The notes under the pieces are model-generated. The model saw only the letters and a program-made list of their open reading frames with translations, was not told where the DNA came from and did no database searches. Source: Nocardioidaceae bacterium (lineage in GTDB: Bacteria > Actinomycetota > Actinomycetes > Propionibacteriales > Nocardioidaceae). Taken from it: 64,000 nt of DNA. Of this stretch, positions 1 through 64,000 are shown in pieces (within the stretch, counting starts at the first letter, position 1; the number at the start of each line of letters is the position of its first letter). The position numbers and the translations under genes were made by a program. The stretch spans positions 806,001-870,000 of the forward strand of contig CP076053.1 of the NCBI GenBank assembly GCA_018672315.1. Direction: 5' to 3'.

Positions 1-46
1 AGCGTCGATAGTACGCGGAGCCCCGGGCCCGGCGCAAAACGGCGGC

Positions 47-60
47 CGAGCCCGGGCTCG
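47..60. terminator. GC-rich palindrome downstream of rne
   Basis: A perfect 14-base palindrome (CGAGCCCGGGCTCG) lies a few bases beyond the rne stop codon. It could form the stem of a terminator or an RNA-processing hairpin. There is no T-run, so intrinsic termination is only inferred. Confidence 0.35.
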
Positions 61-66
61 CGTCCC

Positions 67-3000
67 TCAGGCGTCCTGTGCCGGGTCGCCGTCGCGGTCG
101 GCCGGCTCAGCCGGCTGCGGGGCCTCGGGATCCCCGGTCGAAGCCGTCTCGTGGGGCGCGACGGACGGCGCGGTGGTCTCGGCCTGGGCCGTGGAGGAGG
201 CCGCACGACGCCGACTCCCGCGCCGGGTCGTCGACGTGGTCGTGGTCGGGGCGGCGCTCGTGGCGCTCGTGGCGCTCGTGGCGTCGGGGCTCGTCGCCTC
301 CGCGGCGCCGGCGGCCACCGTCGGCTCGCCGGCGGACTCGGGCTGCTGCGCCGGCGACGGCGCAGCCGCGGCCTTGCGCGCCCCCGTACGCCGCGTGCTG
401 CTCGAGCGGGTGCGCTTGGCGGTCGGCACCTGCTCGGGCGCGGGGTCCGACGTCTCGGCCTGAGGCGCGTCCGCGACCGGCTCGGGCTCGGTCCCCTTCT
501 CGGTGACCGGGTCCACGGCGGGGGTCTCACCGAAGCCGTCCTCCGTCGTCGACGCCCCGTTCGGCGTCTCAGCGGGCTTGTCGTGGCGCGCCATCGCCGC
601 GAGCATCGCCGGGTCGGGCCCCTGACGCGCGGGGGCGGGGTCCTCCCCCTTCTGCGTCGAGCCACCCGAGCCGCCCTGTGGCGAGCCACCCGAGCCGTCG
701 CTCCCTCCGGAGCCGCGGCTCTTGGACGCGCGTCCACGGCCGCGTCGCTGGTCGTCCGCCGCGGGGGCGGGCTCGACGGGCTCGGCGGCGACGGTGTGGC
801 CGCGACCCTTGCAGTGCGGACAGGTCTCGCTGAAGGCCTCGAGCAGGCCTGTGCCGATGCGCTTGCGGGTCATCTGGACGAGTCCGAGGGAGGTCACCTC
901 GGCGACCTGGTGACGCGTACGGTCCCGGCCGAGGCACTCGATGAGACGGCGCAGCACCAGGTCGCGGTTGTTCTGCAGCACCATGTCGATGAAGTCCACG
1001 ACGATGATGCCGCCGATGTCACGCAGTCGCAGCTGACGGACGAGCTCCTCGGCCGCCTCGAGGTTGTTCTTGGTGACCGTCTCCTCCAGGTTGCCGCCCG
1101 ATCCGGTGAACTTGCCGGTGTTGACGTCCACCACGGTCATCGCCTCGGTGCGGTCGATGATCAGCGACCCGCCCGAGGGCAGCCAGACCTTGTGGTCCAG
1201 CGCCTTCGCGAGCTGCTCGTCGATGCGGTGCCGAGCGAAGACGTCGGCGTCGGCGTCCTGGTGGTGCTCGAGACGCTCGACGAGGTCGGGAGCCATGGTG
1301 GAGACGTAGTCGTGCACCGTCTCCCAGGCCTCGTCCCCGGACACGACCAGCGTGCCGAAGTCCTCGGTGAAGACGTCGCGGACGACCTTCAGCGTCAGGT
1401 CGGGCTCGCCGTGGAGCAGCTGCGGGGCGGTGCCCTTCGCCACCTTCTTCTCGATGGACTCCCACTGCGTCTTCAGACGCTCGACGTCGCGGGTCAGCTC
1501 GTCCTCGCTGGCACCCTCGGCGGCGGTACGCACGATCACCCCGGCGCTGCTGGGCACGATCTGCTTGAGCAGTGACTTCAGTCGGGCACGCTCGGTGTCG
1601 GGCAGCTTGCGCGAGATGCCCGAGGTGGTGCCGTCGGGCACGTACACCAGGAACCGGCCGGGCAGGCTGATCTGCCCGGTCAGCCGGGCGCCCTTCTGGC
1701 CGACGGGATCCTTGGAGACCTGCACCAGCACGGACTGGCCGGACTTCAGCACCTGCTCGATCTTGCGGGGCTGGCCCTCCTTCGCGCCCACGGCCTGCCA
1801 GTTGACCTCGCCGGCGTACAGGACGGCGTTGCGGCCCTTGCCGATGTCGATGAACGCGGCCTCCATGGAGGGCAGCACGTTCTGCACCTTGCCGAGGTAG
1901 ACGTTGCCGATCATCGAGGTCTGCGACTTGCGCGCGACGTAGTGCTCCACGAGCACCTTGTCCTCGAGCACCGCGATCTGGGTGAGGTCCTCGCCCTGGC
2001 GTACGACCATCGTGCGGTCGACGGACTCGCGCCGTGCCAGGAACTCGGCCTCGGACACGATCGGCGCCTTGCGCCGCCCCGCCTCGCGGCCCTCACGGCG
2101 GCGCTGCTTCTTCGCCTCGAGCCGTGTCGAGCCCGACAGCGAGGTGATCTCGTCCTCGGGCGAGCGGCCCTTGCGGACGCGCGTGACGGTGTTCTCCGGG
2201 TCGTCGGAGGACCCGTCGCCCGACGAGCCCGAGTCCCCCGAGCGGCGACGGCGCCGACGACGGCGCGATCCGGAACCCGAACCGGAACGCTGCTTGTCGT
2301 CGTCCCCGTCGTCCCCGTCGCTCGTGGAGTCGTTCGTGGAGTCGTTCGCTGCGTCGGTCGGGGTGTCCGTGTCGCTCGTACCCGCGGCGGTCTCGTCCGC
2401 GCCCTTGCCACTCGTCCTGCCACCCGACTTGTTGCCCGACTTGCCACTCGACTTGTTGCCGGACTTGCTGCCGGTGTCCTCGCCCGGGGTCTCGCCGTCG
2501 GCGTCGGACCGCTCGGACGTGCGGGACGACTCGTCCCGGGCGGAGCCGTCGTCACCGGATCCGGCGGACTCGTCGTCCGTGTCGCCGCCCTCGCCGCCCT
2601 CGCCGCTCGAGCCGCTCGAGCCGCCGCGACCACGGCGCCGACGACGGCCGCCGCGGCGACGGCGACGGCGAGCCGGCTTGTCCTCGTCGGAGTCGTCGTC
2701 GGTCTCAGTCGTGTCGCCCGTGTCCGTCGAGTCCTTGGAGTCCTTGGAGTCCTTGGAGTCCTTGGAGTCCTCGGCCTGGTCCGCCCCGGTCTGCGCGACC
2801 TCGCGGGTCCCGGACCCAGCGCTCTCGTCGACCTCGTCGGCCTCCTCGACTTCGGCGGGGCCGGCTTCGCCACCAGCCGACGGAGCAGACACACCGGCCG
2901 CGGCTGCGGTCGTCGCCTGGGCCGTGTCGGGCGCCTGGAAGACGACGCCCGTGGACGAGGCTCCTCGCGACCGACGGGTGCGCGTGGTCGTACGCGTCGT

Positions 3001-3681
3001 CGTCACGGCCGTGGGCTGCTCGGCCGGTCGCTCCTCGGTGGCTTCCGGCGTCTCGGTGGTCTCCGGCGTCTCGGCGTCCTCCGCCACGAGGGCGGCGGCC
3101 TCCGTGGTCGCTGCCTCCTCGGCCTCGGCGGCGGCTTCGACCGGCTGCTCGGCCCCCTCGATGCCGGCGGACCCGCTGGACGGGTTGGACTCGGCGGCCG
3201 CCGAGGTGCGGCGGCGGCTGCCACCGCTGCCCCGCGTACGCGATGAGGTCGTCGTGGTACCGACCGCGGAGCTGGCGGCGGTGGTGACCGGCTCGGTGGA
3301 CTCCTCGCCGTCCTCGCGGCCCCCGGCGTCGTCCCCGGCGTCGTCCCCGGCGCTCAGGACCGAGGCCGGAGCAGGTGCGGCGGACTTGCGGGCGGCACGG
3401 CGGCGGGTCGTCGTACGGGTGGTCGTGGCCGGAGCCTCGTCGGTGGCCTCGGGCGCCTCGGGGGCCGCGTCCGGCACCGAGGAGTCCGCCGGGGCGGCGG
3501 TGGCCTCGGTGGCGGGCTCCTCGACGGCCGTCTCCGGCAGCGCGGGGGGCTCCGGCGCGGCGGCCTTCGTCGTACGCCGCCGTCGGGTCGTCTTCTTGAC
3601 GGCGGGGGCGGACTCGCCACTCCCGCCCGGACCGGCGGCCCCTTCGTCGTTGCCGGCTTCGTTCTGCTGGTCCTCGAGCAT
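67..3681 (-). CDS. rne: Ribonuclease E/G with long disordered N-terminal region
   Basis: Endoribonuclease of the RNase E/G family, which processes rRNA and mRNA and nucleates RNA decay. The 1204-residue protein has a roughly 550-residue low-complexity N-terminus rich in Ala/Glu/Thr and Arg clusters. An S1 domain follows from about residue 589, then the DNase I-like catalytic segment with VVDFIDM near residue 890, and the zinc-link CPHC at residues 954-957. After this comes another disordered tail with repeated Thr-Arg-Arg motifs. Actinobacterial homologues typically carry the disordered arms on both sides of the core. The ATG is preceded by a GGAGAG ribosome site. In related genomes rplU-rpmA-obg follow downstream, which would lie just outside the window. 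Disordered arms contain 9-bp tandem repeats. Confidence 0.93.
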   Translation of the reverse strand: MLEDQQNEAGNDEGAAGPGGSGESAPAVKKTTRRRRTTKAAAPEPPALPETAVEEPATEATAAPADSSVPDAAPEAPEATDEAPATTTRTTTRRRAARKSAAPAPASVLSAGDDAGDDAGGREDGEESTEPVTTAASSAVGTTTTSSRTRGSGGSRRRTSAAAESNPSSGSAGIEGAEQPVEAAAEAEEAATTEAAALVAEDAETPETTETPEATEERPAEQPTAVTTTRTTTRTRRSRGASSTGVVFQAPDTAQATTAAAAGVSAPSAGGEAGPAEVEEADEVDESAGSGTREVAQTGADQAEDSKDSKDSKDSKDSTDTGDTTETDDDSDEDKPARRRRRRGGRRRRRGRGGSSGSSGEGGEGGDTDDESAGSGDDGSARDESSRTSERSDADGETPGEDTGSKSGNKSSGKSGNKSGGRTSGKGADETAAGTSDTDTPTDAANDSTNDSTSDGDDGDDDKQRSGSGSGSRRRRRRRRSGDSGSSGDGSSDDPENTVTRVRKGRSPEDEITSLSGSTRLEAKKQRRREGREAGRRKAPIVSEAEFLARRESVDRTMVVRQGEDLTQIAVLEDKVLVEHYVARKSQTSMIGNVYLGKVQNVLPSMEAAFIDIGKGRNAVLYAGEVNWQAVGAKEGQPRKIEQVLKSGQSVLVQVSKDPVGQKGARLTGQISLPGRFLVYVPDGTTSGISRKLPDTERARLKSLLKQIVPSSAGVIVRTAAEGASEDELTRDVERLKTQWESIEKKVAKGTAPQLLHGEPDLTLKVVRDVFTEDFGTLVVSGDEAWETVHDYVSTMAPDLVERLEHHQDADADVFARHRIDEQLAKALDHKVWLPSGGSLIIDRTEAMTVVDVNTGKFTGSGGNLEETVTKNNLEAAEELVRQLRLRDIGGIIVVDFIDMVLQNNRDLVLRRLIECLGRDRTRHQVAEVTSLGLVQMTRKRIGTGLLEAFSETCPHCKGRGHTVAAEPVEPAPAADDQRRGRGRASKSRGSGGSDGSGGSPQGGSGGSTQKGEDPAPARQGPDPAMLAAMARHDKPAETPNGASTTEDGFGETPAVDPVTEKGTEPEPVADAPQAETSDPAPEQVPTAKRTRSSSTRRTGARKAAAAPSPAQQPESAGEPTVAAGAAEATSPDATSATSATSAAPTTTTSTTRRGSRRRAASSTAQAETTAPSVAPHETASTGDPEAPQPAEPADRDGDPAQDA
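253..279. repeat. 9-bp tandem repeat in rne C-terminal arm
   Basis: Three perfect copies of GGCGCTCGT in tandem, encoding a repeated Ala-Thr-Ser tract in the disordered C-terminal arm of RNase E/G. Being in-frame, it is likely to vary in copy number. Confidence 0.85.
2731..2766. repeat. 9-bp tandem repeat in rne N-terminal arm
   Basis: Four perfect copies of GTCCTTGGA encode a repeated Asp-Ser-Lys unit in the disordered N-terminal arm. The period is a multiple of three, so slippage would keep the frame. Confidence 0.9.
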
Positions 3682-4031
3682 GTGCTCTCCTGCCCGAGGT
3701 GCCCGGCGTCCTCGGGTCCGTGTCGTGTCGCCGTGCCCGGTGGGGCCGACTCAAGCCTGTGGTGGGCCGCGCGCAGCTGGTGCTGCCGGCGGCTGCGGCG
3801 ACGTCGTGGCACCTCCGCGAACGGTGCCTCACCGCGGTCAGCGGTCCACCCCTGTCACCGGTGGACCCACGTCGCGGTCAGTGCCCGCCCGTCGGACGTG
3901 TCGCGCGGGTGCGCGCCCCGTCGTCGACGCATCCCGGCCGCCGCCGGGCGGCGGTCAGGATCGGGGCCAGTATCGCACAGGTCACGCCGACGGCCGAGGA
4001 CGCCGGACTCGCGACGTCGCCTCGTCGCGGC
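3682..4031 (-). promoter_or_regulatory. 350-bp rne upstream region
   Basis: I see no gene in this stretch; it should hold the rne promoter and a long 5' leader. It contains an 8-bp perfect inverted repeat (GGTCCACC at 3843-3850 with GGTGGACC at 3860-3867) and a CCGCCGCCGGGCGGCGG-type stem near 3935-3955. A minus-strand GATACT at about 3969-3974 could be a -10 element. RNase E genes of other bacteria autoregulate through their 5' UTR; whether that happens here is inference. Confidence 0.4.
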
Positions 4032-4739
4032 TCAGGCCTCCGAGGGGGCGAGTGGGTCGCCGATGGTTCCCTGGTCGCTCAGCGGACCCTGGCGCAGACG
4101 GTGCGGCCTCACGGTCGCCGGTTCGGGCATGCCGCACCTGACCAGCCCTTTCACCACGTCGTCGGGGCGTACGGCCGGGGTGCCGTGTCGGAGCCCCACA
4201 CCGATGGTGAGCGGCTGCACGACGTCGAGGGCGAGCACGGCCTCGCGGACGTCGAACTCGCGCAACCCGCGCTTCGTCATGCGCTCGACCAGCACCTCGG
4301 GTGCGGCCAGGAGAGCCGCGACGGCCCCGTCGAGGGCCGTGGGCTCGACGCCGCCCAGGGTGACGTGCCACTCCGAGGCCTGCAGCAGATCGGCCAGCGA
4401 CCCGCCGGGGCTCACGGCCGCCTCCACGATGTCCAGGCCCGGCGGCAGCGCCTCGTCGACAGCGGCACGCACCTGTTCGGGGTCGACCTCGGTGGCCAGC
4501 CCGATCTCGACGTACTCCGCCTCCGACGCAGCACCCGTCGGCGCGGCATTGGCGTAGGAGATGCGCGGATGGGGGTGGAACCCGGAGGAGTAGGCCATGG
4601 GCACCGCAGCGCGCTTCAGCGCCCGCTCGAAGGCGCGCGAGAAGTCGCGGTGGCTGGAGAAGCGGAGTCGACCGGTCTTGGTGTAGCGCAGCCGGACCTT
4701 CTGCACCGGCGGCGGCTGCTGGGGAGGCTGTTCACGCAC
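4032..4739 (-). CDS. TIGR03936-family radical SAM-associated protein (DUF2344)
   Basis: Conserved protein of unknown biochemical role that pairs with, or is fused to, the TIGR03960 B12-binding radical SAM enzyme in many bacteria. The family signature is visible: RLRYTKTGRLRFSSHRD near the N-terminus, then a GFHPHPRISYANAAPTG segment. There is no iron-sulfur cysteine cluster, as expected for the accessory half. I chose the GTG at 4739 (235 aa) because TATCGT, a good actinobacterial -10, ends seven bases upstream, which implies a leaderless mRNA. A longer reading to 4778 exists but would swallow that promoter. Its partner lies at 6108-8117 with a divergent MFS gene between; rne follows downstream on the same strand. 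Confidence 0.85.
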   Translation of the reverse strand: MREQPPQQPPPVQKVRLRYTKTGRLRFSSHRDFSRAFERALKRAAVPMAYSSGFHPHPRISYANAAPTGAASEAEYVEIGLATEVDPEQVRAAVDEALPPGLDIVEAAVSPGGSLADLLQASEWHVTLGGVEPTALDGAVAALLAAPEVLVERMTKRGLREFDVREAVLALDVVQPLTIGVGLRHGTPAVRPDDVVKGLVRCGMPEPATVRPHRLRQGPLSDQGTIGDPLAPSEA

Positions 4740-4746
4740 CGTCCGG

Positions 4747-4752
4747 ACGATA
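4747..4752 (-). promoter_or_regulatory. -10 element for the TIGR03936 gene
   Basis: TATCGT ends seven bases before the GTG at 4739, the spacing of a leaderless transcript. This element decides the start call. Confidence 0.6.
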
Positions 4753-4793
4753 CGGCCCCCCGCCGTGCGCCGGCCCACTCGACCGGGCAGGGT

Positions 4794-6080
4794 ATGGCGG
4801 TGACCACAGATGCGACCGCGGGCCGGCGCGCCTCCCCCGGGCCGGCCGAGCGCTCCCGCGCGTACGCCGTGCTGCTCGTCGTCGCGATCGTCGCCGTCAG
4901 CCTGAACCTGCGACCCGCCGCGGTCTCCGTCGGTCCGGTGCTGACCGAGATCCGTGACGGTCTGGGCATCTCACCGCTGGTCGCGGGTGTACTCACCACG
5001 CTGCCGGTGGTGGCGTTCGCCGTGCTCGGACTGGGGGCGCCGCGCGCCGCACGCGTGCTCGGGCTGCACCGCACGATGCTGCTCAGCCTCGTCCTCACCA
5101 CGCTCGGTCTGGTCGGACGCAGCCTGGTCAGCGGTCAGGTCGCCTTCCTCGTGCTGAGCCTGCTGGCGCTCTCGGGCGCGGCGGCGGCGAACATCCTGGT
5201 GCCGTCCCTGGTGAAGGTCCACTTCCCCGACCGCATCGGGACCCTCACCGCCGTCTACTCCACCGCCCTGGCGATCGGTCTCACGGCCGCGAGCGTGGCC
5301 ACCGTGCCCCTCGGCGAGAACCTCGCCGGCGTCCTCGGCGACGAGTCGGCGGGCGGATGGCGTACGGCCCTGGGGTCCTGGGCGATCCTCGCCGCGGTCG
5401 CGGCGATGCCGTGGCTCGGTCTCGTACGTCGCGAGGTCGTCCCGCGCGAGGAGGGATCGGCCATCTCGGTGGCGGACGCGGCCCGCACCTCCCTCGGGCG
5501 GCGCATGGCGTTGTTCTTCGCGCTGCAGTCCTTCCAGGCCTACAGCGTGTTCGGGTGGTTCGCCGAGGTCTACCGCGACGCCGGGTTCTCCGCGGGCGAG
5601 GCCGGCCTCCTGCTCGGTGTGATCACGGGGCTGGGCATCCCGGTGAGCTTCATCGTCCCCTCGGTCGCCGCACGGCTGGACGACCAGCGCCTGCTCATCG
5701 TCGGCATCATGGCGTGCGGTCCCGTCGCCTACCTCGGGCTCACGTTCGCGCCGACGACGGTGCCGTACGCCTGGGCGGTGCTGACCGGTGTCAGCCTCGC
5801 GGCGTTCCCGCTGATCCTCGTGCTGATCGGGATGCGGGCGCGTACGTCGGAGGGCACGGCGGCCCTGTCGGGGTTCACGCAGTCGGCGGGCTACGCGATG
5901 GCCGCGCTCGGCCCCTTCGCCGTCGGCGCGATGCGCGACGCCAGCGGGGGGTGGACCCTGCCGCTGCTGGTGATGACGGTCCTGCTGGTGCCCCAGCTGA
6001 TCATCGGCCTGACCGTCGCGAAGCCGGAGTTCATCGAGGACGAGCTGCCGTCAGCCGATGGTCGAGCAGCGAGCCGCTGA
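4794..6080 (+). CDS. MFS transporter, CynX/NimT (cyanate permease-like) family
   Basis: Twelve-helix major facilitator of 428 aa. The N-terminal helix contains the family-typical SLNLRPAAVSVGPVL segment. Later helices include a FALQSFQAYSVFGWFAEVYRDAGFS stretch characteristic of CynX/NimT-like carriers. Members transport cyanate, 2-nitroimidazole or other small anions or drugs; the substrate here cannot be told. The reading frame stays open for 365 codons upstream, but that part is the antisense of the TIGR03936 gene, so ATG 4794 is used. The gene sits alone on the plus strand between the two halves of the radical SAM pair. Its last residues (DGRAASR) are encoded by a dispersed palindromic repeat, which suggests the repeat landed on the gene's 3' end. 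Confidence 0.82.
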   Translation: MAVTTDATAGRRASPGPAERSRAYAVLLVVAIVAVSLNLRPAAVSVGPVLTEIRDGLGISPLVAGVLTTLPVVAFAVLGLGAPRAARVLGLHRTMLLSLVLTTLGLVGRSLVSGQVAFLVLSLLALSGAAAANILVPSLVKVHFPDRIGTLTAVYSTALAIGLTAASVATVPLGENLAGVLGDESAGGWRTALGSWAILAAVAAMPWLGLVRREVVPREEGSAISVADAARTSLGRRMALFFALQSFQAYSVFGWFAEVYRDAGFSAGEAGLLLGVITGLGIPVSFIVPSVAARLDDQRLLIVGIMACGPVAYLGLTFAPTTVPYAWAVLTGVSLAAFPLILVLIGMRARTSEGTAALSGFTQSAGYAMAALGPFAVGAMRDASGGWTLPLLVMTVLLVPQLIIGLTVAKPEFIEDELPSADGRAASR

Positions 6081-6094
6081 GCGGCTGCGAGACC
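6057..6094. repeat. Dispersed palindromic repeat, copy 1
   Basis: GGTCGAGCAGCGAG followed by a CCGCTGAGCGG core and GCGAGACC. It shares the GGTCGAG-AGCGAG left arm with copies at 33235-33278 and 33956-34000. This copy overlaps the MFS stop codon. Confidence 0.6.
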
Positions 6095-6107
6095 GAGCGG
6101 CAGACCG

Positions 6108-8117
6108 TCAGACGACGGACAACGGCAGCAGCTTCTGACCCGTCGGACCGATCTGGATGTCGGTGCCCATCTCGGGGCAGACGCCGCAGTCGTAGCAGGG
6201 GGTCCAGCGGCAGTCCTCGACGTCCTCGACGGCGTCGGGGTTCTCGGCGGCATCGAGGGCCTGCTCCCAGTCGTCCCAGAGCCAGTCCTTGTCGAGGCCG
6301 GAGTCGAGGTGGTCCCAGGGCAGGACCTCCTCCAGGCTGCGCTCGCGAGTCGTGTACCAGGCGACGTCGACGCCGGTGCCGGCCAGACCGACCTCGGCCG
6401 CGGACATCCAGCGGTCGTAGGAGAAGTGCTCGCTCCAACCGTCGAAGCGACCGCCGTCGCGCCACACCTGCTCGATGACGGCGCCGACCCGGCGATCCCC
6501 GCGTGAGAGCAGTCCCTCGACGATGCCGGGCTTGCCGTCGTGGTAGCGGAAGCCGATGGCACGGCCGTACTTCTTGTCGCTGCGCACCGACTCCCGCAGG
6601 GCCGTGAGCCGCTCGTCGGTGGTCTCGTGGTCGAGCTGGGCCGCCCACTGGAACGGGGTGTGGGGCTTCGGCACGAAGCCGCCGATGGACACGGTGCAGC
6701 GGATGTCGTTGCGTCCGGAGACCTCGCGGCCGGTCTTGATGACCTTCTTGGCGAGGTCGGCGATGCCGAGCACGTCCTCGTCGCGCTCGGTGGGGAGACC
6801 GCACATGAAGTACAGCTTCACCTGCCGCCAGCCGTGGGAGTACGCCGCGGCGACCGTACGGATCAGGTCCTCCTCGGTCACCGCCTTGTTGATGACCTTG
6901 CGCATCCGCTCGCTGCCGCCCTCGGGGGCGAAGGTCAGGCCGGAGCGGCGCCCGTTGCGGGAGAACTCGTTGGCCAGCGTGATGTTGAAGGCGTCGACCC
7001 GGGTCGAGGGCAGCGACAGCGAGACGTTGGAGCCCTCGTAGCGGTCGGCCAGCCCCGTGGCGACGTCGCCGATCTCGGTGTGGTCGGCGGAGCTCAACGA
7101 GAGCAGTCCGACCTCCTCGAAGCCGGTCTTCTTGATGCCGTTGTCGACCATCCTGCCGATGGTGTCGATCGACCGCTCGCGCACCGGGCGCGTGATCATG
7201 CCCGCCTGGCAGAAACGGCATCCACGGGTGCAGCCACGGAAGATCTCGACGGAGTAGCGCTCGTGCACGGTCTCGGCCAGCGGCACCAGCGGGTTCGCCG
7301 GGTACGGCCAGGCGTCGAGGTCCATCAGCGTGTGCTTGCGGATGCGCTCGGGCACGCCCGGCACCGTGGGAGTCACCGAGGCAATCGTGCCGTCCTCGGC
7401 GTACGTCACCTCGTGGAAGGCCGGCACGTACACCGACCCGGACACCGTGAGCCGGCGCAGCAGCTCCTGGCGCGGCGTGAGTGAGCCGTCCTCGGAGCCG
7501 GGCCGACCCTGCTCCTTCCACTCGCGGACGACGTCGCTGATGTGCAGCACGACCTCCTCCCCGTCGCCCACCACGGCGGCGTCGAGGAAGTCGGCGACGG
7601 GCTCGGGGTTGAAGGCCGCGTGGCCTCCGGCGATGACGAGCGGCTCGTCGGTGCGGTCGCGAGCGTGCAGCGGGATGCCAGCGAGGTCCAGCGCGGTGAG
7701 CATGTTGGTGTAGCCCAGCTCGGTGGAGAAGCTGATGCCCAGCAGGTCGAAGTCGCCGACCGCGCGGTGGGAGTCCACGGTGAATTGCGGGACGGCGGCC
7801 TCGCGCATGCGGTCCTCGAGGTCGCGCCACACCGAGTAGGTGCGCTCGGCCAGGATCCAGTCGCGCTCGTTGAGCACCTCGTACAGGATCTGGACGCCCT
7901 GGTTGGGCAGCCCCACCTCGTACGCGTCGGGATACATCAGCGCCCACCGCACCCGCTCGGCGCCCGACGCATCGCACCACGACTTCGTGACCGCGTTGAG
8001 CTCGCCGCCGACGTACTGGATCGGCTTCTGCACGTGCGGCAGGAGAGCCTCGAGAGAAGCGAAGACGGAGTCGCCGGGTCGGTGGACCGGGGTGGGACGG
8101 TCGGGCGCGATGGTCAT
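6108..8117 (-). CDS. TIGR03960-family B12-binding radical SAM protein
   Basis: Radical SAM enzyme of 669 aa with an N-terminal cobalamin-binding-like region and the [4Fe-4S] motif CTRGCRFC at C296, C300 and C303. A cysteine-rich tail (CYDCGVCPE near residue 650) may hold another metal or cluster. The early RVRWALMYPDAYEVG stretch is typical of the family. The physiological reaction is not established. Its usual companion, TIGR03936, is encoded 1.4 kb downstream beyond an opposing MFS gene; in many bacteria the two are fused or directly adjacent and lie next to rne/rng and rplU. A GGAGG-type ribosome site precedes the ATG (CCTCCGGAGGCTC immediately upstream). Confidence 0.9.
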   Translation of the reverse strand: MTIAPDRPTPVHRPGDSVFASLEALLPHVQKPIQYVGGELNAVTKSWCDASGAERVRWALMYPDAYEVGLPNQGVQILYEVLNERDWILAERTYSVWRDLEDRMREAAVPQFTVDSHRAVGDFDLLGISFSTELGYTNMLTALDLAGIPLHARDRTDEPLVIAGGHAAFNPEPVADFLDAAVVGDGEEVVLHISDVVREWKEQGRPGSEDGSLTPRQELLRRLTVSGSVYVPAFHEVTYAEDGTIASVTPTVPGVPERIRKHTLMDLDAWPYPANPLVPLAETVHERYSVEIFRGCTRGCRFCQAGMITRPVRERSIDTIGRMVDNGIKKTGFEEVGLLSLSSADHTEIGDVATGLADRYEGSNVSLSLPSTRVDAFNITLANEFSRNGRRSGLTFAPEGGSERMRKVINKAVTEEDLIRTVAAAYSHGWRQVKLYFMCGLPTERDEDVLGIADLAKKVIKTGREVSGRNDIRCTVSIGGFVPKPHTPFQWAAQLDHETTDERLTALRESVRSDKKYGRAIGFRYHDGKPGIVEGLLSRGDRRVGAVIEQVWRDGGRFDGWSEHFSYDRWMSAAEVGLAGTGVDVAWYTTRERSLEEVLPWDHLDSGLDKDWLWDDWEQALDAAENPDAVEDVEDCRWTPCYDCGVCPEMGTDIQIGPTGQKLLPLSVV

Positions 8118-8243
8118 CCGTGAGCCTCCGGAGGATCGGGTGCGAGATCGGGGGCCTGACGCGCGTCGACCGGGCGTGGGACGCAGCGTGCGGCAGGTGC
8201 CAAGGGTACGTGCGCTCGGGCGGGCAGGCGAACCGTCGACCGG

Positions 8244-8936
8244 TCAGCCGTCCAGGGCCCACCGCACTGCGGCCTCGGCATGCAGCCGGGTCGTGGCGTA
8301 CGTGGGCACGTCGACGTCGTCCGGACCCAGGAGCAGCTCGATCTCGGTGCAACCGAGCACGACACCCTGCGCACCTCTCGCCACGAGACGCTCGACCACA
8401 GCGACGTACGTGTCCCGCGACTGCTCTCGAACCTCGCCACGAACGAGCTCGTCGTAGATGACCCGGTGCACCTCCCCCCGGTCCACCTCGTCGGGGACGA
8501 GCACGGTGAGCCCGTGGGCAGCGAGCCGGTCACGGTAGAACGGCTGCTCCATCGTAAACGCCGTGCCGAGCAGCCCGACGGTCGACAGACCGTCGTCCGA
8601 GACGGCGCGGGCCGTGACGTCGGCCAGGTGCACGAACGGCACCTCCACCGCCGCCTCGATCGACTCGGCGACCCGGTGCATCGTGTTCGTGCAGAGCACG
8701 AGCACCTCGGCGCCGGCGGCGACGAGCGCTCGGGCGCGGCCCGCGAGGAGGTCCCCGGCCTCGTCCCATCGATCCTCGCGCTGCAGGCGTTCGACGTCCG
8801 CGAAGTCGACGGAGTCCAGCACGATCCGCGCCGAGTGGAGCCCACCGCGTCGCTCGCGCACCGCCTCGTTGATCAGGCGGTAGTAGAGCGCGCTGGACTC
8901 CCAGCTCATCCCGCCGAGCAGACCGATCGTGCGCAT
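8244..8936 (-). CDS. Aspartate/glutamate racemase family protein
   Basis: Predicted cytosolic amino-acid racemase-fold protein of 230 aa. The N-terminal TIGLLGGMSWESSALYYRLIN segment is that of the YgeA/aspartate racemase group. Two catalytic-type cysteines are visible, in VLCTNTMH and LGCTEIELL, so the two-base racemase mechanism is possible. The exact substrate (Asp, Glu or another amino acid) cannot be told. Start ATG 8936 fits a leaderless transcript: TAGCAT ends six bases upstream and overlaps the stop codon of the preceding DUF4184 gene. Confidence 0.87.
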   Translation of the reverse strand: MRTIGLLGGMSWESSALYYRLINEAVRERRGGLHSARIVLDSVDFADVERLQREDRWDEAGDLLAGRARALVAAGAEVLVLCTNTMHRVAESIEAAVEVPFVHLADVTARAVSDDGLSTVGLLGTAFTMEQPFYRDRLAAHGLTVLVPDEVDRGEVHRVIYDELVRGEVREQSRDTYVAVVERLVARGAQGVVLGCTEIELLLGPDDVDVPTYATTRLHAEAAVRWALDG

Positions 8937-8942
8937 GCCCTG

Positions 8943-8948
8943 ATGCTA
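8943..8948 (-). promoter_or_regulatory. -10 element for the racemase gene
   Basis: TAGCAT ending six bases before ATG 8936; implies a leaderless mRNA. It shares its TAG with the stop codon of the upstream gene. Confidence 0.55.
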
Positions 8949-9697
8949 GGTCGGCTTCTGTTCCGACCCTGCGGGCGCACGGCGTACGAACCCCTGCCAC
9001 GCCAGTGAGAGCGAGAGCACGACGACGGCTGAGGCGGCCATCGTGGTGATCGCAGCCCCGTAGGCGACGGCGTGGAAGCCGTCGGTGACGTCGCTGATCG
9101 CCGAGACGACGACGGCGAGCACGACCCCACCGCCACCGGCCATCAGCGCGCGGTCGCCGAGCACGGGCACTCGCCGTGGTCGGGGGCGGCGCGGCCGTCC
9201 GCGCAGCCACACGGCGGCGGCGACAACGAGAACGAGGGAGCCGACGGCACCGGAGGCGTACTGCGCCCAGCGGTAGCCGGGCAGCGGTCCGTACGTGCCG
9301 TCGAGGAACGGGAGGAGCTCCACGCCCCACCGGCCCTCGTGGGTGAAGCTGTCCCACATGACGTGCGTCGCCGCACCCAGCGCCGCTGCCGGCAGGACCA
9401 GGGCGATCTGCAGCGCGGACAGCCCGGAGCGAGGGTCCAGTCGCTCGCGTACGCCGTCCGGCGCCATGTCGACCAGGGCGTCACGGACCACCCCGATCCA
9501 CGCCGCGACCAGCACCCCCGCGATCAGGGGCGCCAGCACGAGCACACCGGTGACCGAGTGCGTCGACGCGTACGGGATCGGCCCCCGGTCAGCAGCGGCA
9601 CGTCCGGCGCCATCGCGCCCGCCGCGAGCGCCGCCGTCGGCAGGCCCAGACGCCGCAGCGGCAGGATCGCCGCGGGGTGCGCGACAGTGACGGGCAC
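8946..9697 (-). pseudogene. DUF4184 membrane protein gene with a -1 frameshift
   Basis: DUF4184 proteins are small integral membrane proteins of unknown function, related in fold to membrane-bound metal-dependent hydrolases. The N-terminal part reads from a GTG at 9697 as VPVTVAHPAAILPLRR, then LAAGAMAPDVPLLTGG. The continuation, GPIPYASTHSVTGVL and all later helices, is in another frame (open to 8946). The frames join exactly if one base is added to the five-C run at 9582-9586 (five G on the coding strand), giving PLLTGGPIPYASTHSVTG. The gene starts 16 bases after the rodA stop, so it is the tail of the elongation operon. Either a recent inactivating deletion or a sequencing error in a homopolymer explains it. 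If starting inside, a 199-aa fragment from GTG 9545 would remain. Confidence 0.85.
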
Positions 9698-9713
9698 CGG
9701 TCGAGGTCAGGGG

Positions 9714-10946
9714 TCAGCGCGTCGGCACGAGCAGGCCGACCGCCCCGGCGGAGCTGCGGCCGAGGCCTGCGCCGTACCGGTCGCCCGCCTCCGCCGACCG
9801 CAGCGCGATGTTCTGCAGGACACCGATCGCCGCGAGTGTCGCGAAGAGGGCCGACCCGCCGTGGGAGACCAGGGGCAGCGGCACACCGGTCACCGGCATG
9901 ATGCCCAGGCACATGCCGATGTTCTGGAAGCCCTGGAAGGCGATCCAGCAGGCGATGCCACCGGCGGCCACCCGACCGAAGAGGTCGGTCGCCCGGGAGG
10001 CGATCACGAGCGCCCGCCACACCACGATCCCGACCAGCGCGATGATCGCGCCCGCCCCGATGAGGCCGAGCTCCTCACCGGCGACGGTGAAGATGAAGTC
10101 GGTGTGCTGCTCGGGCACGAAGCCGGCGTGGGTCTGCGACCCCTGCCCGAGCCCCTGCCCGAAGACGCCGCCGTTGCCGATCGCGATGCGGGCCTGCACC
10201 ACGTTGTAGCCCGCGCCCCGCGGGTCGAGGCTGGTGTCGGTGTAGGCCAGGAACCGGTTGACCTGGTACGCCTTGAGCACCCCGAGCTGCACCGCGACCA
10301 CGGCCGCTGCGATGCCGCCTCCGACGAGCATGAGCATCCAGCGTCGTGAGGCCCCGGCGACCGCGAGCGTGCCGAAGACGGTCGCGGTCAGCACGAGCAC
10401 CGTGCCGAGGTCCGGCTGACCCAGGATCAGCAGTGCCGGCACGGCCGCCACACCGAGCAGCACGACGACGTCGCGCGAGCGCAGAGCCCTCGTGCGCGCG
10501 CTGCGGAGCCCGGTGCGCTCGGCCACGAGCAGGGCCATGGTCACCACCACGGCGAGCTTGGCGAACTCGGCCGGCTGCAGCGACAGGCCGCCGATGAGCA
10601 GCCAGGACCGTGAGCCGTTGATGGTCGAGCCCATGACGAGCACGAGCAGGAGTCCGACCACCGAGCCGAGGTAGACCAGCGGTGTGAGGATCTTCAGCCA
10701 CCGGTAGTCGGTCGCCACCACCACGGTGCCGAGCACGAGCCCGACGGCGATGTTGACGAGGTGCCGCTGCAGGTAGGCCTCGCCGTCGTCGCCCGTGGCC
10801 GACCACACCAGCAGGGTGCCCAGCACCAGGAGGGCGGCCGTGGCCAGGAGCAGGACGACGTCGACACCGCCCACGCGCGGTCCGACGCGCGTACGCGGCT
10901 GCCGCACCGCGGTCGGCGTACGCCGGGACGTGACGGCGGTGCTCAC
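9714..10946 (-). CDS. rodA: Peptidoglycan glycosyltransferase RodA (SEDS family)
   Basis: SEDS-family membrane glycosyltransferase that polymerises lipid II for lateral wall growth together with the cognate class B PBP. The 410-aa protein has about ten membrane helices. Family motifs are visible: RSWLLIGGLSLQPAEFAKLAVV in the middle and the C-terminal GIMPVTGVPLPLVSHGGSAL. It overlaps the mrdA stop by four bases, so it is translationally coupled. The short basic tail before helix one carries repeated Arg-Thr. Confidence 0.95.
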   Translation of the reverse strand: MSTAVTSRRTPTAVRQPRTRVGPRVGGVDVVLLLATAALLVLGTLLVWSATGDDGEAYLQRHLVNIAVGLVLGTVVVATDYRWLKILTPLVYLGSVVGLLLVLVMGSTINGSRSWLLIGGLSLQPAEFAKLAVVVTMALLVAERTGLRSARTRALRSRDVVVLLGVAAVPALLILGQPDLGTVLVLTATVFGTLAVAGASRRWMLMLVGGGIAAAVVAVQLGVLKAYQVNRFLAYTDTSLDPRGAGYNVVQARIAIGNGGVFGQGLGQGSQTHAGFVPEQHTDFIFTVAGEELGLIGAGAIIALVGIVVWRALVIASRATDLFGRVAAGGIACWIAFQGFQNIGMCLGIMPVTGVPLPLVSHGGSALFATLAAIGVLQNIALRSAEAGDRYGAGLGRSSAGAVGLLVPTR

Positions 10947-13141
10947 GGCGACACCTCCGCGGCGGAGGCAGCGGTCGCGTCGTCGGCCGTCGAAGACCGG
11001 GGACGGCGAGCCTCACGCTTCACCGGCGGCAGGATCGAGCCGTCGTCGGCGAAGGACGGCAGTCGACGAGGCGGCGTCGTGCCCGGGATGAGCGCCTGGA
11101 CCGGGTCCACGGTCTCCCCCTCGATGCCGTACAGGGCCTCCCAGATGCGGCGGATCGACGGGCCGGAGGTGCCCGAGCCGGTGCCGCCCTGGCTGACCAT
11201 CATCAGCACGACGTAGTCCTCACTGTAGGAGGCCACCCACGAGGTCGACTGCTTGCCGTAGACCTCCGCGGAGCCCGTCTTCGAGCGGATCGTGACCTCG
11301 TCGAGCGGGAACCCGCCCAGACGCCACGACATCGTGCCGGTGCGTGAGACGCCCTGCAGCGCGGAGTCGATGTAGTCCCAGATCGCCTTGGGCGCCTCGA
11401 CCTTGCCCTGCACCGTCGGCGGGATGCGGCGCACCAGCTCACCCTCGGGGTCGATGACGGCCTTGGCCACGCGGGGCTCGTACAGGGTGCCGCCGTTGGC
11501 GATCGCCGCGTACGCCCGAGCCAGCTGCAGCGGGGTCACCACGGTGTCGCCCTGGCCGATGGAGAAGTTCACGGCGTCGCCGGCGCGGTAGTGGTTGCCC
11601 TCGACGCAGAACTCCCGGGCGAACACGTGCAGGAAGTCCGAGCCGGGCTTCTTGGCGACACGGCAGTAGTAGCCCTTCATCGCCTCGTAGTACTCCTGCT
11701 TCCACTGGCGGTCGGCGATGCGGCCCGCGGCCTCCCCGGGGAGGTCGATGCCGGTCTCGGAGCCGAAGCCGAAGTCCAGCGCCTCCTCGACCAGCGGGTC
11801 GCGGGCGTCGACGTCGGTCTCGTCGGAGCCGAACTTGTTCCAGTAGTCCAGGCCGATGCGGTAGAAGAACGTGTTGCACGAGACCTCGAGAGCCTTCGCG
11901 AAGCTGATGTAGCCGTACGCGCCGGACTCGTAGTTCTTGAAGTCCCGGTTGCCCACGCGCACCGCCGAGGAGCAGTCGAGCAGCGAGTCGGTCGAGTAGC
12001 CGTTGGTCAGCGCACCCACGCTCATCATCGGCTTCCACGTCGAGCCGGGCGCGAACTGGCCCTGCGTGACGCGGGAGAGCAGCGGGGTGTCGGCGGCCTC
12101 GGAGTAGAGCCGGTCGAGGTTCTTCTGGCTGATGCCGCCGACCCAGACCTCGGGGTCGTACGTCGGCTGGCTGGCCATCGCGACCATGCGCCCCGTGTCG
12201 ACCTCCATGACGATGGCGGCGCCCTGGTCGGCCTCGTACGGACGGCCGGTCACGGTGTCGACGGTGGCGCGGGCGGTGCGGATCGTCTCGGCGAGCTCGC
12301 GCTCGACGGTCGCCTGCACCTTGGCGTCGATCGAGGTGACCAGGGTGTCGCCAGGCGTAGAACGGACCTCGCCCTGACCGCCGAGGACGCGTCCCAGCGA
12401 GTCCACGGCGACGCGCTGGTAGCCGGGCTGGCCTCGCAGCCACCGGTCGTACTCCCGCTCGAGGCCGGCACGACCGACCATCGAGCCGCCGTTGATCGAG
12501 GTGTCCTCGTCCTCCCGGGCCTCGTCGAGCTCCTCGGGCGTGACCGGGCTGAGGTAGCCGAGCACGTGGGCGGCGTTGATGCCGAACGGTGCGGGGTACG
12601 CGCGCTCGCTGCGGGACTCCGCCAGCACGGCGGGGAACTCCTCGCGGCGCTCGGAGACGCGGACCGCGGTGGCCTGGCCGACGTCGCGCGCGACCACGAC
12701 CGGCTGGAACGGTGAGCCGTTCCAGCACAGACCGACCTCGGCGTCCGGCTCGCCGCACAGGACCGTGCGGGCGAGCACCTTCTTGTACGGCGTCCTCGTC
12801 ACCCGGGCGACCCGGCGGAGCAGCTGCTCCTGCTCGGGCTCCTCCAGGCGGGCGAGCAGGGTGCGGTCGACGGTGACGTCCCAGCTGGTGCGGTTGGCCA
12901 CCAGCGGCCGACCCATGTCGTCGACGATGAGACCACGGGACGGCTGCACCACGACCTCACGGACCGACTGGTCGGCGGCGGCGGCCTGGTAGGACTCCCC
13001 GTCGAGCACCTGGAGGTACCAGAGCCGCCCGAACAGGGTGATGAACAGCGCCAGCACGGTCGCCTGCACGACGACCAGCCGCAGGCGCGACCGCTCGTCC
13101 TGGCTGGCGCGCGGGACACCGAGCGTGGGTCGAGGACTCAC
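10943..13141 (-). CDS. mrdA: Penicillin-binding protein 2 (class B transpeptidase)
   Basis: Membrane-anchored transpeptidase that crosslinks peptidoglycan during elongation, partner of RodA. One N-terminal membrane helix (LVVVQATVLALFITLFGRLWYL) precedes the PBP dimerisation domain and the transpeptidase domain. Active-site motifs are seen: STWK near residue 365, SCN about 55 residues on, and KTGSAEVYG towards the end. At 732 aa it is typical of actinobacterial PBP2. A Pro/Arg-rich tail follows the catalytic domain. It overlaps mreD by four bases upstream and rodA by four downstream. Confidence 0.95.
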   Translation of the reverse strand: MSPRPTLGVPRASQDERSRLRLVVVQATVLALFITLFGRLWYLQVLDGESYQAAAADQSVREVVVQPSRGLIVDDMGRPLVANRTSWDVTVDRTLLARLEEPEQEQLLRRVARVTRTPYKKVLARTVLCGEPDAEVGLCWNGSPFQPVVVARDVGQATAVRVSERREEFPAVLAESRSERAYPAPFGINAAHVLGYLSPVTPEELDEAREDEDTSINGGSMVGRAGLEREYDRWLRGQPGYQRVAVDSLGRVLGGQGEVRSTPGDTLVTSIDAKVQATVERELAETIRTARATVDTVTGRPYEADQGAAIVMEVDTGRMVAMASQPTYDPEVWVGGISQKNLDRLYSEAADTPLLSRVTQGQFAPGSTWKPMMSVGALTNGYSTDSLLDCSSAVRVGNRDFKNYESGAYGYISFAKALEVSCNTFFYRIGLDYWNKFGSDETDVDARDPLVEEALDFGFGSETGIDLPGEAAGRIADRQWKQEYYEAMKGYYCRVAKKPGSDFLHVFAREFCVEGNHYRAGDAVNFSIGQGDTVVTPLQLARAYAAIANGGTLYEPRVAKAVIDPEGELVRRIPPTVQGKVEAPKAIWDYIDSALQGVSRTGTMSWRLGGFPLDEVTIRSKTGSAEVYGKQSTSWVASYSEDYVVLMMVSQGGTGSGTSGPSIRRIWEALYGIEGETVDPVQALIPGTTPPRRLPSFADDGSILPPVKREARRPRSSTADDATAASAAEVSP

Positions 13142-13692
13142 GAGACCAGCCTCACGGACTCCTGCGGTCGCCCGGCGGTCCAGGTGCTGGGCGTCTCGGC
13201 GCGCTCGTAGGACAGCAACGCCATCACCGGAGGCAGGATGAAGGGGGCGATCAGCACGTCGAGCACGATCGCGGTCGGCAGCACCGACAGTGCTGCGGAG
13301 ACCGGCACCGCCGGGTCACCCAGCAGCAGGCCAGACAGCGCGAAGAGCGAGGTGGCGGTGAACGCCGAGGCCGCGACGGTCGCGAGCGCCAGCAGCGCCG
13401 AGGAGGCGGCGTCGTGGCGTACGCGGCTCACGAGGAAGGCGACGACGACGAACGCGATCGTCCAGCGGCCCGCCACGTGGTCGGCCGGCGGGACGAGGTC
13501 GAGCAGCAGACCGGCCCCGAAGGCGAGCGAGGTGGCGTACACGGGGCTGCGGGTGAGCGCCGCCGCCACGACCACCAGCAGCGCGAGGTCGGGCACGATG
13601 CCGCGCACGGAGGCGACCGGGGCGAGGCCGAGCTGGAGGAGGACGGCGCCGGTGACCAGGAGGGCACCGACGACGGCTCGGAACGGGGTCAC
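13138..13692 (-). CDS. mreD: Rod shape-determining protein MreD
   Basis: Small polytopic membrane protein (184 aa, about five helices) that links MreC and the cytoskeleton to the elongasome. The sequence is mostly hydrophobic with a GIVPDLALLVVVAAAL helix and a DLVPPADHVAGRW loop typical of MreD. Identification rests on these features plus its position between mreC and mrdA, with four-base overlaps on both sides. Confidence 0.92.
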   Translation of the reverse strand: MTPFRAVVGALLVTGAVLLQLGLAPVASVRGIVPDLALLVVVAAALTRSPVYATSLAFGAGLLLDLVPPADHVAGRWTIAFVVVAFLVSRVRHDAASSALLALATVAASAFTATSLFALSGLLLGDPAVPVSAALSVLPTAIVLDVLIAPFILPPVMALLSYERAETPSTWTAGRPQESVRLVS

Positions 13693-14660
13693 TGGTCGCT
13701 CCCGGTGGGGTCGTCGTCCTGCGCTGCACCGATCACGGGGCGGTCGCCGGCGGTGCCCTCGGGCACCACGACACCCACCACGTCGAGCGAGGAGAAGTCG
13801 ACGAACGGCTTGATGGCGGCGTGCTGGGACAGCTGGCGCGGGGTGCTGACGACGTCGGTGACCAGGCCGATCGGGATGTCGCCCACGTACGGGGCGCCGC
13901 CGCGCGAGCCCCAGGTGACCACGACGTCGCCGCGGGCGGGACGTACGGCGTCGTCGACGAAGTCGAGCGACAGCCGCCCCTCGGCCCCCATGTCGCCGGA
14001 CCCGCGCAGGTAGCCGATCTCGCGGTTGCTGCCGAGACGCGCACCGACGACCGCACCGCGGTCGACCGCGAGCACGACGACGGCGGTGGACCGGCCGGCG
14101 CTGACGACGCGCCCCACGAGCCCCTCGTCGGCGATGACCGTCTGGTCGGGGCGTACGCCGGAGCTGCGGCCCGTGTCGATCGTCACGGTCTGGTTGAAGG
14201 ACTGCGCTCCACCCATGGCGACCACGCGGGCGCCGACCACGTCGTAGCCCGTGGACCCGGAGGTGGCCAACAGGGCGTCGACCTCCGCGACGCGCTTGGC
14301 GTCGACGTCGGTCGCGACCAGCGCCCCGCGCAGCTCGGCGTTCTCGGCCTGCAGCGCGCGAATCTCGTCCTGCAGCGCGGTGCGCGAGGAGAACCCGTCG
14401 GCCAGCGAGGCCAGGGGACGTACGCCGGCGGCCACGGCCTCCTGGGCGGGAGCCACCACGTCGGCCAGCACGTCACGAGCCGGGTCCAGGGGCGAGTCAC
14501 CCTCGGCGCGCGCGTCGAGCGTCACGACGCCGAAGCCGGCTGCCAGCAGGGCCGCGGCGACGATCGCCGGGCGACGGGACGGCGTCTCGACGGCACCGCC
14601 CCGCTTGCGGTCGACCGCGGTGCGTCGGGGACGGCCGGGGCGACGGCCGCGCGGGCTCAT
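13689..14660 (-). CDS. mreC: Rod shape-determining protein MreC
   Basis: Bitopic elongasome scaffold (323 aa). A basic Arg/Pro-rich N-terminus is followed by one membrane helix (AIVAAALLAAGFGVVTL), a coiled coil (LQDEIRALQAENAELRGAL) and the beta-rich MreC domain, with VVGARVVAMG and IPIGLVTDV segments. I placed the start at ATG 14660, which overlaps the mreB stop as ATGA; a longer in-frame reading to 14711 would lie inside mreB. Confidence 0.94.
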   Translation of the reverse strand: MSPRGRRPGRPRRTAVDRKRGGAVETPSRRPAIVAAALLAAGFGVVTLDARAEGDSPLDPARDVLADVVAPAQEAVAAGVRPLASLADGFSSRTALQDEIRALQAENAELRGALVATDVDAKRVAEVDALLATSGSTGYDVVGARVVAMGGAQSFNQTVTIDTGRSSGVRPDQTVIADEGLVGRVVSAGRSTAVVVLAVDRGAVVGARLGSNREIGYLRGSGDMGAEGRLSLDFVDDAVRPARGDVVVTWGSRGGAPYVGDIPIGLVTDVVSTPRQLSQHAAIKPFVDFSSLDVVGVVVPEGTAGDRPVIGAAQDDDPTGSDQ

Positions 14661-15679
14661 CGGCGCTCCGAGACCAGGACCTGCTGCAGGGCCTCGAACT
14701 CCTCGACGCACTTGCCCACGCCGAGGGCGACCGAGCTCAGCGGGTCGTCGGCGACGTGGACCGGCATGCCGGTCTCGTGGCGCAGGCGCTCGTCGAGGCC
14801 GCGCAGCAGGGCGCCGCCGCCGGTGAGGACGATGCCGCGGTCCATGATGTCGCCGGCCAGCTCCGGCGGGGTCTGGTCGAGCGTCGCCCGGACGGCGTCG
14901 ATGATGGCGTGCAGCGGCTCCTCGAGCGCACGACGGACCTCGGCGGAGGAGACGATGACCGTCTTCGGCAGGCCGGAGACGAGGTCGCGTCCGCGCACCT
15001 CGGCCTCGGGCTCCTCCCGCAGGGGGAACGCGCTGCCGAGGGTCATCTTGACCTCCTCGGCGGTGCGGTCACCGAGGAGCAGACCGTGCTCCTTCTTCAT
15101 CCACGCGATCAGCGACTGGTCGAGCTTGTCACCGGCGTAGCGGACTGACATGGAGGTGACGACACCGCCGAGCGAGATCACGGCGACCTCCGTCGTGCCC
15201 CCGCCGATGTCGCAGACCATGTTGCCGGTGGCCTGGTGCACCGGCAGGTTCGCGCCGATCGCGGCCGCCATGGGCTCCTCGACGAGGAAGACCCGGCGGG
15301 CGCCGGCCTGGTAGCCGGCCTCCTTCACGGCACGGTGCTCGACGGTGGTGATCGAGGAGGGCACGCACACGACCAGGCGCGGCTTGCCGAGCGAGCGCCG
15401 GCGGTGCACCTGGTGGATGAAGTGGCGCAGCATCTGCTCGGCCGCGTCGAAGTCGGCGATGACGCCATCCTTCAACGGACGGATCGCGGTGATCGCGTCC
15501 GGCGTACGCCCGATCATGCGCTTGGCCTCGTGACCGACGGCGACGACCTCGCCGGTGTCCTCGCGCATCGCGACGACCGAGGGTTCGTCGAGCATGACGC
15601 CCTTGCCGCGCACGTAGACCAGGGTGTTGGCCGTGCCGAGATCGACGGCCATGTCACGGCCGATGAAGTTGTTCGCCAT
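14657..15679 (-). CDS. mreB: Rod shape-determining protein MreB (actin-like)
   Basis: Bacterial actin that organises lateral wall synthesis. The phosphate-binding motif DLGTANTLVYV, the CDIGGGTTEVAVISLGG loop and the GIVLTGGGALLRGL adenosine motif are all present. I chose ATG 15679 (340 aa, MANNFIGRDMAVDLGT) because an AAGGTGG ribosome site sits eight bases upstream; a start nine codons earlier at 15706 has no such site. It heads the mreBCD-mrdA-rodA operon. Confidence 0.96.
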   Translation of the reverse strand: MANNFIGRDMAVDLGTANTLVYVRGKGVMLDEPSVVAMREDTGEVVAVGHEAKRMIGRTPDAITAIRPLKDGVIADFDAAEQMLRHFIHQVHRRRSLGKPRLVVCVPSSITTVEHRAVKEAGYQAGARRVFLVEEPMAAAIGANLPVHQATGNMVCDIGGGTTEVAVISLGGVVTSMSVRYAGDKLDQSLIAWMKKEHGLLLGDRTAEEVKMTLGSAFPLREEPEAEVRGRDLVSGLPKTVIVSSAEVRRALEEPLHAIIDAVRATLDQTPPELAGDIMDRGIVLTGGGALLRGLDERLRHETGMPVHVADDPLSSVALGVGKCVEEFEALQQVLVSERR

Positions 15680-15687
15680 GCGAGCGA

Positions 15688-15694
15688 CCACCTT
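15688..15694 (-). promoter_or_regulatory. mreB ribosome binding site
   Basis: AAGGTGG, eight bases before ATG 15679; it decides the mreB start over the upstream ATG. Confidence 0.7.
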
Positions 15695-15837
15695 GCGCTG
15701 ATGCAACCGAGGGAAGTGGATCCGGGGAAGACCCTTGACCTCAGGTTAAGAGCGCAGGCGCGTACGACCGTGGCGACACGCAGCGTGGGGCGGCGCCGAA
15801 GGTAAAGAGATGGTGTCGGCGACCTCGTGGAGCCGGC

Positions 15838-16245
15838 TCAGAGGTCGGGGAACCAGAGCGCGATCTCGGAGGCTGCGGACTCCGGGGAGTCCGACCCGTG
15901 GACGAGGTTCTCGCGGTTGCTCAGCGCGAGGTCGCCGCGGATGGTGCCGGGGGCTGCCTCCCGTCCGTCGGTGGCGCCGTTGAGGGCGCGTACGACCGAG
16001 ATCGCCTCGTCGCCCTCGAGCACCATCGCCACGAGCGGGCCGGAGGTGATGAAGTCGCGCAGCGGCGGGTAGAAGTCGCGCTCGACGTGCTCGGCGTAGT
16101 GGGTGTCGGCCATGTCGCCGTCGACGTGGCGCTGCTCCATCGCCACGATCCGCAGGCCCTTGGCCTCGAACCGGCCGAGCACCTCCCCGATCAGCCCGCG
16201 GCGGACGGTGTCGGGCTTGAGGAGGACCAGGGTGCGCTGTGACAT
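15838..16245 (-). CDS. ndk: Nucleoside diphosphate kinase
   Basis: Transfers the gamma-phosphate from ATP to NDPs through a phosphohistidine. The 135-aa length is normal. LLKPDTVRRGLIGEV at the N-terminus and the RGDLALSNRENLVHGSDSPESAASEI block with the active-site His (NLVHGSD) are diagnostic. Start ATG 16245 has TAGGCT ending six bases upstream, consistent with leaderless transcription. Confidence 0.97.
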   Translation of the reverse strand: MSQRTLVLLKPDTVRRGLIGEVLGRFEAKGLRIVAMEQRHVDGDMADTHYAEHVERDFYPPLRDFITSGPLVAMVLEGDEAISVVRALNGATDGREAAPGTIRGDLALSNRENLVHGSDSPESAASEIALWFPDL

Positions 16246-16251
16246 GGCGAC

Positions 16252-16257
16252 AGCCTA
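16252..16257 (-). promoter_or_regulatory. -10 element for ndk
   Basis: TAGGCT ending six bases before ATG 16245; leaderless spacing. Confidence 0.55.
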
Positions 16258-16293
16258 TTGCTCGAGTCGCCGCGGCGGCGCGCGCGGTCGGCG

Positions 16294-16635
16294 TCAGCTC
16301 TCGCCGTACGCCGCGCGCTCGCGCTCGATCTTGACGCCCAGGTACCACGCCGTGGCCCAGAGGGATCCGAAGATGACCGCGATGACGGCCATGGCGCCGA
16401 TGAAGACGGTGCAGACGAGGGCGAGCACCTGCACGAGCGTGCCGAGGTAGTAGCCGATCGGCGAGCGCAGCATTCCCGCCGCCACGATCGCCAGCGCCGC
16501 GAGGCCGAGGCCGATGCCGAGGCCCACCGGGGTCGCGAGGCCCGTGATGACGATCAGCACCGGGCTCATGAGGGCGAGCACGATCGTCTCGAAGGCCAGC
16601 ACCGAGGCACACATGGTGCGCTTGGGGTCACGCAT
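16294..16635 (-). CDS. DUF4233 domain-containing membrane protein
   Basis: Small protein of 113 aa with about four hydrophobic helices, found next to folC and ndk throughout Actinobacteria; function unknown. The start [22 protein letters not shown] at ATG 16635 overlaps the folC stop by eight bases, indicating translational coupling. A longer in-frame reading would run antisense-like through folC and is rejected. Confidence 0.85.
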   Translation of the reverse strand: MRDPKRTMCASVLAFETIVLALMSPVLIVITGLATPVGLGIGLGLAALAIVAAGMLRSPIGYYLGTLVQVLALVCTVFIGAMAVIAVIFGSLWATAWYLGVKIERERAAYGES

Positions 16636-18187
16636 CGAGGTCCTCGCTGTCGTCTCGCTCGGTCCGACCGGGGGCCTCACGGCGCACGTCGACGAGACGC
16701 TCCAGGGCACCCAGCGCATCCAGGGTCTCGGTGTCGTCGTCGTCCTCCGGCTCGTCCGGGGGCTCGAGCCGAGCCGTCGGGGGCGCGAGCACCTCGCGCT
16801 CATGCACGAGCAGGGCGCGCGCCCGTCCCACGGTCACGACCGACCCCGTGACCAACACTCCGCCGGCACCGATGGCCTCGCCGAAGGCACCCGAGGACTC
16901 CGCCATCGCCGCCGCCTGGTCGATGGCGTCCTCGATGCGCGGAGCGACGGTGACGCGATCGCCGCCGAAGACCGCCTCGGCGAGATCGGCCAGCTCGGTC
17001 GCCGGCAGGGCGCGCCGGTCGTCGACCTGCGTGCACACGACGTGGGAGAGCACCGGCTCGAGCACCTCAAGGAGCCCCTCGGCGTCCTTGTCGCCCATGA
17101 TGCCGAGCACAGCCACCAGCGGGTTGAACGCGAAGGAGTCCTCGATCGCGGCCACCAGCGCCCGTGCGCCGTGCGGGTTGTGGGCGGCATCGAGCAGGAT
17201 TGTGGGACTGCGGCGGACGACCTCGAGCCGCCCCGGCGACTCCACCTGGCCGAAGGCTTCGCGGACGACCTCGGCGTCCAGGGGCTCACCCCCGAGGAAG
17301 GACTCGACGACGGCCAGGGCCACGGCGGCGTTCTCGGCCTGGTGCGCGCCGTGCAGAGGGAGGAACACCTCCTCGTACTCCGCGCGCCGACCCCGCAGGT
17401 GGAGCATCTGGCCGCCGACGGCGGGCACGCGGGAGACCAGCTCGAAGTCGGCGCCGGCACGGACGGGGACGGCGTCGACCTCGGCGCAACGGGCGAGGAG
17501 GACCTCCATCACGGCCTCGTCCTGCTCGGCGATCACCACCTGGGCGCCGGTCTTGATGATGCCGGCCTTCTCGGTGGCGATGGCGACCTCGCCGTCGCCG
17601 AGGTACTGCGTGTGGTCCCGCGCCACCGGCAGCACCACGGCCACGCCCGCGTCGATCACGTTCGTCGCGTCCCACGACCCGCCCATGCCGACCTCGACCA
17701 CCGCGACGTCGACGGGCGCCTCGGCGAAGGCGGCGTACGCCATGCCCACGACCGTCTCGAAGAACGACAGCGGGTGGTCCTGGCTGTCGTCGACCAGCGC
17801 CAGGAACGGCGCGACGTCGTTGAAGGCGCGGACGAGCTGCTCGTCGGTGACGGGCTCCCCGTCGAGGCTGATGCGCTCGTTCAGGCGTTCCACGTGGGGC
17901 GAGGTGAACCGACCGGTGCGCAGCCCGAACGCCCGCAGCAGCGCATCGACCATCCGCGAGGTCGAGGTCTTGCCGTTGGTGCCGGTCAGGTGGATCGCCG
18001 GGTAGGCCCGCTGCGGCTCGCCGAGCACCTCGCACAGGGCGGCGATGCGGTCCAGCGACGGCTCGAGCCGGCTCTCCGGCCAGCGGGAGAGCAGCGCGTC
18101 GGTGACCTCCTCGACGGTGCGCGCCAACCGGGCGCGCGCCGGGACGTCGTCGGCTGCGTCGGCAGGGGTCGGCGGGTGCTCGCTCAT
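16628..18187 (-). CDS. folC: Bifunctional dihydrofolate/folylpolyglutamate synthase
   Basis: Mur-ligase-fold enzyme that adds glutamate to dihydropteroate and extends the polyglutamate tail of folates. The P-loop [14 protein letters not shown], the [14 protein letters not shown] motif and the [11 protein letters not shown] block are present. Length about 519 aa with a Glu/Asp-rich C-terminal tail. The start may be ATG 18187 or GTG 18190; TAGACT lies five to eight bases upstream. It is divergent from valS, with only 38 bases between the two -10 elements. Confidence 0.95.
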
Positions 18188-18195
18188 CACCCCCG

Positions 18196-18201
18196 AGTCT
18201 A
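18196..18201 (-). promoter_or_regulatory. -10 element for folC
   Basis: TAGACT located five bases before GTG 18190 and eight before ATG 18187; part of a compact divergent promoter pair with valS. Confidence 0.5.
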
Positions 18202-18239
18202 CGGAGCCCGCCGGATCCGGGCGCGGTGCGTACGCCTCC

Positions 18240-18245
18240 TAGGAT
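18240..18245 (+). promoter_or_regulatory. -10 element for valS
   Basis: TAGGAT ending seven bases before ATG 18253; indicates a leaderless valS mRNA and supports this start over an in-frame codon at 18226. Confidence 0.6.
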
Positions 18246-18252
18246 CGGGCCC

Positions 18253-20883
18253 ATGAGTGCCCCCGCCCAGCCCGAGGACCCGACGACGCCGACGCCCGAG
18301 CCTGCCGCTCCCGCCCGTGCCGTCACCGTCCCCGACAAGCCGGCGCTGGAGGGCCTCGAGGCCACCTGGTCGGCGCGGTGGAAGGCCGAGGACACCTACG
18401 CCTTCGACCGCACCCGCCCGCGCGCGGAGGTCTTCAGCATCGACACCCCGCCGCCGACGGTCTCCGGGTCGCTGCACGTCGGGCACGTCTTCAGCTACAC
18501 CCACACCGACGTCGTCGCGCGGTTCCACCGCATGCGCGGCAAGACGGTCTTCTATCCCATGGGCTGGGACGACAACGGTCTGCCGACCGAGCGCCGCGTG
18601 CAGAACTACTTCGGCGTCCGCTGCGACCCCTCCCTGGCGTACGACCCGGACTTCAGCCCGCCGACGAAGCCGGACCCCAAGAGGCAGGTCCCGGTCAGCC
18701 GACCGAACTTCATCGAGCTGTGCGAGCAGCTCGTCGTCGAGGACGAGAAGGTCTTCGAGGACCTGTGGCGCACCCTGGGCCTCTCGGTCGACTGGAGCCA
18801 GCACTACACGACGATCGGCGCGAAGGCGCAGGTCGTGAGTCAGCGGGCGTTCCTGCGCAACTTCGCCCGCGGCGAGGCGTACCTCTCCGAGGCCCCCACG
18901 CTGTGGGACGTCACCTTCCAGACCGCAGTCGCCCAGGCCGAGCTGGAGGCGCGGGAGTACCCGGGCGCCTACCACCGGCTCGCGTTCGGGCGGCCCGGCG
19001 GGGACCCCGTGCACATCGAGACCACGCGCCCCGAGCTGGTCGCCTCCTGCGTCGCCCTCATCGCGCACCCCGACGACGAGCGGTACGCCGACCTCTTCGG
19101 CCAGACGGTCACCTCACCGGTGTTCGGGGTCGAGATCCCGGTGCTGGCGCACCCGGCCGCCGAGCCCGACAAGGGTGCCGGCATCGCGATGTGCTGCACC
19201 TTCGGTGATCTCACCGACGTCACGTGGTGGCGCGAGCTGGACCTGCCGGTGCGCACCGTCATCAACCGGGGGGGCCGCTTCCAGCACGAGGTGCCGGAGT
19301 GGATCGAAGGCTCCGGCGCCGACTTCTGGAGCGAGCTCGCCGGCAAGACGACGTTCAGCGCGCGCGAGGCCATGGTCGCGAAGCTGACCGAGACCGGCGA
19401 GCTCGTGGGCGAGCCGAAGGCGACGCAGCGCATGGCGAACTTCTACGAGAAGGGCGACAAGCCGCTCGAGATCGTCGCCACCCGGCAGTGGTACCTCACC
19501 AACGGCGGCCGCGACAGCGACCTGCGTCGGGAGCTCGTCGAGGACGGCGAGCAGCTGCGGTGGGTGCCCTCCCACATGAGCAACCGGTACGAGAACTGGG
19601 TCGGCGGACTGAACGGCGACTGGCTGATCTCCCGCCAGCGGTACTTCGGCATCCCGTTCCCGGTCTGGTACCCCCTCGACGCCGAGGGCGAGCCCGACTA
19701 CGCCCACCCCCTCATGCCCAGCGAGGCCGAGCTGCCGGTGGACCCCTCCACCGACGCACCCCGCGGTTACGAGGAGACCCAGCGAGGCGTGGCGAACGGG
19801 TTCATCGGCGACCCCGACGTGATGGACACCTGGGCCACCTCCTCACTCACCCCGCACATCGCCGGGGGCTGGGAGACCGACGACGACCTGTGGCAGCGCG
19901 TCTTCCCGATGGACCTGTGCACCCAGGCCCACGACATCATCCGCACCTGGCTCTTCAGCCGCGTCGTGCGCTCGCACCTGGAGCACCACGTGCTTCCGTG
20001 GCACACGGTGCAGATCTCCGGGTTCGTGGTCGACCCCGACCGCAAGAAGATGAGCAAGTCCAAGGGCAACGTCGTCGTGCCCGACGAGATCCTCACCACG
20101 TTCGGCGCGGACGCGGTCCGCTGGCGCGCGGCGATGGCCCGGCCCGGCCTGGACTCCCCCTTCGACGAGTCGCAGATGAAGGTCGGTCGGCGGCTGGCCA
20201 TGAAGATCCTCAACGTCTCGCGCTTCGTGCTCGGCAGCGTCGGCGCCACCGACCCCGACCTCGCGGCAGTCACCGAGCCCGTCGACCGGGCGCTGCTGGC
20301 GGAGCTGTCGGGCGTGGTCGAGAAGGCCACTGCCTCCTTCGAGGCCTACGACTACACCTCCGCGCTCGAGGCCGCCGAACGCTTCTTCTGGGAGTTCTGC
20401 GACGACTTCGTCGAGCTCGTCAAGGAGCGCGCGTACGCCGAGGACGACTCCCCCGCACGGCAGTCCGGCCGGGCGGCCCTCGCGGTGGCGTTGCACACGC
20501 AGCTGCGGTTGCTCGCACCGTTCCTGCCGTACGTCACCGAGGAGGTCTGGTCCTGGTGGCAGGACGGCTCGGTGCACCGCGCCTCCTGGCCTGCGCCCAC
20601 GGACGTCGCGCCGACCGAGGGCGCGGAGCACGAGGGTCTGCTCGACCTCGCGCGCACCGTGCTCGCCGGCGTACGCGGCGCGAAGTCGACCGCCAAGGTC
20701 GGCATGCGCACCGAGGTCGACCACCTGCGCGTCACCGGGCCGAGCGGCACCGCCGCCCTCGTCGATGCCGTCGAGCCCGACCTGCGGGCCGCGGGCAGGG
20801 TGACCGGCTCGTTGGACGTCGTCGAGTCCTCCGACCACCCCAGGGCGGCGGTCGACGAGGTCGAGCTCGCCACGGCCGACTGA
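18253..20883 (+). CDS. valS: Valine--tRNA ligase, type 2 (archaeal-like)
   Basis: Class I aminoacyl-tRNA synthetase that charges tRNA-Val and edits Thr. HIGH-type motif GSLHVGH lies near residue 75, and the KMSKS loop is KKMSKSKGN. The [20 protein letters not shown] block is that of the archaeal-like type 2 ValS group, unlike the DHAGIATQ form of type 1 enzymes. Length 876 aa is normal for the type. A Pro-rich N-terminal extension of about 30 residues precedes the core. Confidence 0.95.
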
Positions 20884-20895
20884 GTCGGGAGGCGC

Positions 20896-22005
20896 TCAGG
20901 GCCTGCCGGGGCCCTTGCCCTTGCCCTTGCCCTTGCCCGGACTGTGACCCGGGGGCGTGTCCGGGCCCTTGCCTGGGCCCTTGTCCGGGCTCTTGTCCGG
21001 GCTCCGGCCCGGGGGCGAGGTCGGGGGACCGCCCTTGCCCGGGCCTGACTCGGCGTGCTTCGCCTTGCCGACGCCGTACGCCTTGCCCCGCCCGCGCTCG
21101 CCCTGACCGGGCGGGCCGGGCGGTGAGGACGCGCTCGACGCGCCCCGAGACTTCCGCGGCTCCGGCTTGCTCGGCGCAGACGACTTCGGGGGCTTCGTGG
21201 GCTTCGTGGGCTTCGGGGGCTTGGCGGATCTGCCGGGTCTCGCGTCCGGTCCGCGATCGGAACCACGCTCCGCGTTCGCGCGCCGATCTGGACCCGGGCT
21301 GTTTCCCCGTCCGTTGCCCCGGCCGTTGCCGTTGCCGTTGCGGTCCTCCCCGGACGCACCGGGACCGGGCTCGGACTGTCGGCCGGGTGCCGACGGCCGC
21401 GGTGCCTGAGGGGCCTGGGGGGCCTGGGGGGCCTGGGGTGCAGGACGTGCGCCCGGTGACGCCGGGGTGCCTGCAGGGTTCGGCGCCGCGGTCCCGGGTG
21501 GACTCTGTGGCGGGGTCCGTGTCGGAGTCTGTCCAGCAGTCCGTACGGGACCGTCGGTCGGCGCCTGAGCCGGCTCCTGTGTCGGCGCCTGCGTCGGCGT
21601 GCGAGGAGCGGGTTCGGACGTCGCAGGAGTCGCGATGGTCGTGGAGCCGTCACCCGCGAGGAGCACCGTCCCAGCCTGGTCGACCTCCCCGACCACCTGT
21701 CCCACGACCGGCACCGCCGTGACCATGTCCTGGGGCAGCTCGAGGTCGACGGTCCATCCGTGGCGGACTCCGTAGTCGTACAGTCCGGAGAACTCCGCTG
21801 CGCCGTACAGGGGTGACCCCACCGCGCTCACCAGCGGGGCGACCGCGTCCGCCCAGGGCACCTCGACCTGTGTCGTCTGCTGCGACGCCTGCGTCGTCGC
21901 CGGAGCAGGCGACCCCGCAGGCAGGTTCTGGGCCAGGAAGCCAGCCGCCGCCAGGCTGAGGACGGAGAAAGCCGCGACCGGGGCGCGGTAGGCGGCTTCC
22001 ATCAC
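20896..22005 (-). CDS. Secreted Pro/Gly/Lys-rich low-complexity protein, unrecognised
   Basis: I do not recognise this 369-aa protein. The N-terminus has a signal-like helix ([21 protein letters not shown]) followed by a compact 90-residue region ([31 protein letters not shown] and on). The remaining two thirds are disordered: TP/AP repeats, [30 protein letters not shown], and a C-terminal [13 protein letters not shown] tail. The DNA carries hexamer and nonamer tandem repeats. It could be a cell-wall-associated or surface-exposed protein; the very basic, flexible tail would suit binding to anionic wall polymers, but this is inference. It sits between valS and clpX, a place where related genomes usually have no such gene. 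Start could be GTG 22005 or ATG 22002. Confidence 0.65.
20912..20935. repeat. Hexamer tandem repeat
   Basis: Four perfect copies of CCCTTG, encoding the Gly-Lys repeats at the C-terminus of the secreted low-complexity protein. Confidence 0.85.
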
Positions 22006-22110
22006 TCCATCATCGTCGAGAGGACGCGGACGGCACGAGAAAACGCAGGATCAGACGCCGATCGGACTAGCGCATTCGTCCCGTTCTGAGCCGGTGCGAG
22101 GCGAAGGTCC

Positions 22111-23385
22111 TCAGGCGGACTTCTTCTTCTTGGGCTCCTCGTGCGGCACCAGCGACGGCTGCGCCGTGCCCTCGACGGCCTCGGCGGTCACGACGACCTG
22201 CGCGACGTCGCCACGGGAGGGCACCTCGTACATCACCTGCAGCAGGATCTCCTCGATGATCGAGCGCAGACCACGGGCCCCCGTGCCACGCTCGAGCGCC
22301 TTGTCGGCGACCCGGGCGACGGCGTCGTCGGTGAAGACCAGCTCGACGCCGTCGATGTCGAACAAGCGCTGGTACTGCTTGACCAGAGCGTTGCGCGGCT
22401 CGGTGAGGATCTGCACGAGGGCTTCACGGTCGAGCTTGTTCACGCTGGCGATCAGCGGCAGCCGGCCGATGAACTCGGGGATCAGACCGAACTTGGTGAG
22501 GTCCTCGGGACGGACCTGCTCGAAGAGCACGTCGGCCTCGCGTTCGGCGGCGTCGCGGATCTCAGCGGTGAAGCCGAGCGACTTCTTGCCGATCCGCTGC
22601 TCGATGATGTGCTCGAGGCCGGCGAAGGCGCCACCGACGACGAACAGGATGTTCGTCGTGTCGATCTGGATGAACTCCTGGTGGGGGTGCTTGCGTCCGC
22701 CCTGCGGCGGCACCGACGCGGTCGTCCCCTCGAGGATCTTCAGCAGCGCCTGCTGCACGCCCTCACCGGAGACGTCGCGGGTGATCGACGGGTTCTCGGC
22801 CTTGCGGGCGACCTTGTCGATCTCGTCGATGTAGATGATGCCGGTCTCGGCCTTCTTGACGTCGTAGTCGGCGGCCTGGATCAGCTTGAGCAGGATGTTC
22901 TCGACGTCCTCACCGACGTATCCGGCCTCGGTGAGGGCGGTGGCGTCGGCGATCGCGAACGGCACGTTGAGCATGCGGGCGAGAGTCTGCGCGAGGTAGG
23001 TCTTGCCGCAACCGGTGGGACCGATCACGAGGATGTTGGACTTCGCGACCTCGACGACCTCCTCACCCTTGCGGGGTGACGCGGCCGCGACGGCCTGCAC
23101 CCGCTTGTAGTGGTTGTAGACCGCCACCGCGAGGGACTTCTTCGCCGTCTCCTGGCCGATGACGTAGGAGTTGAGGAAGTCGAAGATCTCCGAGGGCTTG
23201 GGCAGCTCGTCGAGACCGACCTCGGTGCCCTCGCTGAGCTCTTCCTCGATGATCTCGTTGCAGAGGTCGATGCACTCGTCGCAGATGTAGACACCGGGAC
23301 CGGCGATGAGCTTCTTGACCTGCTTCTGGCTCTTGCCGCAGAACGAGCACTTCAGGAGGTCGCCGCCGTCACCGATTCGTGCCAC
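22111..23385 (-). CDS. clpX: ATP-dependent Clp protease ATP-binding subunit ClpX
   Basis: AAA+ unfoldase that feeds substrates to ClpP1P2. The N-terminal zinc domain has CSFCGK and CDECIDLC; Walker A is [15 protein letters not shown]; Walker B and sensor regions ([13 protein letters not shown]) and the [13 protein letters not shown]-domain are intact. I chose GTG 23385 ([16 protein letters not shown], 424 aa) because an AAGGAG ribosome site lies nine bases upstream, and close homologues start the same way. The ATG three codons earlier touches the AAGGAG directly and is unlikely to be used. Confidence 0.95.
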
Positions 23386-23394
23386 GTGTGCCAT

Positions 23395-23400
23395 CTCCTT
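23395..23400 (-). promoter_or_regulatory. clpX ribosome binding site
   Basis: AAGGAG, nine bases before GTG 23385 but abutting ATG 23394; it argues for the GTG start. Confidence 0.65.
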
Positions 23401-23491
23401 CACGGATCGGTGGTGTGGGCGCAGAGGCCCTCGGCGGATGTCGTACGCGGCCCCTGTGGACCCGTCGACGTGGGGGCGACGGTACCCCGGT

Positions 23492-23575
23492 CCGGTCGAC
23501 GGGGGGAGACGACACGGGACGGTTTGTCGTACGCCCTCGGCGTACACCCCCGCGTGCTGCTCCCCCGTCGACCGG
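23492..23575. repeat. Inverted repeat between clpP2 and clpX
   Basis: CCGGTCGACGGGGGGAG (23492-23508) is matched by CTCCCCCGTCGACCGG (23560-23575), a 16-base inverted repeat with one extra G and a loop of about 50 bases. It lies in the 191-bp gap between clpP2 and clpX and may act as a terminator, an RNA-processing stem or a protein site. Confidence 0.55.
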
Positions 23576-23585
23576 GCCCGTCGGA

Positions 23586-24188
23586 TCAGACCTTGACGGC
23601 CTTGCGGGACTCGAGGATCGCGTCCACCAGTCCGTACTCCACGGCCTGCTCGGCGGTGAGGATCTTGTCGCGGTCGATGTCGCGGCTGACCTGCTCGACG
23701 TCCTTGCCGCTGTGCTCGGAGATCATCGTCTCGAGCAGCTCGCGCATGCGGATGATCTCGTTGGCCTGGATCTCGATGTCGGAGGCCTGACCGTAGGTGC
23801 CCTCGGTGTAGGGCTGGTGGATCAGGATCCGGCTGTTCGGGAGCGCCAGCCGCTTGCCCGGCGCACCGGCGGCGAGCAGGATCGCGGCCGCCGAGGCCGC
23901 CTGACCCAGGCACACCGTCTGCACCTGCGGCTGGATGAAGCGCATGGTGTCGTAGATGGCCGTGAGCGCGGTGAACGAGCCGCCGGGCGAGTTGATGTAC
24001 ATCTGGATGTCGCGATCGGGGTCCAACGACTCCAGGCACAGCAGCTGCGCCATGACCGCGTTCGCGATGTCGTCGCTGATCGGCGTGCCGAGGAAGATGA
24101 TGCGGTCCTCGAAGAGCTTGCCGTACGGGTCGATGCGGCGCACACCGTAGGACGTGCGCTCCTCCCACTGCGGGATGTAGTAGTTCAT
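23586..24188 (-). CDS. clpP2: ATP-dependent Clp protease proteolytic subunit ClpP2
   Basis: Serine protease subunit of the mixed ClpP1P2 tetradecamer. [20 protein letters not shown], the catalytic Ser in [11 protein letters not shown], His in ILIHQP and Asp in SRDIDRD are present. At 200 aa it matches the second actinobacterial ClpP ([24 protein letters not shown] is the ClpP2 N-terminus). It starts seven bases after the clpP1 stop, so both are co-transcribed. Confidence 0.95.
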
Positions 24189-24195
24189 CTCGGCC

Positions 24196-24837
24196 TCACT
24201 TCTTCTGGGCCGGGCGGCCCTGGTCGGCGGCCTGGGCCGCGCGGGCGATCACGTTGTCGATGAAGCCGTACTCCTTGGCCTGGTCGGCCGTGAACCACCG
24301 GTCGCGGTCGGCGTCGTTCTCGATCTGCTCGACGGACTGGCCGGTGTGCTCGGCGATCAGGTCGAAGAGCACCTTCTTGATGTGCAGCGACTGCTGCGCC
24401 TGGATCTTGATGTCCGAGGCGGATCCACCCATGCCGCCGAGCGGCTGGTGCATCATGATGCGCGCGTGCGGCAGGGCGTACCGCTTGCCGGGCGCGCCGG
24501 CGCACAGCAGGAACTGTCCCATCGAGGCGGCGAGGCCCATGGCCACCGTCGCGACGTCGTTGGGGATGTAGTTCATGGTGTCGTAGATGGCCATGCCGGA
24601 GTCGACCGAGCCGCCGGGGCTGTTGATGTGCAGGAAGATGTCGGCGTCGGGGTCCTCGGCGCTGAGCAGCAGCATCTGCGCGCAGATCGCGTTCGCGTTC
24701 TGGTCACGCACCTCCGAGCCCAGGAAGATGATCCGCTCGCGCAGGAGGCGCTGGTAGATGTGGTCGTCGAGGCCGTACGAGGGGGCTCCGCCACCGCTCG
24801 TCGGCGTCATGGTGGGGTCGATGCTGGTGTCTGTCAC
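24196..24837 (-). CDS. clpP1: ATP-dependent Clp protease proteolytic subunit ClpP1
   Basis: First subunit of the heteromeric Clp protease. [18 protein letters not shown], catalytic Ser in GLAASMGQ, His in [10 protein letters not shown] and Asp in ENDADRDRW are visible. I chose GTG 24837 (213 aa): TAGGGT ends seven bases before it, giving a leaderless mRNA, whereas the later ATG 24810 has no ribosome site and the earlier in-frame start (24873) lies upstream of the promoter. A ClgR-type box sits 52-69 bases upstream. Confidence 0.94.
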
Positions 24838-24844
24838 GTGGGCG

Positions 24845-24850
24845 ACCCTA
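24845..24850 (-). promoter_or_regulatory. -10 element for clpP1
   Basis: TAGGGT ending seven bases before GTG 24837. A weak -35 (TGGCTG) lies 16 bases further upstream. Leaderless transcription is implied. Confidence 0.6.
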
Positions 24851-24888
24851 GCCCGCACGGGGCGACCAGCCACGTCCTGGCGGGGGTT

Positions 24889-24906
24889 GTTCGCTGTTGG
24901 CGGAAC
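24889..24906. promoter_or_regulatory. Putative ClgR operator of the clpP1P2 operon
   Basis: The plus strand reads GTTCGC-TGTTG-GCG-GAAC, which fits the GTTCGC-N5-GCG box I recall for the activator ClgR at actinobacterial clpP promoters. Its location just upstream of the -35 region of clpP1 suits an activator. The clgR gene itself is not in the window. Confidence 0.65.
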
Positions 24907-24918
24907 GGCTCCGGCCCC

Positions 24919-26148
24919 TCAGGCCAGCCAGCGCCTGATGGCGGCGTACACGTCGGGGTGGTTGAGCAGGTCGAAGTGGTCCGCCCCCGGGACGTGCAGG
25001 GTCTCTGCGCCGGGGAACATCTCCGGACCCCGTCGCGGCCGACCGATCGCCGAGGGCCACCGCACGAGCAGGTCGCCGGCGGTCTCGCTGACAGGGTGAC
25101 GCGGCGAGGCCGCCAGCGTCGCGCCGACGAGCCGGTAGCGGGCGTGCGGCAGGTTCTCGACGTCGCGGGCCAGGCCGCTGCGCAGGTCGAGCACGCCGCG
25201 GGAGCGGTACTCGAAGATGCGGCCGAAGGGCGCCGCCTCGGGGACCCGGCCGAGGAGCTTCGTGGTCAGGTCGACGACCTGCTCCAGCGGGGCGCCGAGG
25301 TGGGGGGTGCCCAGCGTGACCACGTCGGTGACGAGCTCGGTCCACGGCGTGCCGGCGGGTGTCGTCACCACGCAGGCCGCGCGGATGATCAGGCCCCCCA
25401 TCGAGTGGCCAACGAGCACGAGCCGTCGGACCCGGGTCGGCCATACCTCGACCAGGTCGTCGAGGAGCCCCGCGAGGGCGGCACCGTTCTCGGCGATGGG
25501 GAGGCCGGTGTTGACGCGCAGGTACACCGGGCTCCAGCCTGCGTCGGCGGCGAGCCGGTCACCGTAGGAGCCGCCCTGCTCGTCGCTGCCGCGCCACCAG
25601 AAGTCCTCGGACTCGCACAGACCGTGGACGAAGACGACGACGTCACCTGTCGCCGCGGGGTACGCGGCCGCGATGCCCTCCCCCGTCAGCGCCACGTCGG
25701 CCCCCCGGTGGCGCACGGCCATCGAGATCGCCATCTGCGATCCCTCGTCCCGCAGCTTGTCGCCGGTCAGACCGTTCACCGCCGCGAGGAGGAGCCGTCC
25801 GCTTGCCGTCGCCTCGAGTCGCGGCGCCGTCTGGTGCCGGTCGAGCTCGCGCAGCCCGCGGGCCAGCCCCCGGGCCGAGGCGCCCATCACTCCGTACACC
25901 CCCGCGCTGACGCCGTCGTGGGCCGTACGCACCACCCGGTTGATGCCGAGCATGGCGGGGGTCGCCAGGTCGAGCGTGTCGAAGATCCGCCGGGCGATCG
26001 CCTGGTGCGCCTCGCGCGCTGTGCCCAGCAGCAGCTCATCAGCGCGTTCGGCGCCGTGAGCAGCTCCCTCGATCACCGTCGGACCGGTCGAGGCGGCACG
26101 ATGCGACCGGTCCTCGGACGCAGACGCGCCCCGCGGTTCAGCGTTCAT
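24919..26148 (-). CDS. Lipase-like alpha/beta hydrolase
   Basis: Alpha/beta hydrolase of 409 aa with a nucleophile elbow GHSMGG and an oxyanion-side segment VVVFVHGLCESEDFWW, followed by VVTLGTPHLG, typical of PGAP1/triacylglycerol-lipase-like enzymes. The last third has an acid and a His (ADHFDLLNHPDV). The roughly 170-residue N-terminal region is not recognised and includes a hydrophobic stretch. The substrate is unknown; lipid or ester hydrolysis is inferred. Start ATG 26148 is favoured because TTGACC and GAACAT, spaced by 18 bases, place the transcription start at this codon. Confidence 0.8.
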   Translation of the reverse strand: MNAEPRGASASEDRSHRAASTGPTVIEGAAHGAERADELLLGTAREAHQAIARRIFDTLDLATPAMLGINRVVRTAHDGVSAGVYGVMGASARGLARGLRELDRHQTAPRLEATASGRLLLAAVNGLTGDKLRDEGSQMAISMAVRHRGADVALTGEGIAAAYPAATGDVVVFVHGLCESEDFWWRGSDEQGGSYGDRLAADAGWSPVYLRVNTGLPIAENGAALAGLLDDLVEVWPTRVRRLVLVGHSMGGLIIRAACVVTTPAGTPWTELVTDVVTLGTPHLGAPLEQVVDLTTKLLGRVPEAAPFGRIFEYRSRGVLDLRSGLARDVENLPHARYRLVGATLAASPRHPVSETAGDLLVRWPSAIGRPRRGPEMFPGAETLHVPGADHFDLLNHPDVYAAIRRWLA

Positions 26149-26154
26149 GTACAC

Positions 26155-26184
26155 ATGTTCACTGAACTCGCGGGGCGCGGTCAA
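26155..26184 (-). promoter_or_regulatory. Promoter of the lipase-like gene
   Basis: TTGACC (-35) at 26179-26184 and GAACAT (-10) at 26155-26160, 18 bases apart, the -10 ending six bases before ATG 26148. A leaderless promoter that rules out the TTG start upstream. Confidence 0.55.
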
Positions 26185-26211
26185 GCACCGCCGCTGTGGC
26201 GGACGACCCGG

Positions 26212-27657
26212 TCAGGCCTTCTCGTCGGCCTCCGGCGTCGGCTCGGCCGTCGCAGTGTCGGCCGGAGCCTCGGCCGCCTCTGCTGCTTCTGCTGACTCGG
26301 CTGCCTCTGCCGCCTCGGCCTCGGGGTCACCGATCGAGCCGTCGGGACGGAGGTTCGCGAGGTCCACCGTGGCACCGGAGGCGTCGGTGACCGTGGCCGA
26401 CTCGACGATGCGCGCGAGCGCCTTGCCCCGCAACACCTCGGCCACCATCTCGGGGATGTGGTTGTGCTGCAGCATGTGCTGGATGAACTCGTTCGGGTTC
26501 TGACCGGACTGCTGCGCACGCTGCATGAGGTGCTGCTGGAGCTCCTGCTCCTCGACCTCGATCTCCTCGGCCTTCACGACGGCGTCGAGCACGAACTGCG
26601 CCGCGACGGCGTCCCGGACACGGGCCTCGAGCTCGGCCTCGAACTCGTCGATGGTCTGCCCCTCGTCGTCGAGGTAGGCCTCCATGGTCATGCCGGCGTA
26701 CGCGAGCTGCTGCTCGACGCTCTGGCGCCTCGCCGTCAGCTCCTCGGCGACCAGGCTCTCGGGGAGGGGCACGTCGACCTTCTCCAGCAGCGCCTCCAGC
26801 ACGGCGTCGCGCGCTTCGGCGGCCTGCTCCAGGCGCTTGCCGCGCTGCAGTCGCGTGGAGACGTCCTCGCGGAGCTCGGCGACGGTGCCGAACTCCGAGG
26901 CCTCCTGGGCGAAGTCGTCGTCGAGCTCGGGGAGCTCCTGCTCCTTGACCGCGCTGACCTTGACGAGCACGTCGACCTGCTGGCCCTTGGCGTCACCGCC
27001 GACCAGCTCGGAGGTGAAGGTCTTCTCCTCGCCGGCGGACATGCCGGTCAGCGCCTCGTCGAGGCCGTCGAGCATGCCGCCACGCCCGACCTGGTAGCTG
27101 GTGCCGGTCACCTCGGCGCCCTCGACGTCCTCGCCGTCCTGGGTCGCCTTAAGGTCGATCGTCACGAAGTCGCCGTCGGCGGCCGCGCGCTCGACCTCGG
27201 TCAGCGAGGCGAAGCGCTCGCGCAGCGACTGGATCTGGGTGTCGACGTCCTCGTCGGAGACCTCGACGTCGGCCACCGAGACGGCCATGTCGCTGTAGTC
27301 GGGCACCTCGACGGCGGGCTTGATGTCCAGCTCGGCGGTGAACTCCAGGAGCTCGCCGTCCTCGAGCCGGCTGATGTCGATCTCGGGCTGCCCGAGCGGC
27401 TCGACCTCGTTCTCCTGCAGCGCGCGCATGTACACGCCCGGGAGCGCGTCGTTGATGGCCTGGTCGAGCACAGCACCCCGGCCGACCTGGCGGTCGATGA
27501 CCGGCGGCGGGACCTTGCCGCGACGGAAGCCCGGCACGTTGATCTGCTTCGCGATGTCCTTGTAGGCCTTGTCCAGGCTCGGCTGGAGCTCGGAGAAGGG
27601 GACCTCGATGGTGAGCTTGGCGCGGGTGGGCGTCAACGTCTCGACGGCGCTCTTCAC
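26212..27657 (-). CDS. tig: Trigger factor (ribosome-associated chaperone, PPIase)
   Basis: Ribosome-bound folding chaperone of 481 aa. The ribosome-docking loop GFRRGKVPP is near residue 45, an FKBP-type PPIase domain follows (QVGRGGMLDGLDEALTGMSAGE), and then the helical substrate-cradling C-domain. An acidic Ala/Glu-rich tail (EAAEAAESAEAAEAAEA) ends the protein, as in other actinobacteria. Start is GTG 27657 with a GAGAGAG-type site upstream; the open frame further upstream runs through the tRNA-Pro gene and is not coding. Confidence 0.95.
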   Translation of the reverse strand: MKSAVETLTPTRAKLTIEVPFSELQPSLDKAYKDIAKQINVPGFRRGKVPPPVIDRQVGRGAVLDQAINDALPGVYMRALQENEVEPLGQPEIDISRLEDGELLEFTAELDIKPAVEVPDYSDMAVSVADVEVSDEDVDTQIQSLRERFASLTEVERAAADGDFVTIDLKATQDGEDVEGAEVTGTSYQVGRGGMLDGLDEALTGMSAGEEKTFTSELVGGDAKGQQVDVLVKVSAVKEQELPELDDDFAQEASEFGTVAELREDVSTRLQRGKRLEQAAEARDAVLEALLEKVDVPLPESLVAEELTARRQSVEQQLAYAGMTMEAYLDDEGQTIDEFEAELEARVRDAVAAQFVLDAVVKAEEIEVEEQELQQHLMQRAQQSGQNPNEFIQHMLQHNHIPEMVAEVLRGKALARIVESATVTDASGATVDLANLRPDGSIGDPEAEAAEAAESAEAAEAAEAPADTATAEPTPEADEKA

Positions 27658-27745
27658 GGTGTTTCTCTCTCTCGCTTGCCTGATCGGGGGCTCGGCCGGC
27701 GCTGCACGGCAGCGTCCTGGTCCGGGCGGTGCGGACCGGGGTCGG

Positions 27746-27821
27746 TGGTCGGGGCGACAGGACTCGAACCTGCGATCTCCTGCTCCCAAAGCAGGCGCGC
27801 TAGCCACTACGCTACGCCCCG
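27746..27821 (-). tRNA. tRNA-Pro (anticodon UGG)
   Basis: Complete cloverleaf: acceptor CGGGGCG pairs with CGCCCCG, D-arm GCGTAGTGGCTAGCGC, anticodon stem CCTGC/GCAGG with loop TTTGGGA (TGG at 34-36), and T-arm with GTTCGAGTC. CCA is encoded at 27746-27748. It lies upstream of tig, on the same strand. Confidence 0.95.
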
Positions 27822-27940
27822 GTCTGCTGGACCCCGAGAGTGTAGAGCCCGGCACGGGTCGTACGCGAACCTGGGCGGCCGGGGACCCCGTGCCGCAGGT
27901 GTGCCAGGATGAGCGTGGTCGGCGCGTCGTCGCGGACTGC

Positions 27941-28014
27941 GCGGATGTAGCTCAATGGTAGAGCCCCAGTCTTCCAAACTGGCTACGCGGGTTCGATTCC
28001 CGTCATCCGCTCCA
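27941..28014 (+). tRNA. tRNA-Gly (anticodon UCC)
   Basis: Acceptor GCGGATG pairs with CATCCGC; D-stem GCTC/GAGC; anticodon stem CCAGT/ACTGG with loop CTTCCAA (TCC at 34-36); T-loop TTCGATT. CCA is encoded (28012-28014). Confidence 0.95.
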
Positions 28015-28029
28015 CGAGTCGCCACCGGG

Positions 28030-28043
28030 CCGGACATGTCCGG
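28030..28043. terminator. Palindrome after tRNA-Gly
   Basis: CCGGACATGTCCGG is a perfect 14-base palindrome 16 bases beyond the tRNA-Gly gene; a possible terminator or processing stem without a T-run. Confidence 0.35.
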
Positions 28044-28094
28044 TCCGGAGGGCGTGTCGGGCATGGACGCCCACGCGTCGGGAATGACGTCTTC

Positions 28095-28259
28095 ATGAGC
28101 GCACTCCGACAGATCATCTCCCGCTTCACCGGCCGCGGTCGCCGCGGCCCCACGACCACCGGCGGTGCCCCCGCCCGTGGTGGGGCCTCCCACAGCCAGG
28201 ACGCCCAGATCGGCCGCGCGGTGCGGTCGGCCGTACGGAAGTTCACCGGCAAGCGCTGA
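28095..28259 (+). CDS. Small basic protein, 54 aa, hypothetical
   Basis: A 54-codon frame from ATG 28095 to TGA 28257-28259 encodes a very basic peptide starting MSALRQIISRFTGRGRRG and ending VRSAVRKFTGKR. The ends resemble each other (xxISRFTGRG and xxVRKFTGKR) around a Gly/Ala/Ser-rich middle. I do not recognise a family. The amphipathic basic ends would suit binding to nucleic acid or membrane. There is no strong ribosome site, so expression is uncertain. It lies between tRNA-Gly and the convergent PP2C gene. Confidence 0.5.
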   Translation: MSALRQIISRFTGRGRRGPTTTGGAPARGGASHSQDAQIGRAVRSAVRKFTGKR

Positions 28260-28269
28260 GCGGCGCGGG

Positions 28270-29349
28270 TCAGACCCGCTGCAGCACCACCAGGGCACAG
28301 TCGTCGCCGGCCCGGGCGCGGGCGAGTCCGTCCATGATCCTGGTGGTGGGGGCCGTGCGGTCCTCGCGCAGGACCTCGACGGTCCTCGTCACCATGGCGG
28401 AGATGCCCTCGTCGATCTCGAGGGTGCGGTCCTCGACCATGCCGTCGGTGTAGAGCATCAGCACGTCCCCGCGGTCGAGGCGGCCCTGGACCGAGTCGTA
28501 CTCGATGTCGGGCAGGAGCCCCAGCACCGGGCCCGGCGGCTGCAGCTTCGACCAGTGCCCGAGACCGACCGGCAGGTGGACGCTGGGCGGGTGACCCGCC
28601 GAGGTGATCCAGTAGTCGCCCTCGAGCAGGTCCACGTGGGCGTGGACGGCGGTCGCGAAGCCCTCGTCCCACCCCTGGTCGACGAGGAACTCGTTGACCA
28701 CGTCGAGGAAGTTCGGGCCCGGCAACCCGGTGAGCAGGGCTCCCATCGCCCCGTTGAGCACCAGGGAGCGCGAACCGGCGCCGACGCCCTTGCCAGAGAC
28801 GTCCACCACCACCAGGTCCAGCCACCGGCCGTTGCCCGAGAGGTGGCCGAGCACGAAGTCGCCCGAGAACTGGGTGTTGCCGGCCGCCTGCATCCTGCTG
28901 TCCAGGCTCCAGCCCGCGGGCACCTCGGGCAGGGGGCTCTGCCGCAGGATCCGGTCGCGCAGGTCGACGAGGAGACGTTCGCCCGTACGCCCCGTGACCC
29001 CCAGTCGGTCGCGGAGGATCGCCCCGCGCAGGACGAAGGCCGTGATCGAGAAGACGGCGAGGAAGCGGAGCACCGTCTCCCAGCCCTCGATGGGCAGTCC
29101 GACGAGCATGGCGAGGAAGTTGCCGACCATCCACACGGCGAACCAGGCCAGACGGCGCGGTCCCAGCCAGATCGAGGAGAGGTAGACCGGCAGCAGCTGC
29201 ACCGTGTAGAGCTCGGCGTCACGAACAACAGCCATGGCCGTGATGGCCGAGGAGAGCAGCCCGAGGAAGACCAGGGCCGACCGCTCCGACGGGTCCACAC
29301 GCACCCGCTCGAGGGCACGACGCGGCAGCCGGGACCAGCGGGAGTTCAC
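28270..29349 (-). CDS. Membrane-anchored PP2C-family Ser/Thr phosphatase (SpoIIE type)
   Basis: Predicted protein phosphatase of 359 aa. An N-terminal region with about four membrane helices (ALVFLGLLSSAITAMAVV and on) leads to a SpoIIE/PP2C domain with GDFVLGHL, VVVDVSGKGVGAGSRSLV and MLYTDGMVEDR, which hold the metal-binding Asp residues. Such proteins usually dephosphorylate anti-sigma antagonists in partner-switching stress pathways; no such partner is encoded nearby. I start it at GTG 29349 since the longer frame overlaps rpiB. Confidence 0.85.
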   Translation of the reverse strand: MNSRWSRLPRRALERVRVDPSERSALVFLGLLSSAITAMAVVRDAELYTVQLLPVYLSSIWLGPRRLAWFAVWMVGNFLAMLVGLPIEGWETVLRFLAVFSITAFVLRGAILRDRLGVTGRTGERLLVDLRDRILRQSPLPEVPAGWSLDSRMQAAGNTQFSGDFVLGHLSGNGRWLDLVVVDVSGKGVGAGSRSLVLNGAMGALLTGLPGPNFLDVVNEFLVDQGWDEGFATAVHAHVDLLEGDYWITSAGHPPSVHLPVGLGHWSKLQPPGPVLGLLPDIEYDSVQGRLDRGDVLMLYTDGMVEDRTLEIDEGISAMVTRTVEVLREDRTAPTTRIMDGLARARAGDDCALVVLQRV

Positions 29350-29389
29350 CCGTCCGGATCCGGCAGGGCCCTTGCGGCCCGGCGCCACC

Positions 29390-29869
29390 TCAGGTGGCGG
29401 ACGCAGGGAGCGGAGGCAGCTCTCCCGTCTCCTCATAGGACGCAAGCATGCCGATACGCCGGACATGGCGTGCGTCGTTGCTGAAGTCCGTGGTGAGGAA
29501 CTCACCCACGAACGACGTCATCTCCTCGATGCTGTGCATCCGTCCCCCGACAGAGATGACGTTGGCGTCGTTGTGCTCACGTGCCAGGCGAGCGGTCTCG
29601 AGGCTCCACACGAGGGCGGCGCGTACGCCGTCGACCTTGTTGGCCGCCATCTGCTCACCGTTGCCGCTGCCCCCCACGACGACACCCAGGCTGCCCGGGT
29701 CACCGGCGACACCCTCCGCGGCGCGGAGGCAGAAGACGGGGTAGTCGTCGAGGGCGTCGTACACGAAGGGTCCGTGATCGACCACGTCGTACCCCTGCTC
29801 GCGGAGCCAGGCGGCGACGTGGTCCTTCAACTCCAGACCGGCATGGTCTGACCCGAGGTGGACACGCAT
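29390..29869 (-). CDS. rpiB: Ribose-5-phosphate isomerase B
   Basis: Interconverts ribose 5-phosphate and ribulose 5-phosphate in the pentose phosphate pathway. N-terminal GSDHAGLELKDHV and the VVVGGSGNGEQMAANKV loop are the RpiB signatures, followed by the NDANVISVGGRM phosphate site. At 159 aa it has the usual actinobacterial length. The start at ATG 29869 follows CAGGAT by seven bases, a weak leaderless arrangement. Confidence 0.94.
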   Translation of the reverse strand: MRVHLGSDHAGLELKDHVAAWLREQGYDVVDHGPFVYDALDDYPVFCLRAAEGVAGDPGSLGVVVGGSGNGEQMAANKVDGVRAALVWSLETARLAREHNDANVISVGGRMHSIEEMTSFVGEFLTTDFSNDARHVRRIGMLASYEETGELPPLPASAT

Positions 29870-29882
29870 GCTCGGGATCCTG

Positions 29883-30782
29883 TCAAAGATGCAACGATTT
29901 GAGAAATCCCGCGCTCACCCCTGTGACCAGGGACGCGGCGTCGAAGACCGCGGGGTGACGCCAGAAGCCGTGCAGCATCCCGAGCACCCTGAGCGCCTGC
30001 ACGCGGACGCCGAGCTCGGCCAGTCGCGCGGCCAGCCACTCCCCCTCGTCACGCAACGGGTCGTGCTCCGCGGTCACCACCAGCGTCGGCGGCAGGTCGC
30101 CGAGGCGCGAGGACCGCAGCGGCGCCAGGTCGGGGTGCTCGAGGTCCTCCGGCGACCCGGCGTACTGCTGCCAGAACCACGCCGCCTCCCGGGCGTCGAA
30201 CCCCGCGGTCTCGCTCGCGTACGACGGCCACGCCGCGGCCGGGTCGAGGAAGGGGTAGACGAGCACCAGACCTGCAACGAGGGCGGGGTTGCGGAGAGTA
30301 CCCACCAGGGCGAGGTTGCCGCCGGCGGAGTCCCCGTGGAGGGTCACAGGACCCTCGAGCCCCAGCTCGGCGGCGTCACGGCTCAGCACGCGCAGCACCG
30401 TGTCGACGTCGTCGGGTGCCGCAGGGAATCGGTGCTCGGGCGGTCGCCGGTAGTCGACGCTCAGCACCGGGACCGTGGAGGCCAGAGCGAGACGGCGCGC
30501 CGCCGCGTCGTGCACCTCCACGTCACCGAAGACGAAGCCCCCACCGTGCAGGTGCACCACCACCCCCGGGGCGTCGTGCCCCCGGCCCCGCGGCCGGTAG
30601 AGGCGTACGGGCACACCGTCGGCGTCGAGGTCGCGCACCTCGGCCACCTCGGGACGAGCCTCCGCCGCAGCAACGTCACGCGCCTGCGTACGCGTCGCCT
30701 CGATGTCGAAGCCGGGCTCGAAGTTCCTCGGACCCGAGGGCTGTGCCTCGAGGGAGGCCAGCGCCTGGGGGTGGAGCGCCAT
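29883..30782 (-). CDS. Alpha/beta hydrolase, hormone-sensitive lipase family esterase
   Basis: Carboxylesterase-like enzyme of 299 aa. The oxyanion motif HGGGF (near residue 79) and nucleophile elbow GDSAGG (near residue 150) define the HSL family; acid and base are in AEHDPLRDEG and MLHGFW. The natural ester is unknown. It ends 13 bases before the rpiB start, so the two may be co-transcribed. Confidence 0.88.
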   Translation of the reverse strand: MALHPQALASLEAQPSGPRNFEPGFDIEATRTQARDVAAAEARPEVAEVRDLDADGVPVRLYRPRGRGHDAPGVVVHLHGGGFVFGDVEVHDAAARRLALASTVPVLSVDYRRPPEHRFPAAPDDVDTVLRVLSRDAAELGLEGPVTLHGDSAGGNLALVGTLRNPALVAGLVLVYPFLDPAAAWPSYASETAGFDAREAAWFWQQYAGSPEDLEHPDLAPLRSSRLGDLPPTLVVTAEHDPLRDEGEWLAARLAELGVRVQALRVLGMLHGFWRHPAVFDAASLVTGVSAGFLKSLHL

Positions 30783-30800
30783 GGTCGGGTGCCGCGCCGT

Positions 30801-31364
30801 TCAGCGCTGCATCATCGCGTCGAGCGCGACCGCCACGGAGGCGGCCACGCGCCAGTCGACGCGCTCGTCGGGCACCTCGACGGCGTAGCGGTCCCGCATC
30901 GTGGGCTTGCGCTCGACCGACATGAGCACTCCCGACCGTCCCGACTCCTCCGCCTGCGCGGAGGTGAAGTCGAAGTGGATCGGCAGGAAGGGCACGTCCA
31001 TCACGCGGCGCAGGATCGCGATGCCCTGGGAGCGCTCGACGCCGGTGGCGGCGTACCCGGGCCCCTCGAGGGTGAAGGTGCTGCGCGAGAGCGACTTCGC
31101 GAAGTCCTTGCTGAAGGAGGCGAGCGGGCTGCCCTCGGCGTCGACCACGTCGTACGTGGCCCCGAAGTCGAGCACCTGACGCGCGGCGAAGGAGAAGGAC
31201 TCGTGGCCCTCCTCGTCCCGGAAGGTGACGCGCTCCTTCAGCGCCATGCGCTTCTGGCGCGCCTCGGCGACGTCGAGCCCGCCGGCGACGACGCGGTAGA
31301 CGTTCGTGGTCATCGCGAACTTCTGGTGCAGCTCGAAGCGTGGGAGGTGCAGGACCTCGGTCAT
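30801..31364 (-). CDS. LURP-one-related / scramblase-like protein
   Basis: A 187-aa protein with the tubby-like LURP-one fold: [17 protein letters not shown] at the start, then repeated strands around [23 protein letters not shown] and [18 protein letters not shown], and [17 protein letters not shown] at the end. Relatives are small beta-barrel proteins of unclear function, often compared with phospholipid scramblases. ATG 31364 overlaps the metG stop as ATGA, so it is translated together with metG. Confidence 0.8.
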
Positions 31365-33181
31365 GGCGTTGCCTCCTCGTCGAGCCGGGCGAGCTCTGCC
31401 TCGACCACCGCGGTGTCGAGCTTGCGGAAGACGGGCGTCGGCTTGGCGACCGGCGTGCCCACCGTGATCGGTGAGCTCGCCCAGGCTGGCACGTCGGCGT
31501 AGTCCCCGGTGATGACCGGGTACGGCGCGCCGCCGTCGAGATCCTCGACCTCCTCCAGACGGGGCATCGGCGCGATGCGTCCCGCGCCCCCGAGCACCCG
31601 GTCGACCGCGTTCGCGCTGAAGGGCAGGAACGGGCTGAGCACCACGTTGAGGTCGGCCACCGCCTGGCACATGACGTGCAGCACCGTGCCCAGGCGCTCA
31701 CGCTCGTCCTCGCCCTTGAGCGTCCAGGGGGCCTCGTCGGAGACGTAGCGGTTGACCTCGCCGACCGTACGCATCGCCTCGCCGATCGCGGCTTTCTGCC
31801 GGTGCCGGCCGATCTGGTCGCCGACGCGAGCGAAGGTCTCGCGCACGTCGGCGAGCAGCCGCTCGTCGCGCTCGGTGAGCTCGCCCACCGCCGGGATCTC
31901 GCCGAAGTTCTTCGCCACCAGGCTGGCGGTGCGGTTGACCAGGTTGCCCCAGCCCGCGACCAGCTCGTCGTTCGTACGCCGCACGAACTCGCTCCAGGTG
32001 AAGTCGGCGTCCTGGTTCTCGGGACCGGCTGCGGCGACGAAGTAGCGGAACGCGTCGGGCTGGTAGCGCTCGAGCATGTCGCGCACGTAGATCACGACGC
32101 GCTTGGAGGAGGAGAACTTCTTGCCCTCCATGGTCAGGAACTCCGAGCTGACGACCTCGGTCGGCAGGTTCAGCACGCCGTAGTCGCCCGGGTCGCCGCC
32201 CTTCTCGCCCCTCCCCGCGTACGCCAACAGCTCGGCGGGCCAGATCTGGGAGTGGAAGGTGATGTTGTCCTTGCCCATGAAGTAGTAGGACAGGGAGTCC
32301 GTCGTGCCGTCTGGGCCGGGGTTCCACCAGTCGCGCCAGGCCTCCGCGTTCCCGGACCGGCGGGCCCACTCGATGCTCGCCGAGAGGTAGCCGATGACGG
32401 CGTCGAACCAGACGTACAGCTTCTTCGTCGGGTTGTCCCGCCAACCCTCGAGCGGGATCGTGATGCCCCAGTCGATGTCGCGCGTCATCGCCCGGGGGCG
32501 GATCTCCTTGAGGATGTTCTGGCTGAAGCGGATGACGTTGGGCCGCCAGGTGCCGGACGCCTCACGCTCGTCGAGCCACTCCGCCAGCGCGTCGGCGAGC
32601 GCCGGCAGGTCCAGCAGGAAGTGCTGGGTCTCGACGAACTCGGGGGTCTCACCGTTGATGCGGCTCACCGGGTCGATGAGGTCGGCGGGGTCGAGCTGGT
32701 TGCCGCACGCGTCGCACTGGTCGCCGCGGGCGCCGGGCGTCTTGCAGATGGGGCAGGTGCCCTCGATGTAGCGGTCGGGCAGCGTGCGGCCCGTGGACGG
32801 CGAGATGGCGCCGTAGGTCGTCTGCTCGACGAAGTAGCCGTTGTCGTGGACCCCGCGGAACATCTCCTGCACCACGGCCTCGTGGTTGCGGGTGGTGGTG
32901 CGCGTGTAGAGGTCGTACGTCAGACCCAGGCTGACGAGGTCCTCGGCGATGAGGCGGTGGTTCCTGTCCGCGAGCTCCTGCGCGGTCAACCCGGCCTCGT
33001 CGGCGGCGATCAGGATCGGGGTGCCGTGCTCGTCGGTGCCCGAGACCATCAAGACGTCGTGACCGGCCATGCGCATGTAGCGGCTGAAGACGTCCGAGGG
33101 CACCCCGAAGCCGGCCACGTGGCCGATGTGGCGGGGCCCGTTGGCGTACGGCCAGGCGACGGCGGAGAGCACACGGGTCAT
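31361..33181 (-). CDS. metG: Methionine--tRNA ligase
   Basis: Class I synthetase that charges tRNA-Met. The HIGH motif appears as [15 protein letters not shown] as KKFSSSKR, and the zinc knuckles as CPICKTPG and CDACG. At 606 aa it lacks the C-terminal tRNA-binding domain found in some longer enzymes. TAGGGT ends six bases before ATG 33181, indicating a leaderless mRNA. The scramblase-like gene is coupled downstream. Confidence 0.96.
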
Positions 33182-33187
33182 GGCGTC

Positions 33188-33193
33188 ACCCTA
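33188..33193 (-). promoter_or_regulatory. -10 element for metG
   Basis: TAGGGT ending six bases before ATG 33181; no T-box or other leader can fit between them. Confidence 0.6.
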
Positions 33194-33234
33194 GTGAGAC
33201 GGCCAGGTCGGTGGAGGGGCGAGGCTCCCGGGCC

Positions 33235-33278
33235 GGTGGTCGAGCAGCGAGGCGCCGGCCGAGCGTCTCGACACCGCC
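33235..33278. repeat. Dispersed palindromic repeat, copy 2
   Basis: GGTGGTCGAGCAGCGAGGCG followed by CCGGCCGAGCGTCTCGACACC. Outer arms (GGTGTCGAGA-type versus GGTGGTCGAG) can pair. It lies in the gap between metG and the Rv2466c-like gene. Confidence 0.7.
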
Positions 33279-33298
33279 GGAGGCGTACGGCTCTCTGC

Positions 33299-33922
33299 TC
33301 AGGAGAAGTCGGGGCCCTTGTCGCGGCTGCGCTTGAGCTCGAAGAAGCCGGGAGTGCTCGCGACGAGCACGGCACCGTCCCAGAGCCGACCGGCCGCCTC
33401 GCCCTTCGGCGTGGGCGTCACGACCGGGCCGAAGAACGCGGTGCCCTCGACCTCGATCACCGGGGTGCCGACGTCCTGGCCGACGCGGTCGATGCCGTCC
33501 TGGTGGGAGGCGCGCAGCTGCTCGTCGTACGCCTCGGACTCCGCCGCCGCGGCGAGCTCGACGGGGAGGTCGACCTCACGGAGGGCCTCCTCGATGAGGG
33601 GGCGGTCCGGGGTGCGGTCCTGGAGGTGGATGCGGTTGCCCAGGGCGGTGTAGAGCGGCAGCAGCACCTCGTCGCCGTGGTCCTGGGCGGCGGCGATGCA
33701 CACGCGTACGGGGCCCCAGGCACGCTTCATCGCCTCGGCGTACTCCTCGGGCACGTCCTGGCCCTCGTTGAGCACCGCCAGGCTCATGACGTGCCAGCGC
33801 GTGGTCACCGGGCGCACCTGCTCGACCTCGAGCATCCAGCGCGAGGTCATCCACGCCCAGGGGCACAGCGGGTCGAACCAGAAGTCAGCGGTCTGCGTGG
33901 TCTCAGGAGCGGTGGAGGTCAT
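33299..33922 (-). CDS. Rv2466c-like thioredoxin-fold protein (DsbA family, mycothiol-linked)
   Basis: Thioredoxin-fold protein of 207 aa related to the mycothiol-dependent reductase Rv2466c of M. tuberculosis. The N-terminal FWFDPLCPWAWMTSRW is the active-site region. The second cysteine of the CPWC motif is alanine here, so it would work as a monothiol protein. The rest (AQDHGDEVLLPLYTALG, DVGTPVIEVEGTAFFGPVV) matches the family. I prefer ATG 33922 over the in-frame upstream codon at 33937. It is divergent from pepN. Confidence 0.85.
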   Translation of the reverse strand: MTSTAPETTQTADFWFDPLCPWAWMTSRWMLEVEQVRPVTTRWHVMSLAVLNEGQDVPEEYAEAMKRAWGPVRVCIAAAQDHGDEVLLPLYTALGNRIHLQDRTPDRPLIEEALREVDLPVELAAAAESEAYDEQLRASHQDGIDRVGQDVGTPVIEVEGTAFFGPVVTPTPKGEAAGRLWDGAVLVASTPGFFELKRSRDKGPDFS

Positions 33923-33955
33923 GCCGGTCTCAACCACCCGGGCGGCGAAGATGTT

Positions 33956-34000
33956 CCGGGTCTCGCGGCTCGGCTGGCGCCTCGCTCCTCGACCACCGGG
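33956..34000. repeat. Dispersed palindromic repeat, copy 3
   Basis: On the minus strand it reads GGTGGTCGAGGAGCGAGGCG then CCAGCCGAGCCGCGAGACC, nearly the same as copy 2. It lies directly upstream of the pepN -10 element and would supply its -35 region. Confidence 0.7.
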
Positions 34001-34002
34001 AC

Positions 34003-34008
34003 TAGCCT
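34003..34008 (+). promoter_or_regulatory. -10 element for pepN
   Basis: TAGCCT ending six bases before ATG 34015; leaderless spacing, immediately next to repeat copy 3. Confidence 0.55.
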
Positions 34009-34014
34009 CGCGCC

Positions 34015-36567
34015 ATGCCTGGAACCAACCTGACCCGCGACGAGGCGCGCACCCGCGCCTCCCTCCTCAGCGTCGACACCTACGACGTCGAGCTCGACCT
34101 CACGACCGGACCCGACACCTTCGGCTCGGTCACGACCGTCCGCTTCTCGGCCACGGAGGAGGGCCTCGGCGCGAGCACCTGGATCGACCTCGTCGGGGCG
34201 GAGGTCGAGGCGGCGACGCTGAACGGCGAGCCGCTGGACCCCGGTTCCCACACCGACGGTCGCCTGCCCCTGCCCGAGCTGCAGGCCGACAACGAGCTCG
34301 TCGTCCGCGCCCGCTGCCGCTACTCCCGCACCGGCGAGGGTCTGCACCGCTTCGTCGACCCGGCCGACGACAAGGTCTACCTCTACACCCAGTTCGAGGT
34401 GCCGGACGCGCGCCGCGTCTACGCGTGCTTCGAGCAGCCCGACCTCAAGGCCGTCTTCACCTTCACGGTCACCGCGCCGGACCACTGGCTGGTGGTCTCC
34501 AACTCCCCCCGGGTCGAGCCCGAGCCGGCCGGCGAGGGCGCAGGCACCTGGCGCTTCGCCCCGACCGAGCGCATGTCGACCTACATCACCGCGCTCGTGG
34601 CCGGCGAGTACGTCGAGGTGCGCGACTCCTACGCGGGCCGGGGCGGCGAGATCCCCCTCGGGCTCTACTGCCGTGCCTCCAAGCAGCCCGACCTCGACGT
34701 CGACCGCCTGCTTCAGGTCACCAAGCAGGGGTTCGCGTTCTTCGAGGAGGCCTTCGACTCCGCCTACCCCTTCGGGACCTACGACCAGCTGTTCGTGCCC
34801 GAGTACAACATGGGGGCGATGGAGAACGCGGGCTGCGTCACCTTCCGCGACGAGTACCTGCCCCGGAGCCGTCAGACCGCCGCGTTCTACGAGTCCCGCG
34901 CCAACACGATCCTCCACGAGATGGCCCACATGTGGTTCGGCGATCTCGTGACGATGCGCTGGTGGGACGACCTCTGGCTCAACGAGTCCTTCGCCGAGTG
35001 GGCCTCGCACTGGGCGATGGCGAACGCCACGGAGTACACCGAGGCCTGGACCTCCTTCGCGACCGCCCGCAAGGTGTGGGCCTACCGCCAGGACCAGCTG
35101 CCCTCGACCCACCCGGTCGCCGCCGACAACCACGACCTGCACGCCGTCGAGGTCAACTTCGACGGCATCACCTACGCCAAGGGCGCGTCCGCGCTCAAGC
35201 AGCTCGTCGCCTGGGTCGGCGAGGAGGAGTTCGTCCGCGGTCTGCGTGCCTACTTCGCCGAGCACGCCTTCGGCAACACCGACCTGGAGGACCTGCTCTC
35301 CCAGCTCGAGGCGGCCTCCGGTCGCGAGCTGCGGCCGTGGGTCGCCGAGTGGCTGCAGACCTCCGGCGTCAACACGCTGCGTCCCGAGGTGACCGTGACC
35401 GACGACGGTCGGATGGCGGAGGTCGCGGTGGCGCAGACGGCCATCGAGGCGTACCCCACGCTGCGGCGCCACCGCATCGGCGTCGGCCTCTACGACCTGA
35501 CCGACGGCCGACTGGCGCTGCGGCGACGCGTCGAGACCGACGTACGCGGCGAGCGCACGGTCGTCGAGGAGCTGGCCGGTGAGCTCGAGCCCGACCTGTT
35601 GCTGCTCAACGACGGGGACCTGACGTACGCCAAGATCCGCCTCGGCGAGCGGTCCCTGCGCACCGTGGTGCAGAACCTCGCCTCGCTCGAGGACTCCCTC
35701 GCGCGCTCGCTCTGCTGGGGCGCCGCCTGGGACATGACGCGCGACGCCGAGATGCGCGCCCGCGACTACGTCGACCTGGTGGTGCGCGCGCTGGGCAGCG
35801 AGAGCGACGTCACCGCCCTCGGCCGCGTGCCGATGTACGCCCGACAGGCCGTGGAGCGCTTCACCGCACCGGCCGACCGCGACGCCCTGCGTCGCCGCTG
35901 GGAGGCCGGCGTCCGCGGGCTGCTGCGCGACGCCGAGCCGGGCAGCGACCACCAGCTCGCCTTCGTCCGCGCGTACGCCGCCGCGTCCGTCACCGACGAG
36001 GCCCTCGACCACCTCGAGCAGCTGCTGGCCGGCGAGGCCTCGCTCGACGGTCTCGAGATCGACACCGACCTCCGCTGGACCCTGCTCAGCGCGCTGGCCG
36101 CCGCGGGCCGGGCCGGCGCCGAGGAGATCGCGGCCGAGCGTGATCGCGACGCGACCATCTCGGGTCAGGAGCGTGCGGCAGCGGCCCTCGCCGTACGCCC
36201 CACGGTGGAGGCGAAGCAGGAGGCCTGGCGCGACGCCGTGGAGCGCGACGACGTCGCGAACGAGACCCAGCGGTCGGTGGCGACCGCGTTCACCGGGGGG
36301 CGCAACCCGGCGGCGCTGGAGCCGTTCGTGGAGCAGTACCTCACCGCGGCCGAGTCGATCTGGGAGTCCAAGGGCACCCAGCGCGCCTCGACGGTGCTGG
36401 AGTACATGTTCCCGGTGCCGCTGGCCTCCGACGGTCTCATCGACCGGGTCGACCGCTGGCTGGAGGAGACCGCCGCGCCGGAGGCCGCGAAGCGGTACGT
36501 CCGCGAGGGCCGCGACGAGGCAGCCCGGGCGCTGCGGGCGCAGGCCAGCGACGCCCAGGACGCGTGA
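34015..36567 (+). CDS. pepN: Aminopeptidase N (M1 family)
   Basis: Zinc metallopeptidase that removes N-terminal residues from peptides. The exopeptidase motif GAMEN begins at residue 267, HEMAH at 301-305 supplies two zinc ligands, and the third (E in LNESFAEW) follows 19 residues later. An ERAP1-like C-terminal helical domain of about 400 residues completes the 850-aa protein. No signal peptide, so it is cytosolic. Confidence 0.96.
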   Translation: MPGTNLTRDEARTRASLLSVDTYDVELDLTTGPDTFGSVTTVRFSATEEGLGASTWIDLVGAEVEAATLNGEPLDPGSHTDGRLPLPELQADNELVVRARCRYSRTGEGLHRFVDPADDKVYLYTQFEVPDARRVYACFEQPDLKAVFTFTVTAPDHWLVVSNSPRVEPEPAGEGAGTWRFAPTERMSTYITALVAGEYVEVRDSYAGRGGEIPLGLYCRASKQPDLDVDRLLQVTKQGFAFFEEAFDSAYPFGTYDQLFVPEYNMGAMENAGCVTFRDEYLPRSRQTAAFYESRANTILHEMAHMWFGDLVTMRWWDDLWLNESFAEWASHWAMANATEYTEAWTSFATARKVWAYRQDQLPSTHPVAADNHDLHAVEVNFDGITYAKGASALKQLVAWVGEEEFVRGLRAYFAEHAFGNTDLEDLLSQLEAASGRELRPWVAEWLQTSGVNTLRPEVTVTDDGRMAEVAVAQTAIEAYPTLRRHRIGVGLYDLTDGRLALRRRVETDVRGERTVVEELAGELEPDLLLLNDGDLTYAKIRLGERSLRTVVQNLASLEDSLARSLCWGAAWDMTRDAEMRARDYVDLVVRALGSESDVTALGRVPMYARQAVERFTAPADRDALRRRWEAGVRGLLRDAEPGSDHQLAFVRAYAAASVTDEALDHLEQLLAGEASLDGLEIDTDLRWTLLSALAAAGRAGAEEIAAERDRDATISGQERAAAALAVRPTVEAKQEAWRDAVERDDVANETQRSVATAFTGGRNPAALEPFVEQYLTAAESIWESKGTQRASTVLEYMFPVPLASDGLIDRVDRWLEETAAPEAAKRYVREGRDEAARALRAQASDAQDA

Positions 36568-36579
36568 GGAGAGTCTGAC

Positions 36580-37023
36580 TCAGGCGTCTGCGCGGTGCCG
36601 GCCCGGGGCCGGGTCGGCACCGCCGGACCGCTCCGTACGCTCTGCCTGCTTGCCACGCTGGCACGACTGGGCGATCGCGCCCAGTCCGTGCACGAGCCCT
36701 CCCGCGACGTCGTCGCGGGAGAAGCAGTCGGCCATCTCGCCGGTGATGCGGTCGAGCTCGCCCGCGGAGAGCCGCTCCTCGGCCTGCTCACCCGTGACGA
36801 CCTCGATGACGCGGCGGTCGGGCGCGACCGCGATGAGCACCGAGCGTCCCGGTGAGCGCAGACGACCGTGCAGGTCGCGCGCGGCCGCACGGGTGTCCTC
36901 CCCGGTCAGCGGTCCGACGAAGACGGAGAACTCCAGGCGCGTACGCATCTCCGCGTCGCGCATCGCCGAGTCGACGCGCGTGCGCTCGGACTTGCTCAGC
37001 GCACCCTTGTCACCACCCAGCAC
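36580..37023 (-). CDS. DUF5130 family protein
   Basis: Actinobacterial protein of 147 aa, distantly like TPM-domain proteins. Characteristic stretch: GALSKSERTRVDSAMRDAEMRTRLEFSVFVGPL, then RSVLIAVAPDRRVIEVVTG. Function unknown. The GTG start at 37023 overlaps the upstream membrane-protein gene by 14 bases, suggesting coupling. It converges with pepN, leaving 12 bases between stops. Confidence 0.8.
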   Translation of the reverse strand: MLGGDKGALSKSERTRVDSAMRDAEMRTRLEFSVFVGPLTGEDTRAAARDLHGRLRSPGRSVLIAVAPDRRVIEVVTGEQAEERLSAGELDRITGEMADCFSRDDVAGGLVHGLGAIAQSCQRGKQAERTERSGGADPAPGRHRADA

Positions 37024-37411
37024 TGGAACCGCCCCGCGCGTCGCTGCCGGTGTCGTCGGTGGCCGAGCTGCCCTCGGGCAGGTCGCCGGCGCCGCCCTTC
37101 GGGCCGCCCATCCACGTCGCGGGCACCGAGGAGCCCGACTTCTGCCTGCGGTCCGAGGCCAGACCCGGCAGGGCGAACGCCACTCCGAGCACGACGGCCA
37201 GGCCGAGCGGGACGAGCAGGACCAGCGTCAGCAGACGCAGCACGGAGACCTCCGGCGCCTCCGGCCATCCCTCGGCCGCCACGGCGTACGCGGCCGACGG
37301 CGAGGTCACGATGCTCACAGCCACACCGGCAGCGAGGCCGGCGACCACGCGGGGGCGCGTCAGGACGCGGCGCGGCGTGGGGGTCGTCGAGGTCGGCGTC
37401 GTCGTACTCAC
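37010..37411 (-). CDS. Small membrane protein upstream of DUF5130, unrecognised
   Basis: A 133-aa protein with two hydrophobic segments: VVAGLAAGVAVSIVTSPSAAYAVA (signal-like) and LLTLVLLVPLGLAVVLGVAFAL. A Gly/Ser/Asp-rich hydrophilic tail follows. I do not recognise a domain. GTG 37411 is chosen since TAACCT ends seven bases upstream. The reading frame overlaps the DUF5130 gene, so the two products may act together, perhaps at the membrane. Confidence 0.65.
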   Translation of the reverse strand: MSTTTPTSTTPTPRRVLTRPRVVAGLAAGVAVSIVTSPSAAYAVAAEGWPEAPEVSVLRLLTLVLLVPLGLAVVLGVAFALPGLASDRRQKSGSSVPATWMGGPKGGAGDLPEGSSATDDTGSDARGGSSAGW

Positions 37412-37418
37412 ACCTGCG

Positions 37419-37424
37419 AGGTTA
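37419..37424 (-). promoter_or_regulatory. -10 element for the small membrane protein
   Basis: TAACCT ending seven bases before GTG 37411; decides the GTG start. Confidence 0.5.
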
Positions 37425-37564
37425 TCCATTCCGAGCCGTCGCACGCGCACCCGCAGCGGTGGACGTGACCGGCCTGACGTCGGGTGCGACGGTGATCACG
37501 CCCCACCCCACACTGTCGCCCACCCTCGCTCCGGGCGCGTGGTCCCAGGGGACGAGCGCGACGG

Positions 37565-37594
37565 TTGGTCGCGACCGGGCGCCCTCGCTAGCCT
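37565..37594 (+). promoter_or_regulatory. Promoter of the MscS-type channel gene
   Basis: TTGGTC (37565-37570) and TAGCCT (37589-37594) separated by 18 bases; the -10 ends seven bases before ATG 37602. Leaderless. Confidence 0.6.
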
Positions 37595-37601
37595 CCGCTG
37601 C

Positions 37602-38615
37602 ATGTCTTCCTCGGTGTCCGCTCAGAACCAGCCCGACAGCAACCAGGTCAGCGAGTCCGCCGAGCAGGCGGGCGGATGGCTGCGCGACACCCTCCTCCCC
37701 TGGCTGACCGACACCGCCGCCCCGGCGGCGGTCTCGGTCGTGGTGATCCTCCTCGGCGCGATCATCGTGCGCTGGCTCGCGCACCGGGGCATCGACCGCA
37801 TCATGAAGGGCGCCGAGCACGGTCGCCTCCCGGGCCGCCTGGGCTCGATCGGGCGGTCCGTCGAGGTCGCGGCGACGCCGGGCAGCTCGCGGCGCACGCA
37901 GCGGGCACAGTCGATGGGCTCGCTGCTGAAGAACATCGCGACCGCGGTCATCTTCGGCATCGCGGTCGTCATGGCCCTTGCCGAGGTCGGCGCCGACGTG
38001 GCCCCGATCCTCGCCTCGGCCGGTGTGCTCGGGCTGGCCATCGGCTTCGGCGCCCAGTCGCTGGTCTCGGACTTCCTCTCCGGCATCGCCATCCTGCTCG
38101 AGGACCAGTACGGCGTCGGGGACGTGGTCGACCTCGGTGAGGCCATCGGCACCGTGGAGTCGGTCGGTCTGCGCATCACCCGCGTCCGCGCCGTCGACGG
38201 CACGGTCTGGTACGTCCGCAACGGCGAGATCCTGCGCGTGGGCAACCAGTCGATGAACTGGGCGCGCACCGTGCTGGACATCGGCGTCGCGTACGGCGAG
38301 GACATCCAGCGCGTGCGCGACGTGCTCGGCGAGGTCGCCAAGGACCTGTTCGAGGCCGAGGAGTTCAAGGGCAAGGTCATCGAGGCGCCGGAGGTCTGGG
38401 GCGTCCAGGAGCTCGCGGCCGACTCGGTCGTGGTGAGGGTCGTCCTCAAGACCGCGCCGCTGCAGCAGTGGGCCGTCGCCCGCGAGATGCGTCAGCGCAT
38501 CAAGACCCGCTTCGACGCCGAGGGCATCGAGATCCCCTTCAGCCAGCGCGTCGTGTGGCACCGCAGCGACGACGGCACGGTCGTCTCCAGCGGTCAGGTC
38601 GAGCACTCCGGCTGA
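37602..38615 (+). CDS. MscS-family mechanosensitive ion channel
   Basis: Small-conductance mechanosensitive channel homologue of 337 aa. The pore-lining helix and beta domain are visible: LASAGVLGLAIGFGAQSLVSDFLSGIAILLEDQYGVGDVVDLG, followed by VESVGLRITRVRAVDGTVWYVRNGEI. A first membrane helix (AAVSVVVILLGAIIVRWLA) precedes. Such channels release solutes on hypo-osmotic shock. The open frame upstream of ATG 37602 overlaps the opposing genes and is rejected on promoter evidence. Confidence 0.93.
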   Translation: MSSSVSAQNQPDSNQVSESAEQAGGWLRDTLLPWLTDTAAPAAVSVVVILLGAIIVRWLAHRGIDRIMKGAEHGRLPGRLGSIGRSVEVAATPGSSRRTQRAQSMGSLLKNIATAVIFGIAVVMALAEVGADVAPILASAGVLGLAIGFGAQSLVSDFLSGIAILLEDQYGVGDVVDLGEAIGTVESVGLRITRVRAVDGTVWYVRNGEILRVGNQSMNWARTVLDIGVAYGEDIQRVRDVLGEVAKDLFEAEEFKGKVIEAPEVWGVQELAADSVVVRVVLKTAPLQQWAVAREMRQRIKTRFDAEGIEIPFSQRVVWHRSDDGTVVSSGQVEHSG

Positions 38616-38636
38616 TCCTGCGGTCATGCTGTGCGC

Positions 38637-41222
38637 ATGACCACGCAGCGTCCGGCCGCCCGCTGGGCGGACCCGACCCGGTGCCCGGACTGCCGTGCCG
38701 CGCTGGAGGGTCGACCTGCGTGCCGGGCCTGCGGCCTGGCGCTGGACGGACCTGAGGCCCAGCGCCTCTTCTCGCTGCTCTCCGAGGCCGACGACGTGCT
38801 CGCCGAGCTGCGCGCACGCTCCTCGGCGTCCCGCGACCCGGCTCCGGAGACCGTCACCGCCCCCGCCCCCGCCCCCGCCGGGCGTCCCCGGCCCGAGCGG
38901 GGCTCGCGCCTGCCGTCCGCGACGGTGCCGCTCGTCCTGCTGACCGTCGGTGCGCTGCTGCTGGCGGTGGCCGTGCTGCTGTTCGCCGCCTTCACCTGGT
39001 TCCTCCTCCCCGAGATCGGCCGGGCCCTCCTGCTGCTGGTCATCGCGCTGGGCATCGGGTCAGGTGCCTGGGCCGCCTCGCGCCGCCGACTGCGGATCGC
39101 CGCGGAGGCACTCTGGCCGCTCAGTCTGTTCGTCTCCCTGGTCGGGCTCCTCCTGCTCGGGCCCGGGACCGGCCGCGCCGAGGCGGCGTGGGCGCTGGGC
39201 GCGGGCCTCGCGCTCGCGGGTGCGGCGGTGGCGGTCGCGCAGGCCCTGCACCGCCGCGACCTGGCGGTGCCGACGCTGCTCGAGGTGAGCACGCTCGTGC
39301 TGGGCGCCGTGGCCGCCGCGGCCCTGACGGGACTCGATCCCGACCTCCCGCTGCTCGGCTCCGGCGCGGCGCTGCCGGTCCTCCTGCTCGCCCTCGGGCT
39401 GTCCGTCGTGGGCGTACGCAGCCGGCTGCGTGTCACGGCGGCCGGGGCTTCCGCGGCGACGGTCGCGGCCTGGGCGGCGATCGTCGTGGTCGGCCTGACG
39501 ACCGTCGTGGACGGCGGCTACGCCGCCTGGCAGCCCGTCCGCTACGCCGACGTCATCGTCGCGTTCCTCCTCGCCGCGGGCGTGGCGTACGCCCCGTTCA
39601 CCCGTCTCCCGGGCAAAGCCATCGGCTGGGCGCAGGCCGCCGGTGCCGGGGCTGCCGCGGTGCTCCTCGTGCTCGCCGGCGCCGCGGCGACCACCGGCTA
39701 CAGCCGCGCCACGCTCTCCCCCGAGCCGCACCTCAACGCCGCGGCACTGGTCGGCGGGGCGCTGCTCCTCCTGATCGCCACGCTGGGCTCGCCCGCCGTC
39801 GACTTCTCCGACGTGGACGGTCCCGTCCGCCGTCGGGCGCAGGGACTCCTCGCGGCGTACGCGCTGCTCGCCGTCGGCGCCGTCGTCCTGGTCGGTCTGG
39901 CGACAGCGCAAACCCTGGTGGTGGCCGGGGAGCGCCGGGGACCCCTGTCGGCCGACGCCCCCGGACTGCCGACCGGCTCGGTGACCGACTGGTGGTGGGC
40001 CGCTCCGGTGCTTCTCGCGGTCGTCGCGGCCACGCTGCCGCGGATCGCCGAGGCCTCACCCGCCCCCGGGCTCCACCGCGGCGTACGAGCCGCGCGACCC
40101 GTCACTCCGGCCGTGCTGCTGGTCGTGACGGCCGCGTGCGCCGTCGCTCCGCAGGCGCCCCTGTGGACGGTCGTGGCGACGCTTGCTGCGGCGGTGCTGG
40201 CCGCGGCCGCGGCGGCGTACGCCTCGCCCGGGCCCACCGCCGTCGTCGTACTGGCCGGCTCGGCGGCCCTGCTCGTCAAGACCTCCGTGCCCTCGGCGCC
40301 GCTGCTCGTCGTGAGCCTGACCCTCGTCACGCTGGTCGCGGGGACCATGGCGTTCCGTCTCCCCCCGCCGGGCCGTACCGCCCCCGCACCGGGCGGCACG
40401 CTCGCGCAGCTCGACCCGCCGCTCGCCGTCGGAGCAGTCGCTGCCGCTGTCGCCACGGGCGCAGGCGCCTGGGCGCTCATGACCGGACTACCGGGTCTCG
40501 ACCTCCCGCCCCTCGCCGGGGCCCTGGCCGTCGTCGTCGCCGTCGGCGCGTGGGTCGTCACTCTCGGTCTGCTGCGCCGACCTCTGCCGCACAGGCAGGC
40601 GGCAGGGGCCGCGGCGCTGCTCGCCGTGGTCGCCCAGCTCGAGGGCCGCTCGGCCGCCGACAGCACCTGGATCCTGCTGGTCGCCGGCATCCTCGCCGTG
40701 CTCGTCACCGTCACCGCACCCGACGACGGGACCCCCGCCTGGGTCGGCAGCGCCCTGCTCCTCGGCGCCTCGGCCGCCCGCTCGATCGCCGGCGGGCCCC
40801 CGCCGGAGGTCGTCTCCCTCGGCGCCGGGGCGGTGCTGCTGGCGCTCGGCGCATGGCAGCTGCGGCGCCGGCCGGGCACGAGCAGTCGCCGGGCGCTGGC
40901 CCCGGCGCTGACGCTCACCCTCACGCCCACCCTGCTGCTGAGCCTCACCGAGCCGCTGGGGACGCGGACCCTCTTGGTCGTGGCCCTGGGCGTCGCCGCG
41001 TTGACGTGGGGCGCCCTGGGCGGCCTGTCGGCGCCGTTGCTCACCGGTGGCGCCGCTCTGCTCGTCGTCGGCGTACGGATGCTGGGGCCGGTCTCCAGCG
41101 TGGTGCCGTGGTGGATCGTGGCCGGTGGTGTCGGCGCGGCGCTGCTCCTGGTGGGAGCGACCTGGGAGTCGCGGCGGGCGGAGATCGATGCCGCACGTCG
41201 CTACGTACGCCGCCTTCGCTGA
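38637..41222 (+). CDS. SCO7613-type giant polytopic membrane protein
   Basis: 861-aa protein with an N-terminal zinc-ribbon-like segment (CPDCRAALEGRPACRACGLAL), a short helical linker, an Ala/Pro-rich stretch, and then about 20 hydrophobic helices. The arrangement matches proteins annotated with the SCO7613 C-terminal domain, whose function is unknown. The start may be ATG 38637 or GTG 38631. It begins 21 bases after the MscS stop and could be co-transcribed with it. Confidence 0.8.
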   Translation: MTTQRPAARWADPTRCPDCRAALEGRPACRACGLALDGPEAQRLFSLLSEADDVLAELRARSSASRDPAPETVTAPAPAPAGRPRPERGSRLPSATVPLVLLTVGALLLAVAVLLFAAFTWFLLPEIGRALLLLVIALGIGSGAWAASRRRLRIAAEALWPLSLFVSLVGLLLLGPGTGRAEAAWALGAGLALAGAAVAVAQALHRRDLAVPTLLEVSTLVLGAVAAAALTGLDPDLPLLGSGAALPVLLLALGLSVVGVRSRLRVTAAGASAATVAAWAAIVVVGLTTVVDGGYAAWQPVRYADVIVAFLLAAGVAYAPFTRLPGKAIGWAQAAGAGAAAVLLVLAGAAATTGYSRATLSPEPHLNAAALVGGALLLLIATLGSPAVDFSDVDGPVRRRAQGLLAAYALLAVGAVVLVGLATAQTLVVAGERRGPLSADAPGLPTGSVTDWWWAAPVLLAVVAATLPRIAEASPAPGLHRGVRAARPVTPAVLLVVTAACAVAPQAPLWTVVATLAAAVLAAAAAAYASPGPTAVVVLAGSAALLVKTSVPSAPLLVVSLTLVTLVAGTMAFRLPPPGRTAPAPGGTLAQLDPPLAVGAVAAAVATGAGAWALMTGLPGLDLPPLAGALAVVVAVGAWVVTLGLLRRPLPHRQAAGAAALLAVVAQLEGRSAADSTWILLVAGILAVLVTVTAPDDGTPAWVGSALLLGASAARSIAGGPPPEVVSLGAGAVLLALGAWQLRRRPGTSSRRALAPALTLTLTPTLLLSLTEPLGTRTLLVVALGVAALTWGALGGLSAPLLTGGAALLVVGVRMLGPVSSVVPWWIVAGGVGAALLLVGATWESRRAEIDAARRYVRRLR

Positions 41223-41249
41223 GCTCGTGCCGCCTGGGAGACTGGGGGC

Positions 41250-41639
41250 GTGAGCCAGCCGACCGAGCAGACCTTCTACGACGCCATCGGCGGCGAGCCG
41301 GTGATCACCCGCATCGTGCAGCGCTTCTACGCCGGCGTCGCCGAGGACGAGGTGCTGCGCCCGATGTATCCCGAGGCCGACCTCGCGCCGGCCGAGGAGC
41401 GGTTCCGGCTGTTCCTCATGCAGTACTGGGGCGGCCCGACGACCTACTCCGACACCCGAGGGCACCCGCGGCTGCGGATGCGCCACGCCCCGTTCCCCGT
41501 GACGCCGACGGCGGCCGAGCACTGGCTGCGCCACTTCCACGCCGCCCTGGACGCCGAAGAGCTCGCTCCGGAGCACGACGCCCGCTTCCGTGAGTACGTC
41601 GACCACGCCGCGCAGTTCATGGTCAACACCCTGCAGTGA
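41250..41639 (+). CDS. glbO: Group II truncated hemoglobin (GlbO type)
   Basis: Two-on-two heme protein of 129 aa. FYAGVAEDEVLRPMYPE, MQYWGGPTTYSDTRGHPRLRMRHAPFPV (proximal His in MRHAPF) and EHWLRHF (Trp at G8) are group II signatures. It is thought to handle O2, NO or peroxides in actinobacteria. GTG start with GAGACT six bases upstream, possibly leaderless. Confidence 0.94.
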   Translation: MSQPTEQTFYDAIGGEPVITRIVQRFYAGVAEDEVLRPMYPEADLAPAEERFRLFLMQYWGGPTTYSDTRGHPRLRMRHAPFPVTPTAAEHWLRHFHAALDAEELAPEHDARFREYVDHAAQFMVNTLQ

Positions 41640-41675
41640 CACGGTCCGTTCACCGGCACCCGACAGCGTGGCCGC

Positions 41676-42536
41676 GTGGACGAGCGGGCGGTGAGGCGCG
41701 TCGACGTGCGTCTCGTGTCCGCGGTCGCTCTCGCCGTCGGCGGTGGACTCGGCCTCTCCCGGTACGCCGCGAGGGAGCTGCTGCACCGTCAGGCGCAGCA
41801 CGCCCGCCGGCTGATCGGGCAGCCCCTCGGCGAGTCGGTGCCCGACGCCGACCGGGTGTGGAAGCGCAGCTACGGCGACCCGTTGCACCTGGTCCTGCTG
41901 GGTGACTCCATCGCCGCCGGGCTGGGCGCCGACCGACGCAAGGAGACCCTCGGGGGCCGCCTGGCGCGCTACCTCGCGAAAGAGCTGCGACGGTCGGTCC
42001 GGCTGACGACCCTGGCCGTCGTCGGCTCCGAGTCCGCGGACCTCACCGCCCAGGTGGATCGCGTGCAGGACGACTGCCCGCCCGATGTCGCGGTCATCGT
42101 CGTCGGTGGCAACGACGTCACGCACCGGGTGCCGACGGCCACCTCCGTCGCGCACCTCGAGGAGGCGATCGCGCGCCTGCGTGGTGCGGGCGCGGTGGTC
42201 GTCGTCGGCACGTGTCCCGACCTCGGCGCCCTCCGACCCGTGCCCCAGCCGCTGCGTACGCTCGGCTCGCACGCCTCGCGGGCCCTGGCCGCCGCCCAGC
42301 ACCGGGCGTGCCTGCGCAGCGGCGCGCACCCGGTCTCGTTGGCACGCGCCGTCGGCCCCTTCTTCCTGACCGATCCGGACGGCATGTTCAGCCTCGACCG
42401 GTTCCATCCCAGCCCGCTGGGCTACAAGCGCACGGCCAAGGAGGTGCTGCCTGCCGTCGTCGAGGCCATCGCGACGGACGCCCCGTGGCTGCTCAGCCCC
42501 GCAGGCTCTCGAGCACGCCCCGCGAGCTCTGCGTGA
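41676..42536 (+). CDS. SGNH/GDSL-family hydrolase
   Basis: Esterase/lipase-fold protein of 286 aa. An N-terminal hydrophobic stretch (LVSAVALAVGGGLGLSRYA) may anchor it to the membrane. The catalytic block I Ser lies in LLGDSIAAGLGA, block III in VVGGNDVTH, and the Asp-His pair in DRFHPSPLGY. Substrate unknown. The 3' end overlaps the convergent thioesterase gene by 44 bases. GTG start. Confidence 0.87.
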   Translation: MDERAVRRVDVRLVSAVALAVGGGLGLSRYAARELLHRQAQHARRLIGQPLGESVPDADRVWKRSYGDPLHLVLLGDSIAAGLGADRRKETLGGRLARYLAKELRRSVRLTTLAVVGSESADLTAQVDRVQDDCPPDVAVIVVGGNDVTHRVPTATSVAHLEEAIARLRGAGAVVVVGTCPDLGALRPVPQPLRTLGSHASRALAAAQHRACLRSGAHPVSLARAVGPFFLTDPDGMFSLDRFHPSPLGYKRTAKEVLPAVVEAIATDAPWLLSPAGSRARPASSA

Positions 42537-43437
42537 GCTCCGCCGACCGCTGCTCGCGCGCGTCGAAGGCCACGAGCACGACCCGACCGCTGCCGAGCAC
42601 CGCCTCGGACCCCTCGCGCAGCGGGTCGCGGATCACCGAGGTCACGTCGAAGGACGCCCCGCCGATGCGGCTCACCCACGAGAGGACCTCGTACGGCTCC
42701 AACCGGAAGTGCGCCGCACGCACGTGGCGCACCGAGGTGCGCGCCACGACGAGCAGGTTGTCGAAGCCACCCGCAGGCATGGAGGCATCCCCGTGGCCCA
42801 GCCACCGCTCCAGCCCGAGCATCCGCAGCCGCGCCTCCTGGAGGTACTCGACGAACTCCTCGTCGCCGACGCGTCCGTCGGCGCTGACGTCGCGCCACCG
42901 CACCCGGACCGGGTAGGACGTCGCCCCGGCCGGCACCGTGTCGGCGCGTACGGGCACCAGGTCGGCGGCGACCTCGGGACGCAGCGGCGGCTCCTGGGCC
43001 GTGCCGCCGAAGCGGGAGAGACCGTCGAGCTCGTCGGCGCCCCAGGGACGAGGAGCACCCGAGGCGTCGGCGGCGGTGAGCTCCGTCCGGGCGCGGAAGT
43101 ACACCCGCGGCGCGCCGGCGGATCCCGGCACCGCGCCCTCGCCCGGACGGTCGACGACGCTCTGCTCGAGCACCACCAGGTCGGCTGCGGCGTCGACGAC
43201 GACTGACTCCACGGTGACCGGGGCCTCGCGGAACATCAGCGGCGCGTCGAAGCTGACGTCCTGGCGGCGTACGTCGACGCGCACCCGGTGCGGCCCTTCC
43301 ACCGGCAGCCCCGCGGCCGCCAGGAGCGCGGTGCGGGCCTCACCGACGTAGTCGAGGTAGCGCACGTTGTTGGTGTGCCCGAGCATGTCCAGGTCGCCCC
43401 AGCGCAGGGGGCAGGCGTACGTGTGGGGGCTGGTCAC
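42493..43437 (-). CDS. Acyl-CoA thioesterase, tandem hotdog domains
   Basis: Two 4-hydroxybenzoyl-CoA thioesterase-like hotdog domains in 314 aa. Domain 1 has LRWGDLDMLGHTNNVRYLDYVGEAR; domain 2 has VRVRWRDVSADGRVGDEEFVEYLQEARLRML. The likely reaction is hydrolysis of acyl-CoA; chain preference cannot be told. Start GTG 43437 (VTSPHTY) is preferred to the codon at 43455. It is divergent from the thiolase gene, so both may belong to acyl-CoA metabolism. Confidence 0.87.
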   Translation of the reverse strand: MTSPHTYACPLRWGDLDMLGHTNNVRYLDYVGEARTALLAAAGLPVEGPHRVRVDVRRQDVSFDAPLMFREAPVTVESVVVDAAADLVVLEQSVVDRPGEGAVPGSAGAPRVYFRARTELTAADASGAPRPWGADELDGLSRFGGTAQEPPLRPEVAADLVPVRADTVPAGATSYPVRVRWRDVSADGRVGDEEFVEYLQEARLRMLGLERWLGHGDASMPAGGFDNLLVVARTSVRHVRAAHFRLEPYEVLSWVSRIGGASFDVTSVIRDPLREGSEAVLGSGRVVLVAFDAREQRSAELTQSSRGVLESLRG

Positions 43438-43524
43438 GGACCCATGCTGGCCCACGCCCGCAGCCTGCGACGACCGGGGCCGGGACTAGGCTCGGCGTCG
43501 CACCCGAGTCCGTCCACCGACCCT

Positions 43525-43530
43525 GAGGAG
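43525..43530 (+). promoter_or_regulatory. Thiolase ribosome binding site
   Basis: GAGGAG five bases before ATG 43536; a TAGGCT -10 candidate at 43487-43492 gives a leader of about 40 bases. Confidence 0.6.
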
Positions 43531-43535
43531 CTCTC

Positions 43536-44753
43536 ATGCCCGAGGCCGTCATCGTCTCCACCGCACGTTCACCCATCGGCCGCGCCAACAAGGGCTCGCT
43601 GAAGGACTTCCGACCCGACGACCTCGCCGCGCTGATGGTGCAGGCCGCCCTGGACAAGGTCCCGGCACTGCAGCCCGACCACATCGACGACCTGCTGCTG
43701 GGCTGCGGGCTGCCCGGCGGCGAGTCCGGCCACAACATGGCGCGCGTCGTCTCCGTGCTGCTCGGGATGGACCAGGTGCCGGGCGCGACCATCACCCGCT
43801 ACTGCTCCTCCTCGGTGCAGACCTCCCGCATGGCGCTGCACGCGATCAAGGCGGGCGAGGCCGACTGCATCATCTCCGCGGGCGTCGAGACGGTCTCCCG
43901 GTTCCGCAAGGGCACCTCCGACCACATCCCCGACACGCAGAACCCCGTCTTCGACGAGGCGCAGCAGCGCACGAAGGACACCGCGGCCCAGGGCCGCGAC
44001 TGGCACGACCCACGGGAGGACGGCGACGTCCCCGACGCCTACATCGGCATGGGATTCACCGCGGAGAACGTCGCGAAGCTGCGGGGGCTCGACCGCAAGG
44101 AGCTCGACGAGTTCGGCGTCCGCAGCCAGAACCTGGCCGAGAAGGCCATCGCCGACGGCTTCTGGGCCAAGGAGATCACCCCGGTCACCGCACCCGACGG
44201 CACCGTCGTGGACTCCGACGACGGCCCGCGGGCCGGCGTGACCTACGACCAGGTCTCCGGTCTGAAGCCCGTCTTCCGCGAGGACGGTGTCGTCACGGCC
44301 GGCAACTGCTGCCCGCTGAACGACGGCGCCGCCGCCGTGGTCGTCATGAGCGACACCAAGGCCGCCGAGCTGGGCCTGACGCCGCTGGCGCGCATCGTCT
44401 CCACCGGCGTGTCCGGCCTCTCGCCGGAGATCATGGGTCTGGGTCCAGTGGAGTCCTCCCGGCGGGCGCTCGCGAACGCCGGCATGAGCATCGACGACAT
44501 CGATCTCGTCGAGATCAACGAGGCGTTCGCGGCCCAGGTCGTGCCCTCCTACAAGGACCTCGGCATCGACATCGACCGTCTCAACGTCAACGGTGGCGCC
44601 ATCGCCATCGGCCACCCCTTCGGGATGACCGGCGCGCGGCTGCAGGCCACGATGCTCAACTCGCTGCAGCACCACGACAAGCAGACCGGCCTCATCACGA
44701 TGTGCGTCGGTGGCGGCCAGGGCATGGCGATGATCGTGGAACGGATGAGCTGA
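43536..44753 (+). CDS. Acetyl-CoA C-acyltransferase (thiolase)
   Basis: Thiolase of 405 aa that either cleaves 3-ketoacyl-CoA or condenses acetyl-CoA. The nucleophilic Cys90 is in TRYCSSSVQTS, the GHPFGMTGAR motif carries the catalytic His, and the second Cys is in MCVGGGQGMA. It is followed after four bases by a MarR regulator, which may control it. Confidence 0.94.
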   Translation: MPEAVIVSTARSPIGRANKGSLKDFRPDDLAALMVQAALDKVPALQPDHIDDLLLGCGLPGGESGHNMARVVSVLLGMDQVPGATITRYCSSSVQTSRMALHAIKAGEADCIISAGVETVSRFRKGTSDHIPDTQNPVFDEAQQRTKDTAAQGRDWHDPREDGDVPDAYIGMGFTAENVAKLRGLDRKELDEFGVRSQNLAEKAIADGFWAKEITPVTAPDGTVVDSDDGPRAGVTYDQVSGLKPVFREDGVVTAGNCCPLNDGAAAVVVMSDTKAAELGLTPLARIVSTGVSGLSPEIMGLGPVESSRRALANAGMSIDDIDLVEINEAFAAQVVPSYKDLGIDIDRLNVNGGAIAIGHPFGMTGARLQATMLNSLQHHDKQTGLITMCVGGGQGMAMIVERMS

Positions 44754-44757
44754 CCCG

Positions 44758-45294
44758 ATGAGCCAGGCACCTCCCCCCTCGCACGTCCCGACGCCGCCGT
44801 CCCACTCCGGTGTCGAGGGGGAGGTGCCGTGGCTCTCGGCCGACGAGCAGGAGGTCTGGCGGGCCTACGTCGTCGGCTCGACGTGGCTGCTGGACCAGCT
44901 CGACCGTGAGCTGCAGACCCGGCACCGCGTCTCCCTGAGCGAGTACGAGGTGCTGGTGCGGCTCTCCGAGGCCCACGAGCACCGCTGCCGCATGGCGGTG
45001 CTCTCGGACTCGCTGCGGCACTCGCGGTCGCGGATGACCCACACCGTCGGACGCCTCGAGCGCGCCGGTCTCGTACGCCGCGAGCCGGCCGCGTCCGACG
45101 GGCGCGGGGTCGATGCAGTGCTCGAGCCCGCGGGCCTCGAGCTGCTGCGCCGGGCGGCGCCGGACCACGTGCGTGGCGTACGCCGCTGGTTCGTCGACCA
45201 GGGGTCGCGCGAGCAGCTGGCCGCGGTCGGGCACGTCTTCGGTCGCATCACCGACACGCTGACCGAGGGCCACCCGGACGCCGACATCCGCTGA
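44758..45294 (+). CDS. MarR-family transcriptional regulator
   Basis: Winged-helix regulator of 178 aa: LSEYEVLVRLSEA, then the recognition region LRHSRSRMTHTVGRLERAGLVRREPAASDGRG. A Pro/Ser-rich N-terminus of about 25 residues precedes. It starts four bases after the thiolase stop, so it is co-transcribed and probably regulates this operon or itself; the ligand is unknown. Confidence 0.92.
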   Translation: MSQAPPPSHVPTPPSHSGVEGEVPWLSADEQEVWRAYVVGSTWLLDQLDRELQTRHRVSLSEYEVLVRLSEAHEHRCRMAVLSDSLRHSRSRMTHTVGRLERAGLVRREPAASDGRGVDAVLEPAGLELLRRAAPDHVRGVRRWFVDQGSREQLAAVGHVFGRITDTLTEGHPDADIR

Positions 45295-45361
45295 GAGGGC
45301 ACGCCATCACCTTCGGGCGGTGATTCTGTGCCCTCTCGGCGTGATTCTGTGCCCTCTCGGC
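45293..45361. terminator. Bidirectional hairpin with duplicated right arm
   Basis: GAGAGGGCAC (45293-45302) and ATCACC (45306-45311) pair with GGTGAT (45319-45324) and GTGCCCTCTC (45328-45337), interrupted by a 3x3 bubble, with loop TTCGGGC. The right arm is then repeated in tandem (21-mer GTGATTCTGTGCCCTCTCGGC at 45320-45340 and 45341-45361). It lies between convergent marR and ettA. Confidence 0.7.
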
Positions 45362-45363
45362 GG

Positions 45364-47046
<1,683 letters not shown>

Positions 47047-47053
47047 GCTGTCG

Positions 47054-47059
47054 AGCCTA
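47054..47059 (-). promoter_or_regulatory. -10 element for ettA
   Basis: TAGGCT ending seven bases before ATG 47046; leaderless. Confidence 0.6.
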
Positions 47060-47123
47060 CGGGGCGACGGCCCGGGCGCCGTCACCGCCGGGTGGGGCGG
47101 CCCCCGGCGGCGCGGCGTGCCGC

Positions 47124-47618
47124 TCAGACGAGCGCGGGATCGGGCGCGCGCCAGCTCTCCTGCTCCGTGCCTTCGGTGATCTCTCCGGTGTCGGGGTCGA
47201 CGCCGGCGGGGGCCTCCGCCTCGGCCGGCTGCTCCTCGTCCTGCTCCTGGCGCGACGTGCGTGCCTCGGGCTTGGTGAAGCGACTGTTGCCGCGGCTCAG
47301 GTCGTGGCCGACGGCGGTCGCGTCGATCTCCCAGTCGGAGTTCTCCACCCCGTTCTCGCCGGTCCAGCTGCTGCGCCGGAGCCGACCGGTGACGATGACC
47401 GCCTCGCCGCGCTGCACGGACTGGGAGACGTTGCGCCCCAGCTGGCCCCAGGCGCGCACCGAGTACCAGGCGGTCTCGCCGTCGACCCACTGCCCGTCGC
47501 GGCGCACGCGGGGCGTGGCGCCGAGGCGGAACTTCGCGAGGCGGGAGTCGGCGTCGAACTCGTGGACCGTGACGGGGCCGCCGACCCAGCCCTGCACCGT
47601 GACCTGCGTGTCGTACAT
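47124..47618 (-). CDS. Single-stranded DNA-binding protein paralogue lacking the acidic tip
   Basis: OB-fold SSB-like protein of 164 aa. Recognisable strands: TVQGWVGGPVTVHEF, AKFRLGATPRV, TAWYSVRAWGQLGRNVSQSVQRGEAVIVTGRLRRSSW. The C-terminal third is acidic and disordered but ends WRAPDPALV rather than the DDDIPF-type tip that recruits replication partners, so it is unlikely to be the main replicative SSB. A very strong ribosome site (GGAGGAGGT, five-base spacer) precedes ATG 47618. It lies between the dynamin-like genes and ettA on one strand. Confidence 0.88.
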   Translation of the reverse strand: MYDTQVTVQGWVGGPVTVHEFDADSRLAKFRLGATPRVRRDGQWVDGETAWYSVRAWGQLGRNVSQSVQRGEAVIVTGRLRRSSWTGENGVENSDWEIDATAVGHDLSRGNSRFTKPEARTSRQEQDEEQPAEAEAPAGVDPDTGEITEGTEQESWRAPDPALV

Positions 47619-47623
47619 GAGGG

Positions 47624-47632
47624 ACCTCCTCC
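47624..47632 (-). promoter_or_regulatory. Strong ribosome binding site of the ssb-like gene
   Basis: GGAGGAGGT five bases before ATG 47618, the best Shine-Dalgarno match I noticed in the window; suggests high translation. Confidence 0.75.
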
Positions 47633-47772
47633 GGGCAATGCCCGGGCCTGGCGCCCCGGACGGGCACCGCGTACGCCCACCCTGGGGGCGTCTCGCGCGT
47701 CCGGCGAGCGGCGAGGACTCCGGTGGTGGAGAACCCCGCAGGGTGGCGCCCGGGCACGGCAACCGGCCCGCC

Positions 47773-49491
47773 TCAGGTGCCGTGGACGCCCTCGTACGCC
47801 GTGACCTGGTCGCGGCACACGCCGTCCAGGGGCCCCAGCACCTGGAGCTGCGCGACCTCGGCCACGCGCTCGCGCAGCACGCGGTCGATGCGGCGGGCCG
47901 AGCGGGCCGCGGAGACCGAGACCAACCACCGGGTCAGCAGCGCGAGCAGGACGCCGCCGAGGACGCCGACGGCGAGCAGAAGCGTCGGCACCGGCACCGT
48001 CCCGACGCGGCCGCCGAGCGCCAGGTCGGGCAGCGGCACCACGAGAAACGTCGCGAACGCGTTCAGCAGCAGCCAGATCGCGCCCACCAGGCCGGTGGCC
48101 AGGAGCAGCCACTGCAGCACGCGCACGCCGCGCATCCACGCGCGGGGGCGCTCGAGGCCCAGGTCGGCACCGGCGACCGCCTGGTCGAGCGCATCGGCCA
48201 GGTCCTCGGGCACCGGGCTCGCGGCCGCGCGCGCCGCCGTGCGCCAGACCTCCGGGAGGTCGCCGCACCGTGCCTCGACCGCGTCCCGCACCGCACGCTC
48301 GACGTGGGCGCGCTCGACCGCACCGGGCGGCGGCAGCGAGGTGCGCGCCGCCGTCACGAGGTCACCGGAGCGCGGGCCGCGGTCCAGGTGCAGCCGGCGC
48401 AGCGGGTCGGGGCGCAGCCCGGCGATCCATGAGGTGATCGGCCACCCGGTGGCGACCCGTCCGCGGCGGCGGGCCGACGTGCGCGCGGCGGCGACGACCG
48501 TCGGCACGCCCGCAGCCGCGCTGCAGGCGTCGACCACCGTCTCCCGCTGCGTCAAGGACAGCTCGCCGGCAGGGACGGTGCCCACGACCCGCTCGAGCCG
48601 GTCTCCGGCATCGACCAGGTCGGCGAGCAGCCGACCCCGGGCCGCCTCACGCTCGGCCGTGCGTCGCGCGATCTCCTCGGCCAGGGGTTCCAGCCCGTCG
48701 CCACGCGTGGCGGAGGCGGGGAGCACGACTGCCTCGCCGAGTCCGCCGACGGCCAGCAGCCTCCGGAGGTCGGCGAGCACGACCTCGACCTGGTCGGGCG
48801 GCAGCCGGTCCACCTGGTTCAGCACCACCACCGACCGGCCCGCATGACGCCGCAGCGGGGCCAGGTAGCGGTCGTGCAGGGCCGCGTCGGCGTACTTCTG
48901 GGGGTCGACGACCCAGACGAAGACGTCGACGAGGCGGCTGAGCCGGTCCACCTCGTCGTGGTGCTCGACGTGGGTCGAGTCGTGGTCGGGCAGGTCCAGC
49001 AGCACCGTGCCCGCGAGGTCGGTGTGGTCCCCGCCCGCGACCTGGTGGCGGCGGGCTGCACCGATCCAGTCCAGCAGCGGGCCGGGGTCCGGGTCGACCC
49101 CACCGGCGCCACCGACCCCACCGGCGCCACCGACCCCACCGACCCCACCGCGCGCCGGCCAGACCGCGGCGCTCGTCTCGGTCGTAGTGGGACGCCGCAG
49201 TCCCGGCTTGGCGACCTCGGCCCGGCACAGCGCGTTGAACAGCGAGGACTTGCCCGACCCGGTGGCACCCGCCACGGCCACCACGGTGTGGTCCAGCGAC
49301 AGCGCGAGCCGCCGGCCCGCGCGCTCGAGCACCTCCCGGGCCGCTGCGACCTCGGGCGCCGAGGCGACGGGCTCGTGGCGTACGCACGCGGACACGGCCT
49401 GCTCCAGCCCTGCCACGCGCTGCTCGACGTCGCGCCGGTCCACGCCGGCGCCGAGGAGGTCCCGAGCACGCTCGCGCAGGCTCACGACCAC
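47773..49491 (-). CDS. Dynamin-like/YfjP-type GTPase with two C-terminal membrane helices
   Basis: Large GTPase of 572 aa. G1 is GATGSGKSS at residues 75-83, G2 likely PTTTETS near 101, G3 DLPDHD at 166-171 (no Gly as in classic DxxG), G4 NQVD at 225-228. A Gly/Val-rich insert at about 115-132 lies between G2 and G3 and is encoded by 18-bp DNA repeats. Two membrane helices near residues 440-510 (QWLLLATGLVGAIWLLLNAF and PTLLLAVGVLGGVLLALL) place it at the membrane. It overlaps the upstream GTPase gene by ten bases. Function is inferred from similarity to bacterial dynamins acting in membrane remodelling. Confidence 0.85.
   Translation of the reverse strand: MVVSLRERARDLLGAGVDRRDVEQRVAGLEQAVSACVRHEPVASAPEVAAAREVLERAGRRLALSLDHTVVAVAGATGSGKSSLFNALCRAEVAKPGLRRPTTTETSAAVWPARGGVGGVGGAGGVGGAGGVDPDPGPLLDWIGAARRHQVAGGDHTDLAGTVLLDLPDHDSTHVEHHDEVDRLSRLVDVFVWVVDPQKYADAALHDRYLAPLRRHAGRSVVVLNQVDRLPPDQVEVVLADLRRLLAVGGLGEAVVLPASATRGDGLEPLAEEIARRTAEREAARGRLLADLVDAGDRLERVVGTVPAGELSLTQRETVVDACSAAAGVPTVVAAARTSARRRGRVATGWPITSWIAGLRPDPLRRLHLDRGPRSGDLVTAARTSLPPPGAVERAHVERAVRDAVEARCGDLPEVWRTAARAAASPVPEDLADALDQAVAGADLGLERPRAWMRGVRVLQWLLLATGLVGAIWLLLNAFATFLVVPLPDLALGGRVGTVPVPTLLLAVGVLGGVLLALLTRWLVSVSAARSARRIDRVLRERVAEVAQLQVLGPLDGVCRDQVTAYEGVHGT
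49102..49146. repeat. 18-bp tandem repeat inside the GTPase gene
   Basis: Two perfect copies of ACCGGCGCCACCGACCCC plus a half unit (ACCGACCCC). Encodes the Gly-Gly-Val/Ala insert between G2 and G3 and could vary in copy number without breaking the frame. Confidence 0.85.
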
Positions 49492-51254
49492 CCCCTCCCG
49501 CCGCGGACGCCGGCGGCCGCGCGGACGGCGCCGGCGCGACGCAGCAGCTGGCGGTCCGGTGCCGTCGAGGACCCGTGGTCACCGAGGTCGGCCAGATCCC
49601 CGCCGTCGAGCAGCGCGGTGAAGCGCGCACGCTCGGTGAGCATCAGGTCGGTGACACGTCGCGAGAGGTCGTTGCGTGCCTGGGCGGCGAGGCGGCGTAC
49701 GGCCTGGTCGCCGAAGACGGCCTCGAGGAGCTTCTGCCCGACGACCGCCGACCCTCCGGCGACACCGACCTCCGCCCCGGCCAGCAGACCGCCGGTATGG
49801 GCGAAGACGACGACCATGAGTGCGACGCCCAGGCCGTTGACGCCGAAGGCGAGGAACCGCGCCGTCGACCGCTTCTCTGCCCCCTCGGAGCGGACGAGCT
49901 CCAGCACCCCGGCCTGCCACTCCCGCACGGCCCGCTCGGTGCGCTCGCGCAGGTCGCGCGAGGCGCGCCCGAGGTCGGCGTCGCCACCGGCGAGGAGGTC
50001 GCGGCCCGCCGGGTGCGCGACCCAGGCCGACCGTGCCCGCTCCGCGGCCCGCTCGCCGTGCTCGACCACCAGCACCTCGAGCCGCGACTCCACCGCCTGG
50101 CTGACCTGCAACGGTGCGGGCGGCCGCCCGGTCACGGCGGCGGCGACGCGGTCGCGCAACCGTCCGGCGCCCGTCTCCAGGGCCCGCAGCACCTTGCCGG
50201 CACCGACGAACTCCTGCCAGCGCGCCAGCACCTCCCCACGCAGCAGGGTCCCGTCGCTGCAGGCGTCGTCGACGTCGCGCACGGCGTCGTCGTACGCAGC
50301 CGCGGCGTCACGCTCCAGTGCTGCGCGCGCGACCTGCTGCTCCTCGACGGCCGCGGCGAGGTGTTCCGCGCGTTCGCACGCGGCGGCGAGGGCGCCGTCC
50401 AGCGTGCGGCGCACGACCTCCGCCCGGGCCTCGGCGTCGGCCGCGAGACCGTGCAGCCAGTCGCGGATCTCAGCGACCCGGTCGGCGGCCAGCAGTCCGC
50501 GCCCGTCGAGCGCTGCCTCGGGCACCGTCATCAGCCGGGCCTCGGCCAGACCTCGCTCGTCCAGCATCTCGCGCAGGTGCCCCGCGACCTCCGCCACCGC
50601 GGCGTCGTCCGTGCGGTCGAGCACGAGCCCGAGGGCGACGGAGCGCTCGGCCGCTTCCGTGAGGAACCCCCACGGCACCTGGTCGGCATATCGCGCGGCC
50701 GTGGTCACGAAGACCCACAGGTCGGCGGCTGCCAGCAGCTGCGCGGCCAGCGCACGGTTCTCGGCCGCGACCGAGTCGATGTCGGGTGCGTCGAGCAGCG
50801 CGAGACCGCGCGGCACCCCCGGGTGGGCGACCAGGCGCAGCGCGCCCGGCCCGGGCTCGGGACCGGTCCCGGTCACCCGGGCGAGACTCGGCAGCACGCG
50901 GGTGTCCTCGAACCAGGCCACGTCCTCGGGGTGGTGCACCAGCACCGGCGCCCGGGTGGTGGGTCGCAGCACGCCGGGCTCGGAGACCCGCGCCCCGACC
51001 ACCGAGGAGACCAGCGTGGACTTGCCGGATCCGGTCGATCCACCGACCACCGCGAGCAGCGGCGCGTCGAGCGAGGCCAGCCGGGGCAGCACGTAGTCGT
51101 CGAGCTGCGCCACGAGCGCGTCGCGGTCCGCGCGCGCCTGGGAGGCACCCGGCAGCGACAGGGGCAGCGGCGCCGAGGCGGCCTCCGTACGCAACGCCAG
51201 CACCTGCCCCGCCAGGTCCGCGGGCGAGGCCGGCTGCGTGCCCGCGGCCCTCAC
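49482..51254 (-). CDS. Dynamin-family GTPase
   Basis: Large GTPase of 590 aa. G1 is GGSTGSGKST at 71-80, G2 likely RPTTRAP, G3 DAPDID at 155-160, G4 DRTD at 213-216. A long helical region (about 250-450) follows, then a hydrophobic hairpin (LAFGVNGLGVALMVVVFAHTGGLLAGAEV) that may insert into the membrane. GTG 51254 overlaps the PrsW stop as GTGA, and its own stop lies inside the start of the next GTPase, so PrsW and both GTPases form one coupled unit. The pairing recalls the DynA/DynB system of Streptomyces, but orthology is not shown. Confidence 0.84.
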   Translation of the reverse strand: MRAAGTQPASPADLAGQVLALRTEAASAPLPLSLPGASQARADRDALVAQLDDYVLPRLASLDAPLLAVVGGSTGSGKSTLVSSVVGARVSEPGVLRPTTRAPVLVHHPEDVAWFEDTRVLPSLARVTGTGPEPGPGALRLVAHPGVPRGLALLDAPDIDSVAAENRALAAQLLAAADLWVFVTTAARYADQVPWGFLTEAAERSVALGLVLDRTDDAAVAEVAGHLREMLDERGLAEARLMTVPEAALDGRGLLAADRVAEIRDWLHGLAADAEARAEVVRRTLDGALAAACERAEHLAAAVEEQQVARAALERDAAAAYDDAVRDVDDACSDGTLLRGEVLARWQEFVGAGKVLRALETGAGRLRDRVAAAVTGRPPAPLQVSQAVESRLEVLVVEHGERAAERARSAWVAHPAGRDLLAGGDADLGRASRDLRERTERAVREWQAGVLELVRSEGAEKRSTARFLAFGVNGLGVALMVVVFAHTGGLLAGAEVGVAGGSAVVGQKLLEAVFGDQAVRRLAAQARNDLSRRVTDLMLTERARFTALLDGGDLADLGDHGSSTAPDRQLLRRAGAVRAAAGVRGGRGWS

Positions 51255-52423
51255 CAGCCGCCCCCGGAGACGGCCCGGTCGTCGCCGGGGAACCGCACGG
51301 CGGGCCGCACCTGCTGCATCTGAGCGAGCAGCCGGGCGCCGCGTTCGCGACCGTCCTCGGGCGGGTTCCCGCGGATCATGCGGTGGTGCAGGAACCCCAG
51401 ACGCACCGCGAGCTGCTGGTAGTGCTCGGTGGCGTCGCGAGCCCTTCGGCCGCCGACCCGGCGGGCGTGCGTACGCATCGCCTTGCGCCCGTCGAGGTTC
51501 ACCAGCCACGGCACCTCGCGAGGATCCAGGAGCCCGCGGTCGGCGGCGTCGGTGAGCGAGCGCTCCAACATGCGCCGCTCTCGCCGACGCGCCCACACCG
51601 CGAGCACGACCAGCACCGCGAAGGCGGGCAGCATCACCACGACGTAGGTGCCGAGGAAGCCGGCGGCGCCGCCGTAGAGCGCGGAGCTGTTCCACATCAT
51701 GTGCGTCACCACCGCGAGCACGTAGCCGACCAGCGGGGCGAGGATGCGGACCAGGCCCGACCGTGAGGTGACCGCGAGACCCAGACCGATGCCGATGAAG
51801 GAGGTGAAGAGCGGGTGCGCGAAGGGGCTGATCAGCCCGCGCAGCACGAAGAGGCCCACGGCGGACCCCAGGCCCCCACCGCCGCCGTCCTCGCCGAGGT
51901 AGGCCGCGGAGAGGTAGAGGACGTTCTCGGTGAAGGCGAAGCCGATGCCGACGAAGCCCGCGTACACCAGCCCGTCGAGCACTCCGTCGAGGTCCTTGCG
52001 CCGCAACCACACGACGAGGCCCACGAACGCACCCTTCGCCGCCTCCTCCACCACCGGGGCCACGAGCGTCGCCGAGTCCGCCTCGGGCCGTCCCACCAGC
52101 ACCTGGTCGAAGGCCTGGAAGACGATCGCGGCGCTGGTGGCGACCAAGGCACCCCAGCCGAGACCCAGCAGCAGCAGGGAGCGCGGCTCGGGTTCGTAGC
52201 GGTCGAGCCACAGGTAGAGCGCCAGCACCGGTCCGACCGGCAACGCGGCCAGCACCACGGCCACGACGAGGGCGTCGGAGGCCCCGATGCTGAGCAGCAC
52301 CAGGGCCGTGATGAGACCGCCGACCAGCAGGGCCACCGTGACCAGCACGGTGAACAGGGTGGTCCGTACCCGGCCGGGCTCGGGAGGGAGCGCGGCGGGG
52401 CGTACGGCGGGGCGGGCGGCCAT
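51251..52423 (-). CDS. PrsW-family intramembrane metalloprotease
   Basis: Polytopic membrane protease of 390 aa. Conserved PrsW motifs are present: APVVEEAAKGAF with the paired glutamates, GFAFTENVLYLS, SPFAHPLFTSFIGIGLG and VVTHMMWNSS. Relatives cleave membrane-anchored anti-sigma factors; the substrate here is unknown and no anti-sigma gene is adjacent. ATG 52423 has TACTGT six bases upstream (leaderless). It heads the GTPase operon. Confidence 0.9.
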   Translation of the reverse strand: MAARPAVRPAALPPEPGRVRTTLFTVLVTVALLVGGLITALVLLSIGASDALVVAVVLAALPVGPVLALYLWLDRYEPEPRSLLLLGLGWGALVATSAAIVFQAFDQVLVGRPEADSATLVAPVVEEAAKGAFVGLVVWLRRKDLDGVLDGLVYAGFVGIGFAFTENVLYLSAAYLGEDGGGGGLGSAVGLFVLRGLISPFAHPLFTSFIGIGLGLAVTSRSGLVRILAPLVGYVLAVVTHMMWNSSALYGGAAGFLGTYVVVMLPAFAVLVVLAVWARRRERRMLERSLTDAADRGLLDPREVPWLVNLDGRKAMRTHARRVGGRRARDATEHYQQLAVRLGFLHHRMIRGNPPEDGRERGARLLAQMQQVRPAVRFPGDDRAVSGGGW

Positions 52424-52429
52424 GGGCTC

Positions 52430-52435
52430 ACAGTA
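52430..52435 (-). promoter_or_regulatory. -10 element for the PrsW-GTPase operon
   Basis: TACTGT ending six bases before ATG 52423. It is separated by 24 bases from the divergent -10 of the aminopeptidase P gene. Confidence 0.55.
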
Positions 52436-52459
52436 GAGCCGTCGCGGCAGCCGGGGTCG

Positions 52460-52465
52460 TAGCCT
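52460..52465 (+). promoter_or_regulatory. -10 element for aminopeptidase P gene
   Basis: TAGCCT ending six bases before ATG 52472; leaderless. Confidence 0.6.
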
Positions 52466-52471
52466 GAGGCG

Positions 52472-53905
52472 ATGAGCAGCGAGCAGCAGGCGGCCACGAC
52501 CGACACCGGTGAGGAGTCCCACGACCCGTCGGTGCCGCGGGCGTACGCGGACTTCATGCGCACCGGGTGGGGTGAGCGGCCGCTGGACGTCTCGCGGCAC
52601 CCCGTCGCCGACTCGGCGGAGCGTCGGCGCAAGGCGATCGCGGCGATGTTCCCCGGGGAGCGTCTCGTGGTGCCGGCAGGCGGCTACAAGGTGCGCGCGA
52701 ACGACACCGACTACCGGTTCCGTCCCGACACCGCGCACACCTGGCTGTGCGGCAACCAGACCTCCGACGCCGTGCTCGTGCTCGAGGACGGCGAGGCCAC
52801 GCTGTACGCCCGGCCCCGCTCCTCCCGCGACACCGACGAGTTCTTCCGCGACCGGCAGTACGGCGAGCTGTGGGCCGGCCGCCGGCCCTCGCTCGGGGAG
52901 ATCGGTGAGACCCTCGGCGTGCGGACCAGGCACCTCGACGAGCTGCCGGACGTGCTGCGCGGAAGGGGGCGTACGCGTCTGCTGCGCGGTCGCGACGGGC
53001 GCATCGACTCGCTCGTACGCCCCGACGCCGCCGCCGATGCCACGGTCGACGCCGAGCTCGCCCGGGCGCTGTCGGAGGCCCGACTGGTCAAGGACGACTG
53101 GGAGCTCGGCGAGCTGCGCGCCGCCTGCGACGCCACCACGCTCGGCTTCTCCGACAGCGTCGCCGACTGGGACAACGCGCTCGTGCACGGCGAGCGCTGG
53201 ATCGAGGGCACTTTCTTCCGGCGTGCCCGCACGATGGGCAACGACCTCGGCTACGACTCGATCGTCGGCGGCGGCCAGCACGCCACGACGCTGCACTGGA
53301 TCACCAACGACGGACCCCTCGTGCCCGGCGAGATGGTGCTGCTCGACATGGGGGTCGAGGCGACCAGCCTCTACACCGCCGACGTGACCAGGACGCTGCC
53401 CGTCTCCGGTCGGTACTCCGCCCTGCAGCGCGAGCTCTACTCCCTGGTGCTCGAGGCGCAGCAGGCCGGCATCGACGCCGTCCGCCCCGGGGTGCCGTTC
53501 CAAGCGGCCCACCAGGCCGCGATGCGCGTGCTCGCCCACGCGCTCGAGGACATGGGGCTGCTGCCAGTCAGCGCCGAGGAGGCCCTGGACCCCGAGTCCC
53601 GGGTGTACGCCCGCTGGACCCTGCACGGCACCAGCCACATGCTCGGGATGGACGTGCACGACTGCGCGGCGTCCGACCCGGGCGCCTACCCGAAGGGGGA
53701 CCTGGCCGAGGGCATGGTGCTCACGGTCGAGCCGGGGCTCTACTTCCAGTCCGACGACCTGCTGGTGCCCGAGGAGCTGCGCGGCATCGGCATCCGCATC
53801 GAGGACGACGTCGTCGTGACCGCCGACGGCTGCGAGAACCTCTCCGAGGCACTGCCCCGCGACCCCGACGCGGTGGAGGAGTGGATGGCGCGGCTGCGGG
53901 CCTGA
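52472..53905 (+). CDS. pepP: Aminopeptidase P family protein (Xaa-Pro aminopeptidase)
   Basis: M24B metallopeptidase of 477 aa that removes an N-terminal residue ahead of proline. The N-terminal AMP_N domain covers about 1-170. Pita-bread ligands are visible: GEMVLLDMGVEATSLYTADVTRT (two Asp), THGTSHMLGMDVHD (written LHGTSHMLG here, with His), LTVEPGLYF and GIRIEDDVVVT (Glu residues). No signal peptide. Divergent from the PrsW operon. Confidence 0.93.
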   Translation: MSSEQQAATTDTGEESHDPSVPRAYADFMRTGWGERPLDVSRHPVADSAERRRKAIAAMFPGERLVVPAGGYKVRANDTDYRFRPDTAHTWLCGNQTSDAVLVLEDGEATLYARPRSSRDTDEFFRDRQYGELWAGRRPSLGEIGETLGVRTRHLDELPDVLRGRGRTRLLRGRDGRIDSLVRPDAAADATVDAELARALSEARLVKDDWELGELRAACDATTLGFSDSVADWDNALVHGERWIEGTFFRRARTMGNDLGYDSIVGGGQHATTLHWITNDGPLVPGEMVLLDMGVEATSLYTADVTRTLPVSGRYSALQRELYSLVLEAQQAGIDAVRPGVPFQAAHQAAMRVLAHALEDMGLLPVSAEEALDPESRVYARWTLHGTSHMLGMDVHDCAASDPGAYPKGDLAEGMVLTVEPGLYFQSDDLLVPEELRGIGIRIEDDVVVTADGCENLSEALPRDPDAVEEWMARLRA

Positions 53906-53959
53906 CCGCTCCGACCTCCCCGGACGGTCGGGCCCGCTGCACCTAGACTTGCCGGTCTG

Positions 53960-54033
53960 GCCCCTGTAGCTCAGCTGGATAGAGCAAGAGCCTTCTAATC
54001 TCTAGGTCGCAGGTTCGAATCCTGCCGGGGGCG
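53960..54033 (+). tRNA. tRNA-Arg (anticodon UCU)
   Basis: Acceptor GCCCCTG/CGGGGGC; D-stem GCTC/GAGC; anticodon loop CTTCTAA (TCT at 34-36); T-stem GCAGG/CCTGC. The anticodon stem AGAGC/TCTCT has a C-T mismatch at 31-39. No CCA encoded. A TAGACT -10 candidate lies at 53944-53949. Confidence 0.93.
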
Positions 54034-54045
54034 CCGTGGCCTGCC

Positions 54046-54849
54046 TCAACCCTGCAGGCCCGCCTCGATGCGCTGCTGCAGCTGGGCGATGAGGTCGGCC
54101 TCGGAGGCGGCGTCGATCTCCTCGCCGTCCACGTACACGGTGGGCGTGCCGCTCACGCCCTCGTCCTGGGCGGCCTCGGTGCCGTCGGCGACCCAGTCCT
54201 CGAAGGCGCCGCCCTCGATGCCGCTCTCGACCGCGTCGCGGTCGGCGCCGGCCGAGACGGCGAGGTCCACGAGGTCGGACTCGTCGGGGAACGGTCCGGA
54301 CTCCGAGGGCTGGTTGGCGAACAGCTGGTCGTGGAACTCCTTCGCGACCTCCGGCCCCTCGGCGTCGAGGACCACGGCGTACGCGTTGGCGGCCAGGCCG
54401 GAGTACTCACCGGCGCGTGAGAGGAAGTTCAGCGGCCGGAACTGCACCTCGACGTCGCCGTCGGCCACGTAGTCGCTGAGGATCGGCGTGCTGGCCGCCT
54501 CGAAGTTGCGGCAGAAGGGGCACAGGAAGTCCTCGTAGACCACGACCTCGACAGGCGCGGCGGCCTCTCCCCAGGGCACGGCGAGACGTCCGGCCTGTGC
54601 GTCCTCGGGACCTCCGGTGGTGGCGACCGCGCCGGCGGGGGCCGTGCCGGCCGCCGGTGCCGACCCGTCCTGGTTCGAGATCACCAGCGCGGCCACACCG
54701 CCGACGAGCACCAGCACCACCACGGCGACCGCGCCGATCAGCGCGGAACGCTTGCGGCGCTCCTTGCGCTCGGCCTCCTTGCGCAGCGCGGCGGCTCGCT
54801 CGGCGGCCGCGGACTGGGCGCGACGCTGCGACTTGGACCCCTTGGCCAT
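54046..54849 (-). CDS. Membrane-anchored DsbA-family thiol oxidoreductase
   Basis: Thioredoxin-fold protein of 267 aa with a basic N-terminus, one membrane helix (ALIGAVAVVVLVLVGGVAALVI, about 37-58), an Ala/Gly linker and a periplasm-side domain with the redox motif CPFC in VVYEDFLCPFCRNF. GVSGTPTVYVDGEEI carries the cis-Pro. It probably forms or isomerises disulfides in exported proteins. ATG 54849 has GGGAGA upstream and a TACGAT -10 candidate at 54902-54907. Confidence 0.9.
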   Translation of the reverse strand: MAKGSKSQRRAQSAAAERAAALRKEAERKERRKRSALIGAVAVVVLVLVGGVAALVISNQDGSAPAAGTAPAGAVATTGGPEDAQAGRLAVPWGEAAAPVEVVVYEDFLCPFCRNFEAASTPILSDYVADGDVEVQFRPLNFLSRAGEYSGLAANAYAVVLDAEGPEVAKEFHDQLFANQPSESGPFPDESDLVDLAVSAGADRDAVESGIEGGAFEDWVADGTEAAQDEGVSGTPTVYVDGEEIDAASEADLIAQLQQRIEAGLQG

Positions 54850-54957
54850 GTGCTGTTCTCCCGTGACGACGTGGTGCGGATGGGACGGACGTACGCGCCC
54901 ATCGTAGGGAGGCCGTCCGCACCGACCACACGGCCCGACACGGCGACGGCGCGCAGG

Positions 54958-54963
54958 TAGCCT
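54958..54963 (+). promoter_or_regulatory. -10 element for orn
   Basis: TAGCCT ending seven bases before ATG 54971; leaderless. Confidence 0.6.
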
Positions 54964-54970
54964 CGCCCCC

Positions 54971-55582
54971 ATGAGCGACCGGCTGGTGTGGATCGACTGC
55001 GAGATGACGGGCCTGGACCTCGAGGCCGACGCGCTGATCGAGGTGGCGGCGCTCGTCACCGACTTCGACCTCACCGTCATCGGTGACGGCGTGCAGGTGG
55101 TCGTCAAGCCCCCGGCGCCCGCGCTGGAGCAGATGGGCGACTTCGTGCGCGACATGCACGTCTCCTCGGGGCTGCTTCCCGAGCTCGAGCACGGGGTCAC
55201 CCTCGCCGAGGCCGAGGACCAGGTGATCGCGTTCCTCCGCGAGCACTGCCCCGACGGCTCCCGCCCACCCCTGGCCGGCAACTCCATCGGCACCGACCGC
55301 GCCTTCCTCGCGCGCGACATGCCCCGGCTCGAGAGCTCCCTGCACTACCGCAACGTCGACGTCTCCTCGGTCAAGGAGCTGGCCCGCCGGTGGTACCCGC
55401 GGGCCTACTACGCCTCCCCGGAGAAGACCGGCAACCACCGCGCGCTCGCCGACATCCAGGAGAGCATCGAGGAGCTGCGCTACTACCGCGAGGCGATCTT
55501 CGTGCCCCAGCCCGGCCCGGACTCCGCGTCCGCCCGCAGCATCGCCGCCACCCACGGCGGAGCCATCACCGGCGCGGACTGA
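54971..55582 (+). CDS. orn: Oligoribonuclease
   Basis: DEDDh 3'-5' exoribonuclease that degrades di- to pentanucleotides, including pGp[12 protein letters not shown] gives Asp9 and Glu11; [15 protein letters not shown] and [15 protein letters not shown] give the remaining Asp and His ligands. Length 203 aa is usual. Followed by tRNA-His on the same strand. Confidence 0.96.
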
Positions 55583-55612
55583 CCGCGCCTGCGTCGCAGA
55601 CGGCACGCTGTG

Positions 55613-55618
55613 TAGAAT
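55613..55618 (+). promoter_or_regulatory. -10 element for tRNA-His
   Basis: TAGAAT 25 bases before the tRNA-His 5' end; a plausible promoter with a short 5' leader. Confidence 0.5.
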
Positions 55619-55643
55619 CTGCGACCGACCCGCGAGGGTCCCT

Positions 55644-55720
55644 GGTGGGCGTAGCTCAGTTGGTAGAGCGCCGCGTTGTGGTCGCGGATGTCGCGGGTTC
55701 AAGTCCCGTCGTTCACCCCA
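55644..55720 (+). tRNA. tRNA-His (anticodon GUG)
   Basis: Acceptor GTGGGCG with CGTTCAC (two G-T pairs), the extra G(-1) at 55644 facing C73, anticodon stem CCGCG/CGCGG with loop TTGTGGT (GTG at 34-36). CCA is encoded at 55718-55720. Confidence 0.94.
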
Positions 55721-55768
55721 TTCCGTCCCGCGCCGTCCGCCCCCGTCGGGGCGGGCGGCGCGGCGCGT

Positions 55769-55774
55769 TACGGT
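55769..55774 (+). promoter_or_regulatory. -10 element for the FAD oxidoreductase gene
   Basis: TACGGT ending six bases before ATG 55781; leaderless, and it excludes the longer frame that runs into tRNA-His. Confidence 0.5.
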
Positions 55775-55780
55775 CCGGAC

Positions 55781-57427
55781 ATGAGCCCCACAGCACCTTC
55801 GGCAGCGTCCTCCGGGCACCTGGCCGGCACCTACGACGTCGTCGTCGTCGGCGGCGGTCACAACGCCCTCGTGGCCGCTGCGTACCTCGGTCGTGCCGGA
55901 CGCTCCGTGCTGGTCCTCGAGCGGCTCGACCAGCCCGGCGGGGCCGCCGTCTCCGGCAGCCCGTTCCCCGGCAAGGACGTCCGTCTCTCGCGCTACAGCT
56001 ACCTCGTCTCGCTGCTGCCGCAACGGGTGCTCGACGACCTCGGCGTACGCCTGGAGCTCAGGTCGCGACGTACGGCGTCCTACACGCCGGTGCTCCGTGA
56101 CGGTGTCGCCGGCGGTCTGCTCGTCGAACGACCGGAGGGCCAGGCGACCCGGGAGTCGTTCGCGGCCGTCACGGGAGGCGACGAGGCGTACGACGCCTGG
56201 CAGCGGTGGGGCGCCGACGCGGAGCGACTCGCCCGCGCCGTGGAGCCGACGCTGACCCGGCCGCTGCCTCGGGCGTCGGACCTGCGCGACGCGGTCGGCC
56301 ACGAGGTCTGGGACGACCTGGTGGAGCGTCCCCTCGGCGACGTCCTGGTCGAGCGCTTCGTCGACGAGGTGGTGCGGGGGGTGGTCGCCACCGACGCGCT
56401 GATCGGCACCTTCACCGACCTGCACTCCCCGGAGCGGTTGGCGAACCGCTGCTTCCTCTACCACGCGATCGGCGGCGCGACCGGGGAGTGGCGGGTGCCC
56501 GTCGGCGGCATGGGCGCGGTGAGCGCGGCGCTGGCCGAGGCCGCCTCGAGGCACGGCGCCGAGGTGCGGACGGGCTGCGACGTGGAGGCGGTGGACGCCT
56601 CCGTGGACGGCGTCGCGGTGCGCTTCGCCGGGCCCGACGGCGTCTCGACCGTCCGGGCGGCGCACGTGCTCGCAGGCGTCTCCCCCGCCGAGCTGCGGCG
56701 GCTGCGCGGCGTGAGCGAGCCGGCGACCGGGCCGGCGGGCGCGGGACCCACCGGTGCGGTCGAGGGAAGCCAGCTCAAGATCAACATCCTCGTGGACCGG
56801 CTGCCGCGCCTGCGCTCAGGTGTCGACCCGGCGGTCGCCTTCGCGGGCACGTTCCACGTCGCCGAGACCTGGGACGAGCTGGACCGGAGCCGGGCCGAGG
56901 CGCTGGCGGGCGAGCTGCCGAGCCGGCCGTGCGGCGAGCTCTACTGCCACTCCCTCACCGACGACAGCATCCTCGGCGCAGACCTGCGCGGCAGCGGGAC
57001 CCACACGCTCACCTGGTTCGGCCTGAACACCCCCGCCGCTCTCTTCAGCGGTGACGGGGAGCGGCGAGCCGCTGTCCGCGACGAGGCCGTACGCCGCGTC
57101 ATCGCCGCGGTCGACGAGCACCTCGCCGAGCCCCTGGGCGCCTGCCTCGCCACCGACGCCGAGGGGCGGCCCTGCCTCGAGGCGCTCGTGCCGCAGGACC
57201 TGGAGGACCAGCTGCGACTCCCCGGCGGCCACATCTTCCACGGCGACCTGGGGTGGCCGTGGCGCAGCGACGACGAGACGCCGCGTACGCCGGCGGAGGC
57301 CTGGGGTGTCGCGACGGACCACCCCCGGCTGCTGCTGTGCGGCTCGGGGGCGGTCCGTGGTGGCGCGGTCAGCGGCATCGGCGGCCACAACGCCGCCCAC
57401 GCCCTGCTGGAGACGGCCTCGGGCTGA
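55781..57427 (+). CDS. FAD-dependent oxidoreductase, phytoene desaturase-like
   Basis: Flavoprotein of 548 aa with an N-terminal Rossmann dinucleotide motif VVVGGGHNALVAAAYLGRAGRSVLVLER and PGGAAVSG. The C-terminal GSGAVRGGAVSGIGGHNAA completes the FAD site. It resembles the pyridine nucleotide-disulfide/phytoene dehydrogenase-like (carotenoid-type) family, but no carotenoid genes are near, so the substrate is open. Confidence 0.86.
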   Translation: MSPTAPSAASSGHLAGTYDVVVVGGGHNALVAAAYLGRAGRSVLVLERLDQPGGAAVSGSPFPGKDVRLSRYSYLVSLLPQRVLDDLGVRLELRSRRTASYTPVLRDGVAGGLLVERPEGQATRESFAAVTGGDEAYDAWQRWGADAERLARAVEPTLTRPLPRASDLRDAVGHEVWDDLVERPLGDVLVERFVDEVVRGVVATDALIGTFTDLHSPERLANRCFLYHAIGGATGEWRVPVGGMGAVSAALAEAASRHGAEVRTGCDVEAVDASVDGVAVRFAGPDGVSTVRAAHVLAGVSPAELRRLRGVSEPATGPAGAGPTGAVEGSQLKINILVDRLPRLRSGVDPAVAFAGTFHVAETWDELDRSRAEALAGELPSRPCGELYCHSLTDDSILGADLRGSGTHTLTWFGLNTPAALFSGDGERRAAVRDEAVRRVIAAVDEHLAEPLGACLATDAEGRPCLEALVPQDLEDQLRLPGGHIFHGDLGWPWRSDDETPRTPAEAWGVATDHPRLLLCGSGAVRGGAVSGIGGHNAAHALLETASG

Positions 57428-57454
57428 CGGGACGCCGGTGCCGCGACTCCGATC

Positions 57455-58195
57455 TCAGATGCCGGTCGGGTCCACCTGGGCGACCGGCTCGGTGGTCGGC
57501 TGCTCGGACCCTCCGGCCGGCTCGACGGTCACGGCGAGCTCGGTGCCCGGCTCGGGCAGGTCGAGCGCCGTCCCGCGCTCGTCGAGCACCGTGACGCTGC
57601 GGGCCGTGCCGTCGCGGAGCAGCCAGAGCTGGTAGACGCGGTCTTCTCCCAGCTGCGGCATGCGGCTGGCGTCGACCGCGACGCGACGGGTGCCGGCCGA
57701 CGCGGCCACCTGCAGGACACCGTCGCCGGGAACCGGCACCTCGAGCGTGTGCACGTCCTCGGCGGCGAAGACCTGCGAGGCCGCGACCTGCATGGACGGA
57801 TCGTCGACCGAGGTCGCCACGACGCCCGCCCCACCGATCAGCGCCGCCGCCGCAGCCGCCGCCACCAGGCCGCGACGCCAGCGAAAGGCTCCTTTTGCGG
57901 CGACGCGAGCACCCCACCGGTCGTCGTCGGACCGGGCGCTGGACACGTCGGTGGCGGGCACCAGTGGCGGCAGCTGCCGCTGCTCGTCGACCTGCCTCAG
58001 CACGGCCGCACGCAGGCTCGACGGCACCTCCCGCGCCTCGAGCGCCCCGAGCGCCGCCGTCACGGCCCGGAACTCCTCGGTCTCGACGCGGCAGGTGTCG
58101 CAGTCGGCGAGGTGGCTCTCGAACTCGGCTTCCTCCTGCACGCTCAGGGCGTGCAGCGCGTACGCACCGGACAGGGTGTGGACGTCGGTGCTCAT
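57455..58195 (-). CDS. rskA: Anti-sigma factor, RskA family
   Basis: Membrane anti-sigma factor of 246 aa. The cytosolic N-terminal domain has the zinc-type HLADCDTC motif (His-x3-Cys-x2-Cys), one membrane helix (RGLVAAAAAAALIGGAGVVAT, near 105-130) and the extracytoplasmic RskA domain (RVYQLWLLRDGTARSVTVLDERG). It should hold the ECF sigma factor encoded immediately upstream (stop and start overlap in TGATG) until proteolysis. Confidence 0.9.
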   Translation of the reverse strand: MSTDVHTLSGAYALHALSVQEEAEFESHLADCDTCRVETEEFRAVTAALGALEAREVPSSLRAAVLRQVDEQRQLPPLVPATDVSSARSDDDRWGARVAAKGAFRWRRGLVAAAAAAALIGGAGVVATSVDDPSMQVAASQVFAAEDVHTLEVPVPGDGVLQVAASAGTRRVAVDASRMPQLGEDRVYQLWLLRDGTARSVTVLDERGTALDLPEPGTELAVTVEPAGGSEQPTTEPVAQVDPTGI

Positions 58196-58848
58196 CAGGC
58201 TCGTCCTTCCAGGCAGTCGCGCAGCCTGATCAGGCCGTCGCGCATCCGTGTCTTGATGGTGGGCAGCGGCTTGCCGAGCAGCGCCGCGACCTCCGGATAG
58301 CTGTATCCCTGGAAGTACGCGAGGCGTACGGACTCCAGCTGCAGCTCGGTCAGGGTGTCCAGGCAGCCACGCACCTCGGCGTGCTCGTCGGCGCGGATGG
58401 CCGCCTGCTCGGGAGCGTCGTGGTCGATCTCGTCGAGGGCCGCGTGCCCGTCGTTGCGCCGCTGGGACTCACTGCGGCGTACGGCGTCGACGGCTCGGCG
58501 GTGCGCCACCGTCAGCACCCAGGTCTTCGCCCGGCCCCGGTCGGGGTCGAAGCGGGTGGCGTTGCGCCACACCTCCAGGAACGTCTCCTGGGTGACGTCC
58601 TCGGCGAGGGACGGGTCGCGGACGACCCGTCGCGCGATGCCGAGGACGCTGGGTGCGAGGAGGTCGAAGAGATCCGCGTACGCCGCCCGGTCGCCGCGGG
58701 CGACCTGGGTGAGGAGTGCGTCGGGATCCTCCGGCGGTGCGGAGTGGACCAGCTTGAGCCCGGTGTCGGCGGCCATCGGCCCCCCTGTCTTCTCGGTGTC
58801 GCCCGTGGTTCGGCCCCCCGGGCCTCCTGGATGGGTCACGGACATCAT
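58195..58848 (-). CDS. sigK: ECF sigma factor, SigK-like
   Basis: Group 4 sigma factor of 217 aa. Region 2: DLFDLLAPSVLGIARRVVRDPSLAEDVTQETFLEVWRNATRFDP. Region 4: LTELQLESVRLAYFQGYSYPEVAALLGKPLPTIKTRMRDGLIRLR. The LEVWRNATRFD and MRDGLIRLRDCLE parts resemble mycobacterial SigK. The start is ambiguous: ATG 58848, ATG 58845 or GTG 58839 (the last is best spaced from GCGAGG). It shares one base with rskA. Confidence 0.9.
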   Translation of the reverse strand: MMSVTHPGGPGGRTTGDTEKTGGPMAADTGLKLVHSAPPEDPDALLTQVARGDRAAYADLFDLLAPSVLGIARRVVRDPSLAEDVTQETFLEVWRNATRFDPDRGRAKTWVLTVAHRRAVDAVRRSESQRRNDGHAALDEIDHDAPEQAAIRADEHAEVRGCLDTLTELQLESVRLAYFQGYSYPEVAALLGKPLPTIKTRMRDGLIRLRDCLEGRA

Positions 58849-58903
58849 CCTCGCCCGGTTTCCGTCGCGCCGGGACCCGCTGCTAAAGTTGCTACCGCTC
58901 CAC

Positions 58904-58964
<61 letters not shown>

Positions 58965-58976
<12 letters not shown>

Positions 58977-60170
58977 CGCCTCTCGACGGCCCGGACCGCT
59001 GCGGTCCGGGCCGTCGCTGCGTTCGAGGAGCACCATCGTCTCCACGTGCGCCGTCTGCGGGAACATGTCGAAGACGCGCGCGCGCGTGACCGTCCACCCG
59101 GGCAGCCGGTCGAGGTCGGCGCCGAGCGAGCCGAGATGACAGCTGGAGTAGACGAGGCGCTGCACGCCGCTCCCGGTGAGCCAGGTCGTCAGCTCGCCGA
59201 TCCCGCGCCGCGGCGGGTTCACCACCACGGTGCCGGGGTGGTCCTCCGGGGCGGCGGACGCGGCGTACGCACCGGCGTCGGCGTGCAGGAACTCCACGTC
59301 GAGGCCACCGCCCGCAGCAGCCTCACGGGCGGCGTCGACCGCCTCTCCGCTGGACTCCACCCCCACGACCGGCGCGAGCGCTCCCGCTGCCGCCGTCGCC
59401 AGCGCGAAGCCGCCGACCCCGCAGTAGAGGTCCCACGTGCCGCGGCGGAGCCGGCCGCTCCTGCCCGACTCCTGCATCCATCGTGCCGCGGTGTCGTAGA
59501 GCTGCGCGGCGACGTGGTGGTTGGTCTGCAGGAACCCGCCCGGACGCAGCGCGAGGCGCAGCGGCCCGTGTGAGGTCGGCAGGGCGATCCCGAGCGTCCC
59601 GTGGTCGGTGAGCAGGTGCTCCTCGGGCCCCTCGAGCACCGCCGCGTGGGCGGGCTGGATGTTCGCCGAGGCGACGACGAGGTCGGGCAGTGCCGCCCGG
59701 AGCGCCGGCAGGTGCTTGCGCAGGCGCAGCAGGGCCTCGGTGGAGCGGAGCACCCACCGGACCATCAGGCCCCCGTCCGGCGCCACGGTGACCAGCACGT
59801 GCTTGAGCTCACCTCGACGGGCCGGCACGTCGTAGGGCACGAGACCGGCGAGACCGACGTGGTCGGCCAGCACCGGCAGTGCCTGCACGAGACGGGGGTC
59901 GTGCAGACCGCAGTCCCGCAGGTCGATGCCTCGCCCTGCCGGGTCGAGGATGCCGAGGGTGGGCTGCTCGACGGTGCCGGCGACGACCATCTTCGCCTTG
60001 TTGCGGAAGCCGCTCTCGGGGCCGGTGGCCACCGGCTCCCAGACCTCCGGCGGCACCGACGGCAGCGCCTGCGACGCCATGGCCGCCACGTCGTGAACCT
60101 GCTCGGCGTAGGGGGTGCCCATCCACCGGCACGAGCGGCACCGAGCCGCGTCGAAGTGAGGGCACCGCAC
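58965..60170 (-). CDS. rlmC: 23S rRNA (uracil-5-)-methyltransferase RlmC (TrmA/RumA family)
   Basis: SAM-dependent uracil-C5 methyltransferase of 401 aa. N-terminal MRCPHFDAARCRSCRWMG gives iron-sulfur ligands C3, C11 and C14, with a fourth in LRDCGLHD. SAM motif WDLYCGVGGFALA, catalytic region VVNPPRRGIG, nucleophile Cys in VYSSCHLGSLGADL. Start GTG 60170 has TACGTT six bases upstream. The C-terminal 15 or so residues (SDGPDRSGPGRREAYAM) are encoded by a tRNA terminator hairpin and the antisense of tRNA-Lys. Confidence 0.93.
58984..59016. terminator. 15-bp perfect hairpin inside the rlmC 3' end
   Basis: CGACGGCCCGGACCG (58984-58998), loop CTG, CGGTCCGGGCCGTCG (59002-59016). Located eight bases beyond tRNA-Lys, it is a likely terminator of that tRNA, but lies within the coding end of rlmC. 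Confidence 0.7.
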
Positions 60171-60176
60171 GCGCGA

Positions 60177-60182
60177 AACGTA
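60177..60182 (-). promoter_or_regulatory. -10 element for rlmC
   Basis: TACGTT ending six bases before GTG 60170; leaderless, supporting the GTG start. Confidence 0.55.
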
Positions 60183-60320
60183 GCGAAAGCAAGGACAAGG
60201 TCAAGATTCGGCCCGACCCCTCTCACCGGGAGCGCGGGGTCGTCGATGATCGAGGGGATCCGCATCGACGTCGACACGGCACGGACGCCGCGTCGGGATG
60301 CGGTCGCAGGGTTCTCCACG

Positions 60321-60327
60321 GAAGGAG
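60321..60327 (+). promoter_or_regulatory. Ribosome binding site of the sensor kinase
   Basis: GAAGGAG lies two bases before ATG 60330 and five before ATG 60333; the second ATG is better spaced. Confidence 0.65.
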
Positions 60328-60332
60328 ACATG

Positions 60333-62435
60333 ATGACCAGACGCGCCACCACCCCCGTCCTCGTCGCCGTGCTCCTCGTCGTGCTGCTCGCCGGGGCCGC
60401 CTTCGCCGGGCACCCCGGCTACGCCCTCACCTGGCCGGCTGCGGGCCTCGCGTGCCTGGTCCTGCTGCGGGTGCCGACACCGGCGGACCTCGGTGCCGCC
60501 GTCGGGCTCGCCGCGTTCGCCGCCGGCGCGCTGTTGCTGGGCGGCTGCGGCACACCGATCGCGGTGGCCTCAGGCCTGGCGATCGCGGCCGGCGCGCTGG
60601 TGACCCGCCGGGTCCTGCGACCCGGACCGAGCGACTTCGACGTCGTCGACGCCCGCAGCCTGCTCCGGCTCGTGGTCGGGGTGGCGCTCGGTGCCTCGAC
60701 CTCGGCGCTCGTGCTGGTCGCGGTCGCGCACTCGGGCGGCGTCGAGGTGACCGGTGACGTCATCCTGGTCAGGTTGGCGTCGACGGCCTCCTCCATGCTG
60801 CTGCTGCTGCCGCTGCACCGTCTTCTCCGCAGCGGGGGGTCCGAGGCCTGGACCGAGGTGCAGACCTGGGCACCGGCCGAGGCGTGGACCCAACGCTGCC
60901 TCCTGATCGCCCTGGCCCTCTTCTGTCTCCTCCAGCCGTGGTCCGCCGTCCTGCCGGTCGCCCTGGTCGTCCCGGCGCTGTGGAGCGCTCTGCGCGCCGG
61001 TCGTCGCGAGGTCACGCTCCAAGCCGTCGGGCTCTGCACCGTCGCGTACGTCGCGGCGCTCGCCGAGGTGGGCCCGGCGTCGGTGGCGGCCTCCCGCGGC
61101 TTCTCGACCACCGAGACCCTGGTCTCGACCCTGTTCTTCATCGCGCTGGCGGGAGCCTTCACCGTGCCACCGGACCTGGTGGTGCGCGCGCACCTGACCA
61201 CCGTGGGCCGCGAGCGCCAGTTCTCGAGGAGCCTGGAGCTCGTTCTCCACGCCTCCGACCACGTCGCGATCATGCTCACCGATGCCACCGGGAGCGTGCA
61301 GCAGGCCAACGGCCCGGCAGCCGCCGTCGCCGGCGCCGAACCCGAGGATCTCGTCGGGCTGCCGTTGCCGTGGTTCGACCTGGCCGAGACGCATGGACAG
61401 GGCGCCGGGGGGTGCACCGCGGCCGAGCTCCCCGCGATCCTCGCCCGCGCCAGCACGCAGCCCGCCAGGGACCACCGCGTCCGCATGCCCGACGACTCCT
61501 GGCGCTGGTTCGAGGTGAAGGTCGACGAGGTGCGTGACGGCGCACTGCTGCACGGCTGGTTGATCACCGCCTCGGACATCACCGAGCGCGCGGAGCTCGA
61601 GCACTCGCTCCGGCGCGCGCTGGAGCGCGACCAGCAGTCGCTGCGGCTGCTCACCGAGACCGACCGGTTCAAGGACGAGCTCGTCTCGACCATCTCCCAC
61701 GAGCTGCGCACGCCGATCGCCAGCATCGTCGGCTACGCGGAGATGCTGGCCGAGGAGCTCGAGCGCCAGGCCCCCGACCTCCTCGGCTTCCTCGAGCCGG
61801 TGACCCGCAACGCCCGACGGCTGCACGGCCTCGTCGACGACCTGGTGCTGCTCGACGCCCTCGAGTCCTCGGAGAGGGTGACCCCTCGGGCGCCGGTCGA
61901 TCTGCGAGCCGTCGTGCTCGCCGCCGTCACCCGCGCCGACTCGCGGGCTCCCCGGGGGGTGCGGGTGACCTTCGGCAACGTCGTCGACGACCCTCGCACC
62001 GACCACCGGATCTGCGGGGACGCCGCACAGCTCACGCGAGCGGTCGACGCGCTCCTCGACAACGCGATGAAGTTCTCACCCGAGCTCGGTCGAGTGCGCG
62101 TGGACCTCGTCGTCCTCGAGAACCCCTTCGAGTCCGATGACGGCACCCAGCACACCACCCTCGTGCTCACCGTGCACGACGACGGGCAGGGGGTCGCGGC
62201 GCACGACCTCGGGCGTGTCTTCGACCGCTTCTACCGGTCGACATCGGTCTACGAGGCCCAGGTGCAGGGATCGGGTCTGGGACTGGCGCTGTGCAAGGCG
62301 ATCATCGAGGCCCACGGCGGGGACATCACCCTGGCGAGGAACCCCAGGGGTGGCACGGACGTGACCTGTCTGCTGCCGGTCCCGCAGCGCATCTCGAGCG
62401 CGAGCCCCCGTCTCAGCAGGACCGTCAGCGGGTGA
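60333..62435 (+). CDS. Sensor histidine kinase with MASE1-like membrane domain and PAS
   Basis: Membrane sensor kinase of 700 aa. About eight helices in residues 1-290 resemble a MASE1 sensor. A PAS domain follows (about 300-410: HASDHVAIMLTDATGSVQQANGPAA). HisKA has the phosphorylated His456 in STISHELRTPIASI; the ATPase domain has DALLDNAMKFSP (N box), VHDDGQGV (G1) and GSGLGLAL (G2). No response regulator or receiver domain is encoded beside it, so its output is unknown. Its 3' end overlaps the DUF3618 gene by 11 bases. Confidence 0.9.
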   Translation: MTRRATTPVLVAVLLVVLLAGAAFAGHPGYALTWPAAGLACLVLLRVPTPADLGAAVGLAAFAAGALLLGGCGTPIAVASGLAIAAGALVTRRVLRPGPSDFDVVDARSLLRLVVGVALGASTSALVLVAVAHSGGVEVTGDVILVRLASTASSMLLLLPLHRLLRSGGSEAWTEVQTWAPAEAWTQRCLLIALALFCLLQPWSAVLPVALVVPALWSALRAGRREVTLQAVGLCTVAYVAALAEVGPASVAASRGFSTTETLVSTLFFIALAGAFTVPPDLVVRAHLTTVGRERQFSRSLELVLHASDHVAIMLTDATGSVQQANGPAAAVAGAEPEDLVGLPLPWFDLAETHGQGAGGCTAAELPAILARASTQPARDHRVRMPDDSWRWFEVKVDEVRDGALLHGWLITASDITERAELEHSLRRALERDQQSLRLLTETDRFKDELVSTISHELRTPIASIVGYAEMLAEELERQAPDLLGFLEPVTRNARRLHGLVDDLVLLDALESSERVTPRAPVDLRAVVLAAVTRADSRAPRGVRVTFGNVVDDPRTDHRICGDAAQLTRAVDALLDNAMKFSPELGRVRVDLVVLENPFESDDGTQHTTLVLTVHDDGQGVAAHDLGRVFDRFYRSTSVYEAQVQGSGLGLALCKAIIEAHGGDITLARNPRGGTDVTCLLPVPQRISSASPRLSRTVSG

Positions 62436-62679
62436 CGCGCCGCAGGACGACGACGACCGCGACGAAGCCTGCGACGGCGCCCACTGCCTTCACGACGTTG
62501 TCGACCCGCACGTTGCCGTCGTCGTCGACGAAGGTCGCCTTGAGTGCGTGCACCTCGCGCTTGGCGACGGTCTTCGGGCTGGCGCGGTAGAGCAGGGTGT
62601 CGATGTTCTGCGCGAGCCGCTCACGGGTCGCCTCGACCTCGCTCTCGAGGTCCTCGGGGGACTGTCCGGCCTCGGTCAC
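62425..62679 (-). CDS. DUF3618 domain-containing protein
   Basis: Small protein of 84 aa: an N-terminal ESEVEATRERLAQNIDTLLYRASPK helix, typical of DUF3618, and one C-terminal membrane helix (VGAVAGFVAVVVVL). Function unknown. GTG start with a GGAG site seven bases upstream. Convergent with the sensor kinase. Confidence 0.88.
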   Translation of the reverse strand: MTEAGQSPEDLESEVEATRERLAQNIDTLLYRASPKTVAKREVHALKATFVDDDGNVRVDNVVKAVGAVAGFVAVVVVLRRVTR

Positions 62680-62771
62680 GGAACTCTCCTCGTCGCTGAC
62701 GTCTGCTCACCCGGCGGCAGCGGCGCCACCGGTCCACCGGACCCTACCGTCCTCCCGGCGCCGCGAACCCC

Positions 62772-63542
62772 TCACGTGCCCGGCACCCTGGAGGCGTCGA
62801 ATCCCTCGGGCAGCTCGAGGCGGTGCGTACGCATCAGCTCGGCGTCGGCGAGCACCTCCCGGGTCGGCCGGTCCGCGGCGACACGTCCGCCGGACAGCAC
62901 CACCGAGCGCGGGCACAGCCGCAGCGCGTACGGCAGGTCGTGGGTGACCATGACGATCGTCAGGCCGAGCCGGGCGTGCAGGTCCTCGAGCAGCTCGGCG
63001 AGCTCGCGCCGCGACAGCGGGTCGAGGTTGGAGCTGGGTTCGTCGAGCACGAGCACGTCGGGGCGCATCGCGAGCACCGTCGCCACGGCGACGCGGCGTC
63101 GCTGGCCGAAGGAGAGGTGGTGCGGCGGCCGCCCGCCGACATCGCCCATGCCGACCTGGGCCAACGCCCAGGCGACGCGTTCGTCGAGCTCGGCGCCCCG
63201 CAGGCCGGCGTTGCGGGGACCGAACGCGACGTCCTCGGAGACGGTCGGCATGAACAGCTGGTCGTCCGGGTCCTGGAAGACCAGCCCCACCCGTCGCCGC
63301 ACCTCGGCCAGACGGGGTCCGGGGACGGGCAGCCCCATGATCTCGACCTCGCCGACGGAGGCCTCCAGGATCCCGTTGAGGTGCAGCACCAGGGTGGTCT
63401 TGCCGGCGCCGTTGGGCCCCAGCAGGGCGACGCGTTCCCCTGCCGCCACCTCCAGGTCCACCGCCTCCAGGGCCCGGTGCCCGTCGGGGTAGACGTGTCC
63501 GACGCTCCTGAGCGAGACGGCTGCCGGCTGCTGCACCGTCAT
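62772..63542 (-). CDS. cbiO: Cobalt ECF transporter ATPase CbiO
   Basis: ATPase subunit of an energy-coupling factor transporter (256 aa). Walker A GPNGAGKTTLVLHL, Q-loop VFQDPDDQLF, signature LSFGQRRRVAVAT, Walker B VLVLDEPSSNLD. Asp-Pro-Asp-Asp-Gln at the Q-loop is usual for ECF ATPases. Cobalt is inferred from the CbiQ-like partner. The start overlaps the cbiQ stop by four bases. Confidence 0.88.
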   Translation of the reverse strand: MTVQQPAAVSLRSVGHVYPDGHRALEAVDLEVAAGERVALLGPNGAGKTTLVLHLNGILEASVGEVEIMGLPVPGPRLAEVRRRVGLVFQDPDDQLFMPTVSEDVAFGPRNAGLRGAELDERVAWALAQVGMGDVGGRPPHHLSFGQRRRVAVATVLAMRPDVLVLDEPSSNLDPLSRRELAELLEDLHARLGLTIVMVTHDLPYALRLCPRSVVLSGGRVAADRPTREVLADAELMRTHRLELPEGFDASRVPGT

Positions 63543-64000
63543 CGGGTGGCCCGGGCGAGCCCGGCGCCGTCCGGTGCCCCCGGCCGGTACCCGCGCGACA
63601 GCATCGCCAGGTGCACCCGTTCCCCGCGCTCGTAGGAACGGATGAACAACGCCCCCACGCAGCGGGCCAGCGTCGGCCAGTGGCGTGGTGACCCACCGTC
63701 GACCCCGCGGGCGGCCAGGGCCGTCCGCATCCGTCCCAGGTCGCCTGCGACGACCTCGACGTAGCGCAGCATGAGGGAGGTGATGAGGAGCAGCGTCGCG
63801 GGGAGCCGCAGTCGCTCGAGCCCTGCCAGCAGCTCGCGCGGTGTGGTCGTGCTGGCGAGGACCAGGCTGGCGAGCACACCGAGCGTCGCGGTCGCGAGCA
63901 GCTCGCCGGCGTCGGCCAGACCGGGCCGGGACAGTGACAGACCGAGCACCTGCACCTGCTCACCCGGCGCGACGAAGGGCACCAGCACCGCGAAGACCAC
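63539..64000 (-). CDS. cbiQ: Cobalt ECF transporter membrane subunit CbiQ (5' end beyond window)
   Basis: Transmembrane coupling subunit; 153 residues are visible and the N-terminus lies beyond 64000. The coupling-helix region ALFIRSYERGERVHLAMLSRGY is characteristic of actinobacterial CbiQ. LRLPATLLLITSLMLRYVEVV is another conserved helix. The substrate subunits CbiM/CbiN would be expected just outside the window. Confidence 0.87.
   Translation of the reverse strand: MVFAVLVPFVAPGEQVQVLGLSLSRPGLADAGELLATATLGVLASLVLASTTTPRELLAGLERLRLPATLLLITSLMLRYVEVVAGDLGRMRTALAARGVDGGSPRHWPTLARCVGALFIRSYERGERVHLAMLSRGYRPGAPDGAGLARATR

Follow-up and report, generated by a model that had tools for sequence, protein, structure and literature searches.

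The TIGR03960 and TIGR03936/DUF2344 proteins, encoded near rne in the window (the whole 64-kb stretch of DNA analysed here), probably form a two-part RNA-modifying enzyme, in which a radical-SAM catalytic part is predicted to work with a TruA-like part that is catalytically dead and presents the RNA. The computed basis for this reading comprises two predicted folds, a missing catalytic aspartate, the co-occurrence of the two families, their natural fusion and their joint absence. We infer, in addition, that the substrate of the pair is RNA, that B12 is used, and that a methyl group is transferred. Neither NCBIfam nor Pfam gives a functional name for TIGR03960 or TIGR03936/DUF2344, although the pair co-occurs in at least nine phyla, and no treatment of its function was found by title or abstract start in the open PMC literature. 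One paper that mentions DUF2344 includes a clustering of proteins of the PUA clan (PMC7955657).

An earlier note on this DNA placed the two genes on the same strand beside rne, with an MFS gene on the opposite strand between them, and the open reading frames and their NCBIfam matches bear out this arrangement (Table 1). The start codon of the MFS gene is the ATG at 4794. That of the TIGR03936 gene is probably the GTG at 4739, judging from the N-termini of some relatives and the upstream sequence. Scans of the locus for promoters and terminators yielded no signal above chance, and Rfam at gathering thresholds and ARAGORN find five tRNAs and no other RNA gene in the window.

Table 1. Features of the locus, in window coordinates.
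Feature	Position	Strand	Basis
rne, RNase E/G, long low-complexity N-terminus	67..3681	-	TIGR00757 508.7 bits, PF10150 335.2 bits
TIGR03936/DUF2344 gene	4032..4778	-	TIGR03936 193.4 bits, AlphaFold2 model
CynX/NimT-like MFS carrier, divergent	4794..6080	+	TIGR00896 306.1 bits, PF07690 61.3 bits
TIGR03960 radical SAM gene	6108..8117	-	TIGR03960 681.9 bits; PF19864, PF04055
Radical SAM motif CX3CX2C (C296, C300, C303)	7209..7232	-	residue positions
Second Cys motif CX4CX2CX2C (C636, C641, C644, C647)	6177..6212	-	residue positions

The two families had been said to be usually fused or adjacent, and a wider sample bears this out. Among 80 loci from at least 9 phyla (as given by record titles), the halves are fused in 41 and adjacent in 38, and the remaining locus is truncated where its contig stops. 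In the phylum sample of 198 genomes, 104 score above the TIGR03960 cut-off, and the same 104 exceed that of TIGR03936. Outside the window's class, the gap between the genes is below 400 bp in 86 of 88 measurable genomes, and in 5 further genomes the halves lie on different contigs. Within the window's family a split pair is ordinary; in the family sample of 100 genomes, the gap ranges from 116 bp to 36 kb in the 77 where it is measurable. In two sister genomes, both near-complete, neither half is present, and the MFS gene and rne are retained. One half only was found in 4 of the 100 family genomes (G031, G038, G044, G064), all of them fragmented and 76 to 85% complete, and in one genome of the phylum sample (G246) TIGR03960 is represented by a fragment scoring 180 bits, while TIGR03936 finds no match. 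Phage contigs with distant TIGR03960 relatives carry no TIGR03936 in the DNA examined, which implies that such proteins can exist without the partner.

The smaller protein belongs to TIGR03936 (193.4 bits, against an NCBIfam cut-off of 71.9) and to DUF2344 (Pfam PF10105, 171.5 bits against 23.8). Its AlphaFold2 model (pLDDT 94.8, pTM 0.87) has a predicted pseudouridine-synthase fold. The best 21 Foldseek matches in the PDB have E-values from 2.0e-7 to 5.1e-5, and 19 of them are pseudouridine-synthase chains (TruA, PUS1, PUS3), with TM-scores on the query of 0.40 to 0.56; the other 2 are mitoribosome-assembly chains, which we take to be pseudouridine-synthase-like. Below these 21 come unrelated proteins, for example DyP-type peroxidases, with TM-scores near 0.2. 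VIA-align gives a best match of Z 13.4 over 195 residues (rmsd 3.2), and its best 50 rows either are titled as pseudouridine synthases or come from H/ACA, telomerase or mitoribosome-assembly complexes, in which the matched chains are presumably pseudouridine synthases too. A Cas6/RAMP-type fold was an early candidate; no such title occurs among the Foldseek and VIA-align matches listed. At the sequence level, hhalign relates the DUF2344 alignment to that of TruA with a probability of 90.5 (E 1.4e-6), compared with 0.06 and 0.40 for two unrelated proteins of the window used as controls. Against a single TruA sequence the probability is 18.2, so that without profiles the relationship in sequence is a weak one, and the fold carries the argument.

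DUF2344 differs from TruA at the active site. The catalytic Asp of the RTDxGVH motif occurs in none of 78 DUF2344 sequences at the hhalign-aligned position, which was set by profile alignment rather than by superposed coordinates; 74 of the 78 have P, S, G or A there. Because the Asp is missing throughout, we do not file DUF2344 as an active pseudouridine synthase. The window's protein has no PF01416 match at E 0.001 (Pfam). Among TIGR03936 matches below the cut-off, 17 of the 18 examined carry the TruA motif, and one scores 105.7 bits to PF01416. The net charge of DUF2344, as calculated from sequence, is only slightly positive and similar to that of TruA (median 2.5 versus 2.0; positive in 49 of 78 sequences, +1 in the window's protein).

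The larger protein scores 681.9 bits to TIGR03960 (NCBIfam cut-off 462.3) and consists of an N-terminal Radical_SAM_N2 domain, a radical-SAM domain and a C-terminal Cys motif. It has cysteines at 48, 296, 300, 303, 439, 474, 636, 641, 644 and 647, so the assignment of C296, C300 and C303 in the earlier note is exact. These three form the CX3CX2C motif which, together with PF04055 (73 bits), marks the protein as a member of the radical SAM superfamily; the motif is present in all aligned TIGR03960 sequences (19/19 in alignment A1, which includes a fusion protein, and 37/37 in A3). The only cysteines invariant across the 19 are 296, 300, 303, 636, 641, 644 and 647. In methylthiotransferases (MiaB/RimO) the N-terminal domain bears three conserved Cys; in the 19 TIGR03960 sequences, there is no invariant Cys before C296.

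The last four of these cysteines make up a motif absent from the earlier note. Their columns are invariant in A1, and the strict CX4CX2CX2C spacing is kept in 18/19 sequences of A1 and 21/37 of A3; one of the 37 (L172) is without the motif in the segment inspected. The motif may be an auxiliary Fe-S site.

For the fold of the catalytic part, we turn to the model of a natural TIGR03960-TIGR03936 fusion of 824 residues, L106 (pLDDT 91.5, pTM 0.91). Its best structural match is MgmA (Z 22.9, 371 residues, rmsd 2.9), a match that covers residues 28-495 of this fused relative, which is not the window's own TIGR03960 protein. CysS (Z 19.1), MiaB (18.2), MtaB (18.1) and RimO (17.1; titled ribosomal protein S12 methylthiotransferase) come next, and TsrM (17.0), OxsB (16.5) and TokK (16.4) rank lower. 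The predicted fold of the relative suggests that TIGR03960 may depend on cobalamin; a Pfam search of the window's own protein matched no B12-binding model.

We envisage the following mechanism. TIGR03960 would be the catalytic part, made up of an N-terminal domain of the cobalamin-binding type and a radical-SAM barrel, with a Cys motif at the C-terminus as the possible carrier of a second Fe-S cluster. TIGR03936/DUF2344 would be a TruA-type pseudouridine synthase that has lost its catalytic Asp, and would presumably hold a structured RNA (rRNA or tRNA) toward the active site of the radical-SAM part. Methylation of an unactivated nucleoside carbon would be the likeliest reaction, the methyl group passing from SAM via cobalamin. 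A stronger version, which we put forward tentatively and with slightly less than even confidence, is that a B12-dependent radical SAM enzyme, guided by a dead pseudouridine synthase, installs a nucleoside modification whose enzyme is still missing, does so in many phyla, and is the first of class B to act on RNA. We know of no class B radical SAM enzyme that acts on RNA. Where review passages on the subject assign an RNA substrate, it is to radical SAM methylases of other kinds. Recognition of the partner as an Asp-less relative of pseudouridine synthases leads to a specific claim, namely that an RNA modification would be lost when either gene is removed.

The earlier note argued for a target in RNA or the ribosome from persistent proximity to rne and ribosomal protein genes. 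The neighbourhood of the pair does include rne, rplU, rpmA and obg, and among the 64 loci whose flanks are long enough, 51 have RNase E/G no more than 2.5 kb downstream. The other 13 have none in that range, and only one of these has rplU/rpmA downstream; of the 58 loci with 8 kb of downstream sequence, 23 contain L27. Comparing tables by eye, we find that 16 of the 104 genomes with the pair in the phylum sample have no entry among the RNase E/G matches, and in four loci from genomes without such a match rplU and rpmA come straight after the pair. Proximity to rne is thus frequent, not obligatory, and the situation that the earlier note held to speak against its proposal, common occurrence far from rne, is in part what we see. 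The mre-rod-rne-rplU-obg order may simply reflect common descent, with no bearing on function. An RNA substrate is better supported by the predicted pseudouridine-synthase fold, and proximity is not its basis.

A protein target would fit several of these observations. The pair might modify a ribosomal or ribosome-associated protein (e.g. L21, L27 or RNase E), with DUF2344 only docking on rRNA or the assembling subunit; the closest structure to the catalytic part, MgmA, is a protein methylase, RimO is among the matches, and the neighbours would supply candidate targets. However, the predicted fold of DUF2344 is that of a nucleoside-modifying enzyme, and those neighbours are inconstant and possibly a mere inheritance of gene order, so we regard this as unlikely. 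We likewise doubt that the pair is an RNA enzyme working by another chemistry and without cobalamin, for instance inserting sulfur or a methylthio group, with the second Cys motif holding an auxiliary cluster. That motif exists, and MiaB, MtaB and RimO stand just behind MgmA and CysS, but its spacing varies, L172 shows none in the segment inspected, and no Cys of the N-terminal domain is invariant, unlike the case in methylthiotransferases. A third idea, that DUF2344 is itself catalytic and one of its conserved H43, R52, R56 or E88 replaces the TruA Asp, seems improbable. Conservation is indeed strong (E88 in 75/78, the rest Asp; H43 in 76/78; G82 and G66 in 78/78), but the position matched to the nucleophile is never D.

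A role for the MFS carrier, for example in importing a precursor or a cobamide, is the least credible of the alternatives, and we give it almost no weight. By sequence the gene is a relative of the CynX/NimT subfamily only (TIGR00896, 306.1 against a cut-off of 406 bits). It does sit inside the gap in 58 of the 77 measurable family genomes, on the opposite strand in 57 of the 58, but the other 19 pair-bearing genomes have no MFS gene in the gap. The window's MFS finds no match in the three gaps examined from other actinobacterial families (L071, L072, L091); the genes inside the gaps inspected outside the family are unrelated ones, and in 79 of the 80 loci surveyed the halves are fused or adjacent. 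Since the sister genomes without the pair keep the MFS gene next to rne, we view the MFS gene as an independent and old insertion, one that is family-wide; the earlier note had called the carrier a possible insertion. The joint absence of the pair and the lineage patterns led us to reject it as a part of the system, in which it most likely has no role.

Seen as a two-part RNA-modifying enzyme, the pair can be compared with several known systems. DUF2344 shares with TruA, PUS1, PUS3 and PUS10 a predicted whole-domain fold (Z reaching 13.4, over some 195 to 200 residues) and, with TruA, weak sequence homology over the catalytic region; it differs from these enzymes in its active site, in lacking PF01416, and in its fusion or linkage to a radical SAM enzyme. 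The methyl-coenzyme M reductase glutamine methylase, MgmA, is described as a B12 radical SAM enzyme that acts on protein and whose cobalamin sits in a Rossmann domain (PMC11796369). Its N-terminal domain and barrel resemble the TIGR03960 part of the L106 model, whereas the pseudouridine-synthase-like part lies outside the match; TIGR04014 matches the window's TIGR03960 protein weakly (45.7 bits, far under the curated cut-off of 360). MiaB, MtaB and RimO, at Z 17 to 18, resemble the same part of L106 in their barrel and general architecture, but TIGR03960 has no invariant N-terminal Cys and is joined to a different candidate RNA-binding domain.

The likeness to ArcS-RaSEA is one of analogy, with no sequences compared, and the fold of ArcS is unrelated to that of DUF2344. 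RaSEA, a radical SAM enzyme, is described as forming a complex with ArcS, an ArcTGT homologue, that makes archaeosine in tRNA (PMC11298593). Like the pair, this system joins a radical SAM enzyme to a homologue of another RNA-modifying enzyme; unlike the pair, it is archaeal and its ArcS is itself catalytic. By this analogy, the pair suggests that an RNA-modifying enzyme can be put to new use, presenting RNA to a partner that carries out radical chemistry.

The window's genome is a single contig of 3.6 Mb, actinobacterial as judged by its genes' relatives, and the gene order around the pair is set out in the table below. On the window's TIGR03960 protein, the radical-SAM cysteines fall exactly where the earlier note had placed them (C296, C300 and C303). 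The ATG of the MFS gene, which encodes a CynX/NimT-like carrier, lies 15 bp from a TIGR03936 GTG at 4778 and 54 bp from another at 4739; the latter is more likely the start, as judged from sequence, and agrees with the N-termini of some relatives. In the window, the racemase gene occupies the space between rodA and TIGR03960. Tblastn and blastp with the window's racemase gave no match in the other fetched loci, many of which end short of that upstream point.

Genes at the locus of the TIGR03960/TIGR03936 pair
Feature	Position	Strand	Remark
ndk, mreB, mreC, PBP2, rodA	upstream of racemase	-	in transcription order; by eye, ORF list
Asp/Glu racemase	8244-8936	-	TIGR00035, 231.4 bits versus cut-off 93.1
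TIGR03960 gene	6108-8117	-	after racemase in transcription order
MFS gene	4794-6080	+	between the two halves
TIGR03936 gene	4032-4778	-	after TIGR03960, before rne
rne (RNase E/G)	67-3681	-	downstream of TIGR03936
rplU, rpmA, obg, proB	just beyond window, after rne	-	by eye

By alignment, TIGR03936 (DUF2344) is a relative of TruA without the pseudouridine-forming residue, and both fold and alignment lead to this assignment. AlphaFold2 modelling of the window protein with 77 relatives gave pLDDT 94.8 and pTM 0.87. Of the best 21 Foldseek rows against the PDB, 19 are chains of pseudouridine synthases and the other two are mitoribosome-assembly chains from trypanosomes, which we take to be pseudouridine-synthase-like; the rows after these are unrelated proteins with TM-scores near 0.2. 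With VIA-align, the best 50 of 772 chains with Z of at least 2 either bear the title of a pseudouridine synthase or belong to H/ACA, telomerase and mitoribosome-assembly complexes and are presumably of the same type. PUS3 (Z 13.4, 195 residues, 3.2 Å), PUS10 (Z 13.4, 200 residues, 3.6 Å) and TruA (Z 13.2, 13.1 and 12.7) compare with a best Z of typically 7 to 8 for models without a clear match; both searches are evidence of common fold, not of function. Profile-profile comparison of 78 DUF2344 with 17 TruA sequences gave a probability of 90.5 (E 1.4e-6), and the 73 columns aligned take in the catalytic motif of TruA. Two unrelated window proteins, as controls, gave 0.06 and 0.40; a single TruA sequence in place of the TruA alignment gave 18.2. 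The column of the TruA catalytic Asp corresponds to P80, two before the invariant G82, and is occupied by P (33), S (17), G (12), A (12), Q (2), N (1) and T (1); Asp is seen there in 0 of 78 DUF2344 sequences, the position being placed by alignment rather than by superposed coordinates. Strongly conserved residues further include H43, R52, R56, G66, P69, G82 and E88. Weak TIGR03936 matches, of about 20 bits, are each confined to a single short region of an open frame that is 244 to 321 residues long. Of 20 below-cut-off matches in the family and phylum searches, 18 were fetched (all except those of genomes G010 and G051), and the TruA motif RTDxGVH is present in 17 and was not found in the other (L098). 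One below-cut-off match scores 105.7 bits with PF01416 and 17.1 with DUF2344, and that of G010 looks like a fragment of a true TIGR03936 gene.

A natural fusion of 824 residues, L106, stood in for the window's TIGR03960; its model, built from 37 rows, has pLDDT 91.5 and pTM 0.91 and suggests that the two parts may dock. Its residues 28-495 match MgmA, a B12 radical-SAM methylase (Z 22.9, 371 residues, 2.9 Å, 20% identity), followed by CysS (19.1), MiaB (18.2), MtaB (18.1), AprD4 (17.5) and RimO (17.1), and lower down by TsrM (17.0), OxsB (16.5) and TokK (16.4). Residues 616-824 match PUS3 (Z 14.9) and residues 617-824 TruA (Z 14.6). MgmA houses its cobalamin in the Rossmann domain (PMC11796369). 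Four C-terminal cysteines of TIGR03960 are invariant in 19 of 19 aligned sequences; strict CX4CX2CX2C spacing is kept in 18 of these and in 21 of the 37 sequences aligned with the fusion, where spacing varies and one sequence (L172) has none of these cysteines in the segment covered. A TIGR03960-like radical SAM protein is also encoded on six viral IMG/VR contigs (L054-L059), with about 25 to 35% identity over the matched parts. The proteins of L054 and L057 score 310 bits with TIGR03960, under the cut-off of 462, and downstream of the L054 gene come genes for a ParB-like protein, a terminase and a portal protein. The DNA fetched for the six contigs yielded no TIGR03936 partner.

Our data indicate that TIGR03960 and TIGR03936 function jointly, since the halves can be fused, occur in the same genomes and are absent together. 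Among 198 genomes of the phylum, window genome included, both families score above cut-off in 104, the identical 104 for each. Left out of this count are eight genomes with solely below-cut-off TIGR03936 matches, each of which was fetched and carries the TruA motif, and eight with solely below-cut-off TIGR03960 matches; one of the latter eight, G246, has a 180-bit TIGR03960 fragment and lacks a TIGR03936 match. A scan of 84,980 species, queried with an alignment headed by the natural fusion L047, yielded 592 confirmed stretches. In the best 80, which by record titles cover at least nine phyla and are biased to the query's relatives, the halves are fused in 41, adjacent (<400 bp) in 38 and cut by a contig end in one. 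Within the window's family (100 genomes, window genome included), TIGR03960 is above cut-off in 89 and TIGR03936 in 94. G008 and G030, both near-complete and on a single contig and both from one genus, gave zero matches to either half in the family search, yet keep the MFS gene in opposite orientation between their rodA and rne genes; the two halves are thus missing jointly, and the MFS gene is independent of them. A single half is present in four genomes (G031, G038, G044, G064), all fragmented and 76 to 85% complete.

The split by the MFS gene is ordinary for the window's lineage. Outside the window's class, the gap is <400 bp in 86 of 88 measurable genomes, the exceptions being a gap of 471 bp and a genome whose halves differ in strand and are separated by 20.7 kb; five further genomes have the halves on separate contigs. 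Within the class, the gap is at least 1.45 kb in 11 of 11 genomes of the phylum sample. The halves are adjacent in loci of Actinomadura, Nonomuraea and Nocardiopsaceae, which we assume belong to the same class. In G171, TIGR03936 remains between mreC and RNase E/G, and TIGR03960, flanked on either side by rodA-like matches, is 20.7 kb off on the opposite strand; here the halves have separated naturally with neither of them lost. In the family, the half-to-half distance was measurable in 77 genomes (23 were excluded, with a half missing or the halves on separate contigs) and has a median of 2,733 bp (range 116-35,992), with strand identical in all. Between TIGR03936 and the RNase E/G domain, the median distance is 1,874 bp (n = 87; range 1,361-5,232; same strand in 87/87), so the half-to-half distance varies far more than this one. 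The earlier note had called for comparing neighbourhoods with and without the MFS gene. A homologue (E ≤ 1e-20) lies inside the interval in 58 of 77 genomes (opposite strand in 57), is missing or located elsewhere in 19, and persists without the pair in the two genomes described.

In several families of the class, the interval 4779-6107 and its equivalents behave as a spot of gene acquisition, with up to 36 kb of mixed cargo. Twenty proteins, 18 of them from gaps, were surveyed from ORFs picked by hand. Three gaps from other families of this class (L071, L072, L091) hold unrelated genes, among them an IclR regulator with E1 dehydrogenase subunits, a WXG100 protein, an Mrr-TerD protein and a serine recombinase; within the window's own family, the gap of a single genome holds a histidine kinase, glycosyltransferases and others. 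The recombinase is in L072; the interval to rne, in contrast, behaves otherwise. In L063, from a sister genome without the pair, a second MFS gene and a flavodoxin-type reductase gene adjoin the CynX-like MFS gene in the same region.

The earlier note took proximity to rne and ribosomal protein genes as a hint of an RNA or ribosomal substrate. This proximity is real, yet it may reflect a gene order that was inherited. In each of the 78 phylum genomes with the pair and RNase E/G placed on one contig, the two share a strand and are no more than 4 kb apart; in one of the 104, RNase E/G is on another contig, and for 25 of the 104 its position is not listed (9 of these have a match, and 16 are absent from the matched genomes). 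In four loci from genomes without a listed match (L077, L078, L079, L082), the genes that come after the pair are rplU and rpmA, with obg behind them. Three other loci (L075, L083, L084) yielded no rne, rplU, rpmA or obg over the 7.6 to 8.2 kb downstream, and in a fourth (L076) the downstream DNA is too short to judge. Among the best 80 of 592 stretches, 64 have at least 2.5 kb of flank; RNase E/G lies within 2.5 kb downstream in 51, always on the same strand, and was not found within that distance in 13.

How might the pair act? The radical-SAM subunit, with its cobalamin-type domain, would do the chemistry, and the TruA-like subunit, without the nucleophile, would most likely hold a structured RNA. 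The fold points to RNA as the probable substrate, and the nearest structures to a possible carbon methylation via cobalamin. Compared with TruA, the net charge of TIGR03936 lends RNA binding no support beyond TruA's own. The radical SAM enzyme RaSEA is reported to form a complex with ArcS, itself homologous to an RNA-modifying enzyme (PMC11298593); the complex would be a precedent for TIGR03960 and TIGR03936 by analogy only.
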